Shown here one piece after another: positions 1 through 64,000 of a DNA stretch of 64,000 bases (its first letter is position 1; every line of letters begins with the position of its first letter). Source of the stretch: Rhodobacter sp. (GTDB lineage: Bacteria; Pseudomonadota; Alphaproteobacteria; Rhodobacterales; Rhodobacteraceae); contig JAIXRW010000025.1 in the NCBI GenBank assembly GCA_027484985.1, forward strand, positions 1-64,000, written 5' to 3'. The notes beneath the pieces were generated by a model, which was given only the letters and a program-made list of their open reading frames with translations, did no database searches and was not told where the DNA came from. A program made the translations under genes and the position numbers.

Positions 1-81
1 CGCGCCCCGCCGCCCCTTCGGAAGATGCGGTTCGATCCGAAGCCACTCGGCCTCGCTCAGCCAATACAGATTCCGCCCCAT
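1..81 (-). CDS. IS5-family transposase, N-terminus only (cut by window edge)
   Basis: Reading leftward from an ATG at 81, 27 codons remain open to the window edge. The peptide begins MGRNLYWLSEAEWLRIEPHL and continues with a PKGRRGA stretch. The pattern 'N-L-x-W-L-S-x-x-x-W-x-R-I-E-P-H-L-P' is the familiar start of IS5-family (IS427-group) transposases; this is recognition from memory, not a search. A strong ribosome site (AGGAGG) sits 5 bases before the ATG. The DDE catalytic residues lie beyond the window and cannot be seen. The gene points away from the CRISPR array next to it. Confidence 0.75.
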   Translation of the reverse strand, partial: MGRNLYWLSEAEWLRIEPHLPKGRRGA

Positions 82-124
82 GACCACCTCCTGCCTCGCA
101 GAAAGTGAATCACACCAGCCAAGG
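1..124 (-). mobile_element. Left end of an IS5-family insertion sequence abutting the CRISPR array
   Basis: The 43 bases between the transposase start and the last CRISPR repeat hold the transposase ribosome site and presumably the terminal inverted repeat of the element. The exact IS boundary cannot be fixed because the other end is outside the window. Less than one spacer length remains between the IS gene leader and the repeat at 125. The element therefore sits at, or inside, the ancestral end of the array. Confidence 0.55.
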
Positions 125-3100
125 CGGTTCATCCCCGCGTGGGCGGGGAACACGAGGCCGCGGCAGCAGTTGCCACCCCGATCAGCGGTTCATCCCCGCG
201 TGGGCGGGGAACACATCCGCGCCTGTCTCGAGGTGGCTGATTGGTCCGGTTCATCCCCGCGTGGGCGGGGAACACAGCAATGACTGGATCGAGTGGGATT
301 TTCACGCCGGTTCATCCCCGCGTGGGCGGGGAACACGGTAAGGTCGGTCATTGCGGTTTCCATCCAAGCGGTTCATCCCCGCGTGGGCGGGGAACACAGC
401 CCCGCACGATGGCGGGGCCGCTAGTCGATCGGTTCATCCCCGCGTGGGCGGGGAACACCTCCTGTTCCGGCGGATGACGTTGACGATCACCGGTTCATCC
501 CCGCGTGGGCGGGGAACACAGCAAGGAGGGTTCGCCCGTGGCGCGATTGATCGGTTCATCCCCGCGTGGGCGGGGAACACGATCGCCCCGCCCGAGGCCG
601 ACCGCGCCGCCGCGGTTCATCCCCGCGTGGGCGGGGAACACCGCTCTGGACCTCGGGCAGCATTGCTCGCAGCCGGTTCATCCCCGCGTGGGCGGGGAAC
701 ACGCTGGCGTGGTGTCTGGCATCGGGCGCTACGCCGGTTCATCCCCGCGTGGGCGGGGAACACCGCGCGAACATCGATGTGGCCAGCCCCTACCTCGGTT
801 CATCCCCGCGTGGGCGGGGAACACTGTTCGAGTTTGGCCAGTGCCAGCAGGGCGGGCGGTTCATCCCCGCGTGGGCGGGGAACACGAGGATGTGGACGCG
901 CAAGGCGTCTGGGTCCGCGGTTCATCCCCGCGTGGGCGGGGAACACTGTCTGTTCGTCTCTCTAAACTTGCTGCCGATCGGTTCATCCCCGCGTGGGCGG
1001 GGAACACCGGTGCGCCTGCCGGAATCGACAAGGGCTGGGCGGTTCATCCCCGCGTGGGCGGGGAACACTCAGCCGCGACCGGTTCAAGGATTTGGTAGGC
1101 CGGTTCATCCCCGCGTGGGCGGGGAACACCGCTTAACCATGCCGCAATGTCAGCCCCAACCCGGTTCATCCCCGCGTGGGCGGGGAACACAACCGTTGCG
1201 CTGGCCGGTCTGGCAGGCGTCGCGGTTCATCCCCGCGTGGGCGGGGAACACAGACCACAAGCGGGGAAATGTTGAGGACGGTGCGGTTCATCCCCGCGTG
1301 GGCGGGGAACACACCTCCGGTTCCGCCACCGGCCGGTTCAAGGACGGTTCATCCCCGCGTGGGCGGGGAACACGCCAGACTTGGTCAGCACCTCGCCCCG
1401 AACGGCGGTTCATCCCCGCGTGGGCGGGGAACACATTTTCCAGCGCCTCAGCCATGTCCTTGGCGGCGGTTCATCCCCGCGTGGGCGGGGAACACACGCC
1501 GATGGTCGGCCGCTCCGTGAGTGGGTGCGGTTCATCCCCGCGTGGGCGGGGAACACGGGCCGAACCTCTTGGGCGGAGCTGGTCAAAGCGGTTCATCCCC
1601 GCGTGGGCGGGGAACACCTGTCCAGAACACTCATACGACGATGACCTCCCGGTTCATCCCCGCGTGGGCGGGGAACACGAGCGTTGAGCGATGCCGCCCG
1701 CGCCTTCGCCCGGTTCATCCCCGCGTGGGCGGGGAACACGAGGGGGTGCGGCTGCATGACCTGCGCCACTCCGGTTCATCCCCGCGTGGGCGGGGAACAC
1801 GTGCGGTCACAGGTGATCTCGGCCTGCCAGGTCGGTTCATCCCCGCGTGGGCGGGGAACACTAGAACGAACACAGAACGTCAACAGGGCAGGGCGGTTCA
1901 TCCCCGCGTGGGCGGGGAACACCCTGTCCGTTCCACCACATAAGCAACGGTTGCCGGTTCATCCCCGCGTGGGCGGGGAACACTCCAGCATGACGGCCGC
2001 GATGCGACGGGCGGTCGGTTCATCCCCGCGTGGGCGGGGAACACTGCACCAGTGACCACACTGCAGGCCGACCCATCGGTTCATCCCCGCGTGGGCGGGG
2101 AACACTGTGCGGCGGCGACCGGTCGATCCGGAACCGCCGGTTCATCCCCGCGTGGGCGGGGAACACCGCGCCGCCTATGCCGCGCTGACCGATTCCGACG
2201 GTTCATCCCCGCGTGGGCGGGGAACACTCGCTCAGCTCCTCGGGGGCCGCAGGCACCGGCGGTTCATCCCCGCGTGGGCGGGGAACACCGGGGGCGTGCG
2301 GCTGGGCGGAACCTTGCGGCCGGTTCATCCCCGCGTGGGCGGGGAACACCTCGGCCCCGGCTGTCATCGTGATCGATGTCGCGGTTCATCCCCGCGTGGG
2401 CGGGGAACACAGCGCGTCCTGTTGCACGCCCCACATCGCCCGCGGTTCATCCCCGCGTGGGCGGGGAACACTTTTGCGCCACGTCGTCAGCGTAAGCCCC
2501 GCGCGGTTCATCCCCGCGTGGGCGGGGAACACGGCTTCGGACACGCCAGCCGCCAGCCGCGCGGCGGTTCATCCCCGCGTGGGCGGGGAACACATTGCTC
2601 TCCATCGCGGCGATGCGCTCAGCAACGGTTCATCCCCGCGTGGGCGGGGAACACTCATCCCAGAACGGGCTGTCGACGGCGATGATCGGTTCATCCCCGC
2701 GTGGGCGGGGAACACGCACCTGCGGAAGCCGATCAATCAGAAAAAGCCGGTTCATCCCCGCGTGGGCGGGGAACACCCGCGCTCAAGGCCGATGCCTATG
2801 CGTCACGGCGGTTCATCCCCGCGTGGGCGGGGAACACTCGGCCATCGCGGCGGCGATGCGGCGGGCGGTCGGTTCATCCCCGCGTGGGCGGGGAACACGA
2901 GCTCTGGCCCCGTGCCGTTGCCGACGTCGGCGGTTCATCCCCGCGTGGGCGGGGAACACGTCACTGGTGCAAATCGCAACGCCTGAACGCCCGGTTCATC
3001 CCCGCGTGGGCGGGGAACACTAATAGAGGTACTTCCGGTCTTCCGAGGTCTCCGGTTCATCCCCGCGTGGGCGGGGAACACGGACCATCAGGCCGCACGA

Positions 3101-6100
3101 CACGGGCATTCCGCGGTTCATCCCCGCGTGGGCGGGGAACACTCGAGCTGGTGCAAGGCAAGACCGACAAGGCCCGGTTCATCCCCGCGTGGGCGGGGAA
3201 CACGCGAACCAATTTCAGTTGCGCTTGCCAGACGGCGGTTCATCCCCGCGTGGGCGGGGAACACGCTTTCTCATCATCCGCAAGGGCCAGAATGTCCGGT
3301 TCATCCCCGCGTGGGCGGGGAACACGTTGCGGGCACGCGGGCGATACCCCGCACCAGCGGTTCATCCCCGCGTGGGCGGGGAACACCGGCGTGATCAGGC
3401 GCGGAAACCCGGCACCATCGGTTCATCCCCGCGTGGGCGGGGAACACGATACGGGCATGACCGCCGAATTGCCGCTGACCGGTTCATCCCCGCGTGGGCG
3501 GGGAACACTAGGTCTGAAACAGTTTCGGCAAACGACTTTGCGGTTCATCCCCGCGTGGGCGGGGAACACGCTATGTCATCGCAGCCGGGCGCGCAACACA
3601 CCGGTTCATCCCCGCGTGGGCGGGGAACACTCGATACCGGCAACCAAGCCTTGCCGCCAAATCGGTTCATCCCCGCGTGGGCGGGGAACACTCACCCTGC
3701 CAAGCGGGTTCAAAGATCATATCCGGTTCATCCCCGCGTGGGCGGGGAACACCTGCACGACCCCAAGCGCGCAAAGGACGACGCCGGTTCATCCCCGCGT
3801 GGGCGGGGAACACACCACATCGACCACATCATTCGTGATCATCGGCGGTTCATCCCCGCGTGGGCGGGGAACACGGCGGCAAATCGCACCAGACGTTGTT
3901 TCCCTGCGGTTCATCCCCGCGTGGGCGGGGAACACAACCCGCCGATCTGCCCTCACATGACGGTCGCCGGTTCATCCCCGCGTGGGCGGGGAACACGCCG
4001 CGCAAAAGTTTGGGTCGAAGGCGGCAAACGGTTCATCCCCGCGTGGGCGGGGAACACCGCGCCCCGCCGGGACATGACGGCCTCACCCCCGGTTCATCCC
4101 CGCGTGGGCGGGGAACACGCGTTTAGCTTTTCCTGAAGCGCCGCCGAAGACGGTTCATCCCCGCGTGGGCGGGGAACACGGTGTGAGTGTGGGGACGCCG
4201 CCCGCGCCACCCGGTTCATCCCCGCGTGGGCGGGGAACACGCAACACCGCCATGGTCTAGGCCTCGTTGGTGGGGTTCATCCCCGCGTGGGCGGGGAACA
4301 CGTCGAAATCACCGCAGCAACATCGATATCGTTCGGTTCATCCCCGCGTGGGCGGGGAACACCATTGCCAACCTCCGAGAGTTGCCCGAAACGCCGGTTC
4401 ATCCCCGCGTGGGCGGGGAACACTCACGATCCCGCCGGGGCCGATCCGGCAGGAGCGGTTCATCCCCGCGTGGGCGGGGAACACGTCATCATCGGAGCGG
4501 CGCTCGGCTCGATCCTCGGTTCATCCCCGCGTGGGCGGGGAACACGCTCGTGCAGCCCCTATTCCAACGCCTACGAGCGGTTCATCCCCGCGTGGGCGGG
4601 GAACACGAATGACGGATAGATGTTCGACTTCTGGAACACGGTTCATCCCCGCGTGGGCGGGGAACACTTCCCATCCGTCGATCCGCATCACCGCCCCCAC
4701 GGTTCATCCCCGCGTGGGCGGGGAACACTGCCTGGTATTCAAGATCGAGATTGCCCAGAACGGTTCATCCCCGCGTGGGCGGGGAACACTGTTTCACGGT
4801 GGCGGGGCTGACCTTGCCCGCCGGTTCATCCCCGCGTGGGCGGGGAACACCAGGTGCCGACCCTCGCGCTCGGCCCGTCGCGCGGTTCATCCCCGCGTGG
4901 GCGGGGAACACACTCATACGACGATGACCTCTCGTGCCGCCCGCGGTTCATCCCCGCGTGGGCGGGGAACACGCTATTTCTCCCGTCAAGACGCCGACCG
5001 GAACCGGTTCATCCCCGCGTGGGCGGGGAACACACGCCAGTTGCCGCCAGCATCGACATACGCGGCGGTTCATCCCCGCGTGGGCGGGGAACACGCGGAC
5101 GCGGGTCAGGATGGGGGTACTGGTCACGGTTCATCCCCGCGTGGGCGGGGAACACGTCTGAGAAACGCAAGCGATGAAGCGATGGTACGGTTCATCCCCG
5201 CGTGGGCGGGGAACACGGTGGCTCCCTTGTCTGCGGCGTTCCCGCCTCCGGTTCATCCCCGCGTGGGCGGGGAACACGCGGGGCCACGCGCCCTGACGCG
5301 CTGTCCGGCCGGTTCATCCCCGCGTGGGCGGGGAACACGAAGATCGGCGGGGTCGAATTGACCTATCCCGCGGTTCATCCCCGCGTGGGCGGGGAACACA
5401 AATTCGGCATCTGCCCCGCAATCGACAACGCCGGTTCATCCCCGCGTGGGCGGGGAACACTTCGGTGTCATCGTCGGCCCGCCGACCGCCACCGGTTCAT
5501 CCCCGCGTGGGCGGGGAACACTCCGTCGTCAGCCGCGCCAGTAGCGTGCCCAGCGGTTCATCCCCGCGTGGGCGGGGAACACCAAGTCCGGCCCCGTGCC
5601 GTTGCCAACGTCGGCGGTTCATCCCCGCGTGGGCGGGGAACACCTACGAAGCGCAGTGCGGTTGAGGTCGGCAACCGGTTCATCCCCGCGTGGGCGGGGA
5701 ACACTGCGCGGCAGCGGTTGTGATTGATTTCAATGTCGGTTCATCCCCGCGTGGGCGGGGAACACTCTTCAAACCGCGCCTTATGGGCAAGGCGCATCGG
5801 TTCATCCCCGCGTGGGCGGGGAACACGGATCGAGCGGACGAAGGACGCATTCCCCTATCGGTTCATCCCCGCGTGGGCGGGGAACACATCCGTGCCAGCC
5901 GGTTGCGGTGTACCCCGCGCGGTTCATCCCCGCGTGGGCGGGGAACACACCAGCCGCGCGATGCCGGTCGATCCGACCACCGGTTCATCCCCGCGTGGGC
6001 GGGGAACACTGAAGTGGTTCGCCCCATAGGTCGCGGCGATACGGTTCATCCCCGCGTGGGCGGGGAACACATTATCGCAAAGCGGATGCTCGTCCTACTG

Positions 6101-7961
6101 CGCGGTTCATCCCCGCGTGGGCGGGGAACACTGCTTTCCGTCAATCCGGGCGATGGTCTGCGCCGGTTCATCCCCGCGTGGGCGGGGAACACAGCGCGTC
6201 CTGCTGGATGCCCCACATGGCAACCGGTTCATCCCCGCGTGGGCGGGGAACACTGCGTGATCTGTCTGCGCAGATCATCGCCGCGCGGTTCATCCCCGCG
6301 TGGGCGGGGAACACTTGGCGGCTTGCGCCACGGTCGTCCCTTGGTGCGGTTCATCCCCGCGTGGGCGGGGAACACTCCCGCCAGAGCATCGGCAGTTGCT
6401 AGCGCCGCGGTTCATCCCCGCGTGGGCGGGGAACACCAGATCGCGCATGGCGGCAAGGCCAAGGGCAACGGTTCATCCCCGCGTGGGCGGGGAACACTCT
6501 TCACATCGGCTGGGGCTGTGATTTTAAGCCGGTTCATCCCCGCGTGGGCGGGGAACACGTCTCCTCGTCTTGGCGGGGGATACGACCGGACGGTTCATCC
6601 CCGCGTGGGCGGGGAACACACGTAGCGACAGAGCGGGAACGGACCCACATCCGGTTCATCCCCGCGTGGGCGGGGAACACACATACGTTTGCGCGGCGGC
6701 GGTGGTGATGGCCGGTTCATCCCCGCGTGGGCGGGGAACACGGCCGAACGTATCGCCGCGATGGAGGGCAACGCGGTTCATCCCCGCGTGGGCGGGGAAC
6801 ACGCCCCGCCCCGCCGGACCAGATCCGGCGGGGCCGGTTCATCCCCGCGTGGGCGGGGAACACAAAGCCGCGCTGGGCAAGCTCGAACCCGCCGACGGTT
6901 CATCCCCGCGTGGGCGGGGAACACCATCGCCGTGATCACCGCCATCGCAGGGCTGGCGGTTCATCCCCGCGTGGGCGGGGAACACCCCGACGCGCGGTTG
7001 GGGGCAACCCCGGACGTCGGTTCATCCCCGCGTGGGCGGGGAACACGCGACAGGGCGGGCAAGAGCGCGGTGGCGAGGCGGTTCATCCCCGCGTGGGCGG
7101 GGAACACGCCGGGCCGTCCACGACGGCATGGGCCAGCAGCGGTTCATCCCCGCGTGGGCGGGGAACACATCCTGTTCGCCCTGCTGAACCGCCTCGAAAC
7201 CGGTTCATCCCCGCGTGGGCGGGGAACACACCCTCGAAGCCTCGGGTGCGAACCCGCAGGACGGTTCATCCCCGCGTGGGCGGGGAACACCGATACCGCC
7301 AGCCAGCGCGGCCCATGCGTTGCGGTTCATCCCCGCGTGGGCGGGGAACACGACGCAAAGGACAGCCCGTCGAGTTCTGTTCTCGGTTCATCCCCGCGTG
7401 GGCGGGGAACACTGCGCGGCAGCGGTTGTGATTGCTTTCGCGGTCGGTTCATCCCCGCGTGGGCGGGGAACACCCGTGCGTCCTTTCCAGCGCGTCAGCC
7501 ATATCCGGTTCATCCCCGCGTGGGCGGGGAACACACATAGGTCTGCGCGGCGGCGGTGGTGATGGCCGGTTCATCCCCGCGTGGGCGGGGAACACAAATT
7601 CGGCATCTGCCCCGCAATCGACAGCGCCGGTTCATCCCCGCGTGGGCGGGGAACACCAACCGGCCCTGACGCCAAATCCCAGAAACCGCGGTTCATCCCC
7701 GCGTGGGCGGGGAACACCTGACCGCCGCCGAATCCGCGGGATGGCAAGCCGGTTCATCCCCGCGTGGGCGGGGAACACACGCCGTGGGGATTGCGGTAAT
7801 CCGCTTCCAACGGTTCATCCCCGCGTGGGCGGGGAACACTCCTCGGTGCTGGCCCGATAGGCCGCCGCCGCCGGTTCATCCCCGCGTGGGCGGGGAACAC
7901 TTTGGTGCCGAGCTGGACGATGCGACCGGCCCCGGTTCATCCCCGCGTGGGCGGGGAACAC
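125..7961 (-). CRISPR. Type I-E CRISPR array, 129 repeats and 128 spacers
   Basis: A 29-base repeat, on the + strand beginning CGGTTCATCCCCGC and ending GGGCGGGGAACAC, recurs every 61 bases with 32-base spacers. From the first repeat (125) to the last (7933) is exactly 128 periods. Repeat n starts at 125+61(n-1). The repeat is palindromic (CCCCGC/GCGGGG) and is the reverse complement of the usual I-E form, so the array is transcribed leftward. The predicted crRNA handle is ATGAACCG. The leader end is at 7961 beside cas2 and the old end is at 125. Only the repeat at 4273 was seen to differ. Several spacers are near-duplicates. The many open frames inside the array (peptides such as [10 protein letters not shown]) are artefacts of the repeat. 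Confidence 0.99.
4273..4301 (-). repeat. Variant CRISPR repeat number 69
   Basis: This in-phase repeat reads GGGTTCATCCCC at its left end instead of CGGTTCATCCCC. On the transcribed strand the last base of the crRNA 5' handle is changed (ATGAACCC instead of ATGAACCG). It is the only departure from the consensus that I saw in the array. Confidence 0.9.
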
Positions 7962-8020
7962 TCTTCGTGTAGGGCATTGATGCACCACAGTTTTCACGAT
8001 GTCAAAGAGCGCACCGGCTT
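7962..8020 (-). promoter_or_regulatory. CRISPR leader and likely array promoter
   Basis: Only 59 bases separate the cas2 stop from the first repeat. On the minus strand they contain a perfect TTGACA -35 box (8000-8005) and, 17 bases on, a weak -10-like CATCAA (7977-7982). This would start transcription just before the first repeat. No perfect IHF site (WATCAANNNNTTR) is present; ATCAATGCCCTA is a partial match. A hairpin (ACCGGC at 8013-8018 with GCCGGT at 8025-8030) straddles the cas2 stop and is followed by TTTTT on the + strand, so it could stop antisense transcription coming from the array. Confidence 0.6.
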
Positions 8021-9248
<1,228 letters not shown>

Positions 9249-9252
<4 letters not shown>

Positions 9253-9967
9253 GCGCGCCGGATCAGCATCAGGCCGCAACCGTAGGATTTGGCCCGGCCA
9301 AAGCCCTGTGCGATCCGGTCAAGGAGCATGGCCGGTTCTGTTACCTCAAGCATACCGGACATTTCGAGGATGCCGAACTGTGGCCGCTTTGTCGCCCCAT
9401 GATGACCGGGCAGGGCCACGGTGGAGTAATCGGCAACCTCCGCCCCGATCAGCCGAAACCCCGAGCGCGTGCCCTGCCCGGCCATCCAATCCGCCGCCGC
9501 CGCCCGCGCGAGGTCCATGCGGTGGTGGGGACGCGCACTCAGTTCACCTTCCGGCAGCGATTTCTGGCCGGGAATGGGGTGCAGGCGGTCCATTACCAGA
9601 TCGATATGCCGCTTTTGCTCCTTGCCCGAGGCCGACAGCGTTCCTTTGCTTTCCGTCCGGGTCGCATTGGCGCGCAGGGCAAAGGTCAGCCGGTCCCCTG
9701 CCTGCAAGGCAGGGGCGAAGGGCTTGACCTCGGGCCGCTCGAACAGTTCCGATTCCTGCGGTGGACGGGCCGAAAGGGTCAGGAACACCCCTTCGCCTTC
9801 CGCGCGCCAAAGGAAATCGCGCTGCCTTTCCGGGCCGTCAGAGAAAACGGCCCACAGCAGGCGATGGTGGGCGTCCAGTCGCCGCCCATGATCCTGGGGG
9901 TTTAATAGGGCCTCGAGCGCACGGGCAGAAGGCGACCGCGACAGTTTCAGGCGCGAAAGATAGAGCG

Positions 9968-9971
<4 letters not shown>
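9249..9971 (-). CDS. cas6e: CRISPR RNA endonuclease Cas6e
   Basis: Cas6e cuts pre-crRNA at the base of the repeat stem and stays bound to the 3' stem-loop in Cascade. The 240-residue protein starts MTLYLSRLKL, has the paired histidines His35-His36 in the DAHHRLLWAVF stretch (the region of the catalytic His of the family) and ends with the glycine-rich RNA-binding loop GFGRAKSYGCGLMLIRR. Start and stop overlap the neighbouring cas5e and cas1 genes by four bases each. Its natural substrate here is the GTGTTCCCCGC...GCGGGG stem, and the degenerate repeats at 14046-14135 keep comparable stems. Confidence 0.96.
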
Positions 9972-12259
<2,288 letters not shown>

Positions 12260-12263
<4 letters not shown>

Positions 12264-13729
12264 GCTGCCTTGCCCTTTTTTGCCGGTTTTTCCATGCCAA
12301 GTCGGGCGAACAATTCCCCGCCTGCCTTGCCGTAACCCCTGAAGGTTGACCCGAGATAACCCCGTGCCTGAACCACCCGTGCAATCTGGTCGGTTTCGCG
12401 CTGGTCCAGCCCCTGCAACGCCAGATCGTCGAACTGCCTGAGCGCGTGCCGCTGAAGATGGCCCAGCCAGTGCACTGCCACTTCGGCAGGTGCCGCGCCG
12501 GACTTCAACGCGTCAAAGCAGGTCAGAAAGTCGGCTTCCGTGCGAAGGTAGAACGCCTCGCGCTCTGCCTCGCGCGCCTCGCCGCCCGCCAGAACCGGTT
12601 CCAACGCCCCCCGCAGCGACAACGCAGCCTGTTCCGCAGCAAGGATCATGCCCTGCACCATGGCAAGGGACGCTGGCGGCAGATCGACATAGGGTTGGGA
12701 GGACAGGGTGAAATCGCGGGCTTTCATGTTGTCCATCGCCCAACCGGCAACGAGAACGGTGACCTGCGCCCGACGATCCCGGCTTTGCCACGCGGTCAGA
12801 CAGGCTGCGCGGTCCCGAAGGCCATCGGCTGACCCGGCCAGAATTCCCAGCCAGTGGCGATAGCCGAAAAGACCGGCGCGGGGGTGGACGGGCAGCAGTT
12901 CTTCGCCGGCCTTCATGCGGTAATAGGGCGTCAACGGATGAACCCAGCCGCCGTAATTGGTGCCATAAGGGCGCTGGATCACCCCTGTGACACCCATTTC
13001 ATTTGCCACCAGACGCAGGCGGCGCGGCATTCCAAAAAACGCCTCGACTCCGAAGGTCTTGCCTTCGGGCGGGTGGGTCACCATGCCCTTGTCTGACACA
13101 CGCGTCGCGCGCATCCACGGCAGATCGATCATTTGGCCGGGCACGCCGTCCGGCACATTGGCCCAGACCATATCCCAAAGCCCGCGCCCCGGATCGACCA
13201 GCGTGAGCAAAGGCCCCCCGCCGCGGATCGAGGTCCGGTTGCCCGCCCCACCCGACGGAGCATGGGCCTGAAAGGTGTAAAGCGCCATTGCCGCCAAGGC
13301 CGGATCAAGCACAGCGTAGCGGTCACGATGGACCATCAGATCGGCATTGTTGCGCGCGGTATTGGCCCCCGCACTGTCGATGAAAAGCATGTCGGCGGGG
13401 TTCGCCTCCCCCTCCAGCGGTTCAAGGTCTTGCAGGAACAGCGGCCCCTCGCCCAGCAGGTTGAAAGCCGGGGCATAAGCGGCCAGACGCGAGCGCAGAC
13501 GGGCCGGATCGGGCGTGCGGCGGTCGTCCCAGTCTTCGACATGTTCGGGCGGATCGGCCAGATAGACCAGCCCGATCAGCAACTCGAGACAGGCCAGGTT
13601 CAAATCTGCGCGCGGCCAATCGGGCCTGATCACATCGCTGTCGGCCATCTGCCACGGGGCGATCACATGCCGCGATCCATCTTTCAGAAGGACGGGAATC
13701 CACGCGTCATCAATCAAGTTCAGGGACAA
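12260..13729 (-). CDS. cse1: Cascade large subunit Cse1 (CasA, Cas8e)
   Basis: Cse1 recognises the PAM and recruits Cas3. The protein shows the family N-terminus SLNLIDDAWIPVLLKDGS, a FLQDLEP region and the NRTSIRGGGPLLTLV segment. I place the start at a TTG (13729) because it gives MSLNLIDDAWIPV, the usual beginning, with GGAGG seven bases upstream. A GTG at 13735 is too close to that ribosome site, and an ATG at 13780 would add 17 residues unlike the family. The product is 489 residues with the TTG start. The gene begins the cse1-to-cas2 chain of overlapping genes and is preceded by the unusual 480-base regulatory gap. Confidence 0.93.
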
Positions 13730-13885
13730 ACACACGTCCTCCACACAATCTATAGGTGCATTGAACCCATCGTCCAGCACCGTGTAAAGCGAAGAAATCT
13801 GCGGGCAAGGCCACCGCCGCCCGCAGGGCTATTGTGCCCCAGCGCTTCAAGATGTATGAAATCAGGGCACGATAACTCCGGAAAT

Positions 13886-13910
13886 CTATGGAGCCATTCC
13901 ATTCTCCTTT
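13886..13910 (-). other. Strong ribosome site with a three-codon frame in the cse1 leader
   Basis: On the minus strand AAAGGAG (within 13903-13910) is followed after six bases by ATG GCT CCA TAG (13897-13886). This is a stronger ribosome site than that of most genes in the island, yet it serves only Met-Ala-Pro. A second ATG overlapping it (13902) opens a 50-codon frame but lies too close to the ribosome site. It could be a leader peptide, a CreT-like toxic mini-frame, or chance. Confidence 0.25.
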
Positions 13911-13917
13911 CTGGAAA

Positions 13918-13937
13918 AAGGTTGTTGGCGCAACCTT
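13918..13937 (-). terminator. Hairpin with T-run in the cse1 leader (possible attenuator)
   Basis: On the minus strand AAGGTTG and CAACCTT form a 7-base-pair stem with a six-base loop, and the stem end runs into TTTTT. The stem is AT-rich, so it would be a weak intrinsic terminator. A transcript from the promoter at 13992-14020 ending here would be only about 70 bases long. Confidence 0.4.
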
Positions 13938-13952
13938 GTTGTCGGTCACAGT

Positions 13953-13985
13953 AAGCCGGGATGATGCATCGCATCGTCCCGGCTT
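13953..13985 (+). terminator. Strong hairpin, terminator-like on the + strand
   Basis: A 15-base-pair stem (13953-13967 with 13971-13985, one T-G wobble, three-base loop) is followed by TTT on the + strand, so the T-run is five long including the end of the stem. It would stop antisense transcription heading toward cas3. On the minus strand the same hairpin lies at the very 5' end of the predicted cse1 transcript, where it could protect the RNA. Confidence 0.55.
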
Positions 13986-13991
13986 TTTGTT

Positions 13992-14020
13992 TGGTAGCCC
14001 ACACGCCAAAGTTGTGTCAA
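13992..14020 (-). promoter_or_regulatory. Probable cse1-cas2 operon promoter
   Basis: On the minus strand a perfect TTGACA -35 box (14015-14020) is followed after 17 bases by CTACCA (13992-13997), a poor -10. The same arrangement (perfect TTGACA, 17 bases, weak -10) is seen in the array leader. The -35 box lies inside the target site of the mini-CRISPR guide. Confidence 0.5.
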
Positions 14021-14045
14021 GCGAAATAGGTGATTTCTACCTGAG
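14014..14045 (-). other. Predicted target site (protospacer) of the mini-CRISPR guide
   Basis: On the minus strand this 32-base site begins CTCAGGTAGAAATCACC, against CTCAGTTGGAAATCACC in the guide. Fifteen of the first 17 positions match; the mismatches are at position 6 (a base that Cascade flips out) and position 8. Beyond position 17 only four bases agree. The three bases before it (14048-14046, minus strand) are AAG, the best-known I-E PAM. The distal half contains the TTGACA box. The partial match is the kind expected for binding without destruction. Confidence 0.7.
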
Positions 14046-14135
14046 CTTACAAAATCCCCGCAGACGGGGAACAGATATGGCCACGAGTCGGTGATTTCCA
14101 ACTGAGCGGTTCATCCCCCAAAAACGCGGGGCGGA
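14046..14135 (-). CRISPR. Degenerate two-repeat mini-CRISPR (CreR/CreA-like guide)
   Basis: Read on the minus strand, the upstream repeat (14135-14107) has lost its left half but keeps GGGGATGAACCG, including the whole 8-base 5' handle. Then come exactly 32 bases (14106-14075). The downstream repeat (14074-14046) begins CTGTTCCCCG and keeps a perfect 5-bp stem (CCCCG/CGGGG, tetraloop), while its handle part is lost and ends in AAG. Exactly the parts needed to mature one crRNA are conserved and the others have decayed. Transcription could come from cas3 read-through; I see no clear promoter at 14136-14209. Known relatives are the Cas-regulating mini-CRISPRs of type I systems. Confidence 0.75.
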
Positions 14136-14209
14136 TGCATCCAACGACGTCCGCTGCGAAAACACAAGCGCAGCCCGCACGCCGCAAGATGTTGAGCACA
14201 CCGCACATA

Positions 14210-16675
14210 CTAGCCAAACCGCAACCCGACATCTGCGCTGTAACTTAGCCCGTCGCAGATCGTGCCATCCTCGGCCACAGGGCAGACCGTGACCGTGTCC
14301 CGGCGCCACTCTGGCCAGTGTTTCTTCACCGCAGCAATGGCGGGGTGGCTTTGGTCCGGCAGGGGCAGCGCATCGAGACGGGTCTTGCGCGCCGATACCT
14401 CGGCCATCGGCCATGATCCGCCCCACGGGACAATCTGGCCGTCCTGCATCCGGGCAAGCGCCAGCCTGCGCGTCGCGGCCCCAAGGCGCGTGGGGTAATC
14501 GGCATCGCGCCCGTCTCCGCTGGCCTCGCGGTAGGATAGGCTTAGGTCGATCCGATTTTGCCACGCATGGGATTTATCGGCCAGCGCTTTCCCTTCCGCC
14601 TCCCGGTCCGCTTTTTCCAACGCGTCAGGCACCGGCAGCGCGCCTTCGCCGTGGACCGCTTCGATCAAGCCGCGCAGACCAGAGGGGGCAATGATGCTGC
14701 CCACGGAAAACAAGTGCTTTGCCGTGCGCCATTGCACCCCCTGCGGGTATGTATAGGCCCCCCTGTCGAGCACCCGCATCAGCCATTGGCCATCCGTCAC
14801 GGCATCCGGATCGGGTGACACAACATGCAGCACCGGCGCAGGCACCGGACGATTTGCCGCAGGGCGCAGGGCCATATGCCGCCACAGCCGCCCCGCCCGC
14901 TGGATCAGCCCTGCCATGGGGGCAAGGTCGCTGACCATCACGTCAAGGTCGGCATCGATCGAACTCTGGAAAATCTGTGTCGAAATGATAATTTTTCCGG
15001 CACGGTCAGTCCCCGCCTTGCCAAAACGGGCCAGCGCGGCCTGTTCAATCCGCTTGCGGTCCACCAATGCAAAGCGCGCGTGCAAAAGATCCGCCTCAAC
15101 CCCCACGTCCCGCAGGGCCTGCACCGCCGCGATGGCATCATCCACCGCGTTGCGAATCCACACACAGGCCGCCCCGGCCCGCGCCGCATCCGCCAGCAAC
15201 GCGACAGCGGCGGCGGTGTCAGGCACGCGCTGCACCTGAACCGGCCCCCGCGCGCCGGTTTCCTGCGGCAAATCCCGCCGTGCAGCACCGCCCGCAATCG
15301 ACAGCGCCGGATATGCCGGATCATCATCCCCGCCGCCATATGTCGCCATCAGCTTTTTGCGTAACGCCAAGGGCAGCGTCGCGGTCAGCAGGATCGCCGA
15401 CCCGCCTGCCTGCCGATGCAGTTGCAAAAGCCGCTCCAGCACCTCGTCGATATAGGGTTCGCCCAGCTCGTGAACCTCGTCCACGATCAGGATCTTCGAT
15501 GACAGCGCAAAATGGCGCAGCGTGTGGAATTTCGTCGGCAGGGCGGCCAACAGGGCCTGATCTATGGTGCCGACCCCGACATCGCCCATGAGCGCCCTTC
15601 GCCGCCCATCGGCCAGCCATGCCGTGCAAGACGGGTCTTCTGGCGCGTTTTCCTGCGCGTCGATCAAATCACGAAATTCATTCGACAACCCTGCCTTGCC
15701 GTGGGCGAGTGTCAGCATCGGCGGGGCGTCGAACAACCGGCCGATGACGCCATCATGTTTCAGCCGGCTGAACATTGCGTCTGAAGTGGCCGTGGTGGGC
15801 AGAGCCACGAACAGCCCGCGCCCCTTGCCCGCGCAAAGCATCCGCTGTGCAAGGATCAGTGCTGCCTCTGTCTTGCCCGCACCGGTTTCATCTTCGATGA
15901 CCGCAAGCATCGGCCCATCCGGCAAGGCGATTTCGGCACAGGCCGACTGCATCGGGCGCAGGTTGAAGGTGTAAAGCCGATCCGCTCTTGGCCCCACTCC
16001 GGCAAGACCGGCCTGTTGGACCGCAACAGCGGCTTTCGCACGCGCCAGCATCAGGTATTGGCCCAAGGGCATCACCCGCTGTTCGGCCCGAAACCAATCG
16101 GGATTCGATCCGACCCAATCCGCCGCCGACACCAGACCGGGCAACCACCACGAAAGCGCCAACGCGTCTTCGCGCGAGACCGCTTGCAAGGACGCGTCAG
16201 GCCAGAGGTCAAGGAAAGCCGCAATGACGGCGCGCGCGTCCCGCACCGCCTCGGCGCCGGTCACCGAAAGGATTTGTTCATCGTTGCCCGACCATTTCGA
16301 CGGTTGGCCATGATGCCCCGCAACTGCCGCATAAAGCGGTTCTCGTCGCAACCGTTTTGATCCAAGGCGCCCGGCGAGAATATCATCATGCGCGTTCAAT
16401 AGAACTTCGGTCACACACCAATGCGAATTGGACTGGTAGGGCTGCCCCCTCAGCATCTTTCGAAACTGAGCGTTCACCTTGCCCAGATCATGCAGTGCCG
16501 TCAGCAGGATAAGCGCATCGCGCGTTGCTGCGTCAAATGCGAACGGCCCAATCAAGATTTCGGCCACAGCCGCCACGTCCAGCATGTGGTAGATGGCGGG
16601 GTGTTCGGGATCGGCAGGTGTCGCGGCGCTTTTGCCCGGCCATGACAGAAGATTTTCCAGCAACAAACACCTCAC
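14210..16675 (-). CDS. cas3: CRISPR-associated helicase/nuclease Cas3 (type I-E)
   Basis: Cas3 is recruited to Cascade R-loops to unwind and shred target DNA. The 821-residue protein has an N-terminal HD nuclease with His25 and His30 in HPAIYH, His62-Asp63 in LTALHDLGK and His121-His122 in VAGHHG. An SF2 helicase follows with Walker A GAGKT (265-269), DEVH (399-402) and TATLP (431-435). The start at 16675 is a GTG with no good ribosome site; TTG codons at 16666 and 16663 lie better placed behind a GAGG. It has its own promoter and is separated from cse1 by the regulatory gap, so cas3 and Cascade can be controlled separately. Confidence 0.96.
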   Translation of the reverse strand: MRCLLLENLLSWPGKSAATPADPEHPAIYHMLDVAAVAEILIGPFAFDAATRDALILLTALHDLGKVNAQFRKMLRGQPYQSNSHWCVTEVLLNAHDDILAGRLGSKRLRREPLYAAVAGHHGQPSKWSGNDEQILSVTGAEAVRDARAVIAAFLDLWPDASLQAVSREDALALSWWLPGLVSAADWVGSNPDWFRAEQRVMPLGQYLMLARAKAAVAVQQAGLAGVGPRADRLYTFNLRPMQSACAEIALPDGPMLAVIEDETGAGKTEAALILAQRMLCAGKGRGLFVALPTTATSDAMFSRLKHDGVIGRLFDAPPMLTLAHGKAGLSNEFRDLIDAQENAPEDPSCTAWLADGRRRALMGDVGVGTIDQALLAALPTKFHTLRHFALSSKILIVDEVHELGEPYIDEVLERLLQLHRQAGGSAILLTATLPLALRKKLMATYGGGDDDPAYPALSIAGGAARRDLPQETGARGPVQVQRVPDTAAAVALLADAARAGAACVWIRNAVDDAIAAVQALRDVGVEADLLHARFALVDRKRIEQAALARFGKAGTDRAGKIIISTQIFQSSIDADLDVMVSDLAPMAGLIQRAGRLWRHMALRPAANRPVPAPVLHVVSPDPDAVTDGQWLMRVLDRGAYTYPQGVQWRTAKHLFSVGSIIAPSGLRGLIEAVHGEGALPVPDALEKADREAEGKALADKSHAWQNRIDLSLSYREASGDGRDADYPTRLGAATRRLALARMQDGQIVPWGGSWPMAEVSARKTRLDALPLPDQSHPAIAAVKKHWPEWRRDTVTVCPVAEDGTICDGLSYSADVGLRFG

Positions 16676-16704
16676 TCAAATCGGCGCACGGCACCTAGTC
16701 ACAT

Positions 16705-16733
16705 GCTATAACGCTGCCAGCCAAGGTTGCCAA
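16705..16733 (-). promoter_or_regulatory. Probable cas3 promoter
   Basis: On the minus strand TTGGCA (16728-16733) and TATAGC (16705-16710) are separated by 17 bases, a good sigma-70 match some 30 bases before the cas3 start. Confidence 0.55.
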
Positions 16734-17298
16734 AATCTGGCCGTCATCCAGTGGAGCCGTATTTCAACGTCATGTTACAGCGTAGCTGACTATGTTGCCG
16801 CGCATTCTTTTGCTTCGATGAAAACTTTCTTGCAGCCCGGCCTTTGCGCTATGGATCGGGCAGCGCGACGGACGAAAATAGCTCTGACGGACGCCTGTTG
16901 GCGCAACTGATAAGCAGTGTAGCATCGCCCTACATGAACATGATCCGATGATCTTTCTTGTCCACAAATTCGTCCGTTACGATACCAAAAAAATGTGACT
17001 AAAAAATTGATTTATAACGATTATGTGGGGCTCATTCCTCTTTTGCAGCACCACCTTTCCACCTGATCTTGAAACGAACCCTTGCGTCGCTGGGCGCCAT
17101 GTTTTTTGGTGTTCGTTTCATCCGCATCGGTCAAGAACGCAGTGCTGGACGCCGGATACACAGGCTTTGGCGCGGTGTTTGGCGAGTTGGCGGTTTGCAA
17201 TGGCCCTTGATGCCGTGACGGCCGCGTTTGGGCGGCGCTTCGTCTGTGGCGGGCGGTTCCGGTTTCCCACCCGATCACGTGCCACGCCGGTCCGGCCC
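16734..17298. other. Gene-free island boundary, AT-rich in its middle
   Basis: No gene can be supported in these 565 bases. The stretch 16900-17040 is clearly AT-richer than its surroundings, with runs such as CCAAAAAAATGTG and CTAAAAAATTGATTTATAAC. An inverted pair (AAACGAAC at 17071 region and GTTCGTTT at 17110 region) flanks the next 40 bases. The GC content returns to that of the chromosome by 17150. This probably marks the right border of the CRISPR-Cas island; no tRNA or integrase was seen. Confidence 0.5.
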
Positions 17299-17700
17299 CT
17301 ATTGCACTGGGGCGGGGTGGTGGCAGGCCAGCGCCAGCTTGTTGCCATCGGGGTCGCGCAGATAGGCGCCGTAATAGTCGGGGTGATAGGCCGGGCGCGG
17401 GCCGGGGGCGCCGGCATCGGTTCCGCCGTGGTGCAATCCGGCGGCATGGACCGCGCGCACCATGGCGCGGCTTTCGCAGTCAAAGGCCAGCATCGCGCCA
17501 TTGCCCGCGCTGGCCGCCGCCCCGTCCTGCGGCGCCACCAGCAGGAACAGCGGCCGCCCGCCCGCGGCCGGTTCCCACCCTGCCCAGGGGCGGGTTTCGT
17601 CACAAAAGCGCGGGCGGTGCCCCAGTCCGGCCATCACCGCCGACCAGAACCGCATCGCCCGCGCGAAATCATTGGTGCCAAGCGTGGCATGGCTGAACAT
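17299..17700 (-). CDS. VOC-family (glyoxalase/bleomycin-resistance fold) protein
   Basis: This 133-residue protein has the single-domain VOC layout. It starts MFSHATLGTNDFARAMRFWS, typical of these proteins ('H-x-x-L-x-x-x-D-x-x-R-A-x-x-F-W/Y'), and ends with YYGAYLRDPDGNKLALACHH, the usual metal-site and DPDGN turn. The family includes glyoxalases, dioxygenases and antibiotic-binding proteins; the substrate cannot be told from sequence. It stands alone on the minus strand next to a protein of unknown function. Confidence 0.85.
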   Translation of the reverse strand: MFSHATLGTNDFARAMRFWSAVMAGLGHRPRFCDETRPWAGWEPAAGGRPLFLLVAPQDGAAASAGNGAMLAFDCESRAMVRAVHAAGLHHGGTDAGAPGPRPAYHPDYYGAYLRDPDGNKLALACHHPAPVQ

Positions 17701-17778
17701 CGCATCCTCCGGCGCGAAACCCTGCCCCCTGTCTGGGCGGTCGCGCGTCCGCGGGCAAGCCCCGCCGCGCAGGCCCCG

Positions 17779-18234
17779 TTACAACAGGGCGGGGCGGCGC
17801 GTCACATAGGCGGTGTTCGGGTCGCTGTCGATCGGCCCCAGACGGTAGATGCGCTCCATCACGGCATCCACCGCACGGATCAGGTTGCGGGCCTTGGTCC
17901 GGCCCTGATCGCGCGGCAGGCGGCGGCATTCGGCGGCCATCTGCCGGGCCGAGGCCAGCGCGGCAATGCCCTGTCCGGTCTGCGCCGGGCTCAGCCGTTC
18001 GATCCGGGCTGCGGCGCGGTCGTAGAACACCTCGTTTTCGGTATCGACGCCGAAAATGCGGTCCACATCGCTGGAAGCTTCGTCCAGAAAGGTGATGCGC
18101 GTCGCATCGAACACGAAATGCGCCAGCATGTGCAGGCGCGATTTGGTCAGCGTCAGCTCGGCCTGCGGCTGGGCTTTGGCGTCAAACTGCTCGGCGGCCA
18201 TGCGAAGGGCCGGTTCGGGGTTCGTGTGCGGCAT
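17779..18234 (-). CDS. Conserved-looking protein of unknown function
   Basis: The 151-residue product is not recognised. It starts MPHTNPEPALRMAAEQFDAK and is mainly helical, with many Ala, Arg and Glu residues and no signal peptide or membrane segment. A tail ending TAYVTRRPALL follows an RLGPIDSDPN segment. Three ATG codons lie in a row; the third (18234) is six bases from GGAG and was chosen. Codon use is like that of the chromosome. It may form a small unit with the VOC protein 78 bases downstream. Confidence 0.6.
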   Translation of the reverse strand: MPHTNPEPALRMAAEQFDAKAQPQAELTLTKSRLHMLAHFVFDATRITFLDEASSDVDRIFGVDTENEVFYDRAAARIERLSPAQTGQGIAALASARQMAAECRRLPRDQGRTKARNLIRAVDAVMERIYRLGPIDSDPNTAYVTRRPALL

Positions 18235-18480
18235 CATCATCTCCAGCAATCGGCGGCCGGTGCGGCCAAATGGTACACATCCCGAAGGCCGCGCACCGCA
18301 CAGGACCACCCCGGGCGGGACGGGCTTTGCTATCGGCACCGGCAATCGGTTGATCGTTACCTATCCGGTCTGGCCGCAAAGGCGACACCGCCTCAGGGAT
18401 GCAGCACCTGAATGAGGCTGTAACGCAGGGATGACAGATGTAACATCACAGGCCTTGCGCTGTAACGCAGGCCCGCGCCG

Positions 18481-19773
18481 TCACACCTCTTCGATGCGGA
18501 TCGCCACGGCCGGCCCCCGCACCACGCCCGTCGCCGCGAACTGCCCCAGCGCATGGCCGATATCGGCCGGCGAGGCCTTGTGCGTGACGATCAGCACGAT
18601 GGCATCGTCATCCTCGCCCTTCTGGTTGATCTGGCGCATCTGGTCGATCGAGATACCCGCCTCGCCCAGACAGGCCGCGACCTTGGCAAGGGCGCCCGGC
18701 TTGTCCAGCAGCGTCATCCGCAGGTAATAGGGCGCGGGCGTGGCCGATTTCGCGGGGATCGCGGCGGCAAGGCTGGCAGCGGGGCGCCCAAAGGTGGGCA
18801 GGCGGAAGCCACGGGCAATGTCGATCACATCGGCCATCACGGCGCTGGCGGTGGGGCCTTCGCCCGCGCCGGGGCCGCGCAGCACGATCTGGCCCACCGC
18901 ATCCCCTTCCAGCACCACCATGTTCGTGCCGCCCTGCAACTGCCCCAGCGGGCTGTCAGCGGGCACAAGACAGGGCGTCATGCGCTGCTCCAGCCCCCGC
19001 CCCGTCATCTGCGCCACACCCAGCAGCTTGATATGATAGCCCATCTCGTCGGCCATGCGGATATCGTCGATCGAGACATTGCCGATGCCTTCCAGCTCGA
19101 CCTTGTCGAAACTGACGCGCGTGCCAAAGGCGATGGCGGCCAGCAGCGAAAGCTTGTGGCCCGCATCGATGCCGCCCACATCCAGCGTGGGATCGGCTTC
19201 CAGATAGCCCAACTGGCGGGCTTCCTCGAACACCACCTCATAGGGCAGGCCCGCATTCTGCATACGGGTCAGGATATAGTTGCAGGTGCCGTTCATCACG
19301 CCCATCACGCGGCGCATCTGGTTGGCGGCCAGCCCTTCGGTCAGGGCCTTGATGACGGGGATGCCCCCCGCCACGGCAGCCTCGAACCGGATCACGCGGC
19401 CCGCCGCTTCGGCCGTTTCGGCCAGCGCCTGCCCGTGATGCGCGAGAAGCGCCTTGTTGGCGGTGACGACATCCTTGCCTGTGGCAATCGCGGCCTCGGT
19501 CGCGGCTTTTGCGGGGCCGTCATGGCCGCCCATCACCTCGACGAACACATCCACATCGTCGCGCCGCGCCAGCGCCACGGGGTCGGTTTCCCATGCGTAA
19601 CCCGACAGGTCGGCATCGCGGTTCTTCGATCTGTCGCGTGCCGAAACGGCGGTGATCGTCACAGGCCGCCCCGCCCGCGCCGAAATCAGTTCGGCATGGC
19701 GCTGCACGATCTTGACCACCCCGATGCCCACGGTTCCCAGACCGGCAAGACCAAGGCGAAGGGGGGTCGGCAT
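18481..19773 (-). CDS. hom: Homoserine dehydrogenase
   Basis: This enzyme reduces aspartate semialdehyde to homoserine, the branch point to threonine and methionine. The 430-residue protein has an N-terminal NAD(P) site (LAGLGTVGIGV, about residues 9-19), the catalytic region with VTANKALLA and the GVMNGTCNYILTRM signature, and a C-terminal ACT domain (YYLRMTLLDKPGALAKVA) that normally binds threonine for feedback control. The start at 19773 (MPTPLRLGLAG) is six bases after GGAG; an ATG four codons earlier lacks a ribosome site. It is monocistronic as far as visible. Confidence 0.96.
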   Translation of the reverse strand: MPTPLRLGLAGLGTVGIGVVKIVQRHAELISARAGRPVTITAVSARDRSKNRDADLSGYAWETDPVALARRDDVDVFVEVMGGHDGPAKAATEAAIATGKDVVTANKALLAHHGQALAETAEAAGRVIRFEAAVAGGIPVIKALTEGLAANQMRRVMGVMNGTCNYILTRMQNAGLPYEVVFEEARQLGYLEADPTLDVGGIDAGHKLSLLAAIAFGTRVSFDKVELEGIGNVSIDDIRMADEMGYHIKLLGVAQMTGRGLEQRMTPCLVPADSPLGQLQGGTNMVVLEGDAVGQIVLRGPGAGEGPTASAVMADVIDIARGFRLPTFGRPAASLAAAIPAKSATPAPYYLRMTLLDKPGALAKVAACLGEAGISIDQMRQINQKGEDDDAIVLIVTHKASPADIGHALGQFAATGVVRGPAVAIRIEEV

Positions 19774-19852
19774 GGGCGGCTCCATCGGCAGGCATTTGCC
19801 GTCCTGTTAGCCTGTTGCTGGCCGCCTTGCAATCAGCCGCGGCCCGCCCCGC

Positions 19853-20086
19853 CTAGGGCGCCGCCCGCGCCCGCAGCGCCGCCCCCTGCGCGGCAAGCGC
19901 AGCCCCGCTCTCGGGCAAAAGTCGTGACGGCGGGGTCGCGCCCGGCATCTCCAACGGCAACAGCCCCGGTGGCGGGGCCTTGGCGGGCAGTGGCCCCGCT
20001 GGCCAGTCGGCGCAGGCACATAACAGGCACAGCGCCGCGAACAGGGCAGGGCGCGCAACAGGGCGCAAGATCGGTCGCAACATCAT
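19853..20086 (-). CDS. Small predicted lipoprotein
   Basis: This 77-residue frame begins MMLRPILRPVARPALFAALC, and a lipobox follows directly (LCAC, with the lipid-bearing cysteine near residue 25). The mature part is short and Pro/Ala-rich and ends in AAQGAALRARAAP. A signal peptide plus lipobox in so short a frame, with a matching chromosomal codon bias, argues for a real gene. Proteins of this shape occur in Rhodobacteraceae next to hom, but no function is known to me. It would be anchored in the cell envelope. Confidence 0.6.
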   Translation of the reverse strand: MMLRPILRPVARPALFAALCLLCACADWPAGPLPAKAPPPGLLPLEMPGATPPSRLLPESGAALAAQGAALRARAAP

Positions 20087-20137
20087 GCCCCAGACTTAGC
20101 GCGAAAGGCGCGGCTTGTCTGCACCTGAAGCGGAAAG

Positions 20138-20246
20138 GCGGAATTTGGCGCAAATTCCGCGGCGGAAAATGACGCATTTTCCGGCCCCGCCGTGGGCAGA
20201 CGGAATTTGCGTCAAATTCCGGCGCGAAACCTGCGTCAGGTTTCGC
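20138..20246. repeat. Cluster of four palindromes with a TG-NNN-CA core
   Basis: Four near-perfect palindromes stand in a row: 20138-20160 (arms GCGGAATTTG), 20163-20183 (arms CGGAAAAT), 20201-20221 (arms CGGAATTTG) and 20224-20246 (arms GCGAAACCTG). Each is centred on TG-CGT-CA, TG-ACG-CA or TG-GCG-CA. The arms differ but the core is kept. They lie just after the pirin stop codon. The same family recurs at 45903-46012 and 52305-52353. Confidence 0.85.
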
Positions 20247-20253
20247 CCCCCCC

Positions 20254-21165
20254 TCAATGCGCGGGCTTGATGAAGGTGCCGTTGCGCAACTCGGCCATCG
20301 CCTGCCGCAATTCGGCCTGCGTGTTCATCACGATTGGGCCGTGCCATGCCACAGGCTCCTGGATCGGCGCGCCCGAGATCAGCAGAAAGCGGATGCCGTC
20401 AGGCCCCGCCTGCACCGTCACCTCGTCGCCGGTGCCGAACTGCACCAGCGTGCGGTCGCCCGACAGGTCGCGGATGTTCACCTCTTCGCCCATCACTTCC
20501 TTTTCCAGCAGCACCCCCTGCGGGCGGCTTGCATCGCGGAAGGTGCCCTTGCCTTCGAAGATATAGGCGAATGCGCGGCGATAGGTGTCGATCTTGAACG
20601 ATTTGCGCCGCCCCGGCGGGACGTAGATATCAAGGTATTGCGGATCGGCGGCGATGCCGTCCACCGGCCCGGTCTTGCCCCAGAACGACCCCACGATCAC
20701 CTTCACCACGGTGCCGTCATCATCCATGATCTCGGGGATGTCTTTCGATTTCACATCCTGATAGCGCGGCTTGGTCATCTTCAGATGACTGGGCAGGTTG
20801 GCCCAAAGCTGGAAGCCGTGCATCTGGCCCTTGGCGTTTCCCTTGGGCATTTCCTGATGCAGAATACCCGAACCCGCCGTCATCCACTGAACATCGCCGC
20901 CGCGCAGCGTGCCCACATTGCCCAGACTGTCGCCATGATCGACGCTGCCCGACAGCACATAGGTGATCGTCTCGATCCCGCGATGGGGATGCCACGGAAA
21001 ACCGCGCATGTAATCGCGCGGGTCCTCGTTGCGGAAATCGTCGAACAGCAGGAACGGGTCCATCCGTTCGGGGTCACCGAACCCGAAGGCGCGGTGCAGA
21101 TGCACGCCTGCGCCCTCCATCGTGGGCATGGCGCGGTTTTCGTGGGCAACGGGGCGTATCGACAT
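20254..21165 (-). CDS. Pirin family protein
   Basis: The 303-residue protein has the bicupin pirin layout: an N-terminal cupin with the metal-site signature FPWHPHRGIETITYVLSG and HGDSLGNVGTL, a GSGILHQEMP strand, then a C-terminal cupin. Pirins are iron-binding proteins; bacterial members include quercetinase-like enzymes and transcription cofactors, so the exact role is open. The start MSIRPVAHE (21165) follows an AAAGGTG ribosome site. The gene is followed by the palindrome cluster at 20138-20246, which may end its transcript. Confidence 0.93.
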   Translation of the reverse strand: MSIRPVAHENRAMPTMEGAGVHLHRAFGFGDPERMDPFLLFDDFRNEDPRDYMRGFPWHPHRGIETITYVLSGSVDHGDSLGNVGTLRGGDVQWMTAGSGILHQEMPKGNAKGQMHGFQLWANLPSHLKMTKPRYQDVKSKDIPEIMDDDGTVVKVIVGSFWGKTGPVDGIAADPQYLDIYVPPGRRKSFKIDTYRRAFAYIFEGKGTFRDASRPQGVLLEKEVMGEEVNIRDLSGDRTLVQFGTGDEVTVQAGPDGIRFLLISGAPIQEPVAWHGPIVMNTQAELRQAMAELRNGTFIKPAH

Positions 21166-21285
21166 GGGCTTCACCTTTCTTGGCGTCCTGCCAAAGCTAG
21201 GCGCGTCCCCCCTCGGCGGCAACCGCCCCGCGCCGCCCGGTTTCTGTGCGCCAGCGCACAGCGCCTGCCCGCGCCGCCTGCCGCC

Positions 21286-21879
21286 CTAGCAGGTCGTCGC
21301 CCCCGCACGGCACAGCTTGGCCAGATAGCGCGGCCGCAACACCACCGTATCGCTAAAGGATGACGGCACCACATAGCTGGCAATCGGAATACGGAACGGC
21401 ACCGAATAGGCCATCTGCGTATCGACCACGATCGCCGTCGATCCGGTCGTCAGCTTGGGCAGGTTGGCCCCCCGCGCCTGAAGCCCCGCCGTCGTCAGCA
21501 CGGCCATCGCCGTCCCCGGAGAATAGGACCACAGCACCGCCACATCCGTGTCATTGGGGCCGGTCTTGCTATAGACGGTGAAACGCGCGCTCACGTCAAA
21601 ACGGGGGCCGACCATGTATTCCATCGTGGTATCCAGCCCGTCCAGAAACGTATCCGTCACCGGAACCATCTCGCGCGACAGAATGTCGGCAACGGCGAAA
21701 TTGGCCTTTTGCACCGTGCCACGGGCGCTGAACGCCTCCCAGAAGGCATAGGTGCCGATCCATGCCATCAGGATCACCGGAATGATCATCATCGATTCGA
21801 TCACCGCGCTGCCGCCTTCATCGCGCAGAAAGGCCCGCAGATGCGGCAGGGGGCGGCGGGTCAGGTCTTTGCGCGTCAC
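21286..21879 (-). CDS. TadE-like pseudopilin / pilus assembly protein
   Basis: The 197-residue protein carries the TadE-type N-terminus: a basic stretch, then DEGGSAVIESMMIIPVIL forming the single membrane helix with the conserved E after the 'A-V-x-E' motif (residues about 20-48). The rest is a periplasmic domain ending in a Cys-containing tail (LAKLCRAGATTC). TadE/F/G-like minor pseudopilins belong to the Flp/Tad secretion machinery. It is the last of three such genes whose stops and starts overlap as ATGA. No tadA/B/C or flp gene is nearby, so the rest of the system must be elsewhere. Confidence 0.85.
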   Translation of the reverse strand: MTRKDLTRRPLPHLRAFLRDEGGSAVIESMMIIPVILMAWIGTYAFWEAFSARGTVQKANFAVADILSREMVPVTDTFLDGLDTTMEYMVGPRFDVSARFTVYSKTGPNDTDVAVLWSYSPGTAMAVLTTAGLQARGANLPKLTTGSTAIVVDTQMAYSVPFRIPIASYVVPSSFSDTVVLRPRYLAKLCRAGATTC

Positions 21880-22403
21880 GATGCGGTCCCCGCAACTACG
21901 GTGGCGGAATAGAAACGATACAGGCTCGGCCGTCCGATCAACCCCGTGGGGGTAAAGGTCGAAATCTCCATACAGGCCCGCACCACGGCAAGGTTGCTGG
22001 CCCCGCCCGGGGTATAGCGGCGCACCGGCGCCACGGCCGATCCGCTATCGGCGCAGGCGGGGGTGGTCGCGGGCATGGTAAAGGTGGCGCGCTCGACGCT
22101 GTAGATCTGCACCTTCAGCGTGGTCGCGCAGTTGGGAAACATCGTCATCCGTGCGCACAGGTCGGTGCGGATATTGCCGATCGTGGGGCTGGCCAGCGTG
22201 CCGTTGCGGATCGACCGCGCCGTCATGTCCATCGCGCGGTCCATCAGTGCGGCGCGCATCGTGCTCAGCCCGCTGTCCAGCGCCAGCAGCAGGATGGCAA
22301 AGACCAGCGGGATCATCAGCACATATTGCACCGTGCTGGTGCCCGACTGGTCGCGCCCGAACCGCCCCAGCGCCGCCTTGAAACCGTGCAGGGCCCGCGT
22401 CAT
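21876..22403 (-). CDS. TadE-like pseudopilin
   Basis: A second TadE-type protein, 175 residues, has the membrane segment GTSTVQYVLMIPLVFAILLL after an arginine-rich cytoplasmic tip. The conserved glutamate of the motif appears to be replaced by glutamine (STVQYV). The exported part has four cysteines that could form disulfides. It overlaps its neighbours on both sides by four bases, so the three genes form a translationally coupled unit. It is probably an envelope component of the Tad pilus or secretion apparatus. Confidence 0.85.
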   Translation of the reverse strand: MTRALHGFKAALGRFGRDQSGTSTVQYVLMIPLVFAILLLALDSGLSTMRAALMDRAMDMTARSIRNGTLASPTIGNIRTDLCARMTMFPNCATTLKVQIYSVERATFTMPATTPACADSGSAVAPVRRYTPGGASNLAVVRACMEISTFTPTGLIGRPSLYRFYSATVVAGTAS

Positions 22404-24085
22404 TGCAGATATCCCTGTTGGTTGATGGTCTGCGCGATGACCTTCATCACGTCCGAGAAATTCGCCGTCGTCGCATCAAAGTAATGCGCGGGCGATGTGG
22501 CGCAGCTGCGCATCGCAGATTTGGCGCGGTCCACCTGTTGCAGGCCGACCGTGTAAACCACGATCCCCGCCGATTTGGCCGCCGTGCATTGCGCCAGAAA
22601 GTTCGCTTCCTGCGTGGCAAAGCTGATCGTGCCGGTAAAGTTCGTCATCCAGGTGTTATAGACCGCCAGAATCTGCGCCGCCGTCGGGCTCGAGGTCGTC
22701 TGGATGCCCCGCCCGTATAGCTGCCACGCCACCCAGCTGACGCGCACGCTGTTCCACACCTGCGGCCAGGTCAGGCGGGTAAAGCTGCCACAGCTTGACC
22801 CCCAGGTGTTCGTCGCGGGTTGGTAAAAGTTGTTCACCCCCGTCCGCAGCCCCGTCAGGTCGATGCAATAGGTCGGCGGGCTGGCCGAGTTGTTGCGATA
22901 GATGGGCGAGTTGCCCGAGGTATAGGCGCTGGCCAGCGTTCTGACCGACCCGTCAGACGGGCTGGTGCCCGATCCGGCATGGTTCACAAAGACCAGCACC
23001 TTCTGCAAATCGGCGGTGTTATAGGCCAAGGGCCGCGTGTTGACCGAAGCCGATCCCAGCGTCCCCATCGCCGCATTGGCCGAAGGGTCCAGCATCGCCG
23101 CCGCCCAGTTCATGCCATGGTCCCAGCGCGTGCCGCCATAGTTGAAGGCCAGCGCGTCGATCTGGGTGTTCATCGTCGCCATCGCCGCCGCATCCTGTTG
23201 CGGGCGCAGGATATTCACGTTTGACGGCGTGCAGGGCGTGCTGGGCTGGTTCGACAGCGCCGTTCCATAGGTTGAACTGGTCGGCACCTGATAGGTCGTC
23301 GCAATGGCCGGCGCCGTGGCGCCGCTGGTGGATTCAAGATCGAAATACAGCATCGTCCGATAGCCCGATGTCGTCGTCAGAACCGGCACGGTCGAGAAAT
23401 CGGCCGCAGGCACGTCAATGCAGTTCACGTTGGTCACGTTCGACACGTTGGCGACGGAATTGTAGCGCCCCATCAGCGTCGTGCTCATATTCACCCCGTT
23501 GCTATAGGGCACCAGCGTGACCGAAGGCGTGATCGACCCCGAACTGTCGGCCAGCCGCGTGATGAAATCCTTCAGCCCCGTCCGCATCGTGGCCGCGCCT
23601 GGCACGGCTTGAACCGCGTTGCCCGTATCGAAGGCCAGCGCCACCTCGACCCGTGCGGTGGCCGGCACGCTTGCCGTCGCACTCGCCGCCACGCCCAGCG
23701 TGCTGATATTGACCATCTGCATGAAGCGGTTGGTCTGGCTGCCCGTGGCCGTGGCGCTGACCGGCTTGAAATTGCCCGTGCTGCTGGCCGTGACCGTATT
23801 CACCAGACTGCCCGCCCCCAGCCGCGACATGCAGGCCGTGACCACGCCGGAAAGCTCGGGGTTGGTGGTCGTGGTATTGCCCGTTGTCACCGTGCCCGGC
23901 CGTTCCACCGTGGCCGCGTTCAGCGTGCAGAAATCCAGCGCCTGCTGCACGCGGGCGCGGGTATTCTCGTGTCGCATCACATCGACCGACACGCCCCCGG
24001 CAAGAATGGCCAGCAGCGTAAAGACCAACCCCGTCTGGGTCATCGACCCCGCATCGCCGCGCAGGAAATCCGTCAATCGCACCAT
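22400..24085 (-). CDS. TadG-like pilus assembly protein
   Basis: The 561-residue product begins MVRLTDFLRGDAGSMTQTGL with a hydrophobic segment VFTLLAILAGGVSVDVMRHE and a long Ser/Thr/Asn-rich exported region. The TadG family combines such a leader with a von Willebrand A-like fold, and the segments RVEVALAFDTGNAV, VLVFVNHAG and GIVVYTVGLQ look like VWA strands, although the metal motif DxSxS is not kept (DTGNA). It is the first gene of the three-gene unit and faces the glutamate dehydrogenase gene across a 381-base divergent region. Confidence 0.82.
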   Translation of the reverse strand: MVRLTDFLRGDAGSMTQTGLVFTLLAILAGGVSVDVMRHENTRARVQQALDFCTLNAATVERPGTVTTGNTTTTNPELSGVVTACMSRLGAGSLVNTVTASSTGNFKPVSATATGSQTNRFMQMVNISTLGVAASATASVPATARVEVALAFDTGNAVQAVPGAATMRTGLKDFITRLADSSGSITPSVTLVPYSNGVNMSTTLMGRYNSVANVSNVTNVNCIDVPAADFSTVPVLTTTSGYRTMLYFDLESTSGATAPAIATTYQVPTSSTYGTALSNQPSTPCTPSNVNILRPQQDAAAMATMNTQIDALAFNYGGTRWDHGMNWAAAMLDPSANAAMGTLGSASVNTRPLAYNTADLQKVLVFVNHAGSGTSPSDGSVRTLASAYTSGNSPIYRNNSASPPTYCIDLTGLRTGVNNFYQPATNTWGSSCGSFTRLTWPQVWNSVRVSWVAWQLYGRGIQTTSSPTAAQILAVYNTWMTNFTGTISFATQEANFLAQCTAAKSAGIVVYTVGLQQVDRAKSAMRSCATSPAHYFDATTANFSDVMKVIAQTINQQGYLQ

Positions 24086-24466
24086 GTCGCACCATCACCG
24101 TCATCGGTCGGCCCGTGCCTTGCCCCGTCCGGGGGCGGATCGCGGGGCGCCGTCTGACCGTATGGCTAGCGGGCGATTGTGCAGACTTTAGGGCGCCTTG
24201 GCGGTCAATGCGGCCCGCCCGATGGCAGGTTCGTCCGATTCTGCACCACCCCGCCACGCTTTGGCCCCACAGGTTAACGCCGCGCGCGCCCCTGCCATCA
24301 CTGCCCGCCCCGCCGGAATTCGCGCCGCCCCCGGCGTTCTGGCCGCAATTCCTGTCACATTGCCGGTCCATTCTGCCCCCGACCCGTCTTTCTGGCGCTG
24401 CGTCGGGCCGCTTTGGCCTGCTAGACTGCCGGGCAGGGTTTGGACGATTGCAAAAGGACCAGCACC
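24086..24466. other. Divergent intergenic region between tadG-like and glutamate dehydrogenase genes
   Basis: These 381 bases must hold both divergent promoters, but I could not assign convincing boxes in this GC-rich sequence. No RNA gene, repeat or further coding frame is supported. The ribosome site AAAAGGA of the downstream gene lies at its right end. Confidence 0.5.
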
Positions 24467-25897
24467 ATGACCGCCAAGGAACCGGGCTTCCGCGACTCTG
24501 TCGATCTCATGTTCAACCGCGCCGTGGCGCTGATGGACCTGCCCGCAGGGCTGGAACAAAAGATCCGCGTCTGCAATTCGACCTATACGGTCCGCTTCGG
24601 CGTGCGCCTGCGCGGCAAGATCGAAACCTTCACCGGCTACCGCTCGGTCCATTCCGAACATATGGAACCGGTCAAGGGCGGCATCCGCTACGCCCTTTCC
24701 GTGCATCAGGACGAGGTCGAGGCGCTGGCCGCCCTGATGACCTATAAATGCGCCCTCGTCGAAACCCCCTTTGGCGGGTCAAAGGGGGGTCTCTGCATCG
24801 ACCCCCGCGCATGGGACGAACACGAACTGGAACAGATCACCCGCCGCTTCGCCTATGAACTGATCAAGCGCGACCTGATCAACCCCGCCCAGAACGTGCC
24901 CGCCCCCGATATGGGCACGGGCGAACGCGAAATGGCATGGATCGCCGACCAATACGCCCGCATGAACACCACCGACATCAACGCCAAGGCCTGCGTCACC
25001 GGCAAACCGCCCCATGCGGGCGGCATCCAGGGCCGGGTCGAGGCCACGGGCCGCGGCGTGCAATACGCCTTGCGCGAATTTTTCCGCCACCCCGAAGATG
25101 TGGCGCTGGCGCAGCTTTCGGGCACGCTTGCGGGCAAACGCGCCGTGGTGCAGGGCCTTGGCAATGTGGGCTATCACGCCGCGAAATTCCTGTCGGAAGA
25201 AGACGGCGTAAAGATCACCGCCATCATCGAACGCGACGGCGCGCTGATCGATGAAAACGGCCTGAACGTCGAAGCCGTCCGCAACCACATGAACCGCACG
25301 GGCGGCCTGTTGGCGGGCTATGGCGATGCCACCTTTACCGAAGACGGCGCCGCCGAACTGGAACGCCCCTGCGACATGCTGATCCCCGCCGCGATGGAAG
25401 GCACCATCAACCTGTCCAACGCCGACCGCATCAAGGCCCCTCTGATCATCGAGGCCGCCAATGGCCCCGTCACCTTTGGCGCCGATGAAATCCTGCGCGC
25501 CAAGGGCTGCGTCATCATCCCCGATATGTATGCCAATGCGGGCGGCGTGACGGTCAGCTATTTCGAATGGGTCAAGAACCTGTCGCATATCCGCTTTGGC
25601 CGCATGCAGCGCCGGCAGGAAGAATACCGCCACCAGCTTCTCGTCACCGAACTCGAACGCCTCTCGGCCGATCGCGGCCTTGGCTGGACGCTCAGCCCCG
25701 GCTTCAAGGAAGGCTACCTGCGCGGCGCGGGGGAATTGGAACTGGTGCGCTCGGGTCTCGATGACACCATGCGCGCCGCCTATCAGGCCATGCGCGCCGT
25801 CTGGCACGGCCGCCCCGATGTGCAGGATCTGCGCGTCGCGGCCTATATCGTGTCCATCGGCCGCGTGGCGGCAACCTACCGGTCCAAGGGGCTTTGA
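24467..25897 (+). CDS. Glu/Leu/Phe/Val-type dehydrogenase (glutamate dehydrogenase)
   Basis: The 476-residue enzyme interconverts glutamate and 2-oxoglutarate plus ammonia, or an analogous amino acid. Family marks are EPVKGGIRYALSVH (Lys70), MTYKCALVETPFGGSKGGL (Lys94 and Lys106, the substrate site), VPAPDMGTGEREM and the dinucleotide site VQGLGNVGYHAAKF. The start MTAKEPGF at 24467 follows AAAAGGA. A C-terminal extension beyond the usual 420 residues (GWTLSPGFKEGYL onward) resembles the NAD-linked form common in Alphaproteobacteria. It lies upstream of the sarcosine oxidase operon, which fits amino-acid catabolism. Confidence 0.93.
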   Translation: MTAKEPGFRDSVDLMFNRAVALMDLPAGLEQKIRVCNSTYTVRFGVRLRGKIETFTGYRSVHSEHMEPVKGGIRYALSVHQDEVEALAALMTYKCALVETPFGGSKGGLCIDPRAWDEHELEQITRRFAYELIKRDLINPAQNVPAPDMGTGEREMAWIADQYARMNTTDINAKACVTGKPPHAGGIQGRVEATGRGVQYALREFFRHPEDVALAQLSGTLAGKRAVVQGLGNVGYHAAKFLSEEDGVKITAIIERDGALIDENGLNVEAVRNHMNRTGGLLAGYGDATFTEDGAAELERPCDMLIPAAMEGTINLSNADRIKAPLIIEAANGPVTFGADEILRAKGCVIIPDMYANAGGVTVSYFEWVKNLSHIRFGRMQRRQEEYRHQLLVTELERLSADRGLGWTLSPGFKEGYLRGAGELELVRSGLDDTMRAAYQAMRAVWHGRPDVQDLRVAAYIVSIGRVAATYRSKGL

Positions 25898-26049
25898 CCG
25901 CGCCCCCGCTGTGACAGGGCGTCGCGCCCGCCCGCAAATGTGTAAAGCGACACGATCCTGTCGCAACCGGCCTTGGCTTTTCGCGGCAGGGGTTGCATCC
26001 TCCGCCGCGGCGCGCTTTGACTGGCGCGTCTTGGACGGGGCGGGAAGTG

Positions 26050-27300
26050 ATGCGCTATTCGGGTCTTGAAGTCATCCGGCAGGGGCTGTTCGGCAATACG
26101 GGCTGGAAGCCCGCATGGCGCGATCCGGCACCCAAGGCCGAATACGATGCCATCATCATCGGCGGCGGCGGCCACGGCCTGTCCACGGCCTATTATCTGG
26201 CCAAGAACCACGGCATGACCAATATCGCCGTGCTGGAAAAGGGCTATCTTGGGTCCGGCAATATCGGCCGCAACACCACGATCGTGCGCGCCAACTATTT
26301 CCTGCAAGGCAACTCGGAATTTTACAGCCATTCCATGAAACTGTGGGAAGGGCTGGAAGCCGACCTCAATTACAACGTGATGCATTCGCAGCGCGGGCTG
26401 ATCAACCTGTTCCATTCCGATGGCCAGCGCGATGCCTTCGTGCGGCGCGGCAATGCCATGATCAACCAGGGCGATGACGCCATCCTTCTCGACCGCGACG
26501 GCGTGCGCGAACATCTGCCCTATCTCGATTTCGAACAGACCCGCTTTCCTATCTATGGCGGGCTTCTGCACCCGCGCGGCGGCACGGCGCGGCATGATGC
26601 GGTGGCATGGGGCTATGCCCGCGGCGCCGACCGGCGCGGGGTGGATCTGATCCAGAACTGCGAAGTGACGGGGATTGACATCGAAAACGGCCGCGTCACC
26701 GGCGTGCAAACCACCCGCGGCGCGATCAAGGCCAAAAAGGTCGGCATGGTCGTCGCAGGCCGCTCAAGTCAGGTCGCCGCCATGGCCGGCATGCGCCTGC
26801 CCATCGAAAGCCACATCCTGCAAGCCTTCGTGACCGAGGGGCTGAAACCCGTGATCGACCATGTCATCAGCTTCGGCATGGGGCACTTCTACATCAGCCA
26901 GTCCGACAAGGGCGGTCTGGTGTTCGGCGGCGACCTTGATTTCTACGCCTCCTACGCCTCACGCGGCAACCTGCCCATGGTGGAACATGTGATGGAAGCG
27001 GGCATGACCCTGATGCCCATGATCGGCCGCGCCAAGGTGCTGCGCTCCTGGGGCGGGATCATGGACATGTCGCCCGACGGATCACCCATCATCGACAAGA
27101 CCCATATCGACGGCCTTTTCGTCGATTGCGGCTGGAACTATGGCGGCTTCAAGGCCGTGCCCGCCTCGGGCTGGTGCATGGCGCATCTCATGGCAACCGG
27201 CGAAAGCCACCCCGTCGCCGCCCGCTTCAAGCTCAACCGCTTCGCCACCGGCCATATCCTCGACGAGGAAGGCACGGGCTCGCAGCACAACCTGCACTGA
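26050..27300 (+). CDS. soxB: Sarcosine oxidase subunit beta
   Basis: The beta subunit of heterotetrameric sarcosine oxidase oxidises sarcosine to glycine and passes the one-carbon unit to tetrahydrofolate. The 416-residue protein has the FAD site DAIIIGGGGHGLSTAYYL (about 33-50), the GSGNIGRNTTIVR segment and the RGGTARHDAVAWGYA motif whose His182 corresponds to the residue carrying covalent FMN in known enzymes. The start MRYSGLEVIRQG at 26050 follows GGGAAG. It is the first gene of soxB-D-A-G. A 166-base gap with an inverted repeat separates it from soxD. Confidence 0.97.
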   Translation: MRYSGLEVIRQGLFGNTGWKPAWRDPAPKAEYDAIIIGGGGHGLSTAYYLAKNHGMTNIAVLEKGYLGSGNIGRNTTIVRANYFLQGNSEFYSHSMKLWEGLEADLNYNVMHSQRGLINLFHSDGQRDAFVRRGNAMINQGDDAILLDRDGVREHLPYLDFEQTRFPIYGGLLHPRGGTARHDAVAWGYARGADRRGVDLIQNCEVTGIDIENGRVTGVQTTRGAIKAKKVGMVVAGRSSQVAAMAGMRLPIESHILQAFVTEGLKPVIDHVISFGMGHFYISQSDKGGLVFGGDLDFYASYASRGNLPMVEHVMEAGMTLMPMIGRAKVLRSWGGIMDMSPDGSPIIDKTHIDGLFVDCGWNYGGFKAVPASGWCMAHLMATGESHPVAARFKLNRFATGHILDEEGTGSQHNLH

Positions 27301-27343
27301 CCATGACCCCGCAGCGCCCCGCCCGACCCCACGCCTTCGGCGA

Positions 27344-27395
27344 GAGTATTTTTGCAAGGATGAAGCCGCATGGTTTCACCTTTGCCCAAATACTC
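27344..27395. repeat. Inverted pair of an intergenic repeat inside the sox operon
   Basis: GAGTATTTTTGCAAGGATGA (27344 on) is followed in inverted orientation by TTTCACCTTTGCCCAAATAC (27374-27395), giving a long imperfect hairpin with a loop of about ten bases. It belongs to the same family as the elements at 31254-31330 and 38455-38476 (shared pattern [G/A]TATTTG...GGCA...AA..TGA). Confidence 0.7.
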
Positions 27396-27466
27396 CGGGG
27401 TGAGGGCGCCTGCGCCCGAGGGGCAGCGCCCCTCTCTGTTTTCAACGACCAGAACAAGGCAAAGCC

Positions 27467-27751
27467 ATGCGCCTGACCTGCCCCCTTTGCGGCCCGCGCG
27501 ACCGGCGCGAATTCTACTATTACGGCGCCGAGGATTATCTGCACCGCCCCGCAGCGGATGCCGAACCCGGCGCATGGGACAACTACCTGCACCTGCGCGA
27601 CAACCCCGCAGGTCTGACGAACGACCTGTGGTATCACGATATGGGCTGCGGCGCGTGGCTTCTTGTCACCCGCAACACCGTCACCCACGAAATCCAGCAG
27701 GTTCAGGCCGTCGCCGCACCGCAAGCCGCGAAGAAGGGGGCCGCGAAATGA
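27467..27751 (+). CDS. soxD: Sarcosine oxidase subunit delta
   Basis: This 94-residue zinc subunit stabilises the heterotetrameric enzyme. It starts MRLTCPLCGPRDRREFYYYG; the expected ligands are Cys5, Cys8, His57 and Cys61 (the last two in LWYHDMGCGAWL), the same pattern as the characterised enzyme. The stop overlaps the soxA start as ATGA. The length is typical of the family. Confidence 0.95.
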   Translation: MRLTCPLCGPRDRREFYYYGAEDYLHRPAADAEPGAWDNYLHLRDNPAGLTNDLWYHDMGCGAWLLVTRNTVTHEIQQVQAVAAPQAAKKGAAK

Positions 27752-30669
27752 GGATCGAGGGCAGGGGCCAGATCGACCGCACCAAACCCGTCCGCTTCCG
27801 GTTCGACGGGCGCGAGATGACGGGCTTCAAGGGCGACACGCTCGCATCCGCCTTGCTGGCCAACGGGGTCAAACTTGTCGGGCGCAGTTTCAAATACCAC
27901 CGCCCGCGCGGGATTTTGACCGCAGGGTCGGAAGAACCCAACGCCATGGTCGAGGTGTTGCAGGGCAACCAGCAAACCCCCAATGTCCGCGCCACGGTGC
28001 AGGAACTTTATGACGGGCTGCGCGCGCAAAGCCAGAACCGTTTCCCCTCGCTCCGGTTCGACATGCTGTCGGTCAACGACCTTGCCTCGCCCTTTCTGTC
28101 GGCGGGCTTTTATTACAAGACCTTCATGTGGCCGCGCGCGCTGTGGGAAAAACTCTACGAACCGCTGATCCGCCGCGCGGCGGGCCTTGGCTCGCTGTCG
28201 GGCCGCCATGACGAAGACCCCTATGAAAAGGCATGGGCCTTTTGCGATGTTCTGGTGATCGGCGCGGGGCCTGCGGGCCTGATGGCCGCGCTGACTGCCG
28301 CGCGGGCCGGGGCCGATGTAATCCTTGCCGACGAAGATGCCCGCATGGGCGGGCGGCTTCTGTCGGACGGGGGCGAGATTGACGGCAAACCTGCGCTGGT
28401 TTGGGTCGATGCCGCGCTGGCCGAACTGGCCGCCCTGCCCAATGTGCGCCTGATGACCCGCACTTCGGTGACCGGCGCCTATGATGATGGCACTTTCGGC
28501 GCGCTGGAACGGGTGTCGCTGCACCGCAGCCCCGCGCCGCATCTGCCGCGCGAATGTTTCTGGCGCATCGTGGCGGGCCAGACCGTGCTGGCGGCGGGCG
28601 CGCTCGAACGCCCCATCGCCTTTCCCGACAATGACCGCCCCGGCATCATGATGGCAGGCGCCCTGCGCGCCTATCTCAACCGCTACGGCGTCGCCCCGGG
28701 CCAACGCGTGACGCTGATCGCCAATAACGATTCCGCCCGCGCCACCGCCCGTGACCTGATCGCCGCAGGGGTCAAGGTCGCGGCCATCCTCGACACCCGG
28801 CCCAACGCCAGCGCGGTCGAGGATTGCCCCGTTTACCTCTCTGCCACCATCACCGCCACGCGCGGGCGCCATGGCCTGAAATCCATCCATGTCGCCCATG
28901 CCGGCGGCACGGCGGAAATCGAGACCGATTGCCTTGCCATGTCGGGCGGCTGGAACCCGACCGTCCACCTGACCTGCCACATGAACGGGCGGCCCCAGTG
29001 GCGCGAGGATATCGCGGCCTTCGTGCCCGCCCCCAACGCCGTGCCGCGCCTGACACCCGCAGGGGCCTGCAACGGCGCCTTCAGCACCGCCGCTGCCTTG
29101 CGCGAAGGGGCCGATGCCGCGCGCACGGCCCTTGCCGCCTTGGGCAAATCCGCCCCCGACGCGCCCCTTCCGCTGGCCGAGGATACGCCCTATGCCATCA
29201 CCCCCTTCTGGGAAACCGAAGGGGCCAAGGGCCGCCAATGGCTCGATTTCGCCAATGACGTGACGACCAAGGATGTTCGCCTTTCCGCACAGGAAAACTT
29301 TGCCTCGGTCGAACATATGAAGCGCTACACGACCCAAGGCATGGCCCCCGATCAGGGCAAGAACTCGAATGTGGGGGCCTTGGCCGTGCTGGCCGATGCC
29401 ACGGGGCGTGGCATCCCGCAGACCGGCACCACCACCTACCGCCCGCCCTATACCCCCGTCTCCATCGCTGCGATGGGGGCAGGCGGGCGCGGCGCGGGCT
29501 TTGCCCCGCAACGCTTCCTCACCTCGGATCAAGCCAGCCGCGACCGCGGCGCCCCGATGATCGAGGCTGGGCTGTGGTATCGCCCCAGCTACTTCCCCAA
29601 ACCGGACGAAACCACCTGGCGCGAAGCCTGCGACCGCGAGGTGAACATGGTCCGCGCGAGCGTGGGCGTGGCCGATGTCTCGACCCTTGGCAAGATCGAC
29701 ATCCAGGGGCGCGATGCCGCCCGCTTCCTTGACCTTGTCTATACCAACACCTTCTCGACCCTGCCGGTGGGCCGTGTCCGCTATGGCCTCATGCTGCGCG
29801 AGGATGGCCATGTCCTCGATGACGGCACCACGGCGCGTCTGGGCGAGAACCACTACCTGATGACCACCACCACGGCGGCGGCAGGGCTGGTGATGCGCCA
29901 TCTCGATTTCGTGCATCAGGCCTTCTGCGCCGATTGGGATGTGCGCTTCATCAGCGTGACCGAAACATGGGCGCAATTCGCCATTGCCGGGCCGAAAGCC
30001 CGCGCCCTTCTCGACAGCCTGATCGACAACGCGCCCGATCTGCCCTTCATGGGCGTGGCCCCGGTATCGCTTGGCGGGATCAATGCCCGCCTGTTCCGCA
30101 TCTCGTTCTCGGGCGAGCAGGGCTATGAACTCGCCGTGCCCACCCGCTATGGCGAGGCGCTGTTCCGCGACCTCGTGGCCCGCGCCGAAACCATGGGCGG
30201 CGGCCCCTACGGGATGGAGGCGCTGAACGTCCTGCGTATCGAAAAGGGCTTCATCACCCATGCCGAAATCCACGGCCGCACCACGGCCTTCGACATCGGC
30301 ATGGAAAAGATGGTCAGCCCGAAAAAAGACTGCATCGGCAAGGCCGCAGCCGCCCGCCCCGGCATGCACGGGGCCGAGCGTGAACAGCTTGTCGGCCTCA
30401 AACCCCTGTCCGATGCCGCCATCACCGCAGGCGCCCATCTCTTCACCCCCGGTGACGCGATCAAGCGCGAGAATGATCAGGGCTATGTCACCTCGGTCGG
30501 CTATTCGCCCACCTTGGGCGCTTGGCTGGGGCTGGCCTTCCTGAAAAACGGCCGCGCGCGGCATGGCGAACGCATCCGCCTTGTCGATCATCTGCGCGGG
30601 ATCGACCTTCTGTGCGAAGTCTGCGACCCCGTGTTCCACGACAAGGAAGGAACGAAACTCCGTGCCTGA
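27748..30669 (+). CDS. soxA: Sarcosine oxidase subunit alpha
   Basis: The 973-residue alpha subunit binds NAD and tetrahydrofolate and makes 5,10-methylenetetrahydrofolate. In order it has an N-terminal ferredoxin-like fold without iron ligands (FDGREMTGFKGDTLASALLA and FKYHRPRGILTAG), a nucleotide site (VLVIGAGPAGLMAALTAARA, about 169-188), and a C-terminal aminomethyltransferase-like half that begins near REVNMVRASVGVADVSTLGK. The start MRIEGRGQ lies in the ATGA overlap with soxD. The length is normal for the family. Confidence 0.97.
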   Translation: MRIEGRGQIDRTKPVRFRFDGREMTGFKGDTLASALLANGVKLVGRSFKYHRPRGILTAGSEEPNAMVEVLQGNQQTPNVRATVQELYDGLRAQSQNRFPSLRFDMLSVNDLASPFLSAGFYYKTFMWPRALWEKLYEPLIRRAAGLGSLSGRHDEDPYEKAWAFCDVLVIGAGPAGLMAALTAARAGADVILADEDARMGGRLLSDGGEIDGKPALVWVDAALAELAALPNVRLMTRTSVTGAYDDGTFGALERVSLHRSPAPHLPRECFWRIVAGQTVLAAGALERPIAFPDNDRPGIMMAGALRAYLNRYGVAPGQRVTLIANNDSARATARDLIAAGVKVAAILDTRPNASAVEDCPVYLSATITATRGRHGLKSIHVAHAGGTAEIETDCLAMSGGWNPTVHLTCHMNGRPQWREDIAAFVPAPNAVPRLTPAGACNGAFSTAAALREGADAARTALAALGKSAPDAPLPLAEDTPYAITPFWETEGAKGRQWLDFANDVTTKDVRLSAQENFASVEHMKRYTTQGMAPDQGKNSNVGALAVLADATGRGIPQTGTTTYRPPYTPVSIAAMGAGGRGAGFAPQRFLTSDQASRDRGAPMIEAGLWYRPSYFPKPDETTWREACDREVNMVRASVGVADVSTLGKIDIQGRDAARFLDLVYTNTFSTLPVGRVRYGLMLREDGHVLDDGTTARLGENHYLMTTTTAAAGLVMRHLDFVHQAFCADWDVRFISVTETWAQFAIAGPKARALLDSLIDNAPDLPFMGVAPVSLGGINARLFRISFSGEQGYELAVPTRYGEALFRDLVARAETMGGGPYGMEALNVLRIEKGFITHAEIHGRTTAFDIGMEKMVSPKKDCIGKAAAARPGMHGAEREQLVGLKPLSDAAITAGAHLFTPGDAIKRENDQGYVTSVGYSPTLGAWLGLAFLKNGRARHGERIRLVDHLRGIDLLCEVCDPVFHDKEGTKLRA

Positions 30670-31213
30670 ACTGATCGCCAAATCCGCCCTTGCCGGCCAC
30701 GCGCCCCTGACCCGCGCCGCCACCACGCTGGCCGAAGCGCCGATGACCGACATCACCGCCATCGCGCCCTTTCCGGGCCAGACCAAGGCAGTCAATGCCG
30801 CGCTCAAACCGCTCGGGCTCAGCTTTCCCGCGCCCAATGGCCAAAGCAGCAACGGCCCCGTCCGCCTGCTCTGGACCGGGCGCGAACAGGCCTTCCTGAT
30901 CGGCGCGCCCGCCCCCGAAATGGGCGCGGCCGCCGCCGTCACCGGCCAGTCCGACGGCTGGGCCATCCTCACCCTGTCGGGCCCCTTGGCCCGCGACACG
31001 CTGGCACGCCTTGTCCCGCTCGACCTGCGCGAAACCGCCTTCCCCGTGGGCATGACCGCGCGCAGCGGGCTCAACCACATGGCCATGGTGCTGACCCGCA
31101 GCGACGCCGCAACCTACGAAATCATGGTGTTCCGCTCGATGGCCCGCACCGCATGGCACGAACTGGCCGAGGCGCTGGAAACCGTCGCCGCCCGCTTCGA
31201 CCAGATGGCGTAA
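30662..31213 (+). CDS. soxG: Sarcosine oxidase subunit gamma
   Basis: The 183-residue gamma subunit completes the sox operon. It shows the family features LIAKSALAGH near the N-terminus, RLLWTGREQAFLIG, and the HMAMVLTRSDAATYEIMVFR segment at the end. A GTG start (VPELIAK, read as Met) lies inside the last codons of soxA behind AAGGAACG, so translation is probably coupled. The gene is followed by hairpins at 31218-31235 and 31254-31330 that may end the operon transcript. Confidence 0.93.
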   Translation: MPELIAKSALAGHAPLTRAATTLAEAPMTDITAIAPFPGQTKAVNAALKPLGLSFPAPNGQSSNGPVRLLWTGREQAFLIGAPAPEMGAAAAVTGQSDGWAILTLSGPLARDTLARLVPLDLRETAFPVGMTARSGLNHMAMVLTRSDAATYEIMVFRSMARTAWHELAEALETVAARFDQMA

Positions 31214-31217
31214 AAAA

Positions 31218-31235
31218 GGGGGCGCTCGCGCCCCC
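31218..31235. terminator. GC-rich hairpin after soxG
   Basis: GGGGGCG and CGCCCCC form a 7-base stem around CTCG, eight bases after the soxG stop codon begins to be cleared. It has no clear T-run on the + strand, so it is a plausible but not certain terminator. Confidence 0.45.
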
Positions 31236-31253
31236 TCGCCCCTGCGGGGCTCA

Positions 31254-31330
31254 CCCCCTGAGGATATTTGCCGGGCAGAAAATGCACAGCCCGCAGCCCC
31301 ATTTTCTGCCCTTCAAATATCCTCAGGGGG
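31254..31330. repeat. Inverted pair of the ATATTTG/GGCAGAAAATG intergenic repeat
   Basis: The arm CCCCCTGAGGATATTTG (31254-31270) followed by GGGCAGAAAATG (31273-31284) is repeated in reverse as CATTTTCTGCCC (31300-31311) and CAAATATCCTCAGGGGG (31314-31330). Both arm segments are exact reverse complements. The pair could fold into a very stable hairpin between soxG and dnaG. Confidence 0.85.
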
Positions 31331-31408
31331 GGGCGCCGGAACGGCGACGGGGGCAGAATGCCCCCATCTTGCTTTGACAGCGGCCACGCGCGGGCCGATA
31401 TAGAACCC

Positions 31409-33373
31409 ATGTCCCTGCCACCCGGATTCCTTGACGAACTGCGCAGCCGCGTGTCGCTCTCACAGGTTGTGGGGCGCAAGGTCACGTGGGACATGCGCAA
31501 GTCGAACATGGCCAAGGGCGACTGGTGGGCGCCGTGCCCCTTCCATCAGGAAAAATCGGCCAGCTTCCATGTCGATGACAGGAAGGGCTTTTATTACTGC
31601 TTCGGCTGCCACGCCAAGGGCGATGCGGTCAGCTTCCTGAAGGAAAACGACAACCTGTCCTTCATGGAAGCGGTCGAGGCGCTTGCGCGCGAGGCGGGAA
31701 TGCAGATGCCCGCCCGCGATCCGCAGGCCGCCCAGAAAGCCGACCGCCGCACCCAACTGGCCGAAGTGATGGAAGAGGCGGTCAAATGGTTCCGCCTGCA
31801 ACTGAAAACCAGCGCCGCCGCCGAGGCGCGGGCCTATCTTGAAAAGCGCCGCCTCAGCCCCGCCGCACAGGACCGCTGGGAAATCGGCTTCGCGCCCGAC
31901 CAGCGGCAGGCGCTGTTTCACGCGCTGGTGCAAAAGGGCATCGCGCCCGACCTGATCGTCGATAGCGGCCTTTGCGCCAAACCCGATGACGGAGGTGCTC
32001 CCTACGACCGCTTCCGCGGCCGCATCATCTTTCCCATCCGCGACGGGCGCGGCCGCGCCATATCGCTGGGCGGCAGGTCGATGGACCCAAACGCCCGCGC
32101 GAAATACCTCAACGGCCCCGAAACCGAACTGTTCGACAAAGGCCGCAACCTTTTCAACCACGGCCCCGCCCGCGAAGCGGCGGGCAAGGGCCTGCCGCTC
32201 ATCGTGGCCGAAGGCTACATGGATGTGATCGCCCTGTCCGAAGCGGGCTTCCGCGCCGCCGTGGCCCCCTTGGGCACCGCCGTCACCGAAGACCAGCTTC
32301 GCCTGATGTGGCGCATCAGCGACGAGCCGGTGATCGCGCTTGACGGCGATGCCGCAGGCATCCGCGCCGCGCTGCGGGTGATCGACCTTGCCCTGCCCCT
32401 GCTTGAGGCAGGCAAGGCGCTGCGTTTCGCCGTGCTGCCGCAGGGGCAAGACCCCGACGACCTGATCAAGGCCCAAGGCGCCCCCGCCATGCAAAAGGTG
32501 CTGGACGAGGCGCAGCCCATGGTCAACCTGCTGTGGCGGCGCGAAACCGAAGGCAAGGTGTTCGACAGCCCCGAACGGAAAGCCGCGCTCGACAAACGCC
32601 TGCGGGCGGCATTGTCCAAGATCGCCGACCCCTCGATCCGCGGCCATTACGGCGAAGATATCAAGACCCTGCGCCAGCAGCTTTTCGGGCGCGAGGCAAA
32701 GCCCTTCCGCGAATGGGTGCCGCGCCAGCCCGGGGCAGGGGGCGGGCGCTTTGCGCCACCCCGTCCGGTCTCGCCCATGCCCAGCACCCGCGCCTCGCTT
32801 CTGGCGCAGGCCGGCGGCCCCGAGGAAGCCCTGCGCGAGGCGGTGATCCTTGCCACGCTGATGACCCATCCGCGCCTGATCGCCCGCTTCGAATCCGCCC
32901 TCGACCGCTGCGAATTTACCGGCCCCGGCCATGCCCGCCTGCGCGACCTTCTGCTCATCCACGCCGATGCCGATGACCCCCGCGCCATTCTGGCCGAACA
33001 GCGCCCCGAAGCGGTGGAAACCATCTTTGCCCATCCCCATGTCAGGAACGCCCCTGCCATCCTGCACCCCGACGATACCGAAAAGGCCGAATTTGCCGTG
33101 GCGCAGGATCTGTTCCTGCTCACCACCGAACGCGGCCGCCTGCGCGAGATCGAGGATGCCGCGCAGGATATCGAGGGCGTGGCCGACGAAGGCCTGACAT
33201 GGCGCCTGCGCAAGGCGACCGAAGCACGGGCCGAGGCGCAGCGCGGCCCGCAGGACAAGACCGGCGACAGCATCATCGCCGCCAATGGCGTGGCACTCGA
33301 CAAGGACGAATTGGAACAGTCCCGCCGCGTCTTTGACTCGATCCGCTTCGACAAGGGCGGAAACCGCCCCTAG
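31409..33373 (+). CDS. dnaG: DNA primase DnaG
   Basis: DnaG makes the RNA primers of replication. The 654-residue protein has the CHC2 zinc finger (Cys43, His46, Cys64, Cys67 in WAPCPFHQEKS and YYCFGCHAKGD), the RNA-polymerase core with RFRGRIIFPI, the TOPRIM motif VAEGYMDVIAL and the DGDAAG metal site, and a C-terminal helical domain for contact with DnaB. The start MSLPPGFLDELRSRV at 31409 was chosen by family alignment. It lies directly upstream of rpoD, part of the old macromolecular-synthesis arrangement. Confidence 0.97.
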   Translation: MSLPPGFLDELRSRVSLSQVVGRKVTWDMRKSNMAKGDWWAPCPFHQEKSASFHVDDRKGFYYCFGCHAKGDAVSFLKENDNLSFMEAVEALAREAGMQMPARDPQAAQKADRRTQLAEVMEEAVKWFRLQLKTSAAAEARAYLEKRRLSPAAQDRWEIGFAPDQRQALFHALVQKGIAPDLIVDSGLCAKPDDGGAPYDRFRGRIIFPIRDGRGRAISLGGRSMDPNARAKYLNGPETELFDKGRNLFNHGPAREAAGKGLPLIVAEGYMDVIALSEAGFRAAVAPLGTAVTEDQLRLMWRISDEPVIALDGDAAGIRAALRVIDLALPLLEAGKALRFAVLPQGQDPDDLIKAQGAPAMQKVLDEAQPMVNLLWRRETEGKVFDSPERKAALDKRLRAALSKIADPSIRGHYGEDIKTLRQQLFGREAKPFREWVPRQPGAGGGRFAPPRPVSPMPSTRASLLAQAGGPEEALREAVILATLMTHPRLIARFESALDRCEFTGPGHARLRDLLLIHADADDPRAILAEQRPEAVETIFAHPHVRNAPAILHPDDTEKAEFAVAQDLFLLTTERGRLREIEDAAQDIEGVADEGLTWRLRKATEARAEAQRGPQDKTGDSIIAANGVALDKDELEQSRRVFDSIRFDKGGNRP

Positions 33374-33392
33374 CCGCCCGCCTTCCTGCAAA

Positions 33393-33460
33393 GAATCACC
33401 CCCGCCCCCTTACACCTGTCGTGATTCGCGCTATTGATTCGGCGGGCGCCCCTTTGATTC
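33393..33460. promoter_or_regulatory. Cluster of four GANTC (CcrM-type) sites upstream of rpoD
   Basis: GANTC occurs at 33393 (GAATC), 33423, 33436 and 33456 (GATTC) in the 139-base gap between dnaG and rpoD. Three of them lie within the repeated heptamer TGATTCG. GANTC is the target of the cell-cycle methyltransferase CcrM of Alphaproteobacteria, and clusters in promoters can make expression depend on methylation state. Confidence 0.5.
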
Positions 33461-33512
33461 GTCGCGGGGCCTCCCATATAGCCTCCACGCGCCCGCATCT
33501 TCAGGAGCATCC

Positions 33513-35510
33513 ATGGCACTCAAAGACACCGACGACGCGAAGCCCGAAGAGCAGGAAGCCGACGTTTCCCTTGATATGAGCCAGGCCGCCGTCAAGAAGA
33601 TGATCGCCGACGCGCGTGAACGGGGCTACATCACCTACGAACAGCTCAACACCGTCCTGCCGCCCGAACAGGTTTCGTCCGAGCAGATCGAGGATGTGAT
33701 GTCGATGCTGTCCGAAATGGGCATCAACATCATCGAAGATGACGAGGCGGACGACGCCGAAGCCGGTGGCGAACTGGTGGTAACCGAATCAACCTCGCGC
33801 GAGGTTGCCGTGGTGGGCGCCACCACCGAAACGCTCGACCGCACCGATGACCCCGTCCGCATGTATCTGCGCGAAATGGGCAGCGTCGAACTGCTGTCGC
33901 GCGAGGGCGAGATCGCCATCGCCAAGCGCATCGAAGCCGGTCGCAACACCATGATCCTCGGGCTGTGCGAAAGCCCGCTGACATTCCAGGCCATCACCAT
34001 CTGGCGCGACGAACTTCTGTCCGAAGACATCCTGTTGCGCGATGTGATCGACCTGGAAGCCACCTTTGGCCGGTCGCTCGACGGCGAAGATGATATGGAC
34101 GGGCCGGAACTGGGCGGTGTCGAACTTGACAGCGCCGCCCCCCGCCGCAGCACCGGCGGCAATGACGAACCCGAACTTGATGCCGATGGCAACCCGCTGT
34201 CGCGGGCCGAAGACGATGACGAGGATGACGAAGCCTCGAACATGTCGCTCGCCGCGATGGAAGCCGCGTTGAAGCCCAAAGTGCTGGAAACGCTGGAAAT
34301 CATCGCCCGCGATTACGTCAAGCTGGCCGAGATGCAGGATCTGCGGATGTCGGCCGCGCTGACCGAAAAGGGCAGTTTCTCGGCCAAGGACGAAGCCGCC
34401 TATCAAAAGCTGCGCTCCGAAATCGTGGTGCTGGTGAACGAACTTCACCTGCACAACAACCGGATCGAGGCCCTGATCGACCAGCTTTACGGCATCAACC
34501 GCAAGATCATGGCGATCAATTCCAACATGGTCAAACTGGCCGATGCCGCCCGCATCAACCGCCGCGAATTCATCGACGAATACCAAGGCTACGAGCTTGA
34601 CCCGAACTGGGCCGACCGCATGGCTGCCAAGGGCGGTCGCGGCTGGCAGACCCTGTTCGAGAAATCGCGCGACAAGGTGGAAGACCTGCGTTCCGAAATG
34701 GCCACGGTCGGCCAATATATCGGCGTCGATATCAGCGAATTCCGCCGCATCGTGAACCAGGTGCAAAAGGGCGAGAAAGAGGCGCGTCAGGCCAAGAAGG
34801 AAATGGTGGAAGCCAACCTTCGCCTCGTCATCTCGATCGCCAAGAAATACACCAACCGCGGCCTGCAATTCCTTGACCTCATCCAAGAGGGCAATATCGG
34901 CCTTATGAAGGCCGTCGATAAATTCGAATACCGCCGCGGCTATAAATTCTCGACCTATGCGACATGGTGGATCCGTCAGGCCATCACGCGGTCCATCGCC
35001 GATCAGGCCCGCACCATCCGTATTCCGGTGCATATGATCGAAACGATCAACAAACTTGTCCGCACCGGCCGCCAGATGCTGCACGAAATCGGCCGCGAAC
35101 CCACCCCCGAGGAACTGGCCGAAAAGCTGCAAATGCCGCTCGAAAAGGTCCGCAAGGTGATGAAGATCGCCAAGGAACCGATTTCCTTGGAAACCCCCAT
35201 CGGCGACGAAGAGGACAGCCAGCTTGGCGACTTCATCGAAGACAAGAACGCCATCCTGCCGCTCGACAGCGCCATTCAGGAAAACCTGAAAGAAACCACC
35301 ACCCGCGTCCTCGCCAGCCTGACCCCCCGCGAAGAACGCGTCCTACGCATGCGCTTCGGCATCGGCATGAACACCGACCACACGCTGGAAGAAGTGGGCC
35401 AACAGTTCAGCGTCACCCGCGAACGCATCCGCCAGATTGAGGCGAAGGCGTTGCGGAAGCTGAAGCATCCGAGCAGAAGCAGGAAGCTGCGGAGTTTCCT
35501 CGACCAATAA
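33513..35510 (+). CDS. rpoD: RNA polymerase primary sigma factor RpoD (sigma-70)
   Basis: This is the housekeeping sigma factor. The 665-residue protein has region 1.1 near the start ([20 protein letters not shown]), region 1.2 ([20 protein letters not shown]), a large acidic non-conserved insert (about 190-250), the core region 2 with [20 protein letters not shown] for -10 recognition, region 3, and region 4 with the [22 protein letters not shown]. An AGGAG stands eight bases before the ATG. It follows dnaG by 139 bases and ends in a strong terminator. Confidence 0.98.
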
Positions 35511-35514
35511 TCAA

Positions 35515-35540
35515 GAGCGCCCTTCGGGGCGCTTTTTATT
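35515..35540 (+). terminator. Intrinsic terminator of rpoD
   Basis: AGCGCCC and GGGCGCT form a stem with a TTCG tetraloop, followed by TTTTATTT, four bases after the rpoD stop. Confidence 0.9.
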
Positions 35541-35608
35541 TGGGTATGTGCTTGCTGCCCACCGTCTCTTAGAAACGCCCCAATACTGCTGCGCGGTTGT
35601 GGTTATGA

Positions 35609-36187
35609 ATGAGTGAGTTGGTGAATATGGGAACCACACCGCCTGCCAAGATCGGACCTGTAACAAAAGCCGTGGTTTTTCTGTATTTTGCTTTGTCAAT
35701 TTTGGCAGTGATACCGATGCTACTGCGAAGTTTCTTCCTTCCCGTGCATGGATCGGCAGCATCAAGTCAAAGCCCGTTGGTGGCCGCTGTTGTATTGATC
35801 GGTGTCCTGTCAGGCGTTTTTCTCGTGATTGCGATCAAGCCGGTTTCTTCAATGGATTCTTTAAAGGATGCCATAGTCGCCGCGGCGGCTTCTGCTTTCT
35901 CTGCATTTGTTGTCTACGCTGCTTTTTTTGCCGGTCTCCCGTTAATCTATTCAGCAGTTTTGGGAAACGAGCGAGACGTGCGTGTGGTCGTTGAAAATCC
36001 TCGTGCTTCCTCGCAGAAATCTTGCAGACATCGCGTAGAGCTGCGTGACAGTTTATTCTTTTTCGATAGCCTCTGCGGCTTGACAGAAGAATTCAGGAGC
36101 AGCCTGAAGCCTGGAGACCAGCTGACCGTTTCTGGCAAGGGCTCGAAGTTCGGGATTTTTGTCAGGTCCGTCAAGAAAGCCCAATAA
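35609..36187 (+). CDS. Putative membrane protein, AT-richer than its neighbours
   Basis: This 192-residue frame is not recognised. It has three hydrophobic segments (VVFLYFALSILAVIPMLL, about 21-38; LVAAVVLIGVLSGVFLVIAI, about 57-76; and a third near 90-115 with FVVYAAFFAGLPLIY) and a soluble C-terminal domain with two cysteines and an OB-like KPGDQLTVSGKGSKFGIFV end. Base composition is visibly lower in GC than all surrounding genes, and codons such as TTT, AAT and TCA are frequent, which suggests transfer. The start could be 35609 or the in-frame ATG at 35627; neither has a strong ribosome site. Confidence 0.6.
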   Translation: MSELVNMGTTPPAKIGPVTKAVVFLYFALSILAVIPMLLRSFFLPVHGSAASSQSPLVAAVVLIGVLSGVFLVIAIKPVSSMDSLKDAIVAAAASAFSAFVVYAAFFAGLPLIYSAVLGNERDVRVVVENPRASSQKSCRHRVELRDSLFFFDSLCGLTEEFRSSLKPGDQLTVSGKGSKFGIFVRSVKKAQ

Positions 36188-36238
36188 AGTCTAGTATCGC
36201 ATTCGAGGCGCGGCCAAGATTCCTTGCAGGTTGCCCCC

Positions 36239-36445
36239 TCAAACCTCCACCCACTCCACCACACTCTCCGGCGCACCGACAGCCACTCCGCCAGCCGCCA
36301 TCCCCTCCAGATGGAACGGGATCGCCTCGGCCAACTCGCGCTTCACCTCCGCCACGCTTGCCCCGGCCGCCACGCAGCCCGGCAAATCGGGCACATAGCC
36401 CGAATAACCCTCGCCCGCTTTTTCGATCACAACCGCATAGCGCAT
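36239..36445 (-). CDS. hicB: HicB-type antitoxin
   Basis: The 68-residue protein is a short HicB: MRYAVVIEKAGEGYSGYVPD followed by LPGCVAAGASVAEVKREL is the family core, a partial RNase H-like fold that binds HicA. The usual C-terminal DNA-binding domain is absent, as in several compact HicB proteins. It lies one base downstream of hicA, so the toxin gene comes first, as is normal for hicAB. Together they form a type II toxin-antitoxin pair. Confidence 0.9.
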   Translation of the reverse strand: MRYAVVIEKAGEGYSGYVPDLPGCVAAGASVAEVKRELAEAIPFHLEGMAAGGVAVGAPESVVEWVEV

Positions 36446-36446
36446 G

Positions 36447-36647
36447 TCAGTGCCCCTTCAGCCCCGCCTGTTTCAAGATAGAGTTGAACGTGCCGGGTGC
36501 CAAGTCGTCGCTATCCTTGCCCGCCACCGTCACCCGCCCCGCCTTCACGGCGTGTGCAAACTGCCGATGGCTGCCCCGCGTGGCGACAAGATACCAGCCA
36601 TCATCGGCCAACAGGCGCAAGACGAAGCGGATTTTGACAACCGGCAT
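36447..36647 (-). CDS. hicA: HicA-type mRNA interferase toxin
   Basis: HicA is a small double-stranded-RNA-binding-fold ribonuclease. The 66-residue protein has DDGWYLVATRGSHRQFAH with the active-site His27, then GRVTVAG and a C-terminal PGTFNSILKQAGL, all typical. The length is normal. It precedes hicB with a single base between them. Confidence 0.92.
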   Translation of the reverse strand: MPVVKIRFVLRLLADDGWYLVATRGSHRQFAHAVKAGRVTVAGKDSDDLAPGTFNSILKQAGLKGH

Positions 36648-36883
36648 GGCAGAACCCTTTGCTCCTGCCGCTCGGCTTTAGTCCCGTTTGGTTAACGAAC
36701 CGTTGCTCCCACCCTGCCGATGTGAGTCCCGCCCGCCACACCCGGCGCCCCCCATATCCTGCGCCCCCCTCTTCCCCCTAGCCGAAACCTGCCCCTTGCC
36801 CCTATAGTTTGCGTCAAGAACGGGGGAACAACCCCGAGCGTACGAGGCAGGCAACAAAACCAACAAGCAAGGGGAGGGGGCCT

Positions 36884-37351
36884 ATGCGCTGCCCGTTCTG
36901 CGGCAATATCGACACCCAGGTGAAAGACTCGCGCCCGGCCGAAGATCACGTCTCGATCCGCCGCCGCCGCTTTTGCCCCGCCTGCGGCGGGCGCTTCACC
37001 ACCTATGAACGCGTCCAGCTGCGCGACCTCGTGGTGATCAAATCCTCGGGCAAACGCGAAGATTTCGACCGTTCGAAACTGGAACGCTCGATCCGCATCG
37101 CCATGCAGAAACGCCCGATCGAACCCGAACGCATCGACCAGATGATTTCCGGCATCGTGCGGCGTCTGGAAAGCCTTGGCGAAACCGACATCCCGTCCAA
37201 GGTGATCGGCGAGATCGTGATGGAATCCCTCGCCCGCATCGACACCGTGGGCTATGTGCGCTTCGCCTCGGTCTATAAAAACTTCCAGGCCGCCGACGAT
37301 TTCGACAAATTCGTCAGCGAGTTGCGCCCCAACACCACCCCTGACGAGTGA
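36884..37351 (+). CDS. nrdR: Transcriptional repressor NrdR
   Basis: NrdR represses ribonucleotide reductase genes in response to ATP/dATP. The 155-residue protein has the zinc ribbon (Cys3, Cys6, Cys31, Cys34; [17 protein letters not shown] and [14 protein letters not shown]) followed by an ATP-cone domain ([19 protein letters not shown] onward). The start at 36884 gives the standard MRCPFCG N-terminus after a GGGGAGGGGG ribosome site. Its stop overlaps the ribD start, the usual nrdR-rib arrangement of Alphaproteobacteria. Confidence 0.97.
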
Positions 37352-38442
37352 TCCGCCCCGACGACGAAGCCCATATGTCCCACGCCCTCGCGCTTGCCGC
37401 GCGGGGGCTGGGGCGCACATGGCCCAACCCGTCGGTCGGCTGCGTGATCGTGAACGGGGGCCGCATCCTGGGGCGCGGTTTTACCCAGCCGGGTGGCCGC
37501 CCCCATGCCGAACGCATGGCGCTGGAACAGGCAGGGCAGGGCGCACGGGGCGCCACGGCCTATGTCACGCTCGAACCCTGCGCCCATCACGGCAAGACGC
37601 CCCCCTGCACCGATGCCCTGATCGCATCGGGCATCGCCCGCGTCGTCACCGCCCAAACCGACCCTGACCCCCGCGTATCCGGCCGTGGCCATGCCCTGCT
37701 GCGGGCGGCCGGCATCACCGTCACCGAAGGCGTGCTTGAACCGCAGGCCCGCGCGCTGCAAGCGGGCTTCCTGAAACGGGTGACCCAAGGGCTGCCCTTC
37801 ACCACCGTTAAACTCGCCGCCACGCTTGACGGTCGCATCGCCACCGCCACGGGCGAAAGCCGCTGGATCACCGGCCCCGCCGCCCGCCGCGCGGTGCATG
37901 CCATGCGCCTGACCCATGACGCGGTGCTGACCAACAGCGGCACCGCCCGCATCGACGACCCCGACCTGACCGCCCGCGACATGGGCGCCCGCCACCAACC
38001 GCTCCGCCTCCTGCTTGACGCCCGCCTGACCCACAGCGCGGCCAGCCGCCTTGGCCGCACCGCCCGCGAACATCCCGTCTGGGTGCTGCACAGCGCCGCC
38101 GCCCCCGCCGAAGCCCGCGCCGCATGGGCCGCCACCGGCGCGCGGCTGATCGAATGTCCCGCCCGCGGCGACCATCTCGACCTCACCGCCGCCTTCCGCC
38201 TGCTCGCCGCCGAAGGCCTGACCCGTATTCTGGTCGAGGCAGGCGGCATCTTCGCCGCCGCGCTGATCCGCGATGCCCTCGTCGATGAACTCGCCCTTTT
38301 CACCGCAGGCGCGCTGATCGGGTCCGAAGGCAGCCCCGTTCTCGGCCCGCTCGGCCTGACCAGCCTCGCAGCAGCCCCCCGCCCGCATCTCGTCGGGCAA
38401 GAAACCCATGGCCCTGATATCCTGACCCGCTGGCGCTTCTGA
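37348..38442 (+). CDS. ribD: Riboflavin biosynthesis protein RibD (deaminase/reductase)
   Basis: RibD carries out two consecutive steps of riboflavin synthesis. The 364-residue protein has a zinc deaminase domain (His53-Ala-Glu55 in [10 protein letters not shown]; Cys78 and Cys87 in [13 protein letters not shown]) and a C-terminal reductase domain ([36 protein letters not shown]). It begins with GTG overlapping the nrdR stop. The expected ribE/ribBA/ribH genes do not follow; an opposite-strand glyoxalase gene does, so the rib operon is split here. Confidence 0.96.
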
Positions 38443-38454
38443 CCCGCCGCGCGT

Positions 38455-38476
38455 CATTTTCTGCCCTCAAATATCC
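38455..38476 (+). repeat. Single copy of the ATATTTG/GGCAGAAAATG intergenic repeat
   Basis: CATTTTCTGCCC directly followed by TCAAATATCC repeats the right arm of the inverted pair at 31300-31323, with one base less between the two halves. It lies between the converging ribD and glyoxalase genes and is followed by a G-rich run. Confidence 0.75.
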
Positions 38477-38514
38477 CACGGGGGGTGCGGGGGGTGTGAA
38501 ACCCCCCGCTTGTG

Positions 38515-38943
38515 TCACCAATGCCCCACGCTTGGCGCCGATTTCCACGGTTCCACCGGCTCCAGCGCCGCGCCCTTCTGCAACAGCTCGATCGAGATGT
38601 TGTCGGGGCTGCGCACGAATGCCATCCGCCCGTCCCGCGGCGGGCGGTTGATTACCACGCCATGCGCGGCCAGATGCGCGCAGGTGGCGTGGATATCATC
38701 CACCTCATAGGCCAGATGCCCGAAATGGCGGCTGTCGCTGGGCAGGCCCGCGTCGCCATCCCAGTTATAGGTCAGCTCGATCGGCGCCTCGGGCTGGCCG
38801 GGGGGCGCCATGAAGACCAGCGTGAAACGCCCGCCCTCGTTTTCGTAGCGCCGCGTCTCTTCCAGCCCCAACAGGCGATAAAACGCCATCGACGCGTCAA
38901 GGTCTTTCACCCGCACCATCGTATGCAAATATGTCAGTCCCAT
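38515..38943 (-). CDS. gloA: Lactoylglutathione lyase-like VOC protein
   Basis: The 142-residue protein resembles glyoxalase I, which converts the methylglyoxal-glutathione adduct. It begins MGLTYLHTMVRVKDLDASMA with FYRLLGLEETRRYENEGGRF next, has IELTYNWDG with a metal-site Glu, and a GHLAYEVDDI metal-site His, the signature order of the family. The start at 38943 follows GGAGAG. It converges with ribD. The specific substrate is inferred from overall similarity only. Confidence 0.88.
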   Translation of the reverse strand: MGLTYLHTMVRVKDLDASMAFYRLLGLEETRRYENEGGRFTLVFMAPPGQPEAPIELTYNWDGDAGLPSDSRHFGHLAYEVDDIHATCAHLAAHGVVINRPPRDGRMAFVRSPDNISIELLQKGAALEPVEPWKSAPSVGHW

Positions 38944-39047
38944 CGGACTCTCCTTCCCGTTTCCGGCGTCCACATTACGCATGGCATCGCCGCCAATTCC
39001 ACCGCAAGATATGGTAGCGCCCGACTCGTCCAAGCCCAGAGGTTCCG

Positions 39048-39827
39048 ATGCAGCAATACCATGACGCGCTTCGCACCGTGCTGTCGCAGGGCACCCGCAG
39101 CACAGACCGCACCGGCACCGGCACGATCAGCCATTTCGGCCTGCAATCGCGCTACCCCCTGTCCGACGGCTTCCCGCTGGTCACCACCAAGAAACTGCAC
39201 CTGCGCTCGATCATCCATGAGCTTTTGTGGTTCCTGAAGGGTGACACGAATATCCGCTACCTCAACGAAAACGGCGTGACCATCTGGGATGAATGGGCCG
39301 ATGCAAACGGCGATCTCGGCCCCGTCTATGGCCGCCAGTGGCGCGATTTTGGCGGTGTGGACCAGATTGCCACGCTTGTCGAAACCATCCAGCGCAGCCC
39401 CGACAGCCGCCGCCTGATCGTTTCGGCATGGAACCCGCCCGATGTGCCCCATATGGCGCTGCCGCCCTGCCACACCATGTGGCAGGTCCGCATCCTTGGC
39501 GGCAAACTGCACCTGCAACTCTATCAGCGCAGCGCCGACATGTTCCTTGGCGTGCCGTTCAACATCGCCTCTTACGCCCTGCTCGCCGTCATGCTCGCCC
39601 ATGTCACGGGATATGAGGCGGGCGATTTCATCCATTCCATCGGTGACGCGCATATCTACCTCAACCACCTCGAACAGGTGCAAACCCAGCTTGCCCGCGA
39701 CATCCGCCCCCTGCCAAAGCTGGAAATCACCCGCGCCGTGCCCTCGATCTTCGATTTCCGGTATGAGGATTTCGCCGTAACCGGCTACGATCCGCACCCC
39801 GCCATCAAGGCAGCGGTGGCCGTGTGA
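39048..39827 (+). CDS. thyA: Thymidylate synthase
   Basis: ThyA methylates dUMP using methylenetetrahydrofolate and yields dihydrofolate. The 259-residue protein has [18 protein letters not shown], the [17 protein letters not shown] segment, the catalytic Cys141 in [12 protein letters not shown], and the [20 protein letters not shown] stretch, all standard. It overlaps folA by one base (TGATG), which couples it to the enzyme that recycles its product. Confidence 0.98.
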
Positions 39828-40300
39828 TGCTCACCCTCGTCGTCGCCCGCGCAAGGAACGGAGCCATCGGCAAAGCCGGCGATATCCCGTGGCACGCGCC
39901 CGAAGACCTCGCCGCCTTCCAGCGCGAAACCACGGGCGGCGCCGTCATCATGGGGCGGCGCACATGGGAAAGCCTGCCCTTCAAGCCGCTGAAAAACCGC
40001 CTCAACATCGTCGTCACCCGCGACACGGGCCTGTGGGAAACCACCGCCCCCACGCCCGAAGCCGCCCTCGCCATCGCACGCGCCGCAGGCCACACCCGCC
40101 TCTACGGCATCGGCGGCGAAGCGATCTACCGCGCCCTGCTGCCGATGGCCGACCGTCTGGTCGTGACCGAGGTGGATGTGACGGTGGACGGCGCGGATGC
40201 GTTCTTCCCAGAGTTTGGCGAGGGGTGGCGCCAAATCCACCACCACCCCCTCCGCTATGAATCCCCCCGATGTACCCTGACCGAATGGCTCCGCGCCTGA
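39827..40300 (+). CDS. folA: Dihydrofolate reductase
   Basis: The 157-residue enzyme regenerates tetrahydrofolate used by ThyA. Family marks are LVVARARNGAIGKAGDIPWH with the DIPWH active-site stretch, VIMGRRTWESLPFKPLKNR, IVVTRD and the YGIGGEAIYRALLP NADPH-binding region. The ATG at 39827 overlaps the thyA stop; a GTG three bases earlier is a less likely start. Confidence 0.97.
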   Translation: MLTLVVARARNGAIGKAGDIPWHAPEDLAAFQRETTGGAVIMGRRTWESLPFKPLKNRLNIVVTRDTGLWETTAPTPEAALAIARAAGHTRLYGIGGEAIYRALLPMADRLVVTEVDVTVDGADAFFPEFGEGWRQIHHHPLRYESPRCTLTEWLRA

Positions 40301-40335
40301 GGCCCGCCTAACCCCGCCATCCCCCCGAAAGACCC

Positions 40336-40408
40336 CTGTCATCCCCGCGCAAGCGGGGATCTCTGGGTCACCGTCTGAGGGCGATCCCCGCTTTCGCGGG
40401 GATGACAG
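40336..40408. repeat. Inverted pair of ATCCCCGC...GCGGGGAT hairpins
   Basis: CTGTCATCCCCGCGCAAGCG with GGGATC and, in reverse, GATCCCCGCTTTCGCGGGGA with TGACAG. Each unit is itself a hairpin and the two units are inverted copies 23 bases apart. The likeness to the CRISPR repeat (ATCCCCGC...GCGGGG) looks coincidental: such hairpins are common dispersed repeats in Proteobacteria. Confidence 0.8.
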
Positions 40409-40520
40409 TCGCGAGGCACCAAAGGACCGACGCGCAACGCGCCAGTGGCGCGCAGGGCCGGTACGATTGCAGCTTCGGCAACGAAGCCGCAAGGGGCCAT
40501 CCGCCACCCCGCCGTATCAG

Positions 40521-40590
40521 GCACGGGCCGCGCCCGCCGGGCGGGTGCGCCACGCGCGCCCGCCCCCCGCAGGGCGGGCGCGGCCCGTGC
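40521..40590. repeat. Perfect 18-base inverted repeat downstream of higA
   Basis: GCACGGGCCGCGCCCGCC (40521-40538) is exactly repeated in reverse at 40573-40590, with a 34-base GC-rich loop between. It lies downstream of the higBA pair. Confidence 0.8.
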
Positions 40591-40656
40591 GCGGGGCGGA
40601 CTGGCAGGGCAGGGCCATCCTGCCCCACCGCGCAGGCAGCACGCGCTGCCTGCAAC

Positions 40657-40962
40657 TCAGACCGCCCCGATCTCTCCCACACCCCGCGCCTGTGCCACCT
40701 GCAACTCCCACCGCATCTGCAAGCCCATCCAGAACTCGGCCGTGGTGCCAAAAGCCGCCGCCAGCCGCAGCGCCGTGTCGCCCGTGATCGCGCGCCGCCC
40801 CGCCACGATTTCGGAAACACGGTTCGCGGGCACACCGATATGCCGCGCCAAGGCAGCGGCGGTCAGCCCCTTGGGGGCCAGAAATTCCTCGGCCAGCACC
40901 TCGCCGGGGTGGACGGGGGCCAGCGCCTCAGTGGTAGTCGGCAAGTTCAACCGCTTCAGCAT
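40657..40962 (-). CDS. higA: HigA-type antitoxin (XRE-family HTH)
   Basis: The 101-residue protein is a HigA antitoxin: PVHPGEVLAEEFLAPKGLTA, then an HTH (ALARHIGVPANRVSEIVAGR, about 42-61) and the TGDTALRLAAAFGTTAEFWM stretch seen in the family. It starts inside the end of higB (35-base overlap). It would bind HigB and repress the pair's own promoter. Confidence 0.93.
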   Translation of the reverse strand: MLKRLNLPTTTEALAPVHPGEVLAEEFLAPKGLTAAALARHIGVPANRVSEIVAGRRAITGDTALRLAAAFGTTAEFWMGLQMRWELQVAQARGVGEIGAV

Positions 40963-41206
40963 TCCCGTCCCTCCAGACAAAACAGATGCGCCACTGGTCA
41001 TTGACGCGGATCGACCATTGCCCGGCACGGTCGCCGCGCAGTGCTTCCAGCCGGTTGCCGGGCGGAGCGGTCAGGTCTTCGATCCGCCGCGCCGCATCCA
41101 GCATGGCCAGCTTGCGCAGGGCCACCCGTTCCACCGTCTGAAACCGCGCCACCCTTTGCAGGTTGAAAAGCCGCTCGGTATCCCTGTCCGCAAAACCAAG
41201 GATCAT
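40928..41206 (-). CDS. higB: HigB-type ribonuclease toxin (RelE fold)
   Basis: The 92-residue toxin begins MILGFADRDTERLFNLQRVA and carries the family segment RAGQWSIRVNDQWRICFVW, whose Arg, Asn and Trp residues line the RelE-type active site. It precedes higA, the reversed order usual for HigBA. The two genes overlap by 35 bases in different frames. HigB cuts mRNA on the ribosome when free of HigA. Confidence 0.94.
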   Translation of the reverse strand: MILGFADRDTERLFNLQRVARFQTVERVALRKLAMLDAARRIEDLTAPPGNRLEALRGDRAGQWSIRVNDQWRICFVWRDGNAEAVELADYH

Positions 41207-41321
41207 ACGCTATACGTATCCCATATTGCTGTCCCCTCGTCCACCCTCCTACACCGCGCATGGTTAACACCCCCTTTCCGCCCCGCCCCGCCGTGCTATC
41301 TTTCGCCAAAGGGAGTTACCC

Positions 41322-41714
41322 ATGCAAATCCTCGTCCTCTACCTTGCCACCACAGCGACCTTTCTGATCCTCGATGCGATCATGCTGACCTTGGTGATGA
41401 AGCCGCTTTTCGTTACCCATATCGGCCCGCTGATGCTTGAATCCTTCCGCGCGGGGCCTGCGGCGGTGTTCTACCTCGCCTATGTGGCGGGGATTTTGTA
41501 TCTCGTCTCGGTCCCGGCGCTGAAAACCGGCGGCGCGGTGGTCCTGCCTGCGGCGGTGATCGGGGCCATGGCCTATGGCACCTATGAATTCACCAGCTAT
41601 GCCATCATGAAAGACTGGCATTGGACCATGGTCGCCACCGATGTGACATGGGGCGCGGTGCTGACGGCGGTGGCGGCATGGGCGGGCGTGACAGCGGCGC
41701 GCATGGTCGGCTAA
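41322..41714 (+). CDS. DUF2177-like membrane protein
   Basis: The 130-residue protein has four hydrophobic segments (about 3-24, 44-63, 70-90 and 106-127) and the motif pattern of DUF2177 proteins: FLILDAIMLTLVMKPLF in helix 1 and GTYEFTSYAIMKDWHWTMVA with DVTWG before the last helix. The function of the family is unknown to me. The start follows GGGAG. It is an isolated gene on the + strand. Confidence 0.8.
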   Translation: MQILVLYLATTATFLILDAIMLTLVMKPLFVTHIGPLMLESFRAGPAAVFYLAYVAGILYLVSVPALKTGGAVVLPAAVIGAMAYGTYEFTSYAIMKDWHWTMVATDVTWGAVLTAVAAWAGVTAARMVG

Positions 41715-41842
41715 GGCCACGGCGCCCCGTCCGAATGTCTTAACGCCGCCCGCGGCATGGCCCAAAGAAATGAACGGTTCGTAACCCTTTTTGCGCGCGC
41801 GTCTGCATAACCTGTGCATACCCGCCCGCATCGGAGCTTTCG

Positions 41843-42166
41843 ATGATCCTCTACGGCATCCCCACCTGCGACACCTGCAAAAAGGCGCTCAAGGCGCTGG
41901 CGGCGGCAGGCCATGACGTCACCTTCCGCGACCTGCGCGCCCAGCCGCTGACTGCGGCGGAAATCACGGAAATCGTGACAGAATTTGGCGACAGGGTGAT
42001 CAACAAATCCTCGACCACCTATCGCGGTTTTTCCGATTTCCTGAAAATGTCGGAACCCGAGGCGCAGATCGCCGCACAACCCACCGTGATGAAACGCCCG
42101 ATCATCCGGCAGGGGGCCGACTGGCACCTTGGCTGGGATGATGCGGTTCAGGCCAAGCTGTTGTAA
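41843..42166 (+). CDS. ArsC/Spx/YffB-family thioredoxin-fold protein
   Basis: The 107-residue protein has a CXXC pair (Cys9 and Cys12 in MILYGIPTCDTCKKALKAL) and the family pattern VTFRDLRAQPL, FGDRVINKSSTTYRGFS and PTVMKRPIIRQGADWHLGWD. Family members include arsenate reductases, the Spx regulators and YffB-like proteins with thiol chemistry. The compact length and 'KRPII' loop fit the YffB-like branch; arsenate reduction is not implied by any neighbour. Confidence 0.88.
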   Translation: MILYGIPTCDTCKKALKALAAAGHDVTFRDLRAQPLTAAEITEIVTEFGDRVINKSSTTYRGFSDFLKMSEPEAQIAAQPTVMKRPIIRQGADWHLGWDDAVQAKLL

Positions 42167-42220
42167 AAACGGCAAAACCCCGCCCGATAGGGCAGGGTGC
42201 ATCCCGCGCGGGGGGCAGGG

Positions 42221-42427
42221 TCAGATCAGTTGCAGATCGCCCGCCGACTCGCGCCCGTCGCGGCCCGATTGCAGCGTATAGCCGATCTTCTGGTTGTCGC
42301 TCAGCCCCTTGAGCCCGGCGCGTTCGACGGCCGAAATATGCACGAAGATGTCCTTGCCGCCATCATCGGGCGCGATGAAACCATAGCCCTTGGTTGCGTT
42401 GAACCATTTCACGGTGCCGGTCGGCAT
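42221..42427 (-). CDS. cspA: Cold-shock protein (CspA family)
   Basis: The 68-residue single cold-shock domain has RNP1-like KGYGFI (13-18) and RNP2-like DIFVH (26-30), so it binds single-stranded RNA or DNA. The start MPTGTVKWFNATKGYG at 42427 lies seven bases after AGGGAG. The 200 bases upstream carry no gene and would include its leader; I cannot fix the promoter. Confidence 0.95.
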   Translation of the reverse strand: MPTGTVKWFNATKGYGFIAPDDGGKDIFVHISAVERAGLKGLSDNQKIGYTLQSGRDGRESAGDLQLI

Positions 42428-42630
42428 GCCGTTTCTCCCTGTTCCCGTCCCCCCCGTCGGCGACATGCCGCCGGGCCGTGCGCCCGGTCTTTCATCGTTC
42501 CGGCTACCGCAGGGGCAGGGTCAGAAAGTCAGTCGTCACTGGCGGAAATCATGCCAAAGCCTATTGTAAAATCAAGCGTCATGAAAACGTGGCGCAACTG
42601 GCTGAAATAGCGGGATAAAGGCGGAAAACC

Positions 42631-42987
42631 ATGCGGAATGCGGCTTTGGTTCTGGGCATCATCGGCGGTATCTGGGCGATGATCGTGGGGTTTTTCGGCT
42701 TTGGCTACACCCAGTTCATCGCCACCCATGGCGCGGTGGGAACCCTTGCCACGCAGGTCGATAACCCCGGCCTGATCCGTGCGGCCAGCTTTCTGGCCCC
42801 GCTTCTGGCCATCGCGGGCGGTGCCATGGCGCGGTCGCGCAACAGGCTGGCGGCTGTGCTACTTTCGGCCTCGGCGCTGGCGGTCTATGTCGCCTTCGGC
42901 TTCAACGTCTTTACCATGTTCCCCATCGGCTTTTGCGCCCTTGGTGGGGCGCTGGCACTGGCGGCACACGAACCCGACGCGCACTGA
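42631..42987 (+). CDS. Small membrane protein of unknown function
   Basis: The 118-residue protein has four hydrophobic stretches (about 5-25, 48-66, 72-88 and 92-112) and little else: MRNAALVLGIIGGIWAMIVG, then FLAPLLAIAGGAMARSR and VAFGFNVFTMFPIGFCALGG. It resembles small four-helix inner-membrane proteins such as those of the DUF4064 type, but I do not recognise it securely. It lies head to head with cspA and converges on thrS. Confidence 0.7.
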   Translation: MRNAALVLGIIGGIWAMIVGFFGFGYTQFIATHGAVGTLATQVDNPGLIRAASFLAPLLAIAGGAMARSRNRLAAVLLSASALAVYVAFGFNVFTMFPIGFCALGGALALAAHEPDAH

Positions 42988-43050
42988 CCGCGAACCGAAA
43001 AAGAGCGCAGCACCGTGCGCTCCTTTCCTAACAAAGCGTTAACGCAAAGG

Positions 43051-44997
43051 TTAACGCAGATCGGGTGGCAGCGCCGCCGTCGACATCTCGGCCACCACCG
43101 CCTCAAGGTCCATGGTCGCGGTCTGTGTCTCGCCCAGACGGCGCACCGATACCGTCCGTTCCTCGACCTCTTTCATCCCCACGGCCAGGATCACCGGCAC
43201 CTTGCCCACCGAATGTTCCCGCACCTTGTAGTTGATCTTCTCATTACGGGTATCGGCTTCCGCCCGCACCCCTGCTGCGGTCAGGGCGGCCACCACCTCA
43301 TGTACGAAGGGGTCGGCATCCGACACGATGGATGCCACCACCACCTGCCGTGGCGCCAGCCAGAAGGGCAGCTTACCGGCATGATTTTCAATCAAAATCC
43401 CGATGAACCGCTCGAACGACCCAAGGCAGGCGCGGTGCAGCATAAAGGGGCGGTGCTTGGCGCCATCTTCCCCGATATAGGCCGCATCCAGCCGCTCGGG
43501 CAGGTTGGGGTCAAGCTGCAAGGTCCCGCACTGCCAGTCGCGCCCGATGGCATCGGTCAGCACGAATTCCAGCTTGGGCGCATAGAACGCCCCCTCGCCG
43601 GGGAACAGCTCATAGGGGTAGCCCGCCGCGTTGCAGGCATTGGCCAGCGCCGTCTCCATCTTGTCCCAGATCTCGTCCGACCCCACCCGCTTTTCGGGCC
43701 GGGTGGAAAGCTTCACCCGCCATTTGTCAAAGCCAAGGTCGGAATAGATTTTCGCAAGGAATTCAATGAACTTCTTCGATTCCGACTCGACCTGATCCAG
43801 CGTGCAGAAGATATGCGCGTCATCCTGCGTGAAGCCGCGCACCCGCATGATGCCATGCAAGGCGCCGCTCGGCTCATACCGCGCACAGGACCCGAATTCC
43901 GCCATCCGCAGCGGCAGGTCGCGATAGGATTTCAGCCCCACATTGAAGATTTGCACGTGGCAGGGGCAGTTCATCGGCTTGAGCGCATTGATGACCTTTT
44001 CCCGCGCGCCTTCTTCGTCCACTTCGACGATGAACATGTTCTCGCGGTAGTTTTCCCAATGCCCGCTGGCTTCCCACAGCTTGCGGTTCACCACCTGCGG
44101 CGTGTTCACCTCGACATAGCCGTCGCGGCGCTGCTGGCGGCGCATATAGTCCTGCAAGGTCGTATAGATGGTCCAGCCGTTGGGGTGCCAGAACACCTGA
44201 CCCGGCGCTTCTTCCTGCATGTGGAACAGGCCCATCTCGCGGCCCAGCTTGCGGTGGTCGCGTTTCGCGGCCTCTTCCAGCATGGTCAGATGCGCCTTGA
44301 GGTCGTCGCGGTTCTTGAACGCGACCCCATAGATGCGCTGCAACATCGGGCGGCTGGCATCGCCCAGCCAATAGGCCCCCGCCACGTTCATCAGCTTGAA
44401 CCCGTCCGCAGGAACCTGCCCGGTATGGGCCAGATGCGGGCCGCGGCAAAGGTCTTGCCAAGCCCCGTGCCAATACATCCGCAGGTCTTGCCCTTCGGGG
44501 ATTTTGTGAACCAGTTCAACCTTATAGGGCTCGCCGCGTTCTTCGTAATAGGCCAGCGCGCGGGCGCGGTCCCATATCTCGGTCTTTACCGGATCGCGGG
44601 CGTTGATGATCTGCTTCATCTTCGCTTCGATCTGGCCAAGGTCTTCGGGCGTAAAGGGTTCGGCGCGGTCGAAATCATAGAACCAGCCATGGTCGCGCAC
44701 GGGGCCGATGGTCACTTTCACATCCGGCCAAATCTCTTGCACCGCACGCGCCATGATATGGGCAAGGTCATGCCGGATCAGTTCCAGCGCCGGCTTGTCA
44801 TCTTTCATCGTGTTGATCGAGACATTGGCGTTTTCGGCGATGGGCCACTGCAAATCCCAGTGCCGGCCGTTCACCTGCGCCGAAATGGCCGCCTTGGCCA
44901 GCGAGGGCGCAATGGATGCCGCCACTTCGGCAGGGGTCACGCCCGCCTCATAGCTGCGCGTATTGCCATCGGGAAATGTCAGGGAAATCTGGGCCAT
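43051..44997 (-). CDS. thrS: Threonine-tRNA ligase
   Basis: ThrS charges tRNA-Thr. The 648-residue protein has the N-terminal TGS domain ([20 protein letters not shown]), the editing domain with HDLAHIMA and the [10 protein letters not shown] motif, the class II core with the zinc ligands in [13 protein letters not shown] and the [19 protein letters not shown] segment, motif 3 around [18 protein letters not shown], and a C-terminal anticodon-binding domain. The start at 44997 gives the standard N-terminus. No T-box or leader peptide was seen upstream. Confidence 0.98.
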
Positions 44998-45163
44998 CGG
45001 CCTGCTCCTCGTCGGTTTGGCGCCCACGGAACGCCCGGTTGCGGGTTGGTATCGGCGCTTTCGTGGCGAAAGGCAGGGGGAAAGTCAACCGCGTCGCAGC
45101 CGCGAAATGGTCTGGCATGGCGCGGCGGCGCGGGTAAAAGGGAGCCCAAGCCAAGGAGATGCC

Positions 45164-45913
45164 ATGACAGACTTCCTGACCACGCCCGAAGGCCGCCGCA
45201 TCGCCTATAATCGCCTGATGGGGCAGGGGCCGGGCGTGGTGTTTCTGGGCGGGTTCAAATCCGACATGCAGGGCACCAAGGCGTTGCATTTGCAGGATTG
45301 GGCACAGGCGCAGGGCCGCGCCTTCCTGCGGTTCGACTATTCGGGCCACGGCCAAAGCAGCGGCGATTTCATGGAATACTGCATCGGTGACGGCTTGGCC
45401 GATGCCATGGCCGCGATCACCGCACTGACGACCGGCCCGCAGGTTCTGGTCGGGTCCAGCATGGGCGGCTGGATCGCGCTTCTGGTCGCCCGCGCCCTGC
45501 CCGAACGGGTGGCAGGTCTGGTCGGCATCGCCCCCGCGCCCGATTTTACCGAAGACTCGGTCTGGGCGGGCATGACAGCAGCCGAACAGGCCGAGATGAT
45601 GGACAAGGGCCACATCACCCGCCCGTCGGATTATTCGCCTGAACCCTATGTTTTCACGCGCAAACTGGTGCTGGACGGGCGCAACCATCTGGTGTTGCGG
45701 CAACCGCTTCCGCTGCCCTTCCCTGTCCGTATCCTTCAAGGCACTGCCGATACCGACGTGCCACCCGTTGTTGCGCTGCGCCTGATGGACCATGCAGACA
45801 GCCCCGATCTGCGGTTGACGCTGGTCAAGGGCGCGGATCACCGTTTTTCCACCCCCGCCTGCCTGCGCCTGATCGAACAGGCGGTCGCGGATGTGTCGCA
45901 AAGCGAAACCTGA
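45164..45913 (+). CDS. Alpha/beta hydrolase
   Basis: The 249-residue protein is an alpha/beta hydrolase with the nucleophile elbow VLVGSSMGGWIALLVARALP (Ser in G-S-S-M-G), a RFDYSGHGQS strand-turn typical of the fold, an acidic residue in ILQGTADTDVPP and the His in KGADHRFS. It may be a serine hydrolase of the thioesterase/carboxylesterase type; the substrate is unknown. The start follows AAGGAG. Its stop codon lies inside the first of a cluster of palindromes. Confidence 0.88.
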   Translation: MTDFLTTPEGRRIAYNRLMGQGPGVVFLGGFKSDMQGTKALHLQDWAQAQGRAFLRFDYSGHGQSSGDFMEYCIGDGLADAMAAITALTTGPQVLVGSSMGGWIALLVARALPERVAGLVGIAPAPDFTEDSVWAGMTAAEQAEMMDKGHITRPSDYSPEPYVFTRKLVLDGRNHLVLRQPLPLPFPVRILQGTADTDVPPVVALRLMDHADSPDLRLTLVKGADHRFSTPACLRLIEQAVADVSQSET

Positions 45914-46012
45914 CGCAGGTTTCGCGCCGGAATTTGACGCAAATTCCGGGGCCCGACGCCCGACGCCGATTTCTGCGTCAGAAATCGTCGCGGAATTTGC
46001 GTCAAATTCCGC
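45903..46012. repeat. Cluster of four palindromes with a TG-NNN-CA core
   Basis: Palindromes at 45903-45925 (arms GCGAAACCTG), 45927-45949 (arms CCGGAATTTG), 45967-45987 (arms CGATTTCTG) and 45990-46012 (arms GCGGAATTTG) share the TG-ACG-CA / TG-CGT-CA centre of the cluster at 20138-20246, and two arm types are the same. The stop codon of the hydrolase gene is part of the first palindrome. Confidence 0.88.
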
Positions 46013-46073
46013 TCTTGGTGGCGTCGCCAAGCCCCGCTAACCTGACCCCGCCCGTCAAGGATACCCGAGCCCA

Positions 46074-46805
46074 GTGACCGACCCCATCCTGTTCATCCCC
46101 GGCATCCTGTGCGACGCGCGCATCTTCCTGCCGCAGATCGTGCAACTGGGTGGCCAGCACGCCGTTCAGGTCGCCGTTCCCGCGCAGGACGAGACGGTGG
46201 AACAGATGGCCGAACGCATCCTTGCCACCGCGCCTGCCAAATTCGTCCTTGTCGGCCATGGGCTTGGCGGCAACGTGGCGCTTGATATCCTGCGCCGCGA
46301 TATGGACCGCGTGACACGGCTTGTCCTTGTCTCGACCGATCCGCTTGCCGAACCCCCCGCCGCCGCCGCCGCGCGCGAGGCGCGGATCGTCGCCGCCCGA
46401 TCCGGCCGCCTGCCCGAGGCGATCTTGCAGGAATACCCGTCCGACAGCTTTGCCCCCAGCCCGTGGCGGCCCGAGATCATGGCGTTGATGCAGGATATGG
46501 GCCTTGGCCTTGGTGAAGGGGTGTTCATGCGTCAGTCGCGCGCCTTGCAACGCCGCCCCGACCATCAGAAAACCCTGCGCAAGGCCATGCTGCCCGCGCT
46601 GGTTCTGGCCGGAGAGGCGGACCCCCTGACCCCCCTCAGGCGGCAGGATTTCACCGCAGGCCTGTTGCCCTATGGCAGGCTTGTCGTGCTGCCCGATGCA
46701 GGCCACTTGCCCACGCTTGAACAGCCCGAATCCGTCACCGCCGCCTTGGCCGATTTCCTGTCAGGTCCGCTTATGTTGCGCCGGATCAAACCGAAGCCAG
46801 CTTGA
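46074..46805 (+). CDS. Alpha/beta hydrolase-fold protein lacking the serine nucleophile
   Basis: The 243-residue protein has the alpha/beta hydrolase fold: PILFIPGILCDARIF for the oxyanion region, ALVLAGEADPLTP for the acid and LPDAGHLPTLEQPE for the base. But the nucleophile elbow reads VLVGHGLGGNVAL, with Gly63 (codon GGG) in place of serine. It may be a non-hydrolytic member or use other chemistry. It starts with GTG and its end overlaps the phaZ gene tail to tail by 20 bases. Confidence 0.85.
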   Translation: MTDPILFIPGILCDARIFLPQIVQLGGQHAVQVAVPAQDETVEQMAERILATAPAKFVLVGHGLGGNVALDILRRDMDRVTRLVLVSTDPLAEPPAAAAAREARIVAARSGRLPEAILQEYPSDSFAPSPWRPEIMALMQDMGLGLGEGVFMRQSRALQRRPDHQKTLRKAMLPALVLAGEADPLTPLRRQDFTAGLLPYGRLVVLPDAGHLPTLEQPESVTAALADFLSGPLMLRRIKPKPA

Positions 46806-48048
46806 CCCGCTTTGCCGGTTTGGGCGCGTCCGAATGGGCATCGATAAAGCCCAGCACCAGCGGGCGGATGTTCAGCCGCCAGCTTTTGCCCGCGAAGATG
46901 CCGTAATGCCCGGCACCCGGTTCCAGATGCCGCGCCTTCTTGGCCTCGGGCAGGCCGGTCAGCAGGCCAAGGGCGGCCACGCATTGGCCGGGGGCCGAAA
47001 TGTCGTCATTCGCGCCTTCGACCGTCATCACCGCAACCTTGGTGATCGCGCCGATATCCACGCGCTTGCCGTTCACCGTAAAGATGTTCTGTGCAATCTC
47101 GCGGTTCTTGAAGATACGTTCGACGGTTGAAAGGTAGAACTCGGCCGTCATGTCCATCACGGCAAGATATTCGTCGTAAAAGCGGTTATGGGCGTCATGG
47201 TCCGACGCCTCGCCCCGCGCCACCCGCAGGATCTGTTCGGAAAACGCCTTGGAATGGCGCTCGGCGTTCATCGACATGAAGCTTTGCAGCTGCAACAGCC
47301 CCGGATAGACCAGCCGCCCCGCGCCCTTGTGCTTGAATCCCACGCGCTGGATGGCGATCTGTTCCAGTTGTCCCATGGTGATGCGGCGCCCGAAATCGGT
47401 CACATCGGTGGCGGCGGCATCGGGGTCGATCGGCCCGCCGATCAGTGTCAGGCTGCGGGGTTGTGCCTCGGGGGCTTCGGCGGCCAGATAGGCGGTCGCG
47501 GCCAATGTCAGCGGCGCGGGCTGGCAGACGGCGATCACATGGGTATCGGGGCCCAGCGCCCGCATGAAATCAACCAGATAAAGCGTATAATCCTCAACAT
47601 CGAACTTTCCGGCCGAAACCGGAATATCGCGGGCATTGTGCCAGTCGGTCACATATACATCGGCATCGGGCAGCAGGCTTGCCACGGTTGACCGCAGCAG
47701 CGTGGCATAGTGTCCCGACATGGGTGCCACCAGCAGCACCTTGCGCGCCATGGGCGCACGGCGGCGCACCGAAAAATGCATCAGGCTGCCAAAGGGGCGG
47801 TCCACCACCGGCACGATATCGACCAGATGGTCCTGCCCGTCTGGCCCGACGATGCTGCGGATGCCCCAGTCAGGTTTAACCGTCATGCGGCTGAATGACC
47901 GTTCCGTCACTTCGCCCCATGCCGCCATCAGCGGCAAGGCGGGGTTCATCGACAGGGCAAAGGCCGGATAGGATGCCATGGCACGGGCCGTGGCGCCCAG
48001 CCATTCATTCGTGTTCCGTGCCGTTTCCATCAGGTCATAGGTGAACAT
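46786..48048 (-). CDS. phaZ: Intracellular polyhydroxyalkanoate depolymerase PhaZ
   Basis: PhaZ mobilises stored polyester. The 420-residue protein matches the intracellular type: MFTYDLMETARNTNEWLGAT at the start, APMSGHYATLLRSTV, DVYVTDWHNARDIP, and the cysteine nucleophile in VIAVCQPAPLTLAA, with EGANDDIS and a GHYGIFAG histidine. The start at 48048 was chosen for its family N-terminus; no strong ribosome site is seen. It is divergent from phaC across 112 bases, the usual layout in Rhodobacteraceae. Confidence 0.95.
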   Translation of the reverse strand: MFTYDLMETARNTNEWLGATARAMASYPAFALSMNPALPLMAAWGEVTERSFSRMTVKPDWGIRSIVGPDGQDHLVDIVPVVDRPFGSLMHFSVRRRAPMARKVLLVAPMSGHYATLLRSTVASLLPDADVYVTDWHNARDIPVSAGKFDVEDYTLYLVDFMRALGPDTHVIAVCQPAPLTLAATAYLAAEAPEAQPRSLTLIGGPIDPDAAATDVTDFGRRITMGQLEQIAIQRVGFKHKGAGRLVYPGLLQLQSFMSMNAERHSKAFSEQILRVARGEASDHDAHNRFYDEYLAVMDMTAEFYLSTVERIFKNREIAQNIFTVNGKRVDIGAITKVAVMTVEGANDDISAPGQCVAALGLLTGLPEAKKARHLEPGAGHYGIFAGKSWRLNIRPLVLGFIDAHSDAPKPAKRVKLASV

Positions 48049-48160
48049 GTACCGCAACGTCGTCTCCCGCGCAGGGCGCAACGGGCCCCGAATTCGCTGC
48101 TTTCCCCGCCATCATGGCAAGGCTATGCTGCACCTGCGAGGATAGGGGGGAATTTGCGGC

Positions 48161-49957
48161 ATGACAACGCAAGAGAATGACGCAAGTGACAAGCTCGAAC
48201 GGCTGAACGCCAACCTTGCGAAAGTAGAAGCCCTGACCGAAAGGCTTGTCGCGGCCCTGTCGCGCAAAAAGGCGCATGACGCCGCGCTCAACGGTCCGTC
48301 AAGCGATGTCTATGTCAAGGCCGCCGCCGCCTATCTGGCCGAGATGATGCAGAACCCCGCCAAGATACTGGAGCATCAGGTCGGCTACTGGAGCAAAAGC
48401 CTGCGCCACTATGTCGAGGCGCAAAAGGCGCTCGCCAGCGGAGAGTTGAAGGCGCCCGAAGATGCAACCCCCAAGGACCGCCGCTTTGCCAACCCGCTGT
48501 GGGAAACCCATCCCTTCTTCAACTTCGTCAAACAGCAATACCTGATCAATGCCGAAGCGATCACCACCGCGCTGGCCGATGTCGAAACGCTCGACCCGGC
48601 CGACCGCAAGCGGGTGGAATATTTCACCAAACAGATCGTCGATATGTTCGCGCCAACGAATTTTCTGGCCACCAACCCCGATGCGCTGGAACGCGCCGTG
48701 GCGACCGATGGCGCCAGCCTTGTGCAGGGGCTGGAAAACCTTGTGCATGACATCGAGGCCAATTCGGGCGAATTGCTGGTCACGCTGGCCGACAAAGAGG
48801 CCTTCCACATCGGCCAGAACATCGCCACCACGCCCGGATCGGTGGTGTATCGCAACCGTATGTTCGAACTGATCCAGTATGCGCCGACCACCGAAACCGT
48901 GCACCAGACGCCCTTGCTGATCTTTCCACCATGGATCAACAAATTCTACATCCTTGACATGAAGCCCGCCAATTCGCTGGTGAAATGGATCGTCGATCAA
49001 GGGTTTACGCTGTTCGTGGTGTCTTGGGTCAACCCCGATGCCAGCTACAGCGATGTGGGAATGGACGACTATATCCGCGACGGTTTCCTGCGCGCCATGG
49101 CCGAGACGCGGCGCATCACGGGTGAAAAGCAGATCAATGCCGTGGGTTACTGCATCGCGGGAACCACGCTGTCCCTGACCTTGGCGCATCTGGCACAGGC
49201 GGGCGACCCGTCGGTCAGATCGGCCACCCTGTTCACCACGCTGACCGATTTTTCCGATCCGGGCGAGGTGGGGGTGTTCCTGAACGACGATTTCGTGGAC
49301 GGGATCGAACGCCAGTCGCGGCAGGATGGCATCCTGTCGAAATTGTTTATGAGCCGGACCTTCAGCTATCTGCGATCGAACGACCTGATCTATCAGCCCG
49401 CGATCAAAAGCTACATGCTGGGCGAGGCGCCGCCCGCATTTGACCTGCTCTACTGGAACGGCGACGGCACGAACCTGCCCTGCAAGATGGCCGTGGAATA
49501 TCTGCGCGGCCTCTGCCAGCGCGACGAATTCGCGCAAGCCGGGTTCACCGTGTTCGGCAACCGCGTGAAACTGTCAGACATCACGCTGCCCCTGTGCGCC
49601 ATCGCCTGCGAGACGGACCACATCGCCCATTGGCGCGGCAGTTTCAACGGCGTGGCGCAGATGGGGTCACAGGACAAGACCTTCATCCTGTCGGAAAGCG
49701 GCCATATCGCGGGCATCATCAACCCGCCGTCCAAGGGCAAATACGGCCACTACACCGGCACCACCGCCATCACCGGCGCCCCCGAGGACTGGAAGGCCGC
49801 CGCGACCTTCCACCAGGGGAGTTGGTGGCCACGCTGGCGCGACTGGCTGGCGGAACGCTCGGGCAAGCAGGTCAAGGCGCGGGTGCCGGGCGATTCGGGG
49901 GGCGAAATCCTTGCGCCCGCGCCGGGCACCTATGTGACGGCGGTGCCCGCCGCCTGA
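48161..49957 (+). CDS. phaC: Class I polyhydroxyalkanoate synthase PhaC
   Basis: PhaC polymerises hydroxyacyl-CoA into storage polyester. The 598-residue protein has the class I N-terminal domain (RFANPLWETHPFFNFVKQQY), LLIFPPWINKFYILD, and the lipase-like box GYCIAGTTL with catalytic Cys331, followed by the Asp in CETDHIAHW and the His in LSESGHIAG. Length and motifs are normal. It is followed by phaP and phaR on the same strand, with an imperfect CTGC-N4-GC element upstream (48128-48137). Confidence 0.97.
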   Translation: MTTQENDASDKLERLNANLAKVEALTERLVAALSRKKAHDAALNGPSSDVYVKAAAAYLAEMMQNPAKILEHQVGYWSKSLRHYVEAQKALASGELKAPEDATPKDRRFANPLWETHPFFNFVKQQYLINAEAITTALADVETLDPADRKRVEYFTKQIVDMFAPTNFLATNPDALERAVATDGASLVQGLENLVHDIEANSGELLVTLADKEAFHIGQNIATTPGSVVYRNRMFELIQYAPTTETVHQTPLLIFPPWINKFYILDMKPANSLVKWIVDQGFTLFVVSWVNPDASYSDVGMDDYIRDGFLRAMAETRRITGEKQINAVGYCIAGTTLSLTLAHLAQAGDPSVRSATLFTTLTDFSDPGEVGVFLNDDFVDGIERQSRQDGILSKLFMSRTFSYLRSNDLIYQPAIKSYMLGEAPPAFDLLYWNGDGTNLPCKMAVEYLRGLCQRDEFAQAGFTVFGNRVKLSDITLPLCAIACETDHIAHWRGSFNGVAQMGSQDKTFILSESGHIAGIINPPSKGKYGHYTGTTAITGAPEDWKAAATFHQGSWWPRWRDWLAERSGKQVKARVPGDSGGEILAPAPGTYVTAVPAA

Positions 49958-50016
49958 CAAGTGGTTGAATTTGCCACCGACTTTCCGGCACGGCACAGGC
50001 GGCTCCGGGCTTTATG

Positions 50017-50053
50017 CTGCAATGCAGAAAAATCTTGCAATGCTGCGGTGCAG
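50017..50053. promoter_or_regulatory. Two PhaR operator sites upstream of phaP
   Basis: CTGCAATGCAG (50017-50027) and CTGCGGTGCAG (50043-50053) both fit CTGC-N3-GCAG, the element described for PhaR of Paracoccus/Rhodobacter. They are 26 bases apart, in the expected promoter region of the phasin gene. Confidence 0.75.
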
Positions 50054-50115
50054 CATCTATATCTTCTTCAAGGAACCGCACCCCCGGGCACCGCCCGACA
50101 GCCAGGAGCAAGACC

Positions 50116-50556
50116 ATGAACAAAGCGACCGATTTCACCAAAGTCATGCAGGATATGATGGCCTCGTTCCCGGTGGACCAGTCCGCCTTCCAGAACGCGT
50201 TCAAGACCCAGGCCGCCATGGCCGAGAAACTGTCGAAAGTCGCGCTGGAAGCGGCCGAGAAATCGACCGAGATCACCTCGAAATGGGCCAAGGACACCAT
50301 CGCCAAGCTGGCCGATGTGTCGAAAGCCAAGACCGAAGTGACCGATTACACCAAATCGGCCACCGATTTCGCCTCGGCCGCTGCTGAAATGGCTGCCGAA
50401 AACCTGGCCGCCTTCGCGGAAGTCGCCAAGAAAGTGCAGATGGAAACCGTCGAACTGGTTCTGGCCGCTGGCAAGGACATCTCGGACGACGCCACCGCCG
50501 CCGTCAAAAAGGCGACCGATGCCGCCCCGAAAAAGGCCGCCGCGGCTGCCAAGTAA
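50116..50556 (+). CDS. phaP: Phasin (PHA granule-associated protein)
   Basis: Phasins coat polyester granules. The 146-residue protein is all-helical and Ala/Lys-rich, with the phasin-2-like pattern MNKATDFTKVMQDMMASFPV, repeated AAEKSTEITSKWAKDTIAKL helices and a Lys/Ala-rich tail (DAAPKKAAAAAK). The start lies seven bases after AGGAG. Its promoter carries two PhaR sites, so it is probably repressed until granules titrate PhaR. A strong terminator follows. Confidence 0.92.
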   Translation: MNKATDFTKVMQDMMASFPVDQSAFQNAFKTQAAMAEKLSKVALEAAEKSTEITSKWAKDTIAKLADVSKAKTEVTDYTKSATDFASAAAEMAAENLAAFAEVAKKVQMETVELVLAAGKDISDDATAAVKKATDAAPKKAAAAAK

Positions 50557-50597
50557 GATACCGCCCCCCAGCCTCCTCCCGGCTGCAAGGGCGTTTC

Positions 50598-50627
50598 GGG
50601 CGGGCCATGTGCCCGCCCTTTCTTTTT
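50598..50627 (+). terminator. Intrinsic terminator of phaP
   Basis: GGGCGGGC (50598-50605) pairs with GCCCGCCC (50611-50618) around a five-base loop, followed by TTTCTTTTT. Confidence 0.9.
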
Positions 50628-50650
50628 GAAAATCCCTGCCCTAATCTTCT

Positions 50651-50661
50651 CTGCAATGCAG
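50651..50661. promoter_or_regulatory. PhaR operator site upstream of phaR
   Basis: CTGCAATGCAG, identical to the first site upstream of phaP, lies 40 bases before the phaR start. It implies autorepression. Confidence 0.75.
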
Positions 50662-50701
50662 CCATTGCGACTGCGAAAGAAAGCCGGGGAGGGCTGGGCC
50701 G

Positions 50702-51262
50702 ATGGCCGATACGACAAAGCCGCTGCTGATCAAGCGCTATGCTAGCCGTCGCCTCTACAACACCGAAACATCCGATTACGTCACGCTGGAAGACATCGCC
50801 GGTTTCATCCGCGCCGGACGCGAGGTGCAGATCGTCGATCTCAAATCCGGCGATGACCTGACGCGGCAATATCTGTTGCAGATCGTGGCCGAACACGAAT
50901 CCAAGGGCGAAAATGTGCTGCCCATCGGCGTGCTGACCGATCTTGTCCGGTCCTACACCACCGAAATGCAATCGGTCGTGCCGCAATTCCTTGCCGCCAG
51001 CTTCGAAATGCTGCGCGAGGGGCAATCGAAGATGCTGGAAAACCTTTCCACCATCCCCAACCCGATGGCCGCCATGCCGGGGTTCGAGGCGATGCGCCAG
51101 CAGCAGGAAGTGTTCATGAAGGCCTTCATGGGCGGTCTGCCCGGCTGGGGCGGGTCAGGCCCCGCGCGCGAAGAACCGGCGCCCGCAGCCCCTGACGGGG
51201 ACGAACTGGCCCAGATCAAGCGCCAGCTGGCCGAATTGCAGAAAAAGCTGTCCAAGCTTTAA
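50702..51262 (+). CDS. phaR: Polyhydroxyalkanoate synthesis repressor PhaR
   Basis: PhaR binds CTGC-N3/4-GCAG operators and is released by PHA granules. The 186-residue protein has the family DNA-binding N-terminus LLIKRYASRRLYNTETSDYV with TLEDIAGFIRAGREVQIVD, then the PHB-accumulation domain (DLTRQYLLQIVAEHESKG) and a helical C-terminus. The start follows GGGGAGGG. Its own promoter and that of phaP carry matching sites. Confidence 0.96.
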   Translation: MADTTKPLLIKRYASRRLYNTETSDYVTLEDIAGFIRAGREVQIVDLKSGDDLTRQYLLQIVAEHESKGENVLPIGVLTDLVRSYTTEMQSVVPQFLAASFEMLREGQSKMLENLSTIPNPMAAMPGFEAMRQQQEVFMKAFMGGLPGWGGSGPAREEPAPAAPDGDELAQIKRQLAELQKKLSKL

Positions 51263-51273
51263 TCGGGGGCCCG

Positions 51274-52230
51274 GTGTCTGACAGTCAGGGTCGCGTCACC
51301 CTTTGGGGGATTGAGGTTTTCCTTGCCGCGGCCGAGGAAGGCGCGATTTCCGCTGCGGCGCGGCGGCTGGGCGTCAGCCCTTCGGCGGTCAGCCAGCAGC
51401 TTACCTCGCTCGAGGCGGCGCTGGGGGCGATCCTGCTTGATCGCGGGGCGCGCCCGATTGCCGTCACACCCGCCGGCGCGATGTTTCGCCGCCACGCCCA
51501 GACCATCCTGAACGCCGAGGCCGAGGCCCGCGCCGACCTTGCCATGGCCGACCTATCAGGCCTGACCACCCTGCGCCTTGGCATGATCGAGGATTTTGAT
51601 GCCGAGGTGACGCCCCGCCTGCTGGCCGATCTTGCCGTTTCGCTGCGGGGATGCCGCTTCCTGCTGGAAAGCGGCGCCAGTCACCGGCTGGTCGAACAGC
51701 TGGAAAGCCGCGCGCTCGATGTCGTGGTGGCGGCCGATAGCGGCTTCGAGGCGGGCGAAACCGGCTGGCGCGAGGTGCATCCCCTGATGTGCGAACCCTT
51801 CGTGGTCATTGCGCCAAAAGGGGCCAAGGCCGAAGGATTGCCCTTCATCCAATATACCGCGCGGCACCTGATGGGGCGGCAGATCGCGGCGCATCTGGCC
51901 CGCACCGGCCAACGCTTTGCCACCCGGTTCGAGCTTGACAGCTATAACGCCATCCTTGCCATGGTCGCGGCCGGGGCGGGCTGGACGATCCTGACCCCGC
52001 TTGCCCTGCATCATGCGGCGCGGTTCCGCGGCGCGGTCGAGGTGCGGCCCCTGGCCGGCGAACCCTTTGATCGCACCCTTTCGCTCTCGGCGCGGGCGGG
52101 GGTGTTGCGCGACATTCCGGCCCAGATCGCGGGCGCGCTGAAGGCACAAGTTCAGGCACAGGTCATCGCACCGGCCCTGAAGCAATGGCCGTGGCTGGCC
52201 CCCGCCTTGCGCGTCAGTGGCGAATTTTGA
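51274..52230 (+). CDS. LysR-family transcriptional regulator
   Basis: The 318-residue protein has an N-terminal winged HTH (LWGIEVFLAAAEEGAISAAA then RRLGVSPSAVSQQLTSLEAA, about 9-50) and a substrate-binding domain with LRLGMIEDFDAEVTPRLLAD. It starts with GTG twelve bases after the phaR stop and may be co-transcribed with phaR, although the ligand and targets are unknown. The gene ends beside a palindrome-containing intergenic stretch shared with the converging aminotransferase gene. Confidence 0.92.
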   Translation: MSDSQGRVTLWGIEVFLAAAEEGAISAAARRLGVSPSAVSQQLTSLEAALGAILLDRGARPIAVTPAGAMFRRHAQTILNAEAEARADLAMADLSGLTTLRLGMIEDFDAEVTPRLLADLAVSLRGCRFLLESGASHRLVEQLESRALDVVVAADSGFEAGETGWREVHPLMCEPFVVIAPKGAKAEGLPFIQYTARHLMGRQIAAHLARTGQRFATRFELDSYNAILAMVAAGAGWTILTPLALHHAARFRGAVEVRPLAGEPFDRTLSLSARAGVLRDIPAQIAGALKAQVQAQVIAPALKQWPWLAPALRVSGEF

Positions 52231-52304
52231 CACGACAGCCGCGCAAATCCTGACGCAAGGCTTCGCTCCGGCCGTCCCGCACCATCGCTGCGGTTTCAGC
52301 AGGC

Positions 52305-52353
52305 GCAAATTCCTGCATCAGGAATTTGCTAAAATTCTGCGCCAGAATTTTAG
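52305..52353. repeat. Two palindromes of the TG-NNN-CA family at a convergent gene end
   Basis: The palindromes 52305-52329 (arms GCAAATTCCTG around CAT) and 52329-52353 (arms CTAAAATTCTG around CGC) touch each other. Both have the TG-NNN-CA centre. The second covers the stop codon of the aminotransferase gene. A degraded relative (AATCCTGACGCAAGG) stands at 52246-52260. Confidence 0.82.
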
Positions 52354-53549
52354 CCCTTCACCCGCTTGGCCGCCCCCGTCAACGCGGTCGCGATGTAATC
52401 CAGCTCGGGCATGGTCAGACGGGCCGGAAGCCGCACATCGCAGGCCCGCATCAGCATGGCGCGAGTCTGGGGCAATTCCGGCAGGTCGGTCAGGAACTGC
52501 CAGTTCCAGAAGGCGCGGGCATTGTTTTCCGACAGGCCGAACACCTGAACCGTCACGCCCTTGGCCTTGGCATCGGCCTGAAAGGCCAGCGCCTCGGCAT
52601 CGGTCCAGCCGCCCGTCAGGTTGAACTGGATCGAGTCGGGCGCGCGTTCCTCTTTCGGCAGGGCGGGCGGAACGGACAGCCACGCGCTTTGGTTCAGGCG
52701 GTCGGCCACCCAGTCATGGTTGGCGCGGCCTTGCGCCACGCGGCTTGCGATTTCGGGCAGTTGCGGGCGGATCACCGCGGCCGACAGGTTCTGCATGCGC
52801 AGATTGTAAAGCGGCAGCTTGTTCTGCCAGTGGCCAAAGCTGTTCTGCAAACCGGGATGCTTTTTCCAGTTCGCCTCATAGGCGCCCGACATGATCACCG
52901 CGCGGGCGGCGATTTCGGGGTCATCCGTTACCATGATCCCGCCTTCGCCCGCATTGACTAGCTTGTAGGACTGAAAGCTGAAACAGCCCACCTTGCCCAT
53001 AGTCCCGATATTGCGCCCGCCCCAGACCGTGCCAAGGCTATGCGCCGCATCCTCGACAACCGGAATACCGCGCGCATCGCACAGCGCCATGATGGCGTCC
53101 ATGTCACTGGTATGGCCGCGCATATGGCTGATAAGAACGGCATCGGCCCCGTCCAGCTTGGCCTCGAAATCGGCCATGTCCACGCGGTAATTGTCGCCCA
53201 CTTCCACCAGAACCGGCGTGCAATCGGCATGCACCACGGCCGACGGAACGGCGGCAAAGGTAAAGGCCGGGATCAGCACCTTGGCCCCGCGCGGCAGGTC
53301 CAGCGCCTTGAGCGACAGGAACAGCGCCGCCGAACAGGACGAAACCGCCAGCGCGTAACGCGACCCCAGAAGGGCTGCAAATTCCGCTTCCAGCAGGGCG
53401 ACGGGGGCGCCTTCGGGGGCGGTGTAACGGAACAGATCGCCCGTTTTCAACAGGCGGTCAATCTCGGCCCGCGCGGCTTCGGGGATGGGATCGGCGTCAT
53501 AGACATTTGGGGCTGTGACCTGTCCGAGTGCCTGTCCGTCCGGTGCCAT
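52350..53549 (-). CDS. DegT/DnrJ/EryC1/StrS-family aminotransferase
   Basis: The 399-residue PLP enzyme has the family features: RYTAPEGAPVALLEAEFAAL, SSCSAALFLSLKALDLPRGA, the VLIPAFTFAAVPSAVVHADC segment, the cofactor-binding VVEDAAHSLGT and the Schiff-base Lys196 in SFQSYKLVNAGEGGIM. Such enzymes usually act on nucleotide-activated keto-sugars, but no sugar-pathway gene is visible nearby, so the substrate is open. It converges with the LysR gene. Confidence 0.92.
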   Translation of the reverse strand: MAPDGQALGQVTAPNVYDADPIPEAARAEIDRLLKTGDLFRYTAPEGAPVALLEAEFAALLGSRYALAVSSCSAALFLSLKALDLPRGAKVLIPAFTFAAVPSAVVHADCTPVLVEVGDNYRVDMADFEAKLDGADAVLISHMRGHTSDMDAIMALCDARGIPVVEDAAHSLGTVWGGRNIGTMGKVGCFSFQSYKLVNAGEGGIMVTDDPEIAARAVIMSGAYEANWKKHPGLQNSFGHWQNKLPLYNLRMQNLSAAVIRPQLPEIASRVAQGRANHDWVADRLNQSAWLSVPPALPKEERAPDSIQFNLTGGWTDAEALAFQADAKAKGVTVQVFGLSENNARAFWNWQFLTDLPELPQTRAMLMRACDVRLPARLTMPELDYIATALTGAAKRVKG

Positions 53550-53644
53550 GCGTGAAGCTTTCCTTAAACTGCTATTGCGGAAAGCTGTAAGCCCTCGGGC
53601 GCCAAAATTCCAGCGACATATTCATGACAGTCGCGGGCTTCCGC

Positions 53645-54946
53645 CTACAGGCCCAGCCGGTCGCGCAGCGAATACCATGTCATCGCCAGCACCAGCAGCG
53701 GCCAGCGCAGGCCCGCCCCGCCCGGAAAGCGCGGCGTGGGCAGGCTGGCCATCAGGTCGAAGCGTTCGGCCTGTCCGGCCACCGCCTCGGCCAGAACACG
53801 GCCGGCCAGCGTGGCCAGCGCCACCCCATGCCCCGAATAGCCCGAGGCCGAAAGCACATTGGGTGCCACCCGCAGGAAGCAGGGATTGCGCGTCATCGTG
53901 ATGGCCAGCGTTCCGCCCCATGCGTAATCGATGCGGGCATCGGCAAGGGCGGGGTAGATTTCCAGCAGGGCAGGGCGCACGGTCCGGATGATGTCGGGAA
54001 AGCGCCAGCCATAGCTTTCGCCGCCCCCGAAAAGCAGGCGGTTGTCATCCGACAGGCGCCAGTAATTCACCACGAAACGGCTGTCGGCCACGGCCACGGG
54101 TTCGGTCAGCACCTTGACCGCACCTGCGCCCAAGGGTTCGGTCGCCAGAATGAAATTGTTGATCGGCATCACCCGTGCTGCGACCTGCGGTTCAAGCCCG
54201 CCCAGATAGCCGTTGGCGGCCAGGATCACATGGTCCGCGGTGACTTGCCCTTGGGCGGTGCGGATCGTGGCCTTGGCGCCCGGGGTGATCGCTGTCACTT
54301 CGGACATCTCGTGCACCACCGCTCCGGCCCGAAGGGCGGCCTGCGCCAGACCGATGGCATAGTTCAGTGGATGCACATGGCCCGCGCCATGGTCGATGGC
54401 GCCGCCCTTGAACACGCCCGACGGGATCAGGGCGGCCATGGCATCGCGCGACAGCGGCTCGATCCGGTCATAGCCGTAATCGCGGCGCAGGCGGTCGGCA
54501 TAGGCCTGCGTCTGCATCACCTGTGCATCGCTCCAACATGCCTGCGCCACGCCGGGGCGAAAGGTGACGGGCATGGCATGTTCGTCAATCAGCGCGCGCA
54601 CCATGCCCTTGGCTTCTTCCGCCAAGTCCCACAACCGCCGCGCATTTTCGCGCCCGACCACCCGTTCCAGATCATCCTGATCGTTGCGCTGGCCGCTGCC
54701 CACCTGCCCGCCGTTCCGCCCCGAAGCGCCGAAACCCACCCGATGCGCTTCCAGCACCACCACCGAATACCCCCGCCGCGCCAGATGCAGCGCCGCCGAC
54801 AGGCCCGTGTAACCGGCCCCGACGATGCACACATCCGCCCGCACCGCCCCGGTCAGCGGAAGCAGGGGGGCAAATGCAGTGCGGGTGGCGGCGTAATAGG
54901 ACGGCGGATATTCGCCCCGCCGGTCATTGGCATGCAAAAGGTTCAT
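53645..54946 (-). CDS. PuuB-like FAD-dependent oxidoreductase
   Basis: The 433-residue protein is a DAO-family flavoenzyme with the FAD site VCIVGAGYTGLSAALHLARR (39-58), VVVLEAHRVGFGASGRNGGQ and the C-terminal LSASGYSGHGVALATLAGRV. Its ATG overlaps the stop of a gamma-glutamylputrescine-synthetase-like gene, so gamma-glutamylputrescine oxidase (PuuB-type) is the best guess. Other DadA/OrdL-like substrates remain possible. The start at 54946 is set by that overlap. Confidence 0.88.
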   Translation of the reverse strand: MNLLHANDRRGEYPPSYYAATRTAFAPLLPLTGAVRADVCIVGAGYTGLSAALHLARRGYSVVVLEAHRVGFGASGRNGGQVGSGQRNDQDDLERVVGRENARRLWDLAEEAKGMVRALIDEHAMPVTFRPGVAQACWSDAQVMQTQAYADRLRRDYGYDRIEPLSRDAMAALIPSGVFKGGAIDHGAGHVHPLNYAIGLAQAALRAGAVVHEMSEVTAITPGAKATIRTAQGQVTADHVILAANGYLGGLEPQVAARVMPINNFILATEPLGAGAVKVLTEPVAVADSRFVVNYWRLSDDNRLLFGGGESYGWRFPDIIRTVRPALLEIYPALADARIDYAWGGTLAITMTRNPCFLRVAPNVLSASGYSGHGVALATLAGRVLAEAVAGQAERFDLMASLPTPRFPGGAGLRWPLLVLAMTWYSLRDRLGL

Positions 54947-56298
54947 ACGTTCAGCAGCAGATGCTCGCGCTCCCACGGGCTGATGACCTGAAGGAACTCT
55001 TTGTATTCATTGCGCTTTACGCTGGTGTACACATTGCAGAACTCGACCCCCCGCACCTCGCGCAGGGCGCTGTCCTCTTCCAGAAGGTCCAGTGCATCGC
55101 CAAGGTTATAGGGCAGGTCGGTTTCGTTCATATAGGCGTCACCCGTGCATTCCGGCTTGGGCATTCTTTGGGATTTGAGCCCGAGATACCCGCAGGCAAG
55201 GCTGGCCGCGATACCGAGGTAAGGGTTGCAGTCCATCCCCGCCAGACGGTTTTCCAGACGCCGCCCCTCGGGGCTGGAAATCGGCACGCGCAAGCCCGTG
55301 GTGCGGTTGTCACGGCCCCATTCAAGGTTGATGGGGGCGGCGAAATCGGGAACGTAGCGGCGGTAGCTGTTGACATAAGGCGCCAGCAAGGCCACGGCCG
55401 CGGGCAGATGGGCCTGCATCCCCGCAATGAAATGCAGGAAAGCGGGCGTTTCCTCGCCCTTGCGGTCGGAAAAGATGTTCTTGCCGGTCTTGGTATCCAC
55501 CACCGAATGGTGGATATGCATCGCCGACCCCGGTTCCCCCTCGATCGGTTTGGCCATGAAGGTGGCGAAACAGTCATGGCGCAAGGCCGCTTCGCGGATC
55601 AGGCGCTTGAAGAAGAAGATCTCGTCGGCCAAGGCCACGGGGTCGCCATGGGCAAGGTTGATCTCTACCTGTCCCGCGCCGCCCTCTTGCAGGATGCCGT
55701 CGATCTCGAACCCCTGCGCTTCGGCAAAATCGTAAATGTCATCAATGACTTTGCCGTATTCATCGACGGCCGACATGGAATAGGCCTGCTTGCCCGCCGC
55801 CCGCCTGCCCGAACGGCCCATGGGCGGGATGATCGGCATGTTGGGGTCGATGTTGCGTGCGACCAGAAAGAACTCCATCTCGGGGGCGACGATGGGTTGC
55901 CAGCCTTCGGCCTTGTACAAATCGACGATGCGCCGCAGCACGTTGCGCGGGGCGGTGGGCACGGGGTTGCCCTGCTGGTCTTCGGCATCGTGGATGATCT
56001 GCAAGGTGATGTCGGCCGTCCATGGCGCCGCCGTTGCGGTGCTGAAATCGGGGACAAGGATCATGTCGGGTTCGGTGAACGCGCCCGAGGGATTGTCAGC
56101 CCATTCGCCGGTGATGGTTTGCAGAAAGATCGAATTTGGCAGGAAATAGTTGGCCTGCTTAGCGAATTTCGAGGCGGGCATGGCCTTGCCACGGGCGACG
56201 CCCGCGATGTCGCCGATGATACATTCAACCTCGTCCACGCGGCGGCCTGCGATCCAGTCGCGGGCGGCTTCGGGAAGTTTGTCGGTCCAGTTCGACAT
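54943..56298 (-). CDS. Glutamine synthetase-like protein (gamma-glutamylputrescine synthetase type)
   Basis: The 451-residue protein has the glutamine-synthetase catalytic barrel (EMEFFLVARN, QVEINLAHGDPVALADEIFF, FMAKPIEGEPGSAMHIHHSV, NRLAGMDCNPYLGIAASLAC) without the adenylylation loop of GlnA. Its pairing with a PuuB-like oxidase and a class I amidotransferase suggests a PuuA-type enzyme that glutamylates polyamines. The stop overlaps the oxidase start by four bases. A second, related paralogue lies at 57120-58538. Confidence 0.9.
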   Translation of the reverse strand: MSNWTDKLPEAARDWIAGRRVDEVECIIGDIAGVARGKAMPASKFAKQANYFLPNSIFLQTITGEWADNPSGAFTEPDMILVPDFSTATAAPWTADITLQIIHDAEDQQGNPVPTAPRNVLRRIVDLYKAEGWQPIVAPEMEFFLVARNIDPNMPIIPPMGRSGRRAAGKQAYSMSAVDEYGKVIDDIYDFAEAQGFEIDGILQEGGAGQVEINLAHGDPVALADEIFFFKRLIREAALRHDCFATFMAKPIEGEPGSAMHIHHSVVDTKTGKNIFSDRKGEETPAFLHFIAGMQAHLPAAVALLAPYVNSYRRYVPDFAAPINLEWGRDNRTTGLRVPISSPEGRRLENRLAGMDCNPYLGIAASLACGYLGLKSQRMPKPECTGDAYMNETDLPYNLGDALDLLEEDSALREVRGVEFCNVYTSVKRNEYKEFLQVISPWEREHLLLNV

Positions 56299-56337
56299 GG
56301 GTCACACTATCAATGGGTTGCGTTCCACGCGGCCCGT

Positions 56338-57018
56338 TCAGCCGCGCGGTGCCGTGAAAAAGGCGGCAATGCGCGCCGCCATGGTCTTGTCTTGTAGCGG
56401 ATCGGCCAGCCGCGCACTGGCCGATGCCATAAGATCGTCGGGCACGATGCCCTTGCCGCGTGTCTTCATCAGCCCATCGACAAATTCGGGGCGGAATTCG
56501 GGATGGGCCTGTAGTGTCAGGGCGCGGTCGTCGTAAACAAGCGCCGCGTTGGTGCAGAAATCATTGCTGGCAATGACACGCGCGTTGGCGGGTTTTTCGA
56601 CCACCTGATCGCGGTGCCACGCGTTCAGCGTGATCGTCTGGCCGCCAAAATCATAGTCGGTCGGGCCCACGGCCCAGCCTTTTTGATACCGCTCGACCCG
56701 CCCGCCCATGGCTTGCGCCACGATCTGATGACCAAAGCAGATGCCCACCAGCGGCACATGGGCGCCGTAAGCATCGCGGATTAACTGTTCCAGCGGGGCG
56801 ATCCACGGGTGGTCTTCATAAACGCCGTGGCGCGAGCCGGTGATCAGCCAACCTTCGGCGTCGTGGACAGATGCAGGAAATTCACCTTCGACCACACGCC
56901 ATGTGCGGAAAGCAAAGCCATTGCCGTCTAGCAGCCGCGCGAACATGTCGGGGTAATCGCCCATTTCAGGGGCGAGGTTTTCGGGCGCAAGGCCGGTCTG
57001 TAGGATGCCGATCAGCAT
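56338..57018 (-). CDS. Class I glutamine amidotransferase-like protein
   Basis: The 226-residue protein has the Cys-His-Glu triad of class I amidotransferases: Cys94 in LVGICFGHQIVAQAMGG, His172 and Glu174 in QAHPEFRPE. GMP-synthase-like hydrolases of this size are often found with polyamine or amino-acid catabolic genes, where they may remove the gamma-glutamyl group. It lies 39 bases upstream of the glutamine-synthetase-like gene. Confidence 0.9.
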   Translation of the reverse strand: MLIGILQTGLAPENLAPEMGDYPDMFARLLDGNGFAFRTWRVVEGEFPASVHDAEGWLITGSRHGVYEDHPWIAPLEQLIRDAYGAHVPLVGICFGHQIVAQAMGGRVERYQKGWAVGPTDYDFGGQTITLNAWHRDQVVEKPANARVIASNDFCTNAALVYDDRALTLQAHPEFRPEFVDGLMKTRGKGIVPDDLMASASARLADPLQDKTMAARIAAFFTAPRG

Positions 57019-57119
57019 GGATGTGCCTGTCTGCCTGTTACCAAAGCCTAAATCTGGCGCCTGCCTTGGGCAAGGGGGCTGAGGGTGCGAAACCCCCAGC
57101 CCGTCTGCGTCTGGCGCAC

Positions 57120-58538
57120 CTAGACCGTATCGAGATAAAGCTCGATCCGTTCGGTTTCGGTCAACTCGCCGATATAGTGCAGTTCCTGCCGCTTGGTCAG
57201 GATCAGGTTCTTGATGATCTCGGGGTGCAAAAAGCGTGGCACGATCGAGCTTTGCTCAAGCGCCTCGATCGCATGTTCCCAAGTATCGGGAAGCTGGGAC
57301 AGATCTTCCATCGCATAGGCGTTTCCGGTGATCGGAGCGGGCGGTTCCATCGCCTGTGTGATCCCGTCAAGTGCAGCGCCAAGAATCGCGGCGAGCATCA
57401 GATAGGGGTTCACGTCGCCCCCCGCAACGCGGTGTTCGATGCGCCGGGCGCCCGGATTTCCGGCCGGGATGCGGATGGCCGCCGTGCGGTTTTCGTATCC
57501 CCAGCAGATCGCGGTGGGGGCGTGTTTTCCGGGCACCAGCCGTTCAAAGCTGTTCTGGTGCGGGGCGAAGATCAGCGTGGAATCGTGCATCGCATTCAGG
57601 CACCCCGCCACGGCCGAGCGCAAGGTTGCCGTGCCCTTGGGGCCACCGCTGTCAAAGACGTTGCGGCCATCGCTGTCGATCAGGCTGAAATGGGTATGCA
57701 GGCCGGAACCGGAATATTCCGGATAGGGCTTGGCCATGAAACTGGCGGCAAATCCGTGGCGGCGCGCCAGACCCTTGACCAGCATCTTGAACAACCACGC
57801 ATCGTCGGCGGCGCGCAGGGCATCGTCGCAATGCATCAGGTTCACCTCGAACTGGCCAAGGCCGGTTTCCGAGGTCGAGGTGTCGGCGGGAATATCCATC
57901 GCCTCGCAGGCATCGTAAAGGTCGGTGAAGAAGGTGTCAAAGGCGTCAAGCGCACGGATCGACAGCGTTTCAGCCGCCTTGCGGCGCTTGCCCGAGCGGG
58001 GGCTGGGCGGCACTTGCAGCGTCTTGCCGCTGTCGTCGATCAGGAAAAACTCGAGCTCCATCGCAACCACGGGGGTCAGGCCGCGTTCCTTGAACCTGTC
58101 CACCACTGCGCGCAGGGCATGGCGGGGGTCGCCTTCATAGGGTTGGCCGTTTTCGCGGAACATCCAGATCGGCAAAAGCGCGGTGGGCGCCTCGAGCCAT
58201 GGCATGGGCATGAAGCCGCGTTCGGTGGGTTTCAGAACGCCGTCCTGATCGCCCTGTTCAAAGACAAGCTGGCTGTCATCGATATCCTCGCCCCAGATGT
58301 CGAGGTTGAGGACGGAAAACGGAAAACGGGTGCCATTGGCCACCACATTCTCTGCAAATCGTGCCGGCACGCGCTTGCCGCGGGCCTGTCCGTTCAAATC
58401 GGCGGCGGCCACGCGAATGGTCCGCACGTCGGGGTGCTTTCTCAGCCAATCCTTCATCATCATACTCAGGCGGGGGGGCGTGTCGCCCGGCCCCGATCCT
58501 TCCCTTTGTGTTTCGATCCCCTTCCCATGCAGCCCCAT
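57120..58538 (-). CDS. Glutamine synthetase-like protein, second paralogue
   Basis: The 472-residue protein again has the catalytic barrel of the glutamine synthetase family (AMELEFFLIDDSG, GQFEVNLMHCDDALRAADDA, FMAKPYPEYSGSGLHTHFSL, HRVAGGDVNPYLMLAAILGA). It is clearly diverged from the neighbour at 54943-56298, so the two are old paralogues rather than a recent copy. The start at 58538 is uncertain; an MMM triplet at 58463 is the alternative and would remove 25 poorly conserved residues. Confidence 0.88.
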   Translation of the reverse strand: MGLHGKGIETQREGSGPGDTPPRLSMMMKDWLRKHPDVRTIRVAAADLNGQARGKRVPARFAENVVANGTRFPFSVLNLDIWGEDIDDSQLVFEQGDQDGVLKPTERGFMPMPWLEAPTALLPIWMFRENGQPYEGDPRHALRAVVDRFKERGLTPVVAMELEFFLIDDSGKTLQVPPSPRSGKRRKAAETLSIRALDAFDTFFTDLYDACEAMDIPADTSTSETGLGQFEVNLMHCDDALRAADDAWLFKMLVKGLARRHGFAASFMAKPYPEYSGSGLHTHFSLIDSDGRNVFDSGGPKGTATLRSAVAGCLNAMHDSTLIFAPHQNSFERLVPGKHAPTAICWGYENRTAAIRIPAGNPGARRIEHRVAGGDVNPYLMLAAILGAALDGITQAMEPPAPITGNAYAMEDLSQLPDTWEHAIEALEQSSIVPRFLHPEIIKNLILTKRQELHYIGELTETERIELYLDTV

Positions 58539-58604
58539 GCCGCAATGCCACCCTATGGGCAGACCCGTGCAAAGCGCCCGGGGAATTTGATCAAATCTAG
58601 GCTA

Positions 58605-59432
58605 CTATCGGATCAGTTGAGGACGCAAGCGGATTCTTGCACGCTGGTTTGACGGCAGATGCCGGTTCAGCCGCCGGTTCACGCTGTTGAAGGCCCAGGT
58701 AAGCAGCAAGGTGAGGCAGATGAAATAGAAGCCTACGATGGGGTAGGGGATAAAGGGGTTATAGGTCTTGTCGGCAAAATAGGCCGCGTAGTAAAGCGCG
58801 TCGCCCTGCTGGCGAAAGGCCGGAAAGCTGGAAAAGAACACCAGCGTGGTGGCGTGGAACAGGAAGATCGCCTCGTTGGTATAGGCTGGCCAGCCAAGGC
58901 GCAGCATGGTCGGCCAGAGGATGCGACGGAAGCGGGCAAAGCCGGTGATGCCATAGGCATCGGCGGCTTCGATATCGCCCTTGGGCACCGAACGCAGCGC
59001 GCCGTAGAAGATTTCGGCCGAATAGGCGGCAGTGTTCAGGAACAGCACGACCAGCGCGCCAGCCCAGGCCTTGGTCAGCCAATCGGTGTGCACCGTGATG
59101 CCGCCCAATTCGACCCCGCCTTTGGGCAGCAGCACAAAGACCTGATAGGCAAGGAAGAACTGGATGAACAAGGGCGATCCGCGGAAGGTGAAGATGAACC
59201 ATTCGGCGGGCTTGCGGAGCCATGGGTTCTGCGCCGCCTTGGCCAGCGCCAGCGCATTGGCAAGGAAAAAGCCTGCAAAAAGCGCAAGCGCGCCGTAGTA
59301 GATGTTCCAGATCAGGCCCGACCCGATCAGTGTGAATTGTTCGCAAAGCGTGATGTTCGCCTTGGGCAACATCCGCTCGCCCAAGCCGATACTGCGAAAA
59401 GCATAGGCCGAAAGGGTTTCCATACAGGTCAT
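58605..59432 (-). CDS. Amino-acid ABC transporter permease (HisM type)
   Basis: The 275-residue permease has several membrane helices and the coupling motif EIFYGALRSVPKGDIEAADA with YGITGFARFRRILWP, the EAA loop that docks on the ATPase. The start at 59432 overlaps the stop of the partner permease by four bases. It is longer than classical HisM by an N-terminal extension (MTCMETLSAYAFRSIGLGER). The substrate is inferred from the binding protein as a polar, probably basic, amino acid. Confidence 0.92.
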   Translation of the reverse strand: MTCMETLSAYAFRSIGLGERMLPKANITLCEQFTLIGSGLIWNIYYGALALFAGFFLANALALAKAAQNPWLRKPAEWFIFTFRGSPLFIQFFLAYQVFVLLPKGGVELGGITVHTDWLTKAWAGALVVLFLNTAAYSAEIFYGALRSVPKGDIEAADAYGITGFARFRRILWPTMLRLGWPAYTNEAIFLFHATTLVFFSSFPAFRQQGDALYYAAYFADKTYNPFIPYPIVGFYFICLTLLLTWAFNSVNRRLNRHLPSNQRARIRLRPQLIR

Positions 59433-60310
59433 GCGCCGGCCTTTCGCATTGCTTCGCCCGCCATCGTGGCCTGCCCGCGCGACAGACGGGCCGTCAGGCG
59501 GCCAAGCACCACTTCCGACACGCGGGTAAAGGCAAGGTAGAAGGCCAGCAGGAACAGGAAATACCACAGCCGCCAGTCGCCATGCGGATAGGCGTAGCTG
59601 TCGGTCTTTGACCCGCCCAGTTCCTGCGCCCAATAGACGATGTCGTTGACCCCCAGCAGAAACAGCAGCGGCGTGGCCTTGATCAGGATCAGCCACAGGT
59701 TCGACAGGCCGGGCAGGGCATAGACCCACATCTGCGGCACAAGGATGCGGCGAAAGACCTGACGGGGGGAAAGGCCATAAGCCTCGGCCGTTTCAAGCTG
59801 GGCGCGGGGCACGGCGTTCATCGCGCCGTAAAGCACATTGGCTGCAAAGGCGCCAAAGACGATGGCAAAGGTGACGACCGCCAAGGCAAAGCCGTAGATC
59901 TGGTGCACATATTGCGGGGCGGAATTCGGTGGGATCTTCGCTTCGGGGCAGACCTTGAATTCCAGCGCCGTGCGGATCGGTTCGGTCCAGTCGGGGCATC
60001 GCAGGTGATGCGCCACGGTTTCCAGCCCCTGGTCGAGCGCGATCACGAAGAACATGAAGAAGATGATGTCGGGAATGCCGCGCACCATCAGCATATAGGC
60101 CTTGCCGACCAGCGACAGCGCCCGGTTATGCGCCCGCGCGGCCATGGCCCCCAGAAACCCCATGCCCAGCGCCACGGGGGCGGTAACGGCCAAAAGCACA
60201 AGAACCGTGCCGAAGCTGTAATAGAACAGCAGGTGTTTGCCCGATGTCAGGTAGCAAAGCAGCCAGTTCAGCCCGCCAAGGGCCGATGGATCGGCGCAGT
60301 GTGCAAACAT
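59429..60310 (-). CDS. Amino-acid ABC transporter permease (HisQ type)
   Basis: The 293-residue permease starts MFAHCADPSALGGLNWLLCY, has helices around LVLLAVTAPVALGMGFLGAM, and the EAA loop NVLYGAMNAVPRAQLETAEA with YGLSPRQVFRRILVP. An inserted periplasmic segment with two cysteines (HHLRCPDW and EFKVCPEA) between the first helices is longer than in the enterobacterial proteins. It forms the permease pair with the downstream gene. Confidence 0.92.
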   Translation of the reverse strand: MFAHCADPSALGGLNWLLCYLTSGKHLLFYYSFGTVLVLLAVTAPVALGMGFLGAMAARAHNRALSLVGKAYMLMVRGIPDIIFFMFFVIALDQGLETVAHHLRCPDWTEPIRTALEFKVCPEAKIPPNSAPQYVHQIYGFALAVVTFAIVFGAFAANVLYGAMNAVPRAQLETAEAYGLSPRQVFRRILVPQMWVYALPGLSNLWLILIKATPLLFLLGVNDIVYWAQELGGSKTDSYAYPHGDWRLWYFLFLLAFYLAFTRVSEVVLGRLTARLSRGQATMAGEAMRKAGA

Positions 60311-60331
60311 CGGAACTCCTGCCCAAAGGGG

Positions 60332-60358
60332 GAAAACCGGCGCGGGGCCGGTTTTCCG
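60332..60358 (-). terminator. Perfect hairpin between the binding-protein and permease genes
   Basis: GGAAAACCGGC and GCCGGTTTTCC form an exact 11-base-pair stem around a five-base loop in the 57-base gap after the binding-protein gene. No T-run follows on the minus strand, so it more likely protects the upstream mRNA or partly attenuates transcription into the permease genes, giving excess binding protein. Confidence 0.7.
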
Positions 60359-60367
60359 TTGGCGTCA

Positions 60368-61090
60368 TCAGAAGGTGACGGCCTTTTCCTTGAACCACTT
60401 CTTGATCAGTTCGTTGATCGACCCGTCGGCCTTCATCTCGCCGATGGCCTTGTCGAACTTGGCGGCCAGTTCGGTATCCGACTTGCGGAAGGCCGCACCG
60501 ACGCCTTCGCCCAGCTGGACCTTGTCAACGATCACAAGCTCGCCATTCGATTGCGCGACGATGGGGTCGAGGAATTCGCTGTCGGCCAGAACGGCATCGG
60601 CCTCGTCATTGCGGACGGCGGCGACGGTTTCGTCGGGCGTCTTGAATTCCAGCAATTCGGCGCCGGATTCGGCCACGTGGCTGGCCTGGATCGTTGCGGT
60701 CTGGGCCGCGACGACAGCGGTTTTCACGTCAACATCCGCCGATTTCGCAACGTAATAGGAAATGGCCGGCGGATAGTAGTTCTGGGTGAAGGTCCGGTCG
60801 GCCTTGCGTTCTTCGGTGATCGACATGCCGGCCATGATGACGTCGAAGTTGCCCGAATTCAGGTTGGGCATCATCGAATCCCAGTCGTTCTGCACGAATT
60901 CGCAGGTAAGGCCCGCGCGCTTGCAGATTTCGTTGCCGAGGTCGATTTCATAGCCGTCAAGCTTGCCCGCGTCATTGACAAGGTTGTAGGGCGGATACAG
61001 CCCTTCGGTGGCGATACGCACGGTATCCTGTGCGCTGGCGGTCATGGCCGACAGGGCGACAAGAGCCGTCGCAATCATCAGTTTCTTCAT
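60368..61090 (-). CDS. Periplasmic polar amino-acid-binding protein
   Basis: The 240-residue protein has a clear signal peptide (MKKLMIATALVALSAMTASA, cleavage before QD) and the SBP_bac_3 fold: VRIATEGLYPPYNLVNDAGK, GYEIDLGNEICKRAGLTCEF with the conserved cysteine pair of lysine/arginine/ornithine/histidine-binding proteins, and DVIMAGMSITEERKADRTFT. It delivers the ligand to the HisQ/M-like permeases and the ATPase encoded on either side. Confidence 0.94.
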   Translation of the reverse strand: MKKLMIATALVALSAMTASAQDTVRIATEGLYPPYNLVNDAGKLDGYEIDLGNEICKRAGLTCEFVQNDWDSMMPNLNSGNFDVIMAGMSITEERKADRTFTQNYYPPAISYYVAKSADVDVKTAVVAAQTATIQASHVAESGAELLEFKTPDETVAAVRNDEADAVLADSEFLDPIVAQSNGELVIVDKVQLGEGVGAAFRKSDTELAAKFDKAIGEMKADGSINELIKKWFKEKAVTF

Positions 61091-61139
61091 TTGAGCTCCC
61101 CTTCTTGCAGTCTTTTCGTGATGGTTTCCGAAAGCAGGC

Positions 61140-61922
61140 CTAGGCCGTGGTGGCCGAGAGGAAGCCGCGCAGTCGGTCTGTCTGCGGATTGCCGAACAGA
61201 CGGTCTGGCGGGCCTTCTTCCTCGATCTTGCCGCGATGCAGGAAGACCACGTGGTCTGACACATCGGCGGCGAGTTTCATGTCATGGGTGACAAGGATCA
61301 TCGTGCGCCCTTCGTCGGCCAGCGCCTTGATAACCTTGACCACTTCCTGTTCCAGTTCGGGGTCTAGCGCCGAGGTGGGTTCGTCGAACAGAAGCGCGCG
61401 GGGTTCCATGCACAAGGCGCGGGCGATGGCGGCACGTTGCTGCTGGCCACCCGAAAGCTGGGCGGGCCAGGCATCGGCCTTGTCAGCGATGCCCACCTTG
61501 GCAAGATAGCCGCGTGCGGCCGCTTCCACCTGCGCGGGGTCTCGGCGCAGCACGGTGACGGGGGCCTCCATCACGTTTTGCAGGATGGTCATGTGCGACC
61601 AAAGATTGAACTGCTGGAACACCATGGACAGGTTGGTACGCATGCGGGTGACCTGCGCGCGATCGGCGGGGTGGCGGTTCAGCCCCGCGCCCCGCCAGCG
61701 GACGGCTTCGCCTTCAAATTCGATGTCGCCCTGCTGGCTGTCTTCGAGCAGGTTGCAGCAACGCAGAAGCGTGGATTTGCCCGAACCCGACGACCCGATC
61801 AGCGACACGACATGGCCGCGCGGGGCGGTCAGATCGACGCCCTTGAGCACCTCGAGCTGGCCATAGCTCTTGTGCAGGTCGCGGATGCGGATAACGGGCG
61901 TATCTGTTGCAGGGTCTGGCAC
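61140..61922 (-). CDS. Amino-acid ABC transporter ATP-binding protein (HisP type)
   Basis: The 260-residue ATPase has Walker [10 protein letters not shown] (43-51), the Q-loop [10 protein letters not shown], the signature [15 protein letters not shown] and Walker [12 protein letters not shown], followed by the switch histidine in LVTHDMKLA. It starts with GTG. It is the first gene of the four-gene transporter operon, which runs ATPase, binding protein, HisQ-like, HisM-like. Confidence 0.95.
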
Positions 61923-62045
61923 GAAGGTCTGTCATTTCTCACTATGGCAGACGACTAATGCCCAGCTTTCACGGCATTGCAACGCGGTTTTGGCAAAAAT
62001 GACGTTGCGGAAGGTGGAATCTGCCCTGAATGGGGGCAAAAGCCG

Positions 62046-62795
62046 CTACGGCGCGACGGGTATGGGGATCGAAAGATAGGCTTCGGCAGGAATTCGCACG
62101 ATGCTTTTCAGGCGCAAGGCGGCGCGTTCGGCCGGGTTTAGGCGGTCGATGGCGGCGGCGATGGCATCGAATATCGCGGCTGAATCCGCGCCCCGTGCGG
62201 TGATATAGGGCAGGCCGGGTGTCGGGTCGGTCTGGCCGATGACCCGAACGGATGCGGCGGCAGGATCGTGTTCGGACAGAAGCGACCATGTAACGGCGTC
62301 AAGCGCGGCAAGATCGGCCTTGCCATGGGCGACCGCGGCAAGCGAGGCGGAATGGGCGCCGGTGGCGGGGCCAGCGCGGAAGGCAAGGCCAAGGGCGGTG
62401 GCGTAGTTTTGCGGGGCGGCCCAGCCGGATTGTGACAGCGCATCGTTATAGGCAAGGGTCGCGCCGTCAAATTCGGCAAGGCTGGTGCGCGGGTCGTCCG
62501 TGCGGGCGATGAGGACCGAGCGGTAATATCCCGGCGGGCAGCCGTTCACGCCAAAATCGGGGGTGCCGACCAGTGCGACCTGACCGTGCAGACGTGCGCG
62601 GAAGGGAAAGCCGCAGGTTTGCGACAGAAGAAGGTCGGGCGATGTCCATTGCGGCATCAGTTCGGCATCGCCACGGCGCAGGGTTTCGGGCGCCGGAATG
62701 CCGCGGGTGGCAAGGCCTTGGCGGATCAGTTGCCAGTAACGGTCTGTCACCGCACGGATTTCCGGGCGGTCATACATAGGAAGGGCGGCGATCAT
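62046..62795 (-). CDS. PhnD-like (phosphate/phosphonate type) binding-fold protein without signal peptide
   Basis: The 249-residue protein resembles the PhnD/SsuA-type substrate-binding fold: MIAALPMYDRPEIRAVTDRY, LLLSQTCGFPFRARLHGQVA, SVLIARTDDPRTSLAEFDGA and LAALDAVTWSLLSEHDPAAA. Unlike true periplasmic binding proteins it has no signal peptide, and no transporter gene is attached, so it may act in the cytoplasm. Its start overlaps the stop of the TerB-like gene upstream by four bases. Confidence 0.75.
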   Translation of the reverse strand: MIAALPMYDRPEIRAVTDRYWQLIRQGLATRGIPAPETLRRGDAELMPQWTSPDLLLSQTCGFPFRARLHGQVALVGTPDFGVNGCPPGYYRSVLIARTDDPRTSLAEFDGATLAYNDALSQSGWAAPQNYATALGLAFRAGPATGAHSASLAAVAHGKADLAALDAVTWSLLSEHDPAAASVRVIGQTDPTPGLPYITARGADSAAIFDAIAAAIDRLNPAERAALRLKSIVRIPAEAYLSIPIPVAP

Positions 62796-63229
62796 TGGGT
62801 GTCGGCCCTTTGGCGGGCGAGGTTCGATTCCACATCCGTCAGGCCCAGCAGCGAGGCGACCATACGGAGCAGGCGGTCTTCCTCGGCGTCGCGCAGGCCG
62901 TCGGACAGGGCGACGGACCACATGGCCTGCATCAGGGCGGCGCGGTCTTCGGGGGCGGTGGCGGATTTCAGGGCGCGGGTGAAGCGGACGGTATCGGGGG
63001 CGGCGGTTTCCAGCTCTTCGGCCTCTGCCCGCAGGCGGGCGGCTTCGAAGGGGCCAAGCCCATGACGTTGCATCACAATCCGGTCGATGCGTTCCACCTC
63101 TTCGGCGGAATAAAGGCCATCGGTGCGGGCGATGCGGACCAGAAGCGCGGCAAGGGCAAGCCGCGCATCGGGTTCGGGCAGGCGGGTCGGGGCGGGGGCC
63201 AGAAGGCTGCGGAGAAGGTTCTCGAACAT
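62792..63229 (-). CDS. TerB-like (tellurite-resistance/DjlA-N fold) protein
   Basis: The 145-residue helical protein has the TerB-type pattern: LALAALLVRIARTDGLYSAE with EEVERIDRIVMQR in the first half and MWSVALSDGLRDAEEDRLLR in the second, each with an Asp-Gly-containing metal-loop-like turn (RTDGLYS, LSDGLRD). Members are found in many stress loci; no other ter gene is present here. The ATG at 63229 was chosen over two preceding GTG codons. Confidence 0.82.
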   Translation of the reverse strand: MFENLLRSLLAPAPTRLPEPDARLALAALLVRIARTDGLYSAEEVERIDRIVMQRHGLGPFEAARLRAEAEELETAAPDTVRFTRALKSATAPEDRAALMQAMWSVALSDGLRDAEEDRLLRMVASLLGLTDVESNLARQRADTQ

Positions 63230-63289
63230 CACCACAGGATAATGCCGCGCGCCAAGGCGCGCAAGGCGCGGCGGGTCACGGCTGCGGGA

Positions 63290-64000
63290 TCACAGGTTTC
63301 TGTAAAGCAGATCAAGGCCTTGGGCTTCGGCTTCAATCCCGTAGGGCGGGTTCAGAAACCACATGCCGGTTCCGATCATCTTGTGGCCGTCGCGGACGGG
63401 GGGGAAGCGAAGTTCGTGGCGGAAGCTGTCGGGGAAGGTTTCGGTCAGGCTTCGCAGCATGGGGGCGTGGGGGCCGTCGATCAGGACGGGATACCAAAGC
63501 GCGATGGTGCCCACGTTCCATTTGCGGGCGATCTGGGCTATCACCTTGGGAATACTGGCATAATCCGACTTCACCTCGTAGCTGGGGTCGATCAGCATGA
63601 CGCCGCGGCGCGGGGTGGGGGGTGTCAGGGCGAGGGCCATTTCAAAGCCGTCGCGCTTTTGGATATCGAGCCCCCAGCGGCCCATGTTGGCGACAAGGGC
63701 CGTGTGTTCCTGGGGGTGCAGTTCGGCAAGGTGCAGCCTGTCGGTATCGCGCAGCGACAGGGCGGCGACCAGCGGCGAGCCGGGATAGGCGCGGGGGCCG
63801 AACAGGGCGCGGGTTTCGGCAAGCCGCCGCCGATAGGGATGGTCGGGCGGAAAGCCTTGTTCCAGAAGGGAAATTCCTGCCGCAGCTTCGCCGGTTTTGG
63901 CGGCTTCGGGGGCGTCGAGATCGTAAACCCCGCGGCCGGCATGGGTTTCGATATAGGTCAGCGGCTTGTCCTTGCGAGTCATGTATTCCAGCGCAAAGGC
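63290..64000 (-). CDS. rlmJ: 23S rRNA (adenine-N6) methyltransferase RlmJ, N-terminus outside the window
   Basis: The visible part encodes 236 residues and continues past the right edge. It contains the SAM-binding TYIETHAGRGVYDL, LAELHPQEH, the catalytic-type motif MLIDPSYEVKSDYASIPK and IALWYPVLIDGPHAPML. These match RlmJ, which methylates A2030 of 23S rRNA; the motif has Ser where the E. coli protein has Pro (DPPY). Only the N-terminal RNA-binding start is missing. It stands in tandem upstream of the TerB-like gene. Confidence 0.9.
   Translation of the reverse strand, partial: AFALEYMTRKDKPLTYIETHAGRGVYDLDAPEAAKTGEAAAGISLLEQGFPPDHPYRRRLAETRALFGPRAYPGSPLVAALSLRDTDRLHLAELHPQEHTALVANMGRWGLDIQKRDGFEMALALTPPTPRRGVMLIDPSYEVKSDYASIPKVIAQIARKWNVGTIALWYPVLIDGPHAPMLRSLTETFPDSFRHELRFPPVRDGHKMIGTGMWFLNPPYGIEAEAQGLDLLYRNL

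What the first reader, a model, noticed from the sequence alone, without database searches (positions are those of the whole stretch)
14014..14048. The mini-CRISPR guide has a PAM-bearing target over the -35 box of the cse1 promoter
Next to the mini-CRISPR lies a sequence matching the guide at 15 of the first 17 positions (CTCAGGTAGAAATCACC against CTCAGTTGGAAATCACC), preceded by AAG, the classical I-E PAM. One mismatch is at position 6, which Cascade does not read; the other is at position 8. The distal half is unmatched, which should allow binding but not efficient Cas3 cleavage. The site covers TTGACA (14015-14020), so bound Cascade would block the promoter of cse1-cas2. This would be an autorepression loop that senses free Cascade and loosens when anti-CRISPRs or abundant crRNAs occupy it.
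Basis: partly seen in the sequence, partly recalled or inferred. Interest (0 to 1): 0.95.

Follow-up and report, generated by a model that had tools for sequence, protein, structure and literature searches.

The report
Guide RNA silencing a toxin minigene
A tiny CRISPR-like guide next to the cas genes appears to hold off a promoter, but the promoter most likely makes a small toxic RNA that punishes loss of the CRISPR system, rather than the CRISPR genes themselves.

Summary
On the minus strand a degenerate two-repeat mini-CRISPR carries a 32-nt guide, and beside it an AAG-flanked site matches 15 of its first 17 positions (mismatches 6 and 8) over a TTGACA. Among 88 cas3-cse1 upstream regions, 23 guide/target pairs were kept; guides are unrelated between species (one close pair), yet each fits its own target (seed 6.9/7, swapped 2.1/7), with mismatches gathering at positions 6 and 12. 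In 19 of 23, the window included, a CreT-like RNA of about 160 nt lies between the targeted promoter and cse1: hairpins, Shine-Dalgarno and, in 16 of 19, a clean mini-ORF with rare codons (window: ATG GCT CCA TAG). In the window a terminator-like hairpin follows, and cse1 has its own candidate promoter, kept in two same-genus relatives without the module. Four of 23 put the target directly before cse1. Best reading: a type I-E CreTA toxin-antitoxin RNA module guarding Cascade, not CreR autorepression of cse1. However, 12 of 19 such loci show no separate cse1 promoter box, so shared control is possible there. Nothing was tested at the bench.

The parts
14107..14135 (-). psiR1, degenerate repeat; last 8 nt (ATGAACCG, the crRNA 5' handle) identical to the array repeat
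   Evidence: 7/21 + 8/8 identity to the array repeat, ungapped
14075..14106 (-). guide (psi-spacer), 32 nt, of the CreA-like RNA
14046..14074 (-). psiR2, degenerate repeat; keeps the CCCCG/CGGGG hairpin, handle lost (14/21 + 2/8 ungapped)
14046..14048 (-). AAG, PAM of the target (last 3 nt of psiR2 as drawn here)
   Evidence: 21 of 23 kept pairs have AAG and 2 have ATG
14014..14045 (-). target protospacer, 15/17 match to the guide
14015..14020 (-). -35 box TTGACA of the putative creT promoter, inside the target
   Evidence: best -35-like hexamer lies 22-30 nt after the target start in 11 of 19 CreTA-type loci
13829..13988 (-). CreT-like RNA, match to covariance model R1
   Evidence: 53.9 bits; the window is one of the 14 training rows
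13953..13985 (-). hairpin 1 at the predicted transcript start (also terminator-like when read on the + strand)
13918..13937 (-). hairpin 2 by sequence (AAGGTTG...CAACCTT); not in the window's own minimum-energy fold
   Evidence: sequence; covariation of the family; pairs this stretch otherwise
13904..13909 (-). Shine-Dalgarno AAGGAG
13886..13897 (-). mini-ORF ATG GCT CCA TAG (rarest Ala and rarest Pro codon of the host sample)
13831..13873 (-). hairpin 3 after the stop codon
13799..13826 (-). hairpin 4, terminator-like, between creT and cse1
13760..13788 (-). candidate cse1 promoter: TTTACA, 17 nt, TTCAAT
   Evidence: TTTACA and surroundings conserved in same-genus loci L004/L005 without the module; the -10 is weak and differs between them, and the strict scan does not pass it
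12260..13729 (-). cse1 (cas8e), start taken as TTG with GGAGG 13742-13738
   Evidence: TIGR02547; start chosen by reading
14210..16675 (-). cas3
   Evidence: TIGR01587 and TIGR01596 above cut-off
8021..12263 (-). cse2, cas7, cas5e, cas6e, cas1e, cas2e
   Evidence: best NCBIfam hit of each above its cut-off
125..7961 (-). main CRISPR array, 129 repeats, 128 spacers all 32 nt

Best explanation
It is a CreTA-type toxin-antitoxin RNA module of a type I-E system. creA (psiR1-guide-psiR2) is probably transcribed with, or just after, cas3 and cut by Cas6e into a crRNA-like guide. Cascade carrying it binds the AAG-flanked target through seed pairing and covers the -35 box, so the promoter stays off; poor distal pairing should spare the site from Cas3. 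The promoter makes a ~160-nt RNA with a stable 5' hairpin, a Shine-Dalgarno and a minigene of rare codons (ATG GCT CCA TAG). If Cascade or the guide is lost or blocked, this RNA would be translated hard and tie up a scarce tRNA (here perhaps tRNA-Pro UGG) or ribosomes, arresting growth and so punishing loss of Cascade. Shown by sequence: the anatomy, guide-target coevolution, a conserved RNA fold and in-frame rare codons across the family. Inferred: transcription, processing, repression, toxicity.
For: (1) 23 kept guide/target pairs among 88 regions; own seeds 6.9/7, swapped 2.1/7; no mismatch at positions 1-5, 7 or 11 in any of 23, 17 of 23 mismatched at 6 and 14 of 23 at 12 (the filter itself allowed only one seed mismatch and at most five at read positions of the first 17). 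21 of the 23 are in quality classes (no seed mismatch and at most 3 others, or one seed mismatch and at most 2 read mismatches in all) that 4 of 1760 shuffled regions reached. (2) 19 of 23 carry a CreT-like stretch between target and cse1; cas3-cse1 gap median 341 in the 15 of these that were measured, 86 in 57 regions without a pair. (3) Model R1, built from 14 of the 19, finds held-out L102 at 59.7 bits and L091 at 25.5. (4) Hairpins 1 and 2 covary: 26 double changes against 10.9 in shuffles; window RNA z -6.1. (5) 16 hand-picked mini-ORFs: 26 of 71 in-frame codons rare, against 5 of 87 and 10 of 87 out of frame; base-shuffle P 5e-5. (6) In the host sample GCT is the rarest Ala codon and CCA the rarest Pro codon; one tRNA-Pro(UGG) gene among 45 tRNA genes of the draft genome. 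(7) The anatomy matches published CreTA (PMC8501985; PMC10097628).
Against: The window's member is weaker than most: a mismatch at seed position 8 (2 of 23), a poor -10 (CTACCA), only two sense codons, and CCA (2.65 per 1000) is only just rarer than CCT (3.07). Hairpin 2 is absent from the window's minimum-energy fold. The rare-codon set was fixed after seeing the ORFs and the ORFs were chosen by eye; L083, L091 and L095 have no clean mini-ORF. Of the 5 CreTA-type loci not used to build R1, two score weakly (L080 E 0.01, L095 E 0.19) and L025 is missed; two loci without a pair score 15-16.5 bits (L059, L076). L025 and L118 have weak guide matches that shuffles also reach. 12 of 19 CreTA-type loci have no TT[GT]AC box 35-115 nt before cse1, so creT and cse1 may share one promoter there. 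No toxicity, RNA or binding data.
Confidence: 0.75

Rival explanations
1. CreR autorepression: the targeted promoter is the main promoter of cse1-cas2 and bound Cascade limits its own synthesis.
For: PAM, seed and -35 coverage. CreR is described for I-B, I-E and V-A (PMC13131331, one passage). Four loci (L065, L066, L071, L093) put the target 89-104 nt before cse1 with no creT between; three of the four have a TTGAC box there, L071 has none.
Against: In the window the target starts about 315 nt before cse1, with a CreT-like RNA, a terminator-like hairpin and a nearer candidate promoter in between. The RNA and its rare-codon ORF would be unexplained.
Confidence: 0.1
2. Both at once: the promoter makes CreT, and a share of transcripts reads through into cse1, so one Cascade-guide complex controls a toxin and the cas operon.
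For: 12 of 19 CreTA-type loci have no TT[GT]AC box 35-115 nt before cse1, and in two of the other seven (L079, L080) the box lies in hairpin 3 by eye. The window's terminator-like hairpin has a weak T tail (ATTTCTT).
Against: The window itself keeps a nearer candidate cse1 promoter. T-run terminators precede cse1 in L027, L033 and L051 (by eye).
Confidence: 0.2
3. A decaying module: formerly CreTA, now with weakened seed, -10 and ORF.
For: Position-8 mismatch and poor -10. Long gaps with repeat scraps but no guide/target pair exist in L030, L034 and L041 (by eye).
Against: Pairing runs to position 17 with one mismatch at a read position; hairpins 1 and 3 and the SD are kept; model score 53.9 bits.
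Confidence: 0.12
4. Attenuator leader: the rare-codon mini-ORF and hairpins regulate transcription into cse1 according to tRNA supply.
For: Short ORF with rare codons between hairpins, upstream of an operon.
Against: The ORFs are shorter than the leader peptides of classical attenuators (recalled), the rare codon differs between species, and the window has a separate cse1 promoter candidate.
Confidence: 0.05

Closest known systems
CreTA of Halobacterium hubeiense and Haloarcula hispanica (type I-B; PMC8501985, parts 1-4 of 6 read)
   Same: Two divergent psi-repeats in most creA genes, psiR1 keeping the 5' handle and psiR2 the 3' part; PAM plus seed pairing with positions 6 and 12 free; toxin RNA with mini-ORF of rare codons (AGA or AUA) and a stem-loop.
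   Different: Type I-E, mostly Alphaproteobacteria; creA lies upstream of creT, not downstream, and mostly abuts the cas3 end; rare codons of several kinds; further hairpins. Direct sequence comparison with these modules was not made.
CreTA of Acinetobacter (type I-F; PMC10097628, section 6 and passages read)
   Same: Sits in a ~400-bp gap between cas3 and the first Cascade gene; SD plus mini-ORF downstream of the target.
   Different: There creA and the mini-ORF are divergent and the ORF is a conserved 33 bp; here they are codirectional and the ORFs have 2-7 sense codons (12 in L049).
CreR (cas-regulating RNAs; primary 2023 paper not held, known here from passages of three reviews and recall)
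   Same: Mini-CRISPR guide partly complementary to a promoter at the cas locus.
   Different: CreR targets a cas promoter and is generally not coupled to a toxin gene (PMC12737573); here a toxin-like RNA intervenes.
Lambda bar minigenes (AUG AUA UAA recalled; titles seen in the reference list of PMC8012679)
   Same: Very short ORFs with a rare codon before the stop, e.g. L056 ATG GGT CCG ATA TAA.
   Different: Phage genes with no CRISPR control.

Membership tests
CreTA | crRNA-like gene with two degenerate repeats, 5' handle kept in psiR1 and hairpin in psiR2 | tested here: met
   psiR1 handle 8/8; psiR2 keeps the CCCCG/CGGGG stem (in the fold of creA alone, the two repeats pair with each other)
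[quoted passage not shown]
   one seed mismatch, at position 8, in the window
CreTA | small RNA with strong translation start, mini-ORF with rare codons and stable stem-loop downstream of the target | tested here: met
   weaker in the window than in most
CreTA | linked to a Cascade-encoding locus | tested here: met
   complete I-E gene set. R1 matched 6 of 394 family genomes: three strong hits at cas loci, three weak ones (24-25 bits) that look like chance by eye; it missed the modules of G177 and G462, so sensitivity is limited. 1 of 289 class genomes matched, the window's own
CreTA | the RNA is toxic and Cascade plus guide represses it | not testable with these tools
   needs expression assays
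CreR | guide targets the promoter of a cas operon | tested here: inconclusive
   nearer candidate cse1 promoter conserved without the module; read-through not excluded
CreR | generally not coupled to a toxin gene | tested here: not met
   CreT-like RNA with mini-ORF between target and cse1; its toxicity is inferred
Ordinary CRISPR mini-array | near-identical repeats | tested here: not met
   psiR1 15/29 and psiR2 16/29 ungapped against the array repeat

The most novel reading that the evidence does not exclude
One Cascade-guide complex controls a bifunctional transcript: a rare-codon minigene RNA that is a toxin when over-made and, by read-through, the leader of the Cascade operon. Its short ORF reports rare-tRNA supply to cas expression, so phage attack on Cascade or on tRNAs raises both Cas synthesis and growth arrest.
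Probability: 0.08. Interest if true: 0.9.

Novelty: new variant of a known kind. Interest (0 to 1): 0.62.

Why it matters
CreTA modules are hard to find because both RNAs drift fast, as PMC8501985 states. Here 19 loci in one genomic slot give a way to recognise a CreT RNA family by structure: a covariance model, hairpin covariation, and a rare codon that changes from species to species (ATA, TTA, AGA, AGG, ACA, TCA, CTA, CCA). They also let toxin-bearing and direct-target (CreR-like) forms be compared at one position. I saw no alphaproteobacterial type I-E CreTA in the listings or in the passages read, but the 2021 Science and 2023 Cell Host Microbe papers are not held and supplements could not be read, so an earlier listing is possible.

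Tried and rejected
Rejected: chance match. Rejected as the main reading: cse1 promoter repression. No stretch of viral contigs matched the Cse1 peptide patterns. Rfam at E up to 1 gave one weak match, YrlB on the + strand (E 0.12, 21.6 bits against a gathering score of 97). Of 26 detector hits among 88 regions, three (L054, L090, L121) were dropped because the would-be guide lies in cas3 coding sequence; I first dropped L065 too, but it has real repeats and a target just before a TTGACA, so restores it (23 kept). One search's codon table came from loosely chosen ORFs and made ATA look common in the window; with a GC-by-position filter (25 genes, 11,720 codons) replaced it for the window only. 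broke off and its rest was redone; the cas3 stop scored for L028 there and is wrong (spurious frame). RNAalifold alone found 8 pairs on the MAFFT alignment. Only regions with identical 60-nt tails were removed as duplicates, so some of the 88 may still be near-duplicates.

Full report
What was claimed and what is there. Both exist on the minus strand where stated. In transcription sense the order is cas3, psiR1, guide, psiR2, AAG, target with TTGACA, then 284 nt to the cse1 start codon, taken as TTG at 13729. psiR1 keeps all 8 nt of the crRNA 5' handle and psiR2 keeps the hairpin. The locus is a complete type I-E system: cas3, cse1, cse2, cas7, cas5e, cas6e, cas1e, cas2e and a 128-spacer array.

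Is it more than chance? The guide and this site are the only matches to the 17-mer within two mismatches in the 3.6-Mb draft genome. To test function by comparison I collected cse1 loci: 20 relatives among 394 family genomes, the best 80 of 171 related stretches in the named genome collection, and further ones from order and genus. After removal of identical tails, 88 upstream regions were scanned for a handle-like octamer followed by a guide whose first 17 nt match a PAM-flanked site downstream. 26 had a hit; three lie in cas3 coding sequence and were dropped, leaving 23 (my first count also dropped L065 and had 22). Guides are unrelated between species (mean 5.2 of 17 identical; one close pair, L083/L091), yet each fits its own target: seed 6.9 of 7 against 2.1 when swapped. 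None of 23 mismatches at positions 1-5, 7 or 11; 17 mismatch at position 6 and 14 at position 12; PAMs are AAG (21) or ATG (2). The detector is loose: 192 of 1760 shuffled regions passed at some level, and 4 of 88 real regions read on the other strand did, all weakly. But 21 of the 23 real pairs fall in quality classes reached by 4 of 1760 shuffles; L025 and L118 do not and rest on their context. Positions 6 and 12 are those that PMC8501985 reports as not pairing.

What does the promoter make? The cas3-cse1 gap is a median 341 nt in the 15 measured CreTA-type loci and 86 in 57 regions without a pair; 19 of those 57 have gaps of 160 or more, some with arrays or relics. In 19 of 23 the extra length holds an RNA of 140-173 nt (18 segments cut): hairpin 1 at the expected start, hairpin 2, Shine-Dalgarno, mini-ORF, stop, hairpin 3 and often a fourth, terminator-like hairpin. 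Hairpins 1 and 2 covary on a MAFFT alignment of 14 (26 double changes against 10.9 shuffled; 77% of cells paired against 27-44% when slid; one of five measures, further pair types, is not above shuffles). The 18 segments fold better than shuffles in the mean (z -4.2, from -0.9 to -12.3). A covariance model from 14 of the 19 finds held-out L102 (59.7 bits) and L091 (25.5); L080 (E 0.01) and L095 (E 0.19) are weak and L025 is missed; L059 and L076, without a pair, score 16.5 and 15.1 bits. In 394 family genomes three strong hits occur, all at cas loci, and three weak ones on what look like ordinary genes; the modules of G177 and G462 were missed.

The mini-ORFs. Sixteen of the 19 loci have a clean one, among them GTG CAT AAA ATA CCC TGA (L027), ATG GGT CCG ATA TAA (L056), ATG AGA ATC TTA ATA GCC TAA (L079), ATG ACA ACA TAA (L080), ATG AGG GCG ACA TAG (L102), ATG GCC CAA TTA TTA TTA CAA AAC TGA (L025) and, in the window, ATG GCT CCA TAG. 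Of 71 in-frame sense codons 26 belong to eight rare codons, against 5 of 87 and 10 of 87 in the other frames; shuffling bases inside each ORF gives 13.3 on average and reaches 26 with P 5e-5. Host usage would give about 2. The set of eight was chosen after looking, and the ORFs by eye, which inflates this. In the window's host GCT and CCA are the rarest codons of their families (3.1 and 2.65 per 1000, CCT being 3.07; 25 genes), and a single tRNA-Pro(UGG) gene was found among 45 tRNA genes of the draft genome.

Is cse1 under this promoter? Two same-genus genomes without the module keep about 90 nt before and into cse1, including TTTACA (83-85% identity over 90-92 nt). The window has this box at 13788, downstream of a terminator-like hairpin (13826-13799). 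So cse1 here most likely has its own promoter, although neither promoter passes the strict sigma-70 scan. A TT[GT]AC box lies 35-115 nt before cse1 in 37 of 63 regions without a pair, 7 of 19 CreTA-type loci and 3 of 4 direct-target loci (with L065 counted as without, expected 10.8 of 64 and 2.5 of 22 from shuffles). So 12 of 19 CreTA-type loci, or 14 if boxes inside hairpin 3 of L079 and L080 are set aside, lack an obvious separate promoter, and there read-through from the toxin promoter is plausible.

Filing. The anatomy matches CreTA: psiR1/psiR2, seed pairing, PAM, toxin RNA with start signal, rare codons and stem-loop (PMC8501985), in the same kind of gap, cas3 to the first Cascade gene, as in Acinetobacter I-F (PMC10097628). 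Toxicity and Cascade-dependent repression could not be tested.

Added observations. creA mostly abuts cas3: the guide starts -4 to +44 nt from the scored cas3 stop in 17 of 18 loci; the 18th, L028, was mis-scored by a spurious frame and reads 14 by eye. CreA may thus come from the 3' end of cas3 mRNA, which would tie the antitoxin to cas3 transcription; in the window the gap is about 100 nt. In most CreTA-type loci the target begins at or soon after psiR2 (by eye; L080 and L025 are farther), where a second spacer would sit, which suggests that the pair arose by duplication of a repeat-spacer unit; this is inference.

Weak points. The window's own member has a seed mismatch at 8, a poor -10 and a very short ORF, and may be weak or decaying. 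All function is inferred.

Noticed in passing
window 7627 (- strand spacer; near-twin at 5431) and 15307 in cas3: A main-array spacer matches cas3 perfectly over its first 17 nt, but the site is preceded by CCG, the repeat's own end, not a PAM.
   Followed up: partly
window 125-7961: 129 repeats with 128 spacers, every one exactly 32 nt; several near-duplicate spacers (7566/6712, 7444/5736, 5614/2930 and others).
   Followed up: no
L065, L066, L071, L093: Direct-target loci: guide and PAM-flanked target 89-104 nt before cse1 with no CreT between, as expected of CreR; L065 holds a short array of several repeats there.
   Followed up: partly
L030, L034, L041: Long cas3-cse1 gaps with psi-repeat scraps but no guide/target pair; look like relics of the module (by eye).
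   Followed up: no
L076 2520-2686: Bombella mellum gap with a weak model match (15.1 bits) and ATG AAG TAA behind a strong Shine-Dalgarno, but no guide/target pair found in the 620 nt scanned.
   Followed up: no
L027, L049, L056, L100, L102 and others: The cas3 stop codon lies inside or next to psiR1 or the guide, so creA is carved into the cas3 3' end.
   Followed up: partly
L102, L004, L005 upstream of cse1: A palindrome like GTGACAGAATCTGTCAC (or close variants) precedes the cse1 promoter region; perhaps a protein operator (by eye).
   Followed up: no
window 13953-13985, + strand: Hairpin 1 followed by a T run is also terminator-like on the + strand; I did not look for a + strand transcript that it would end.
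   Followed up: no
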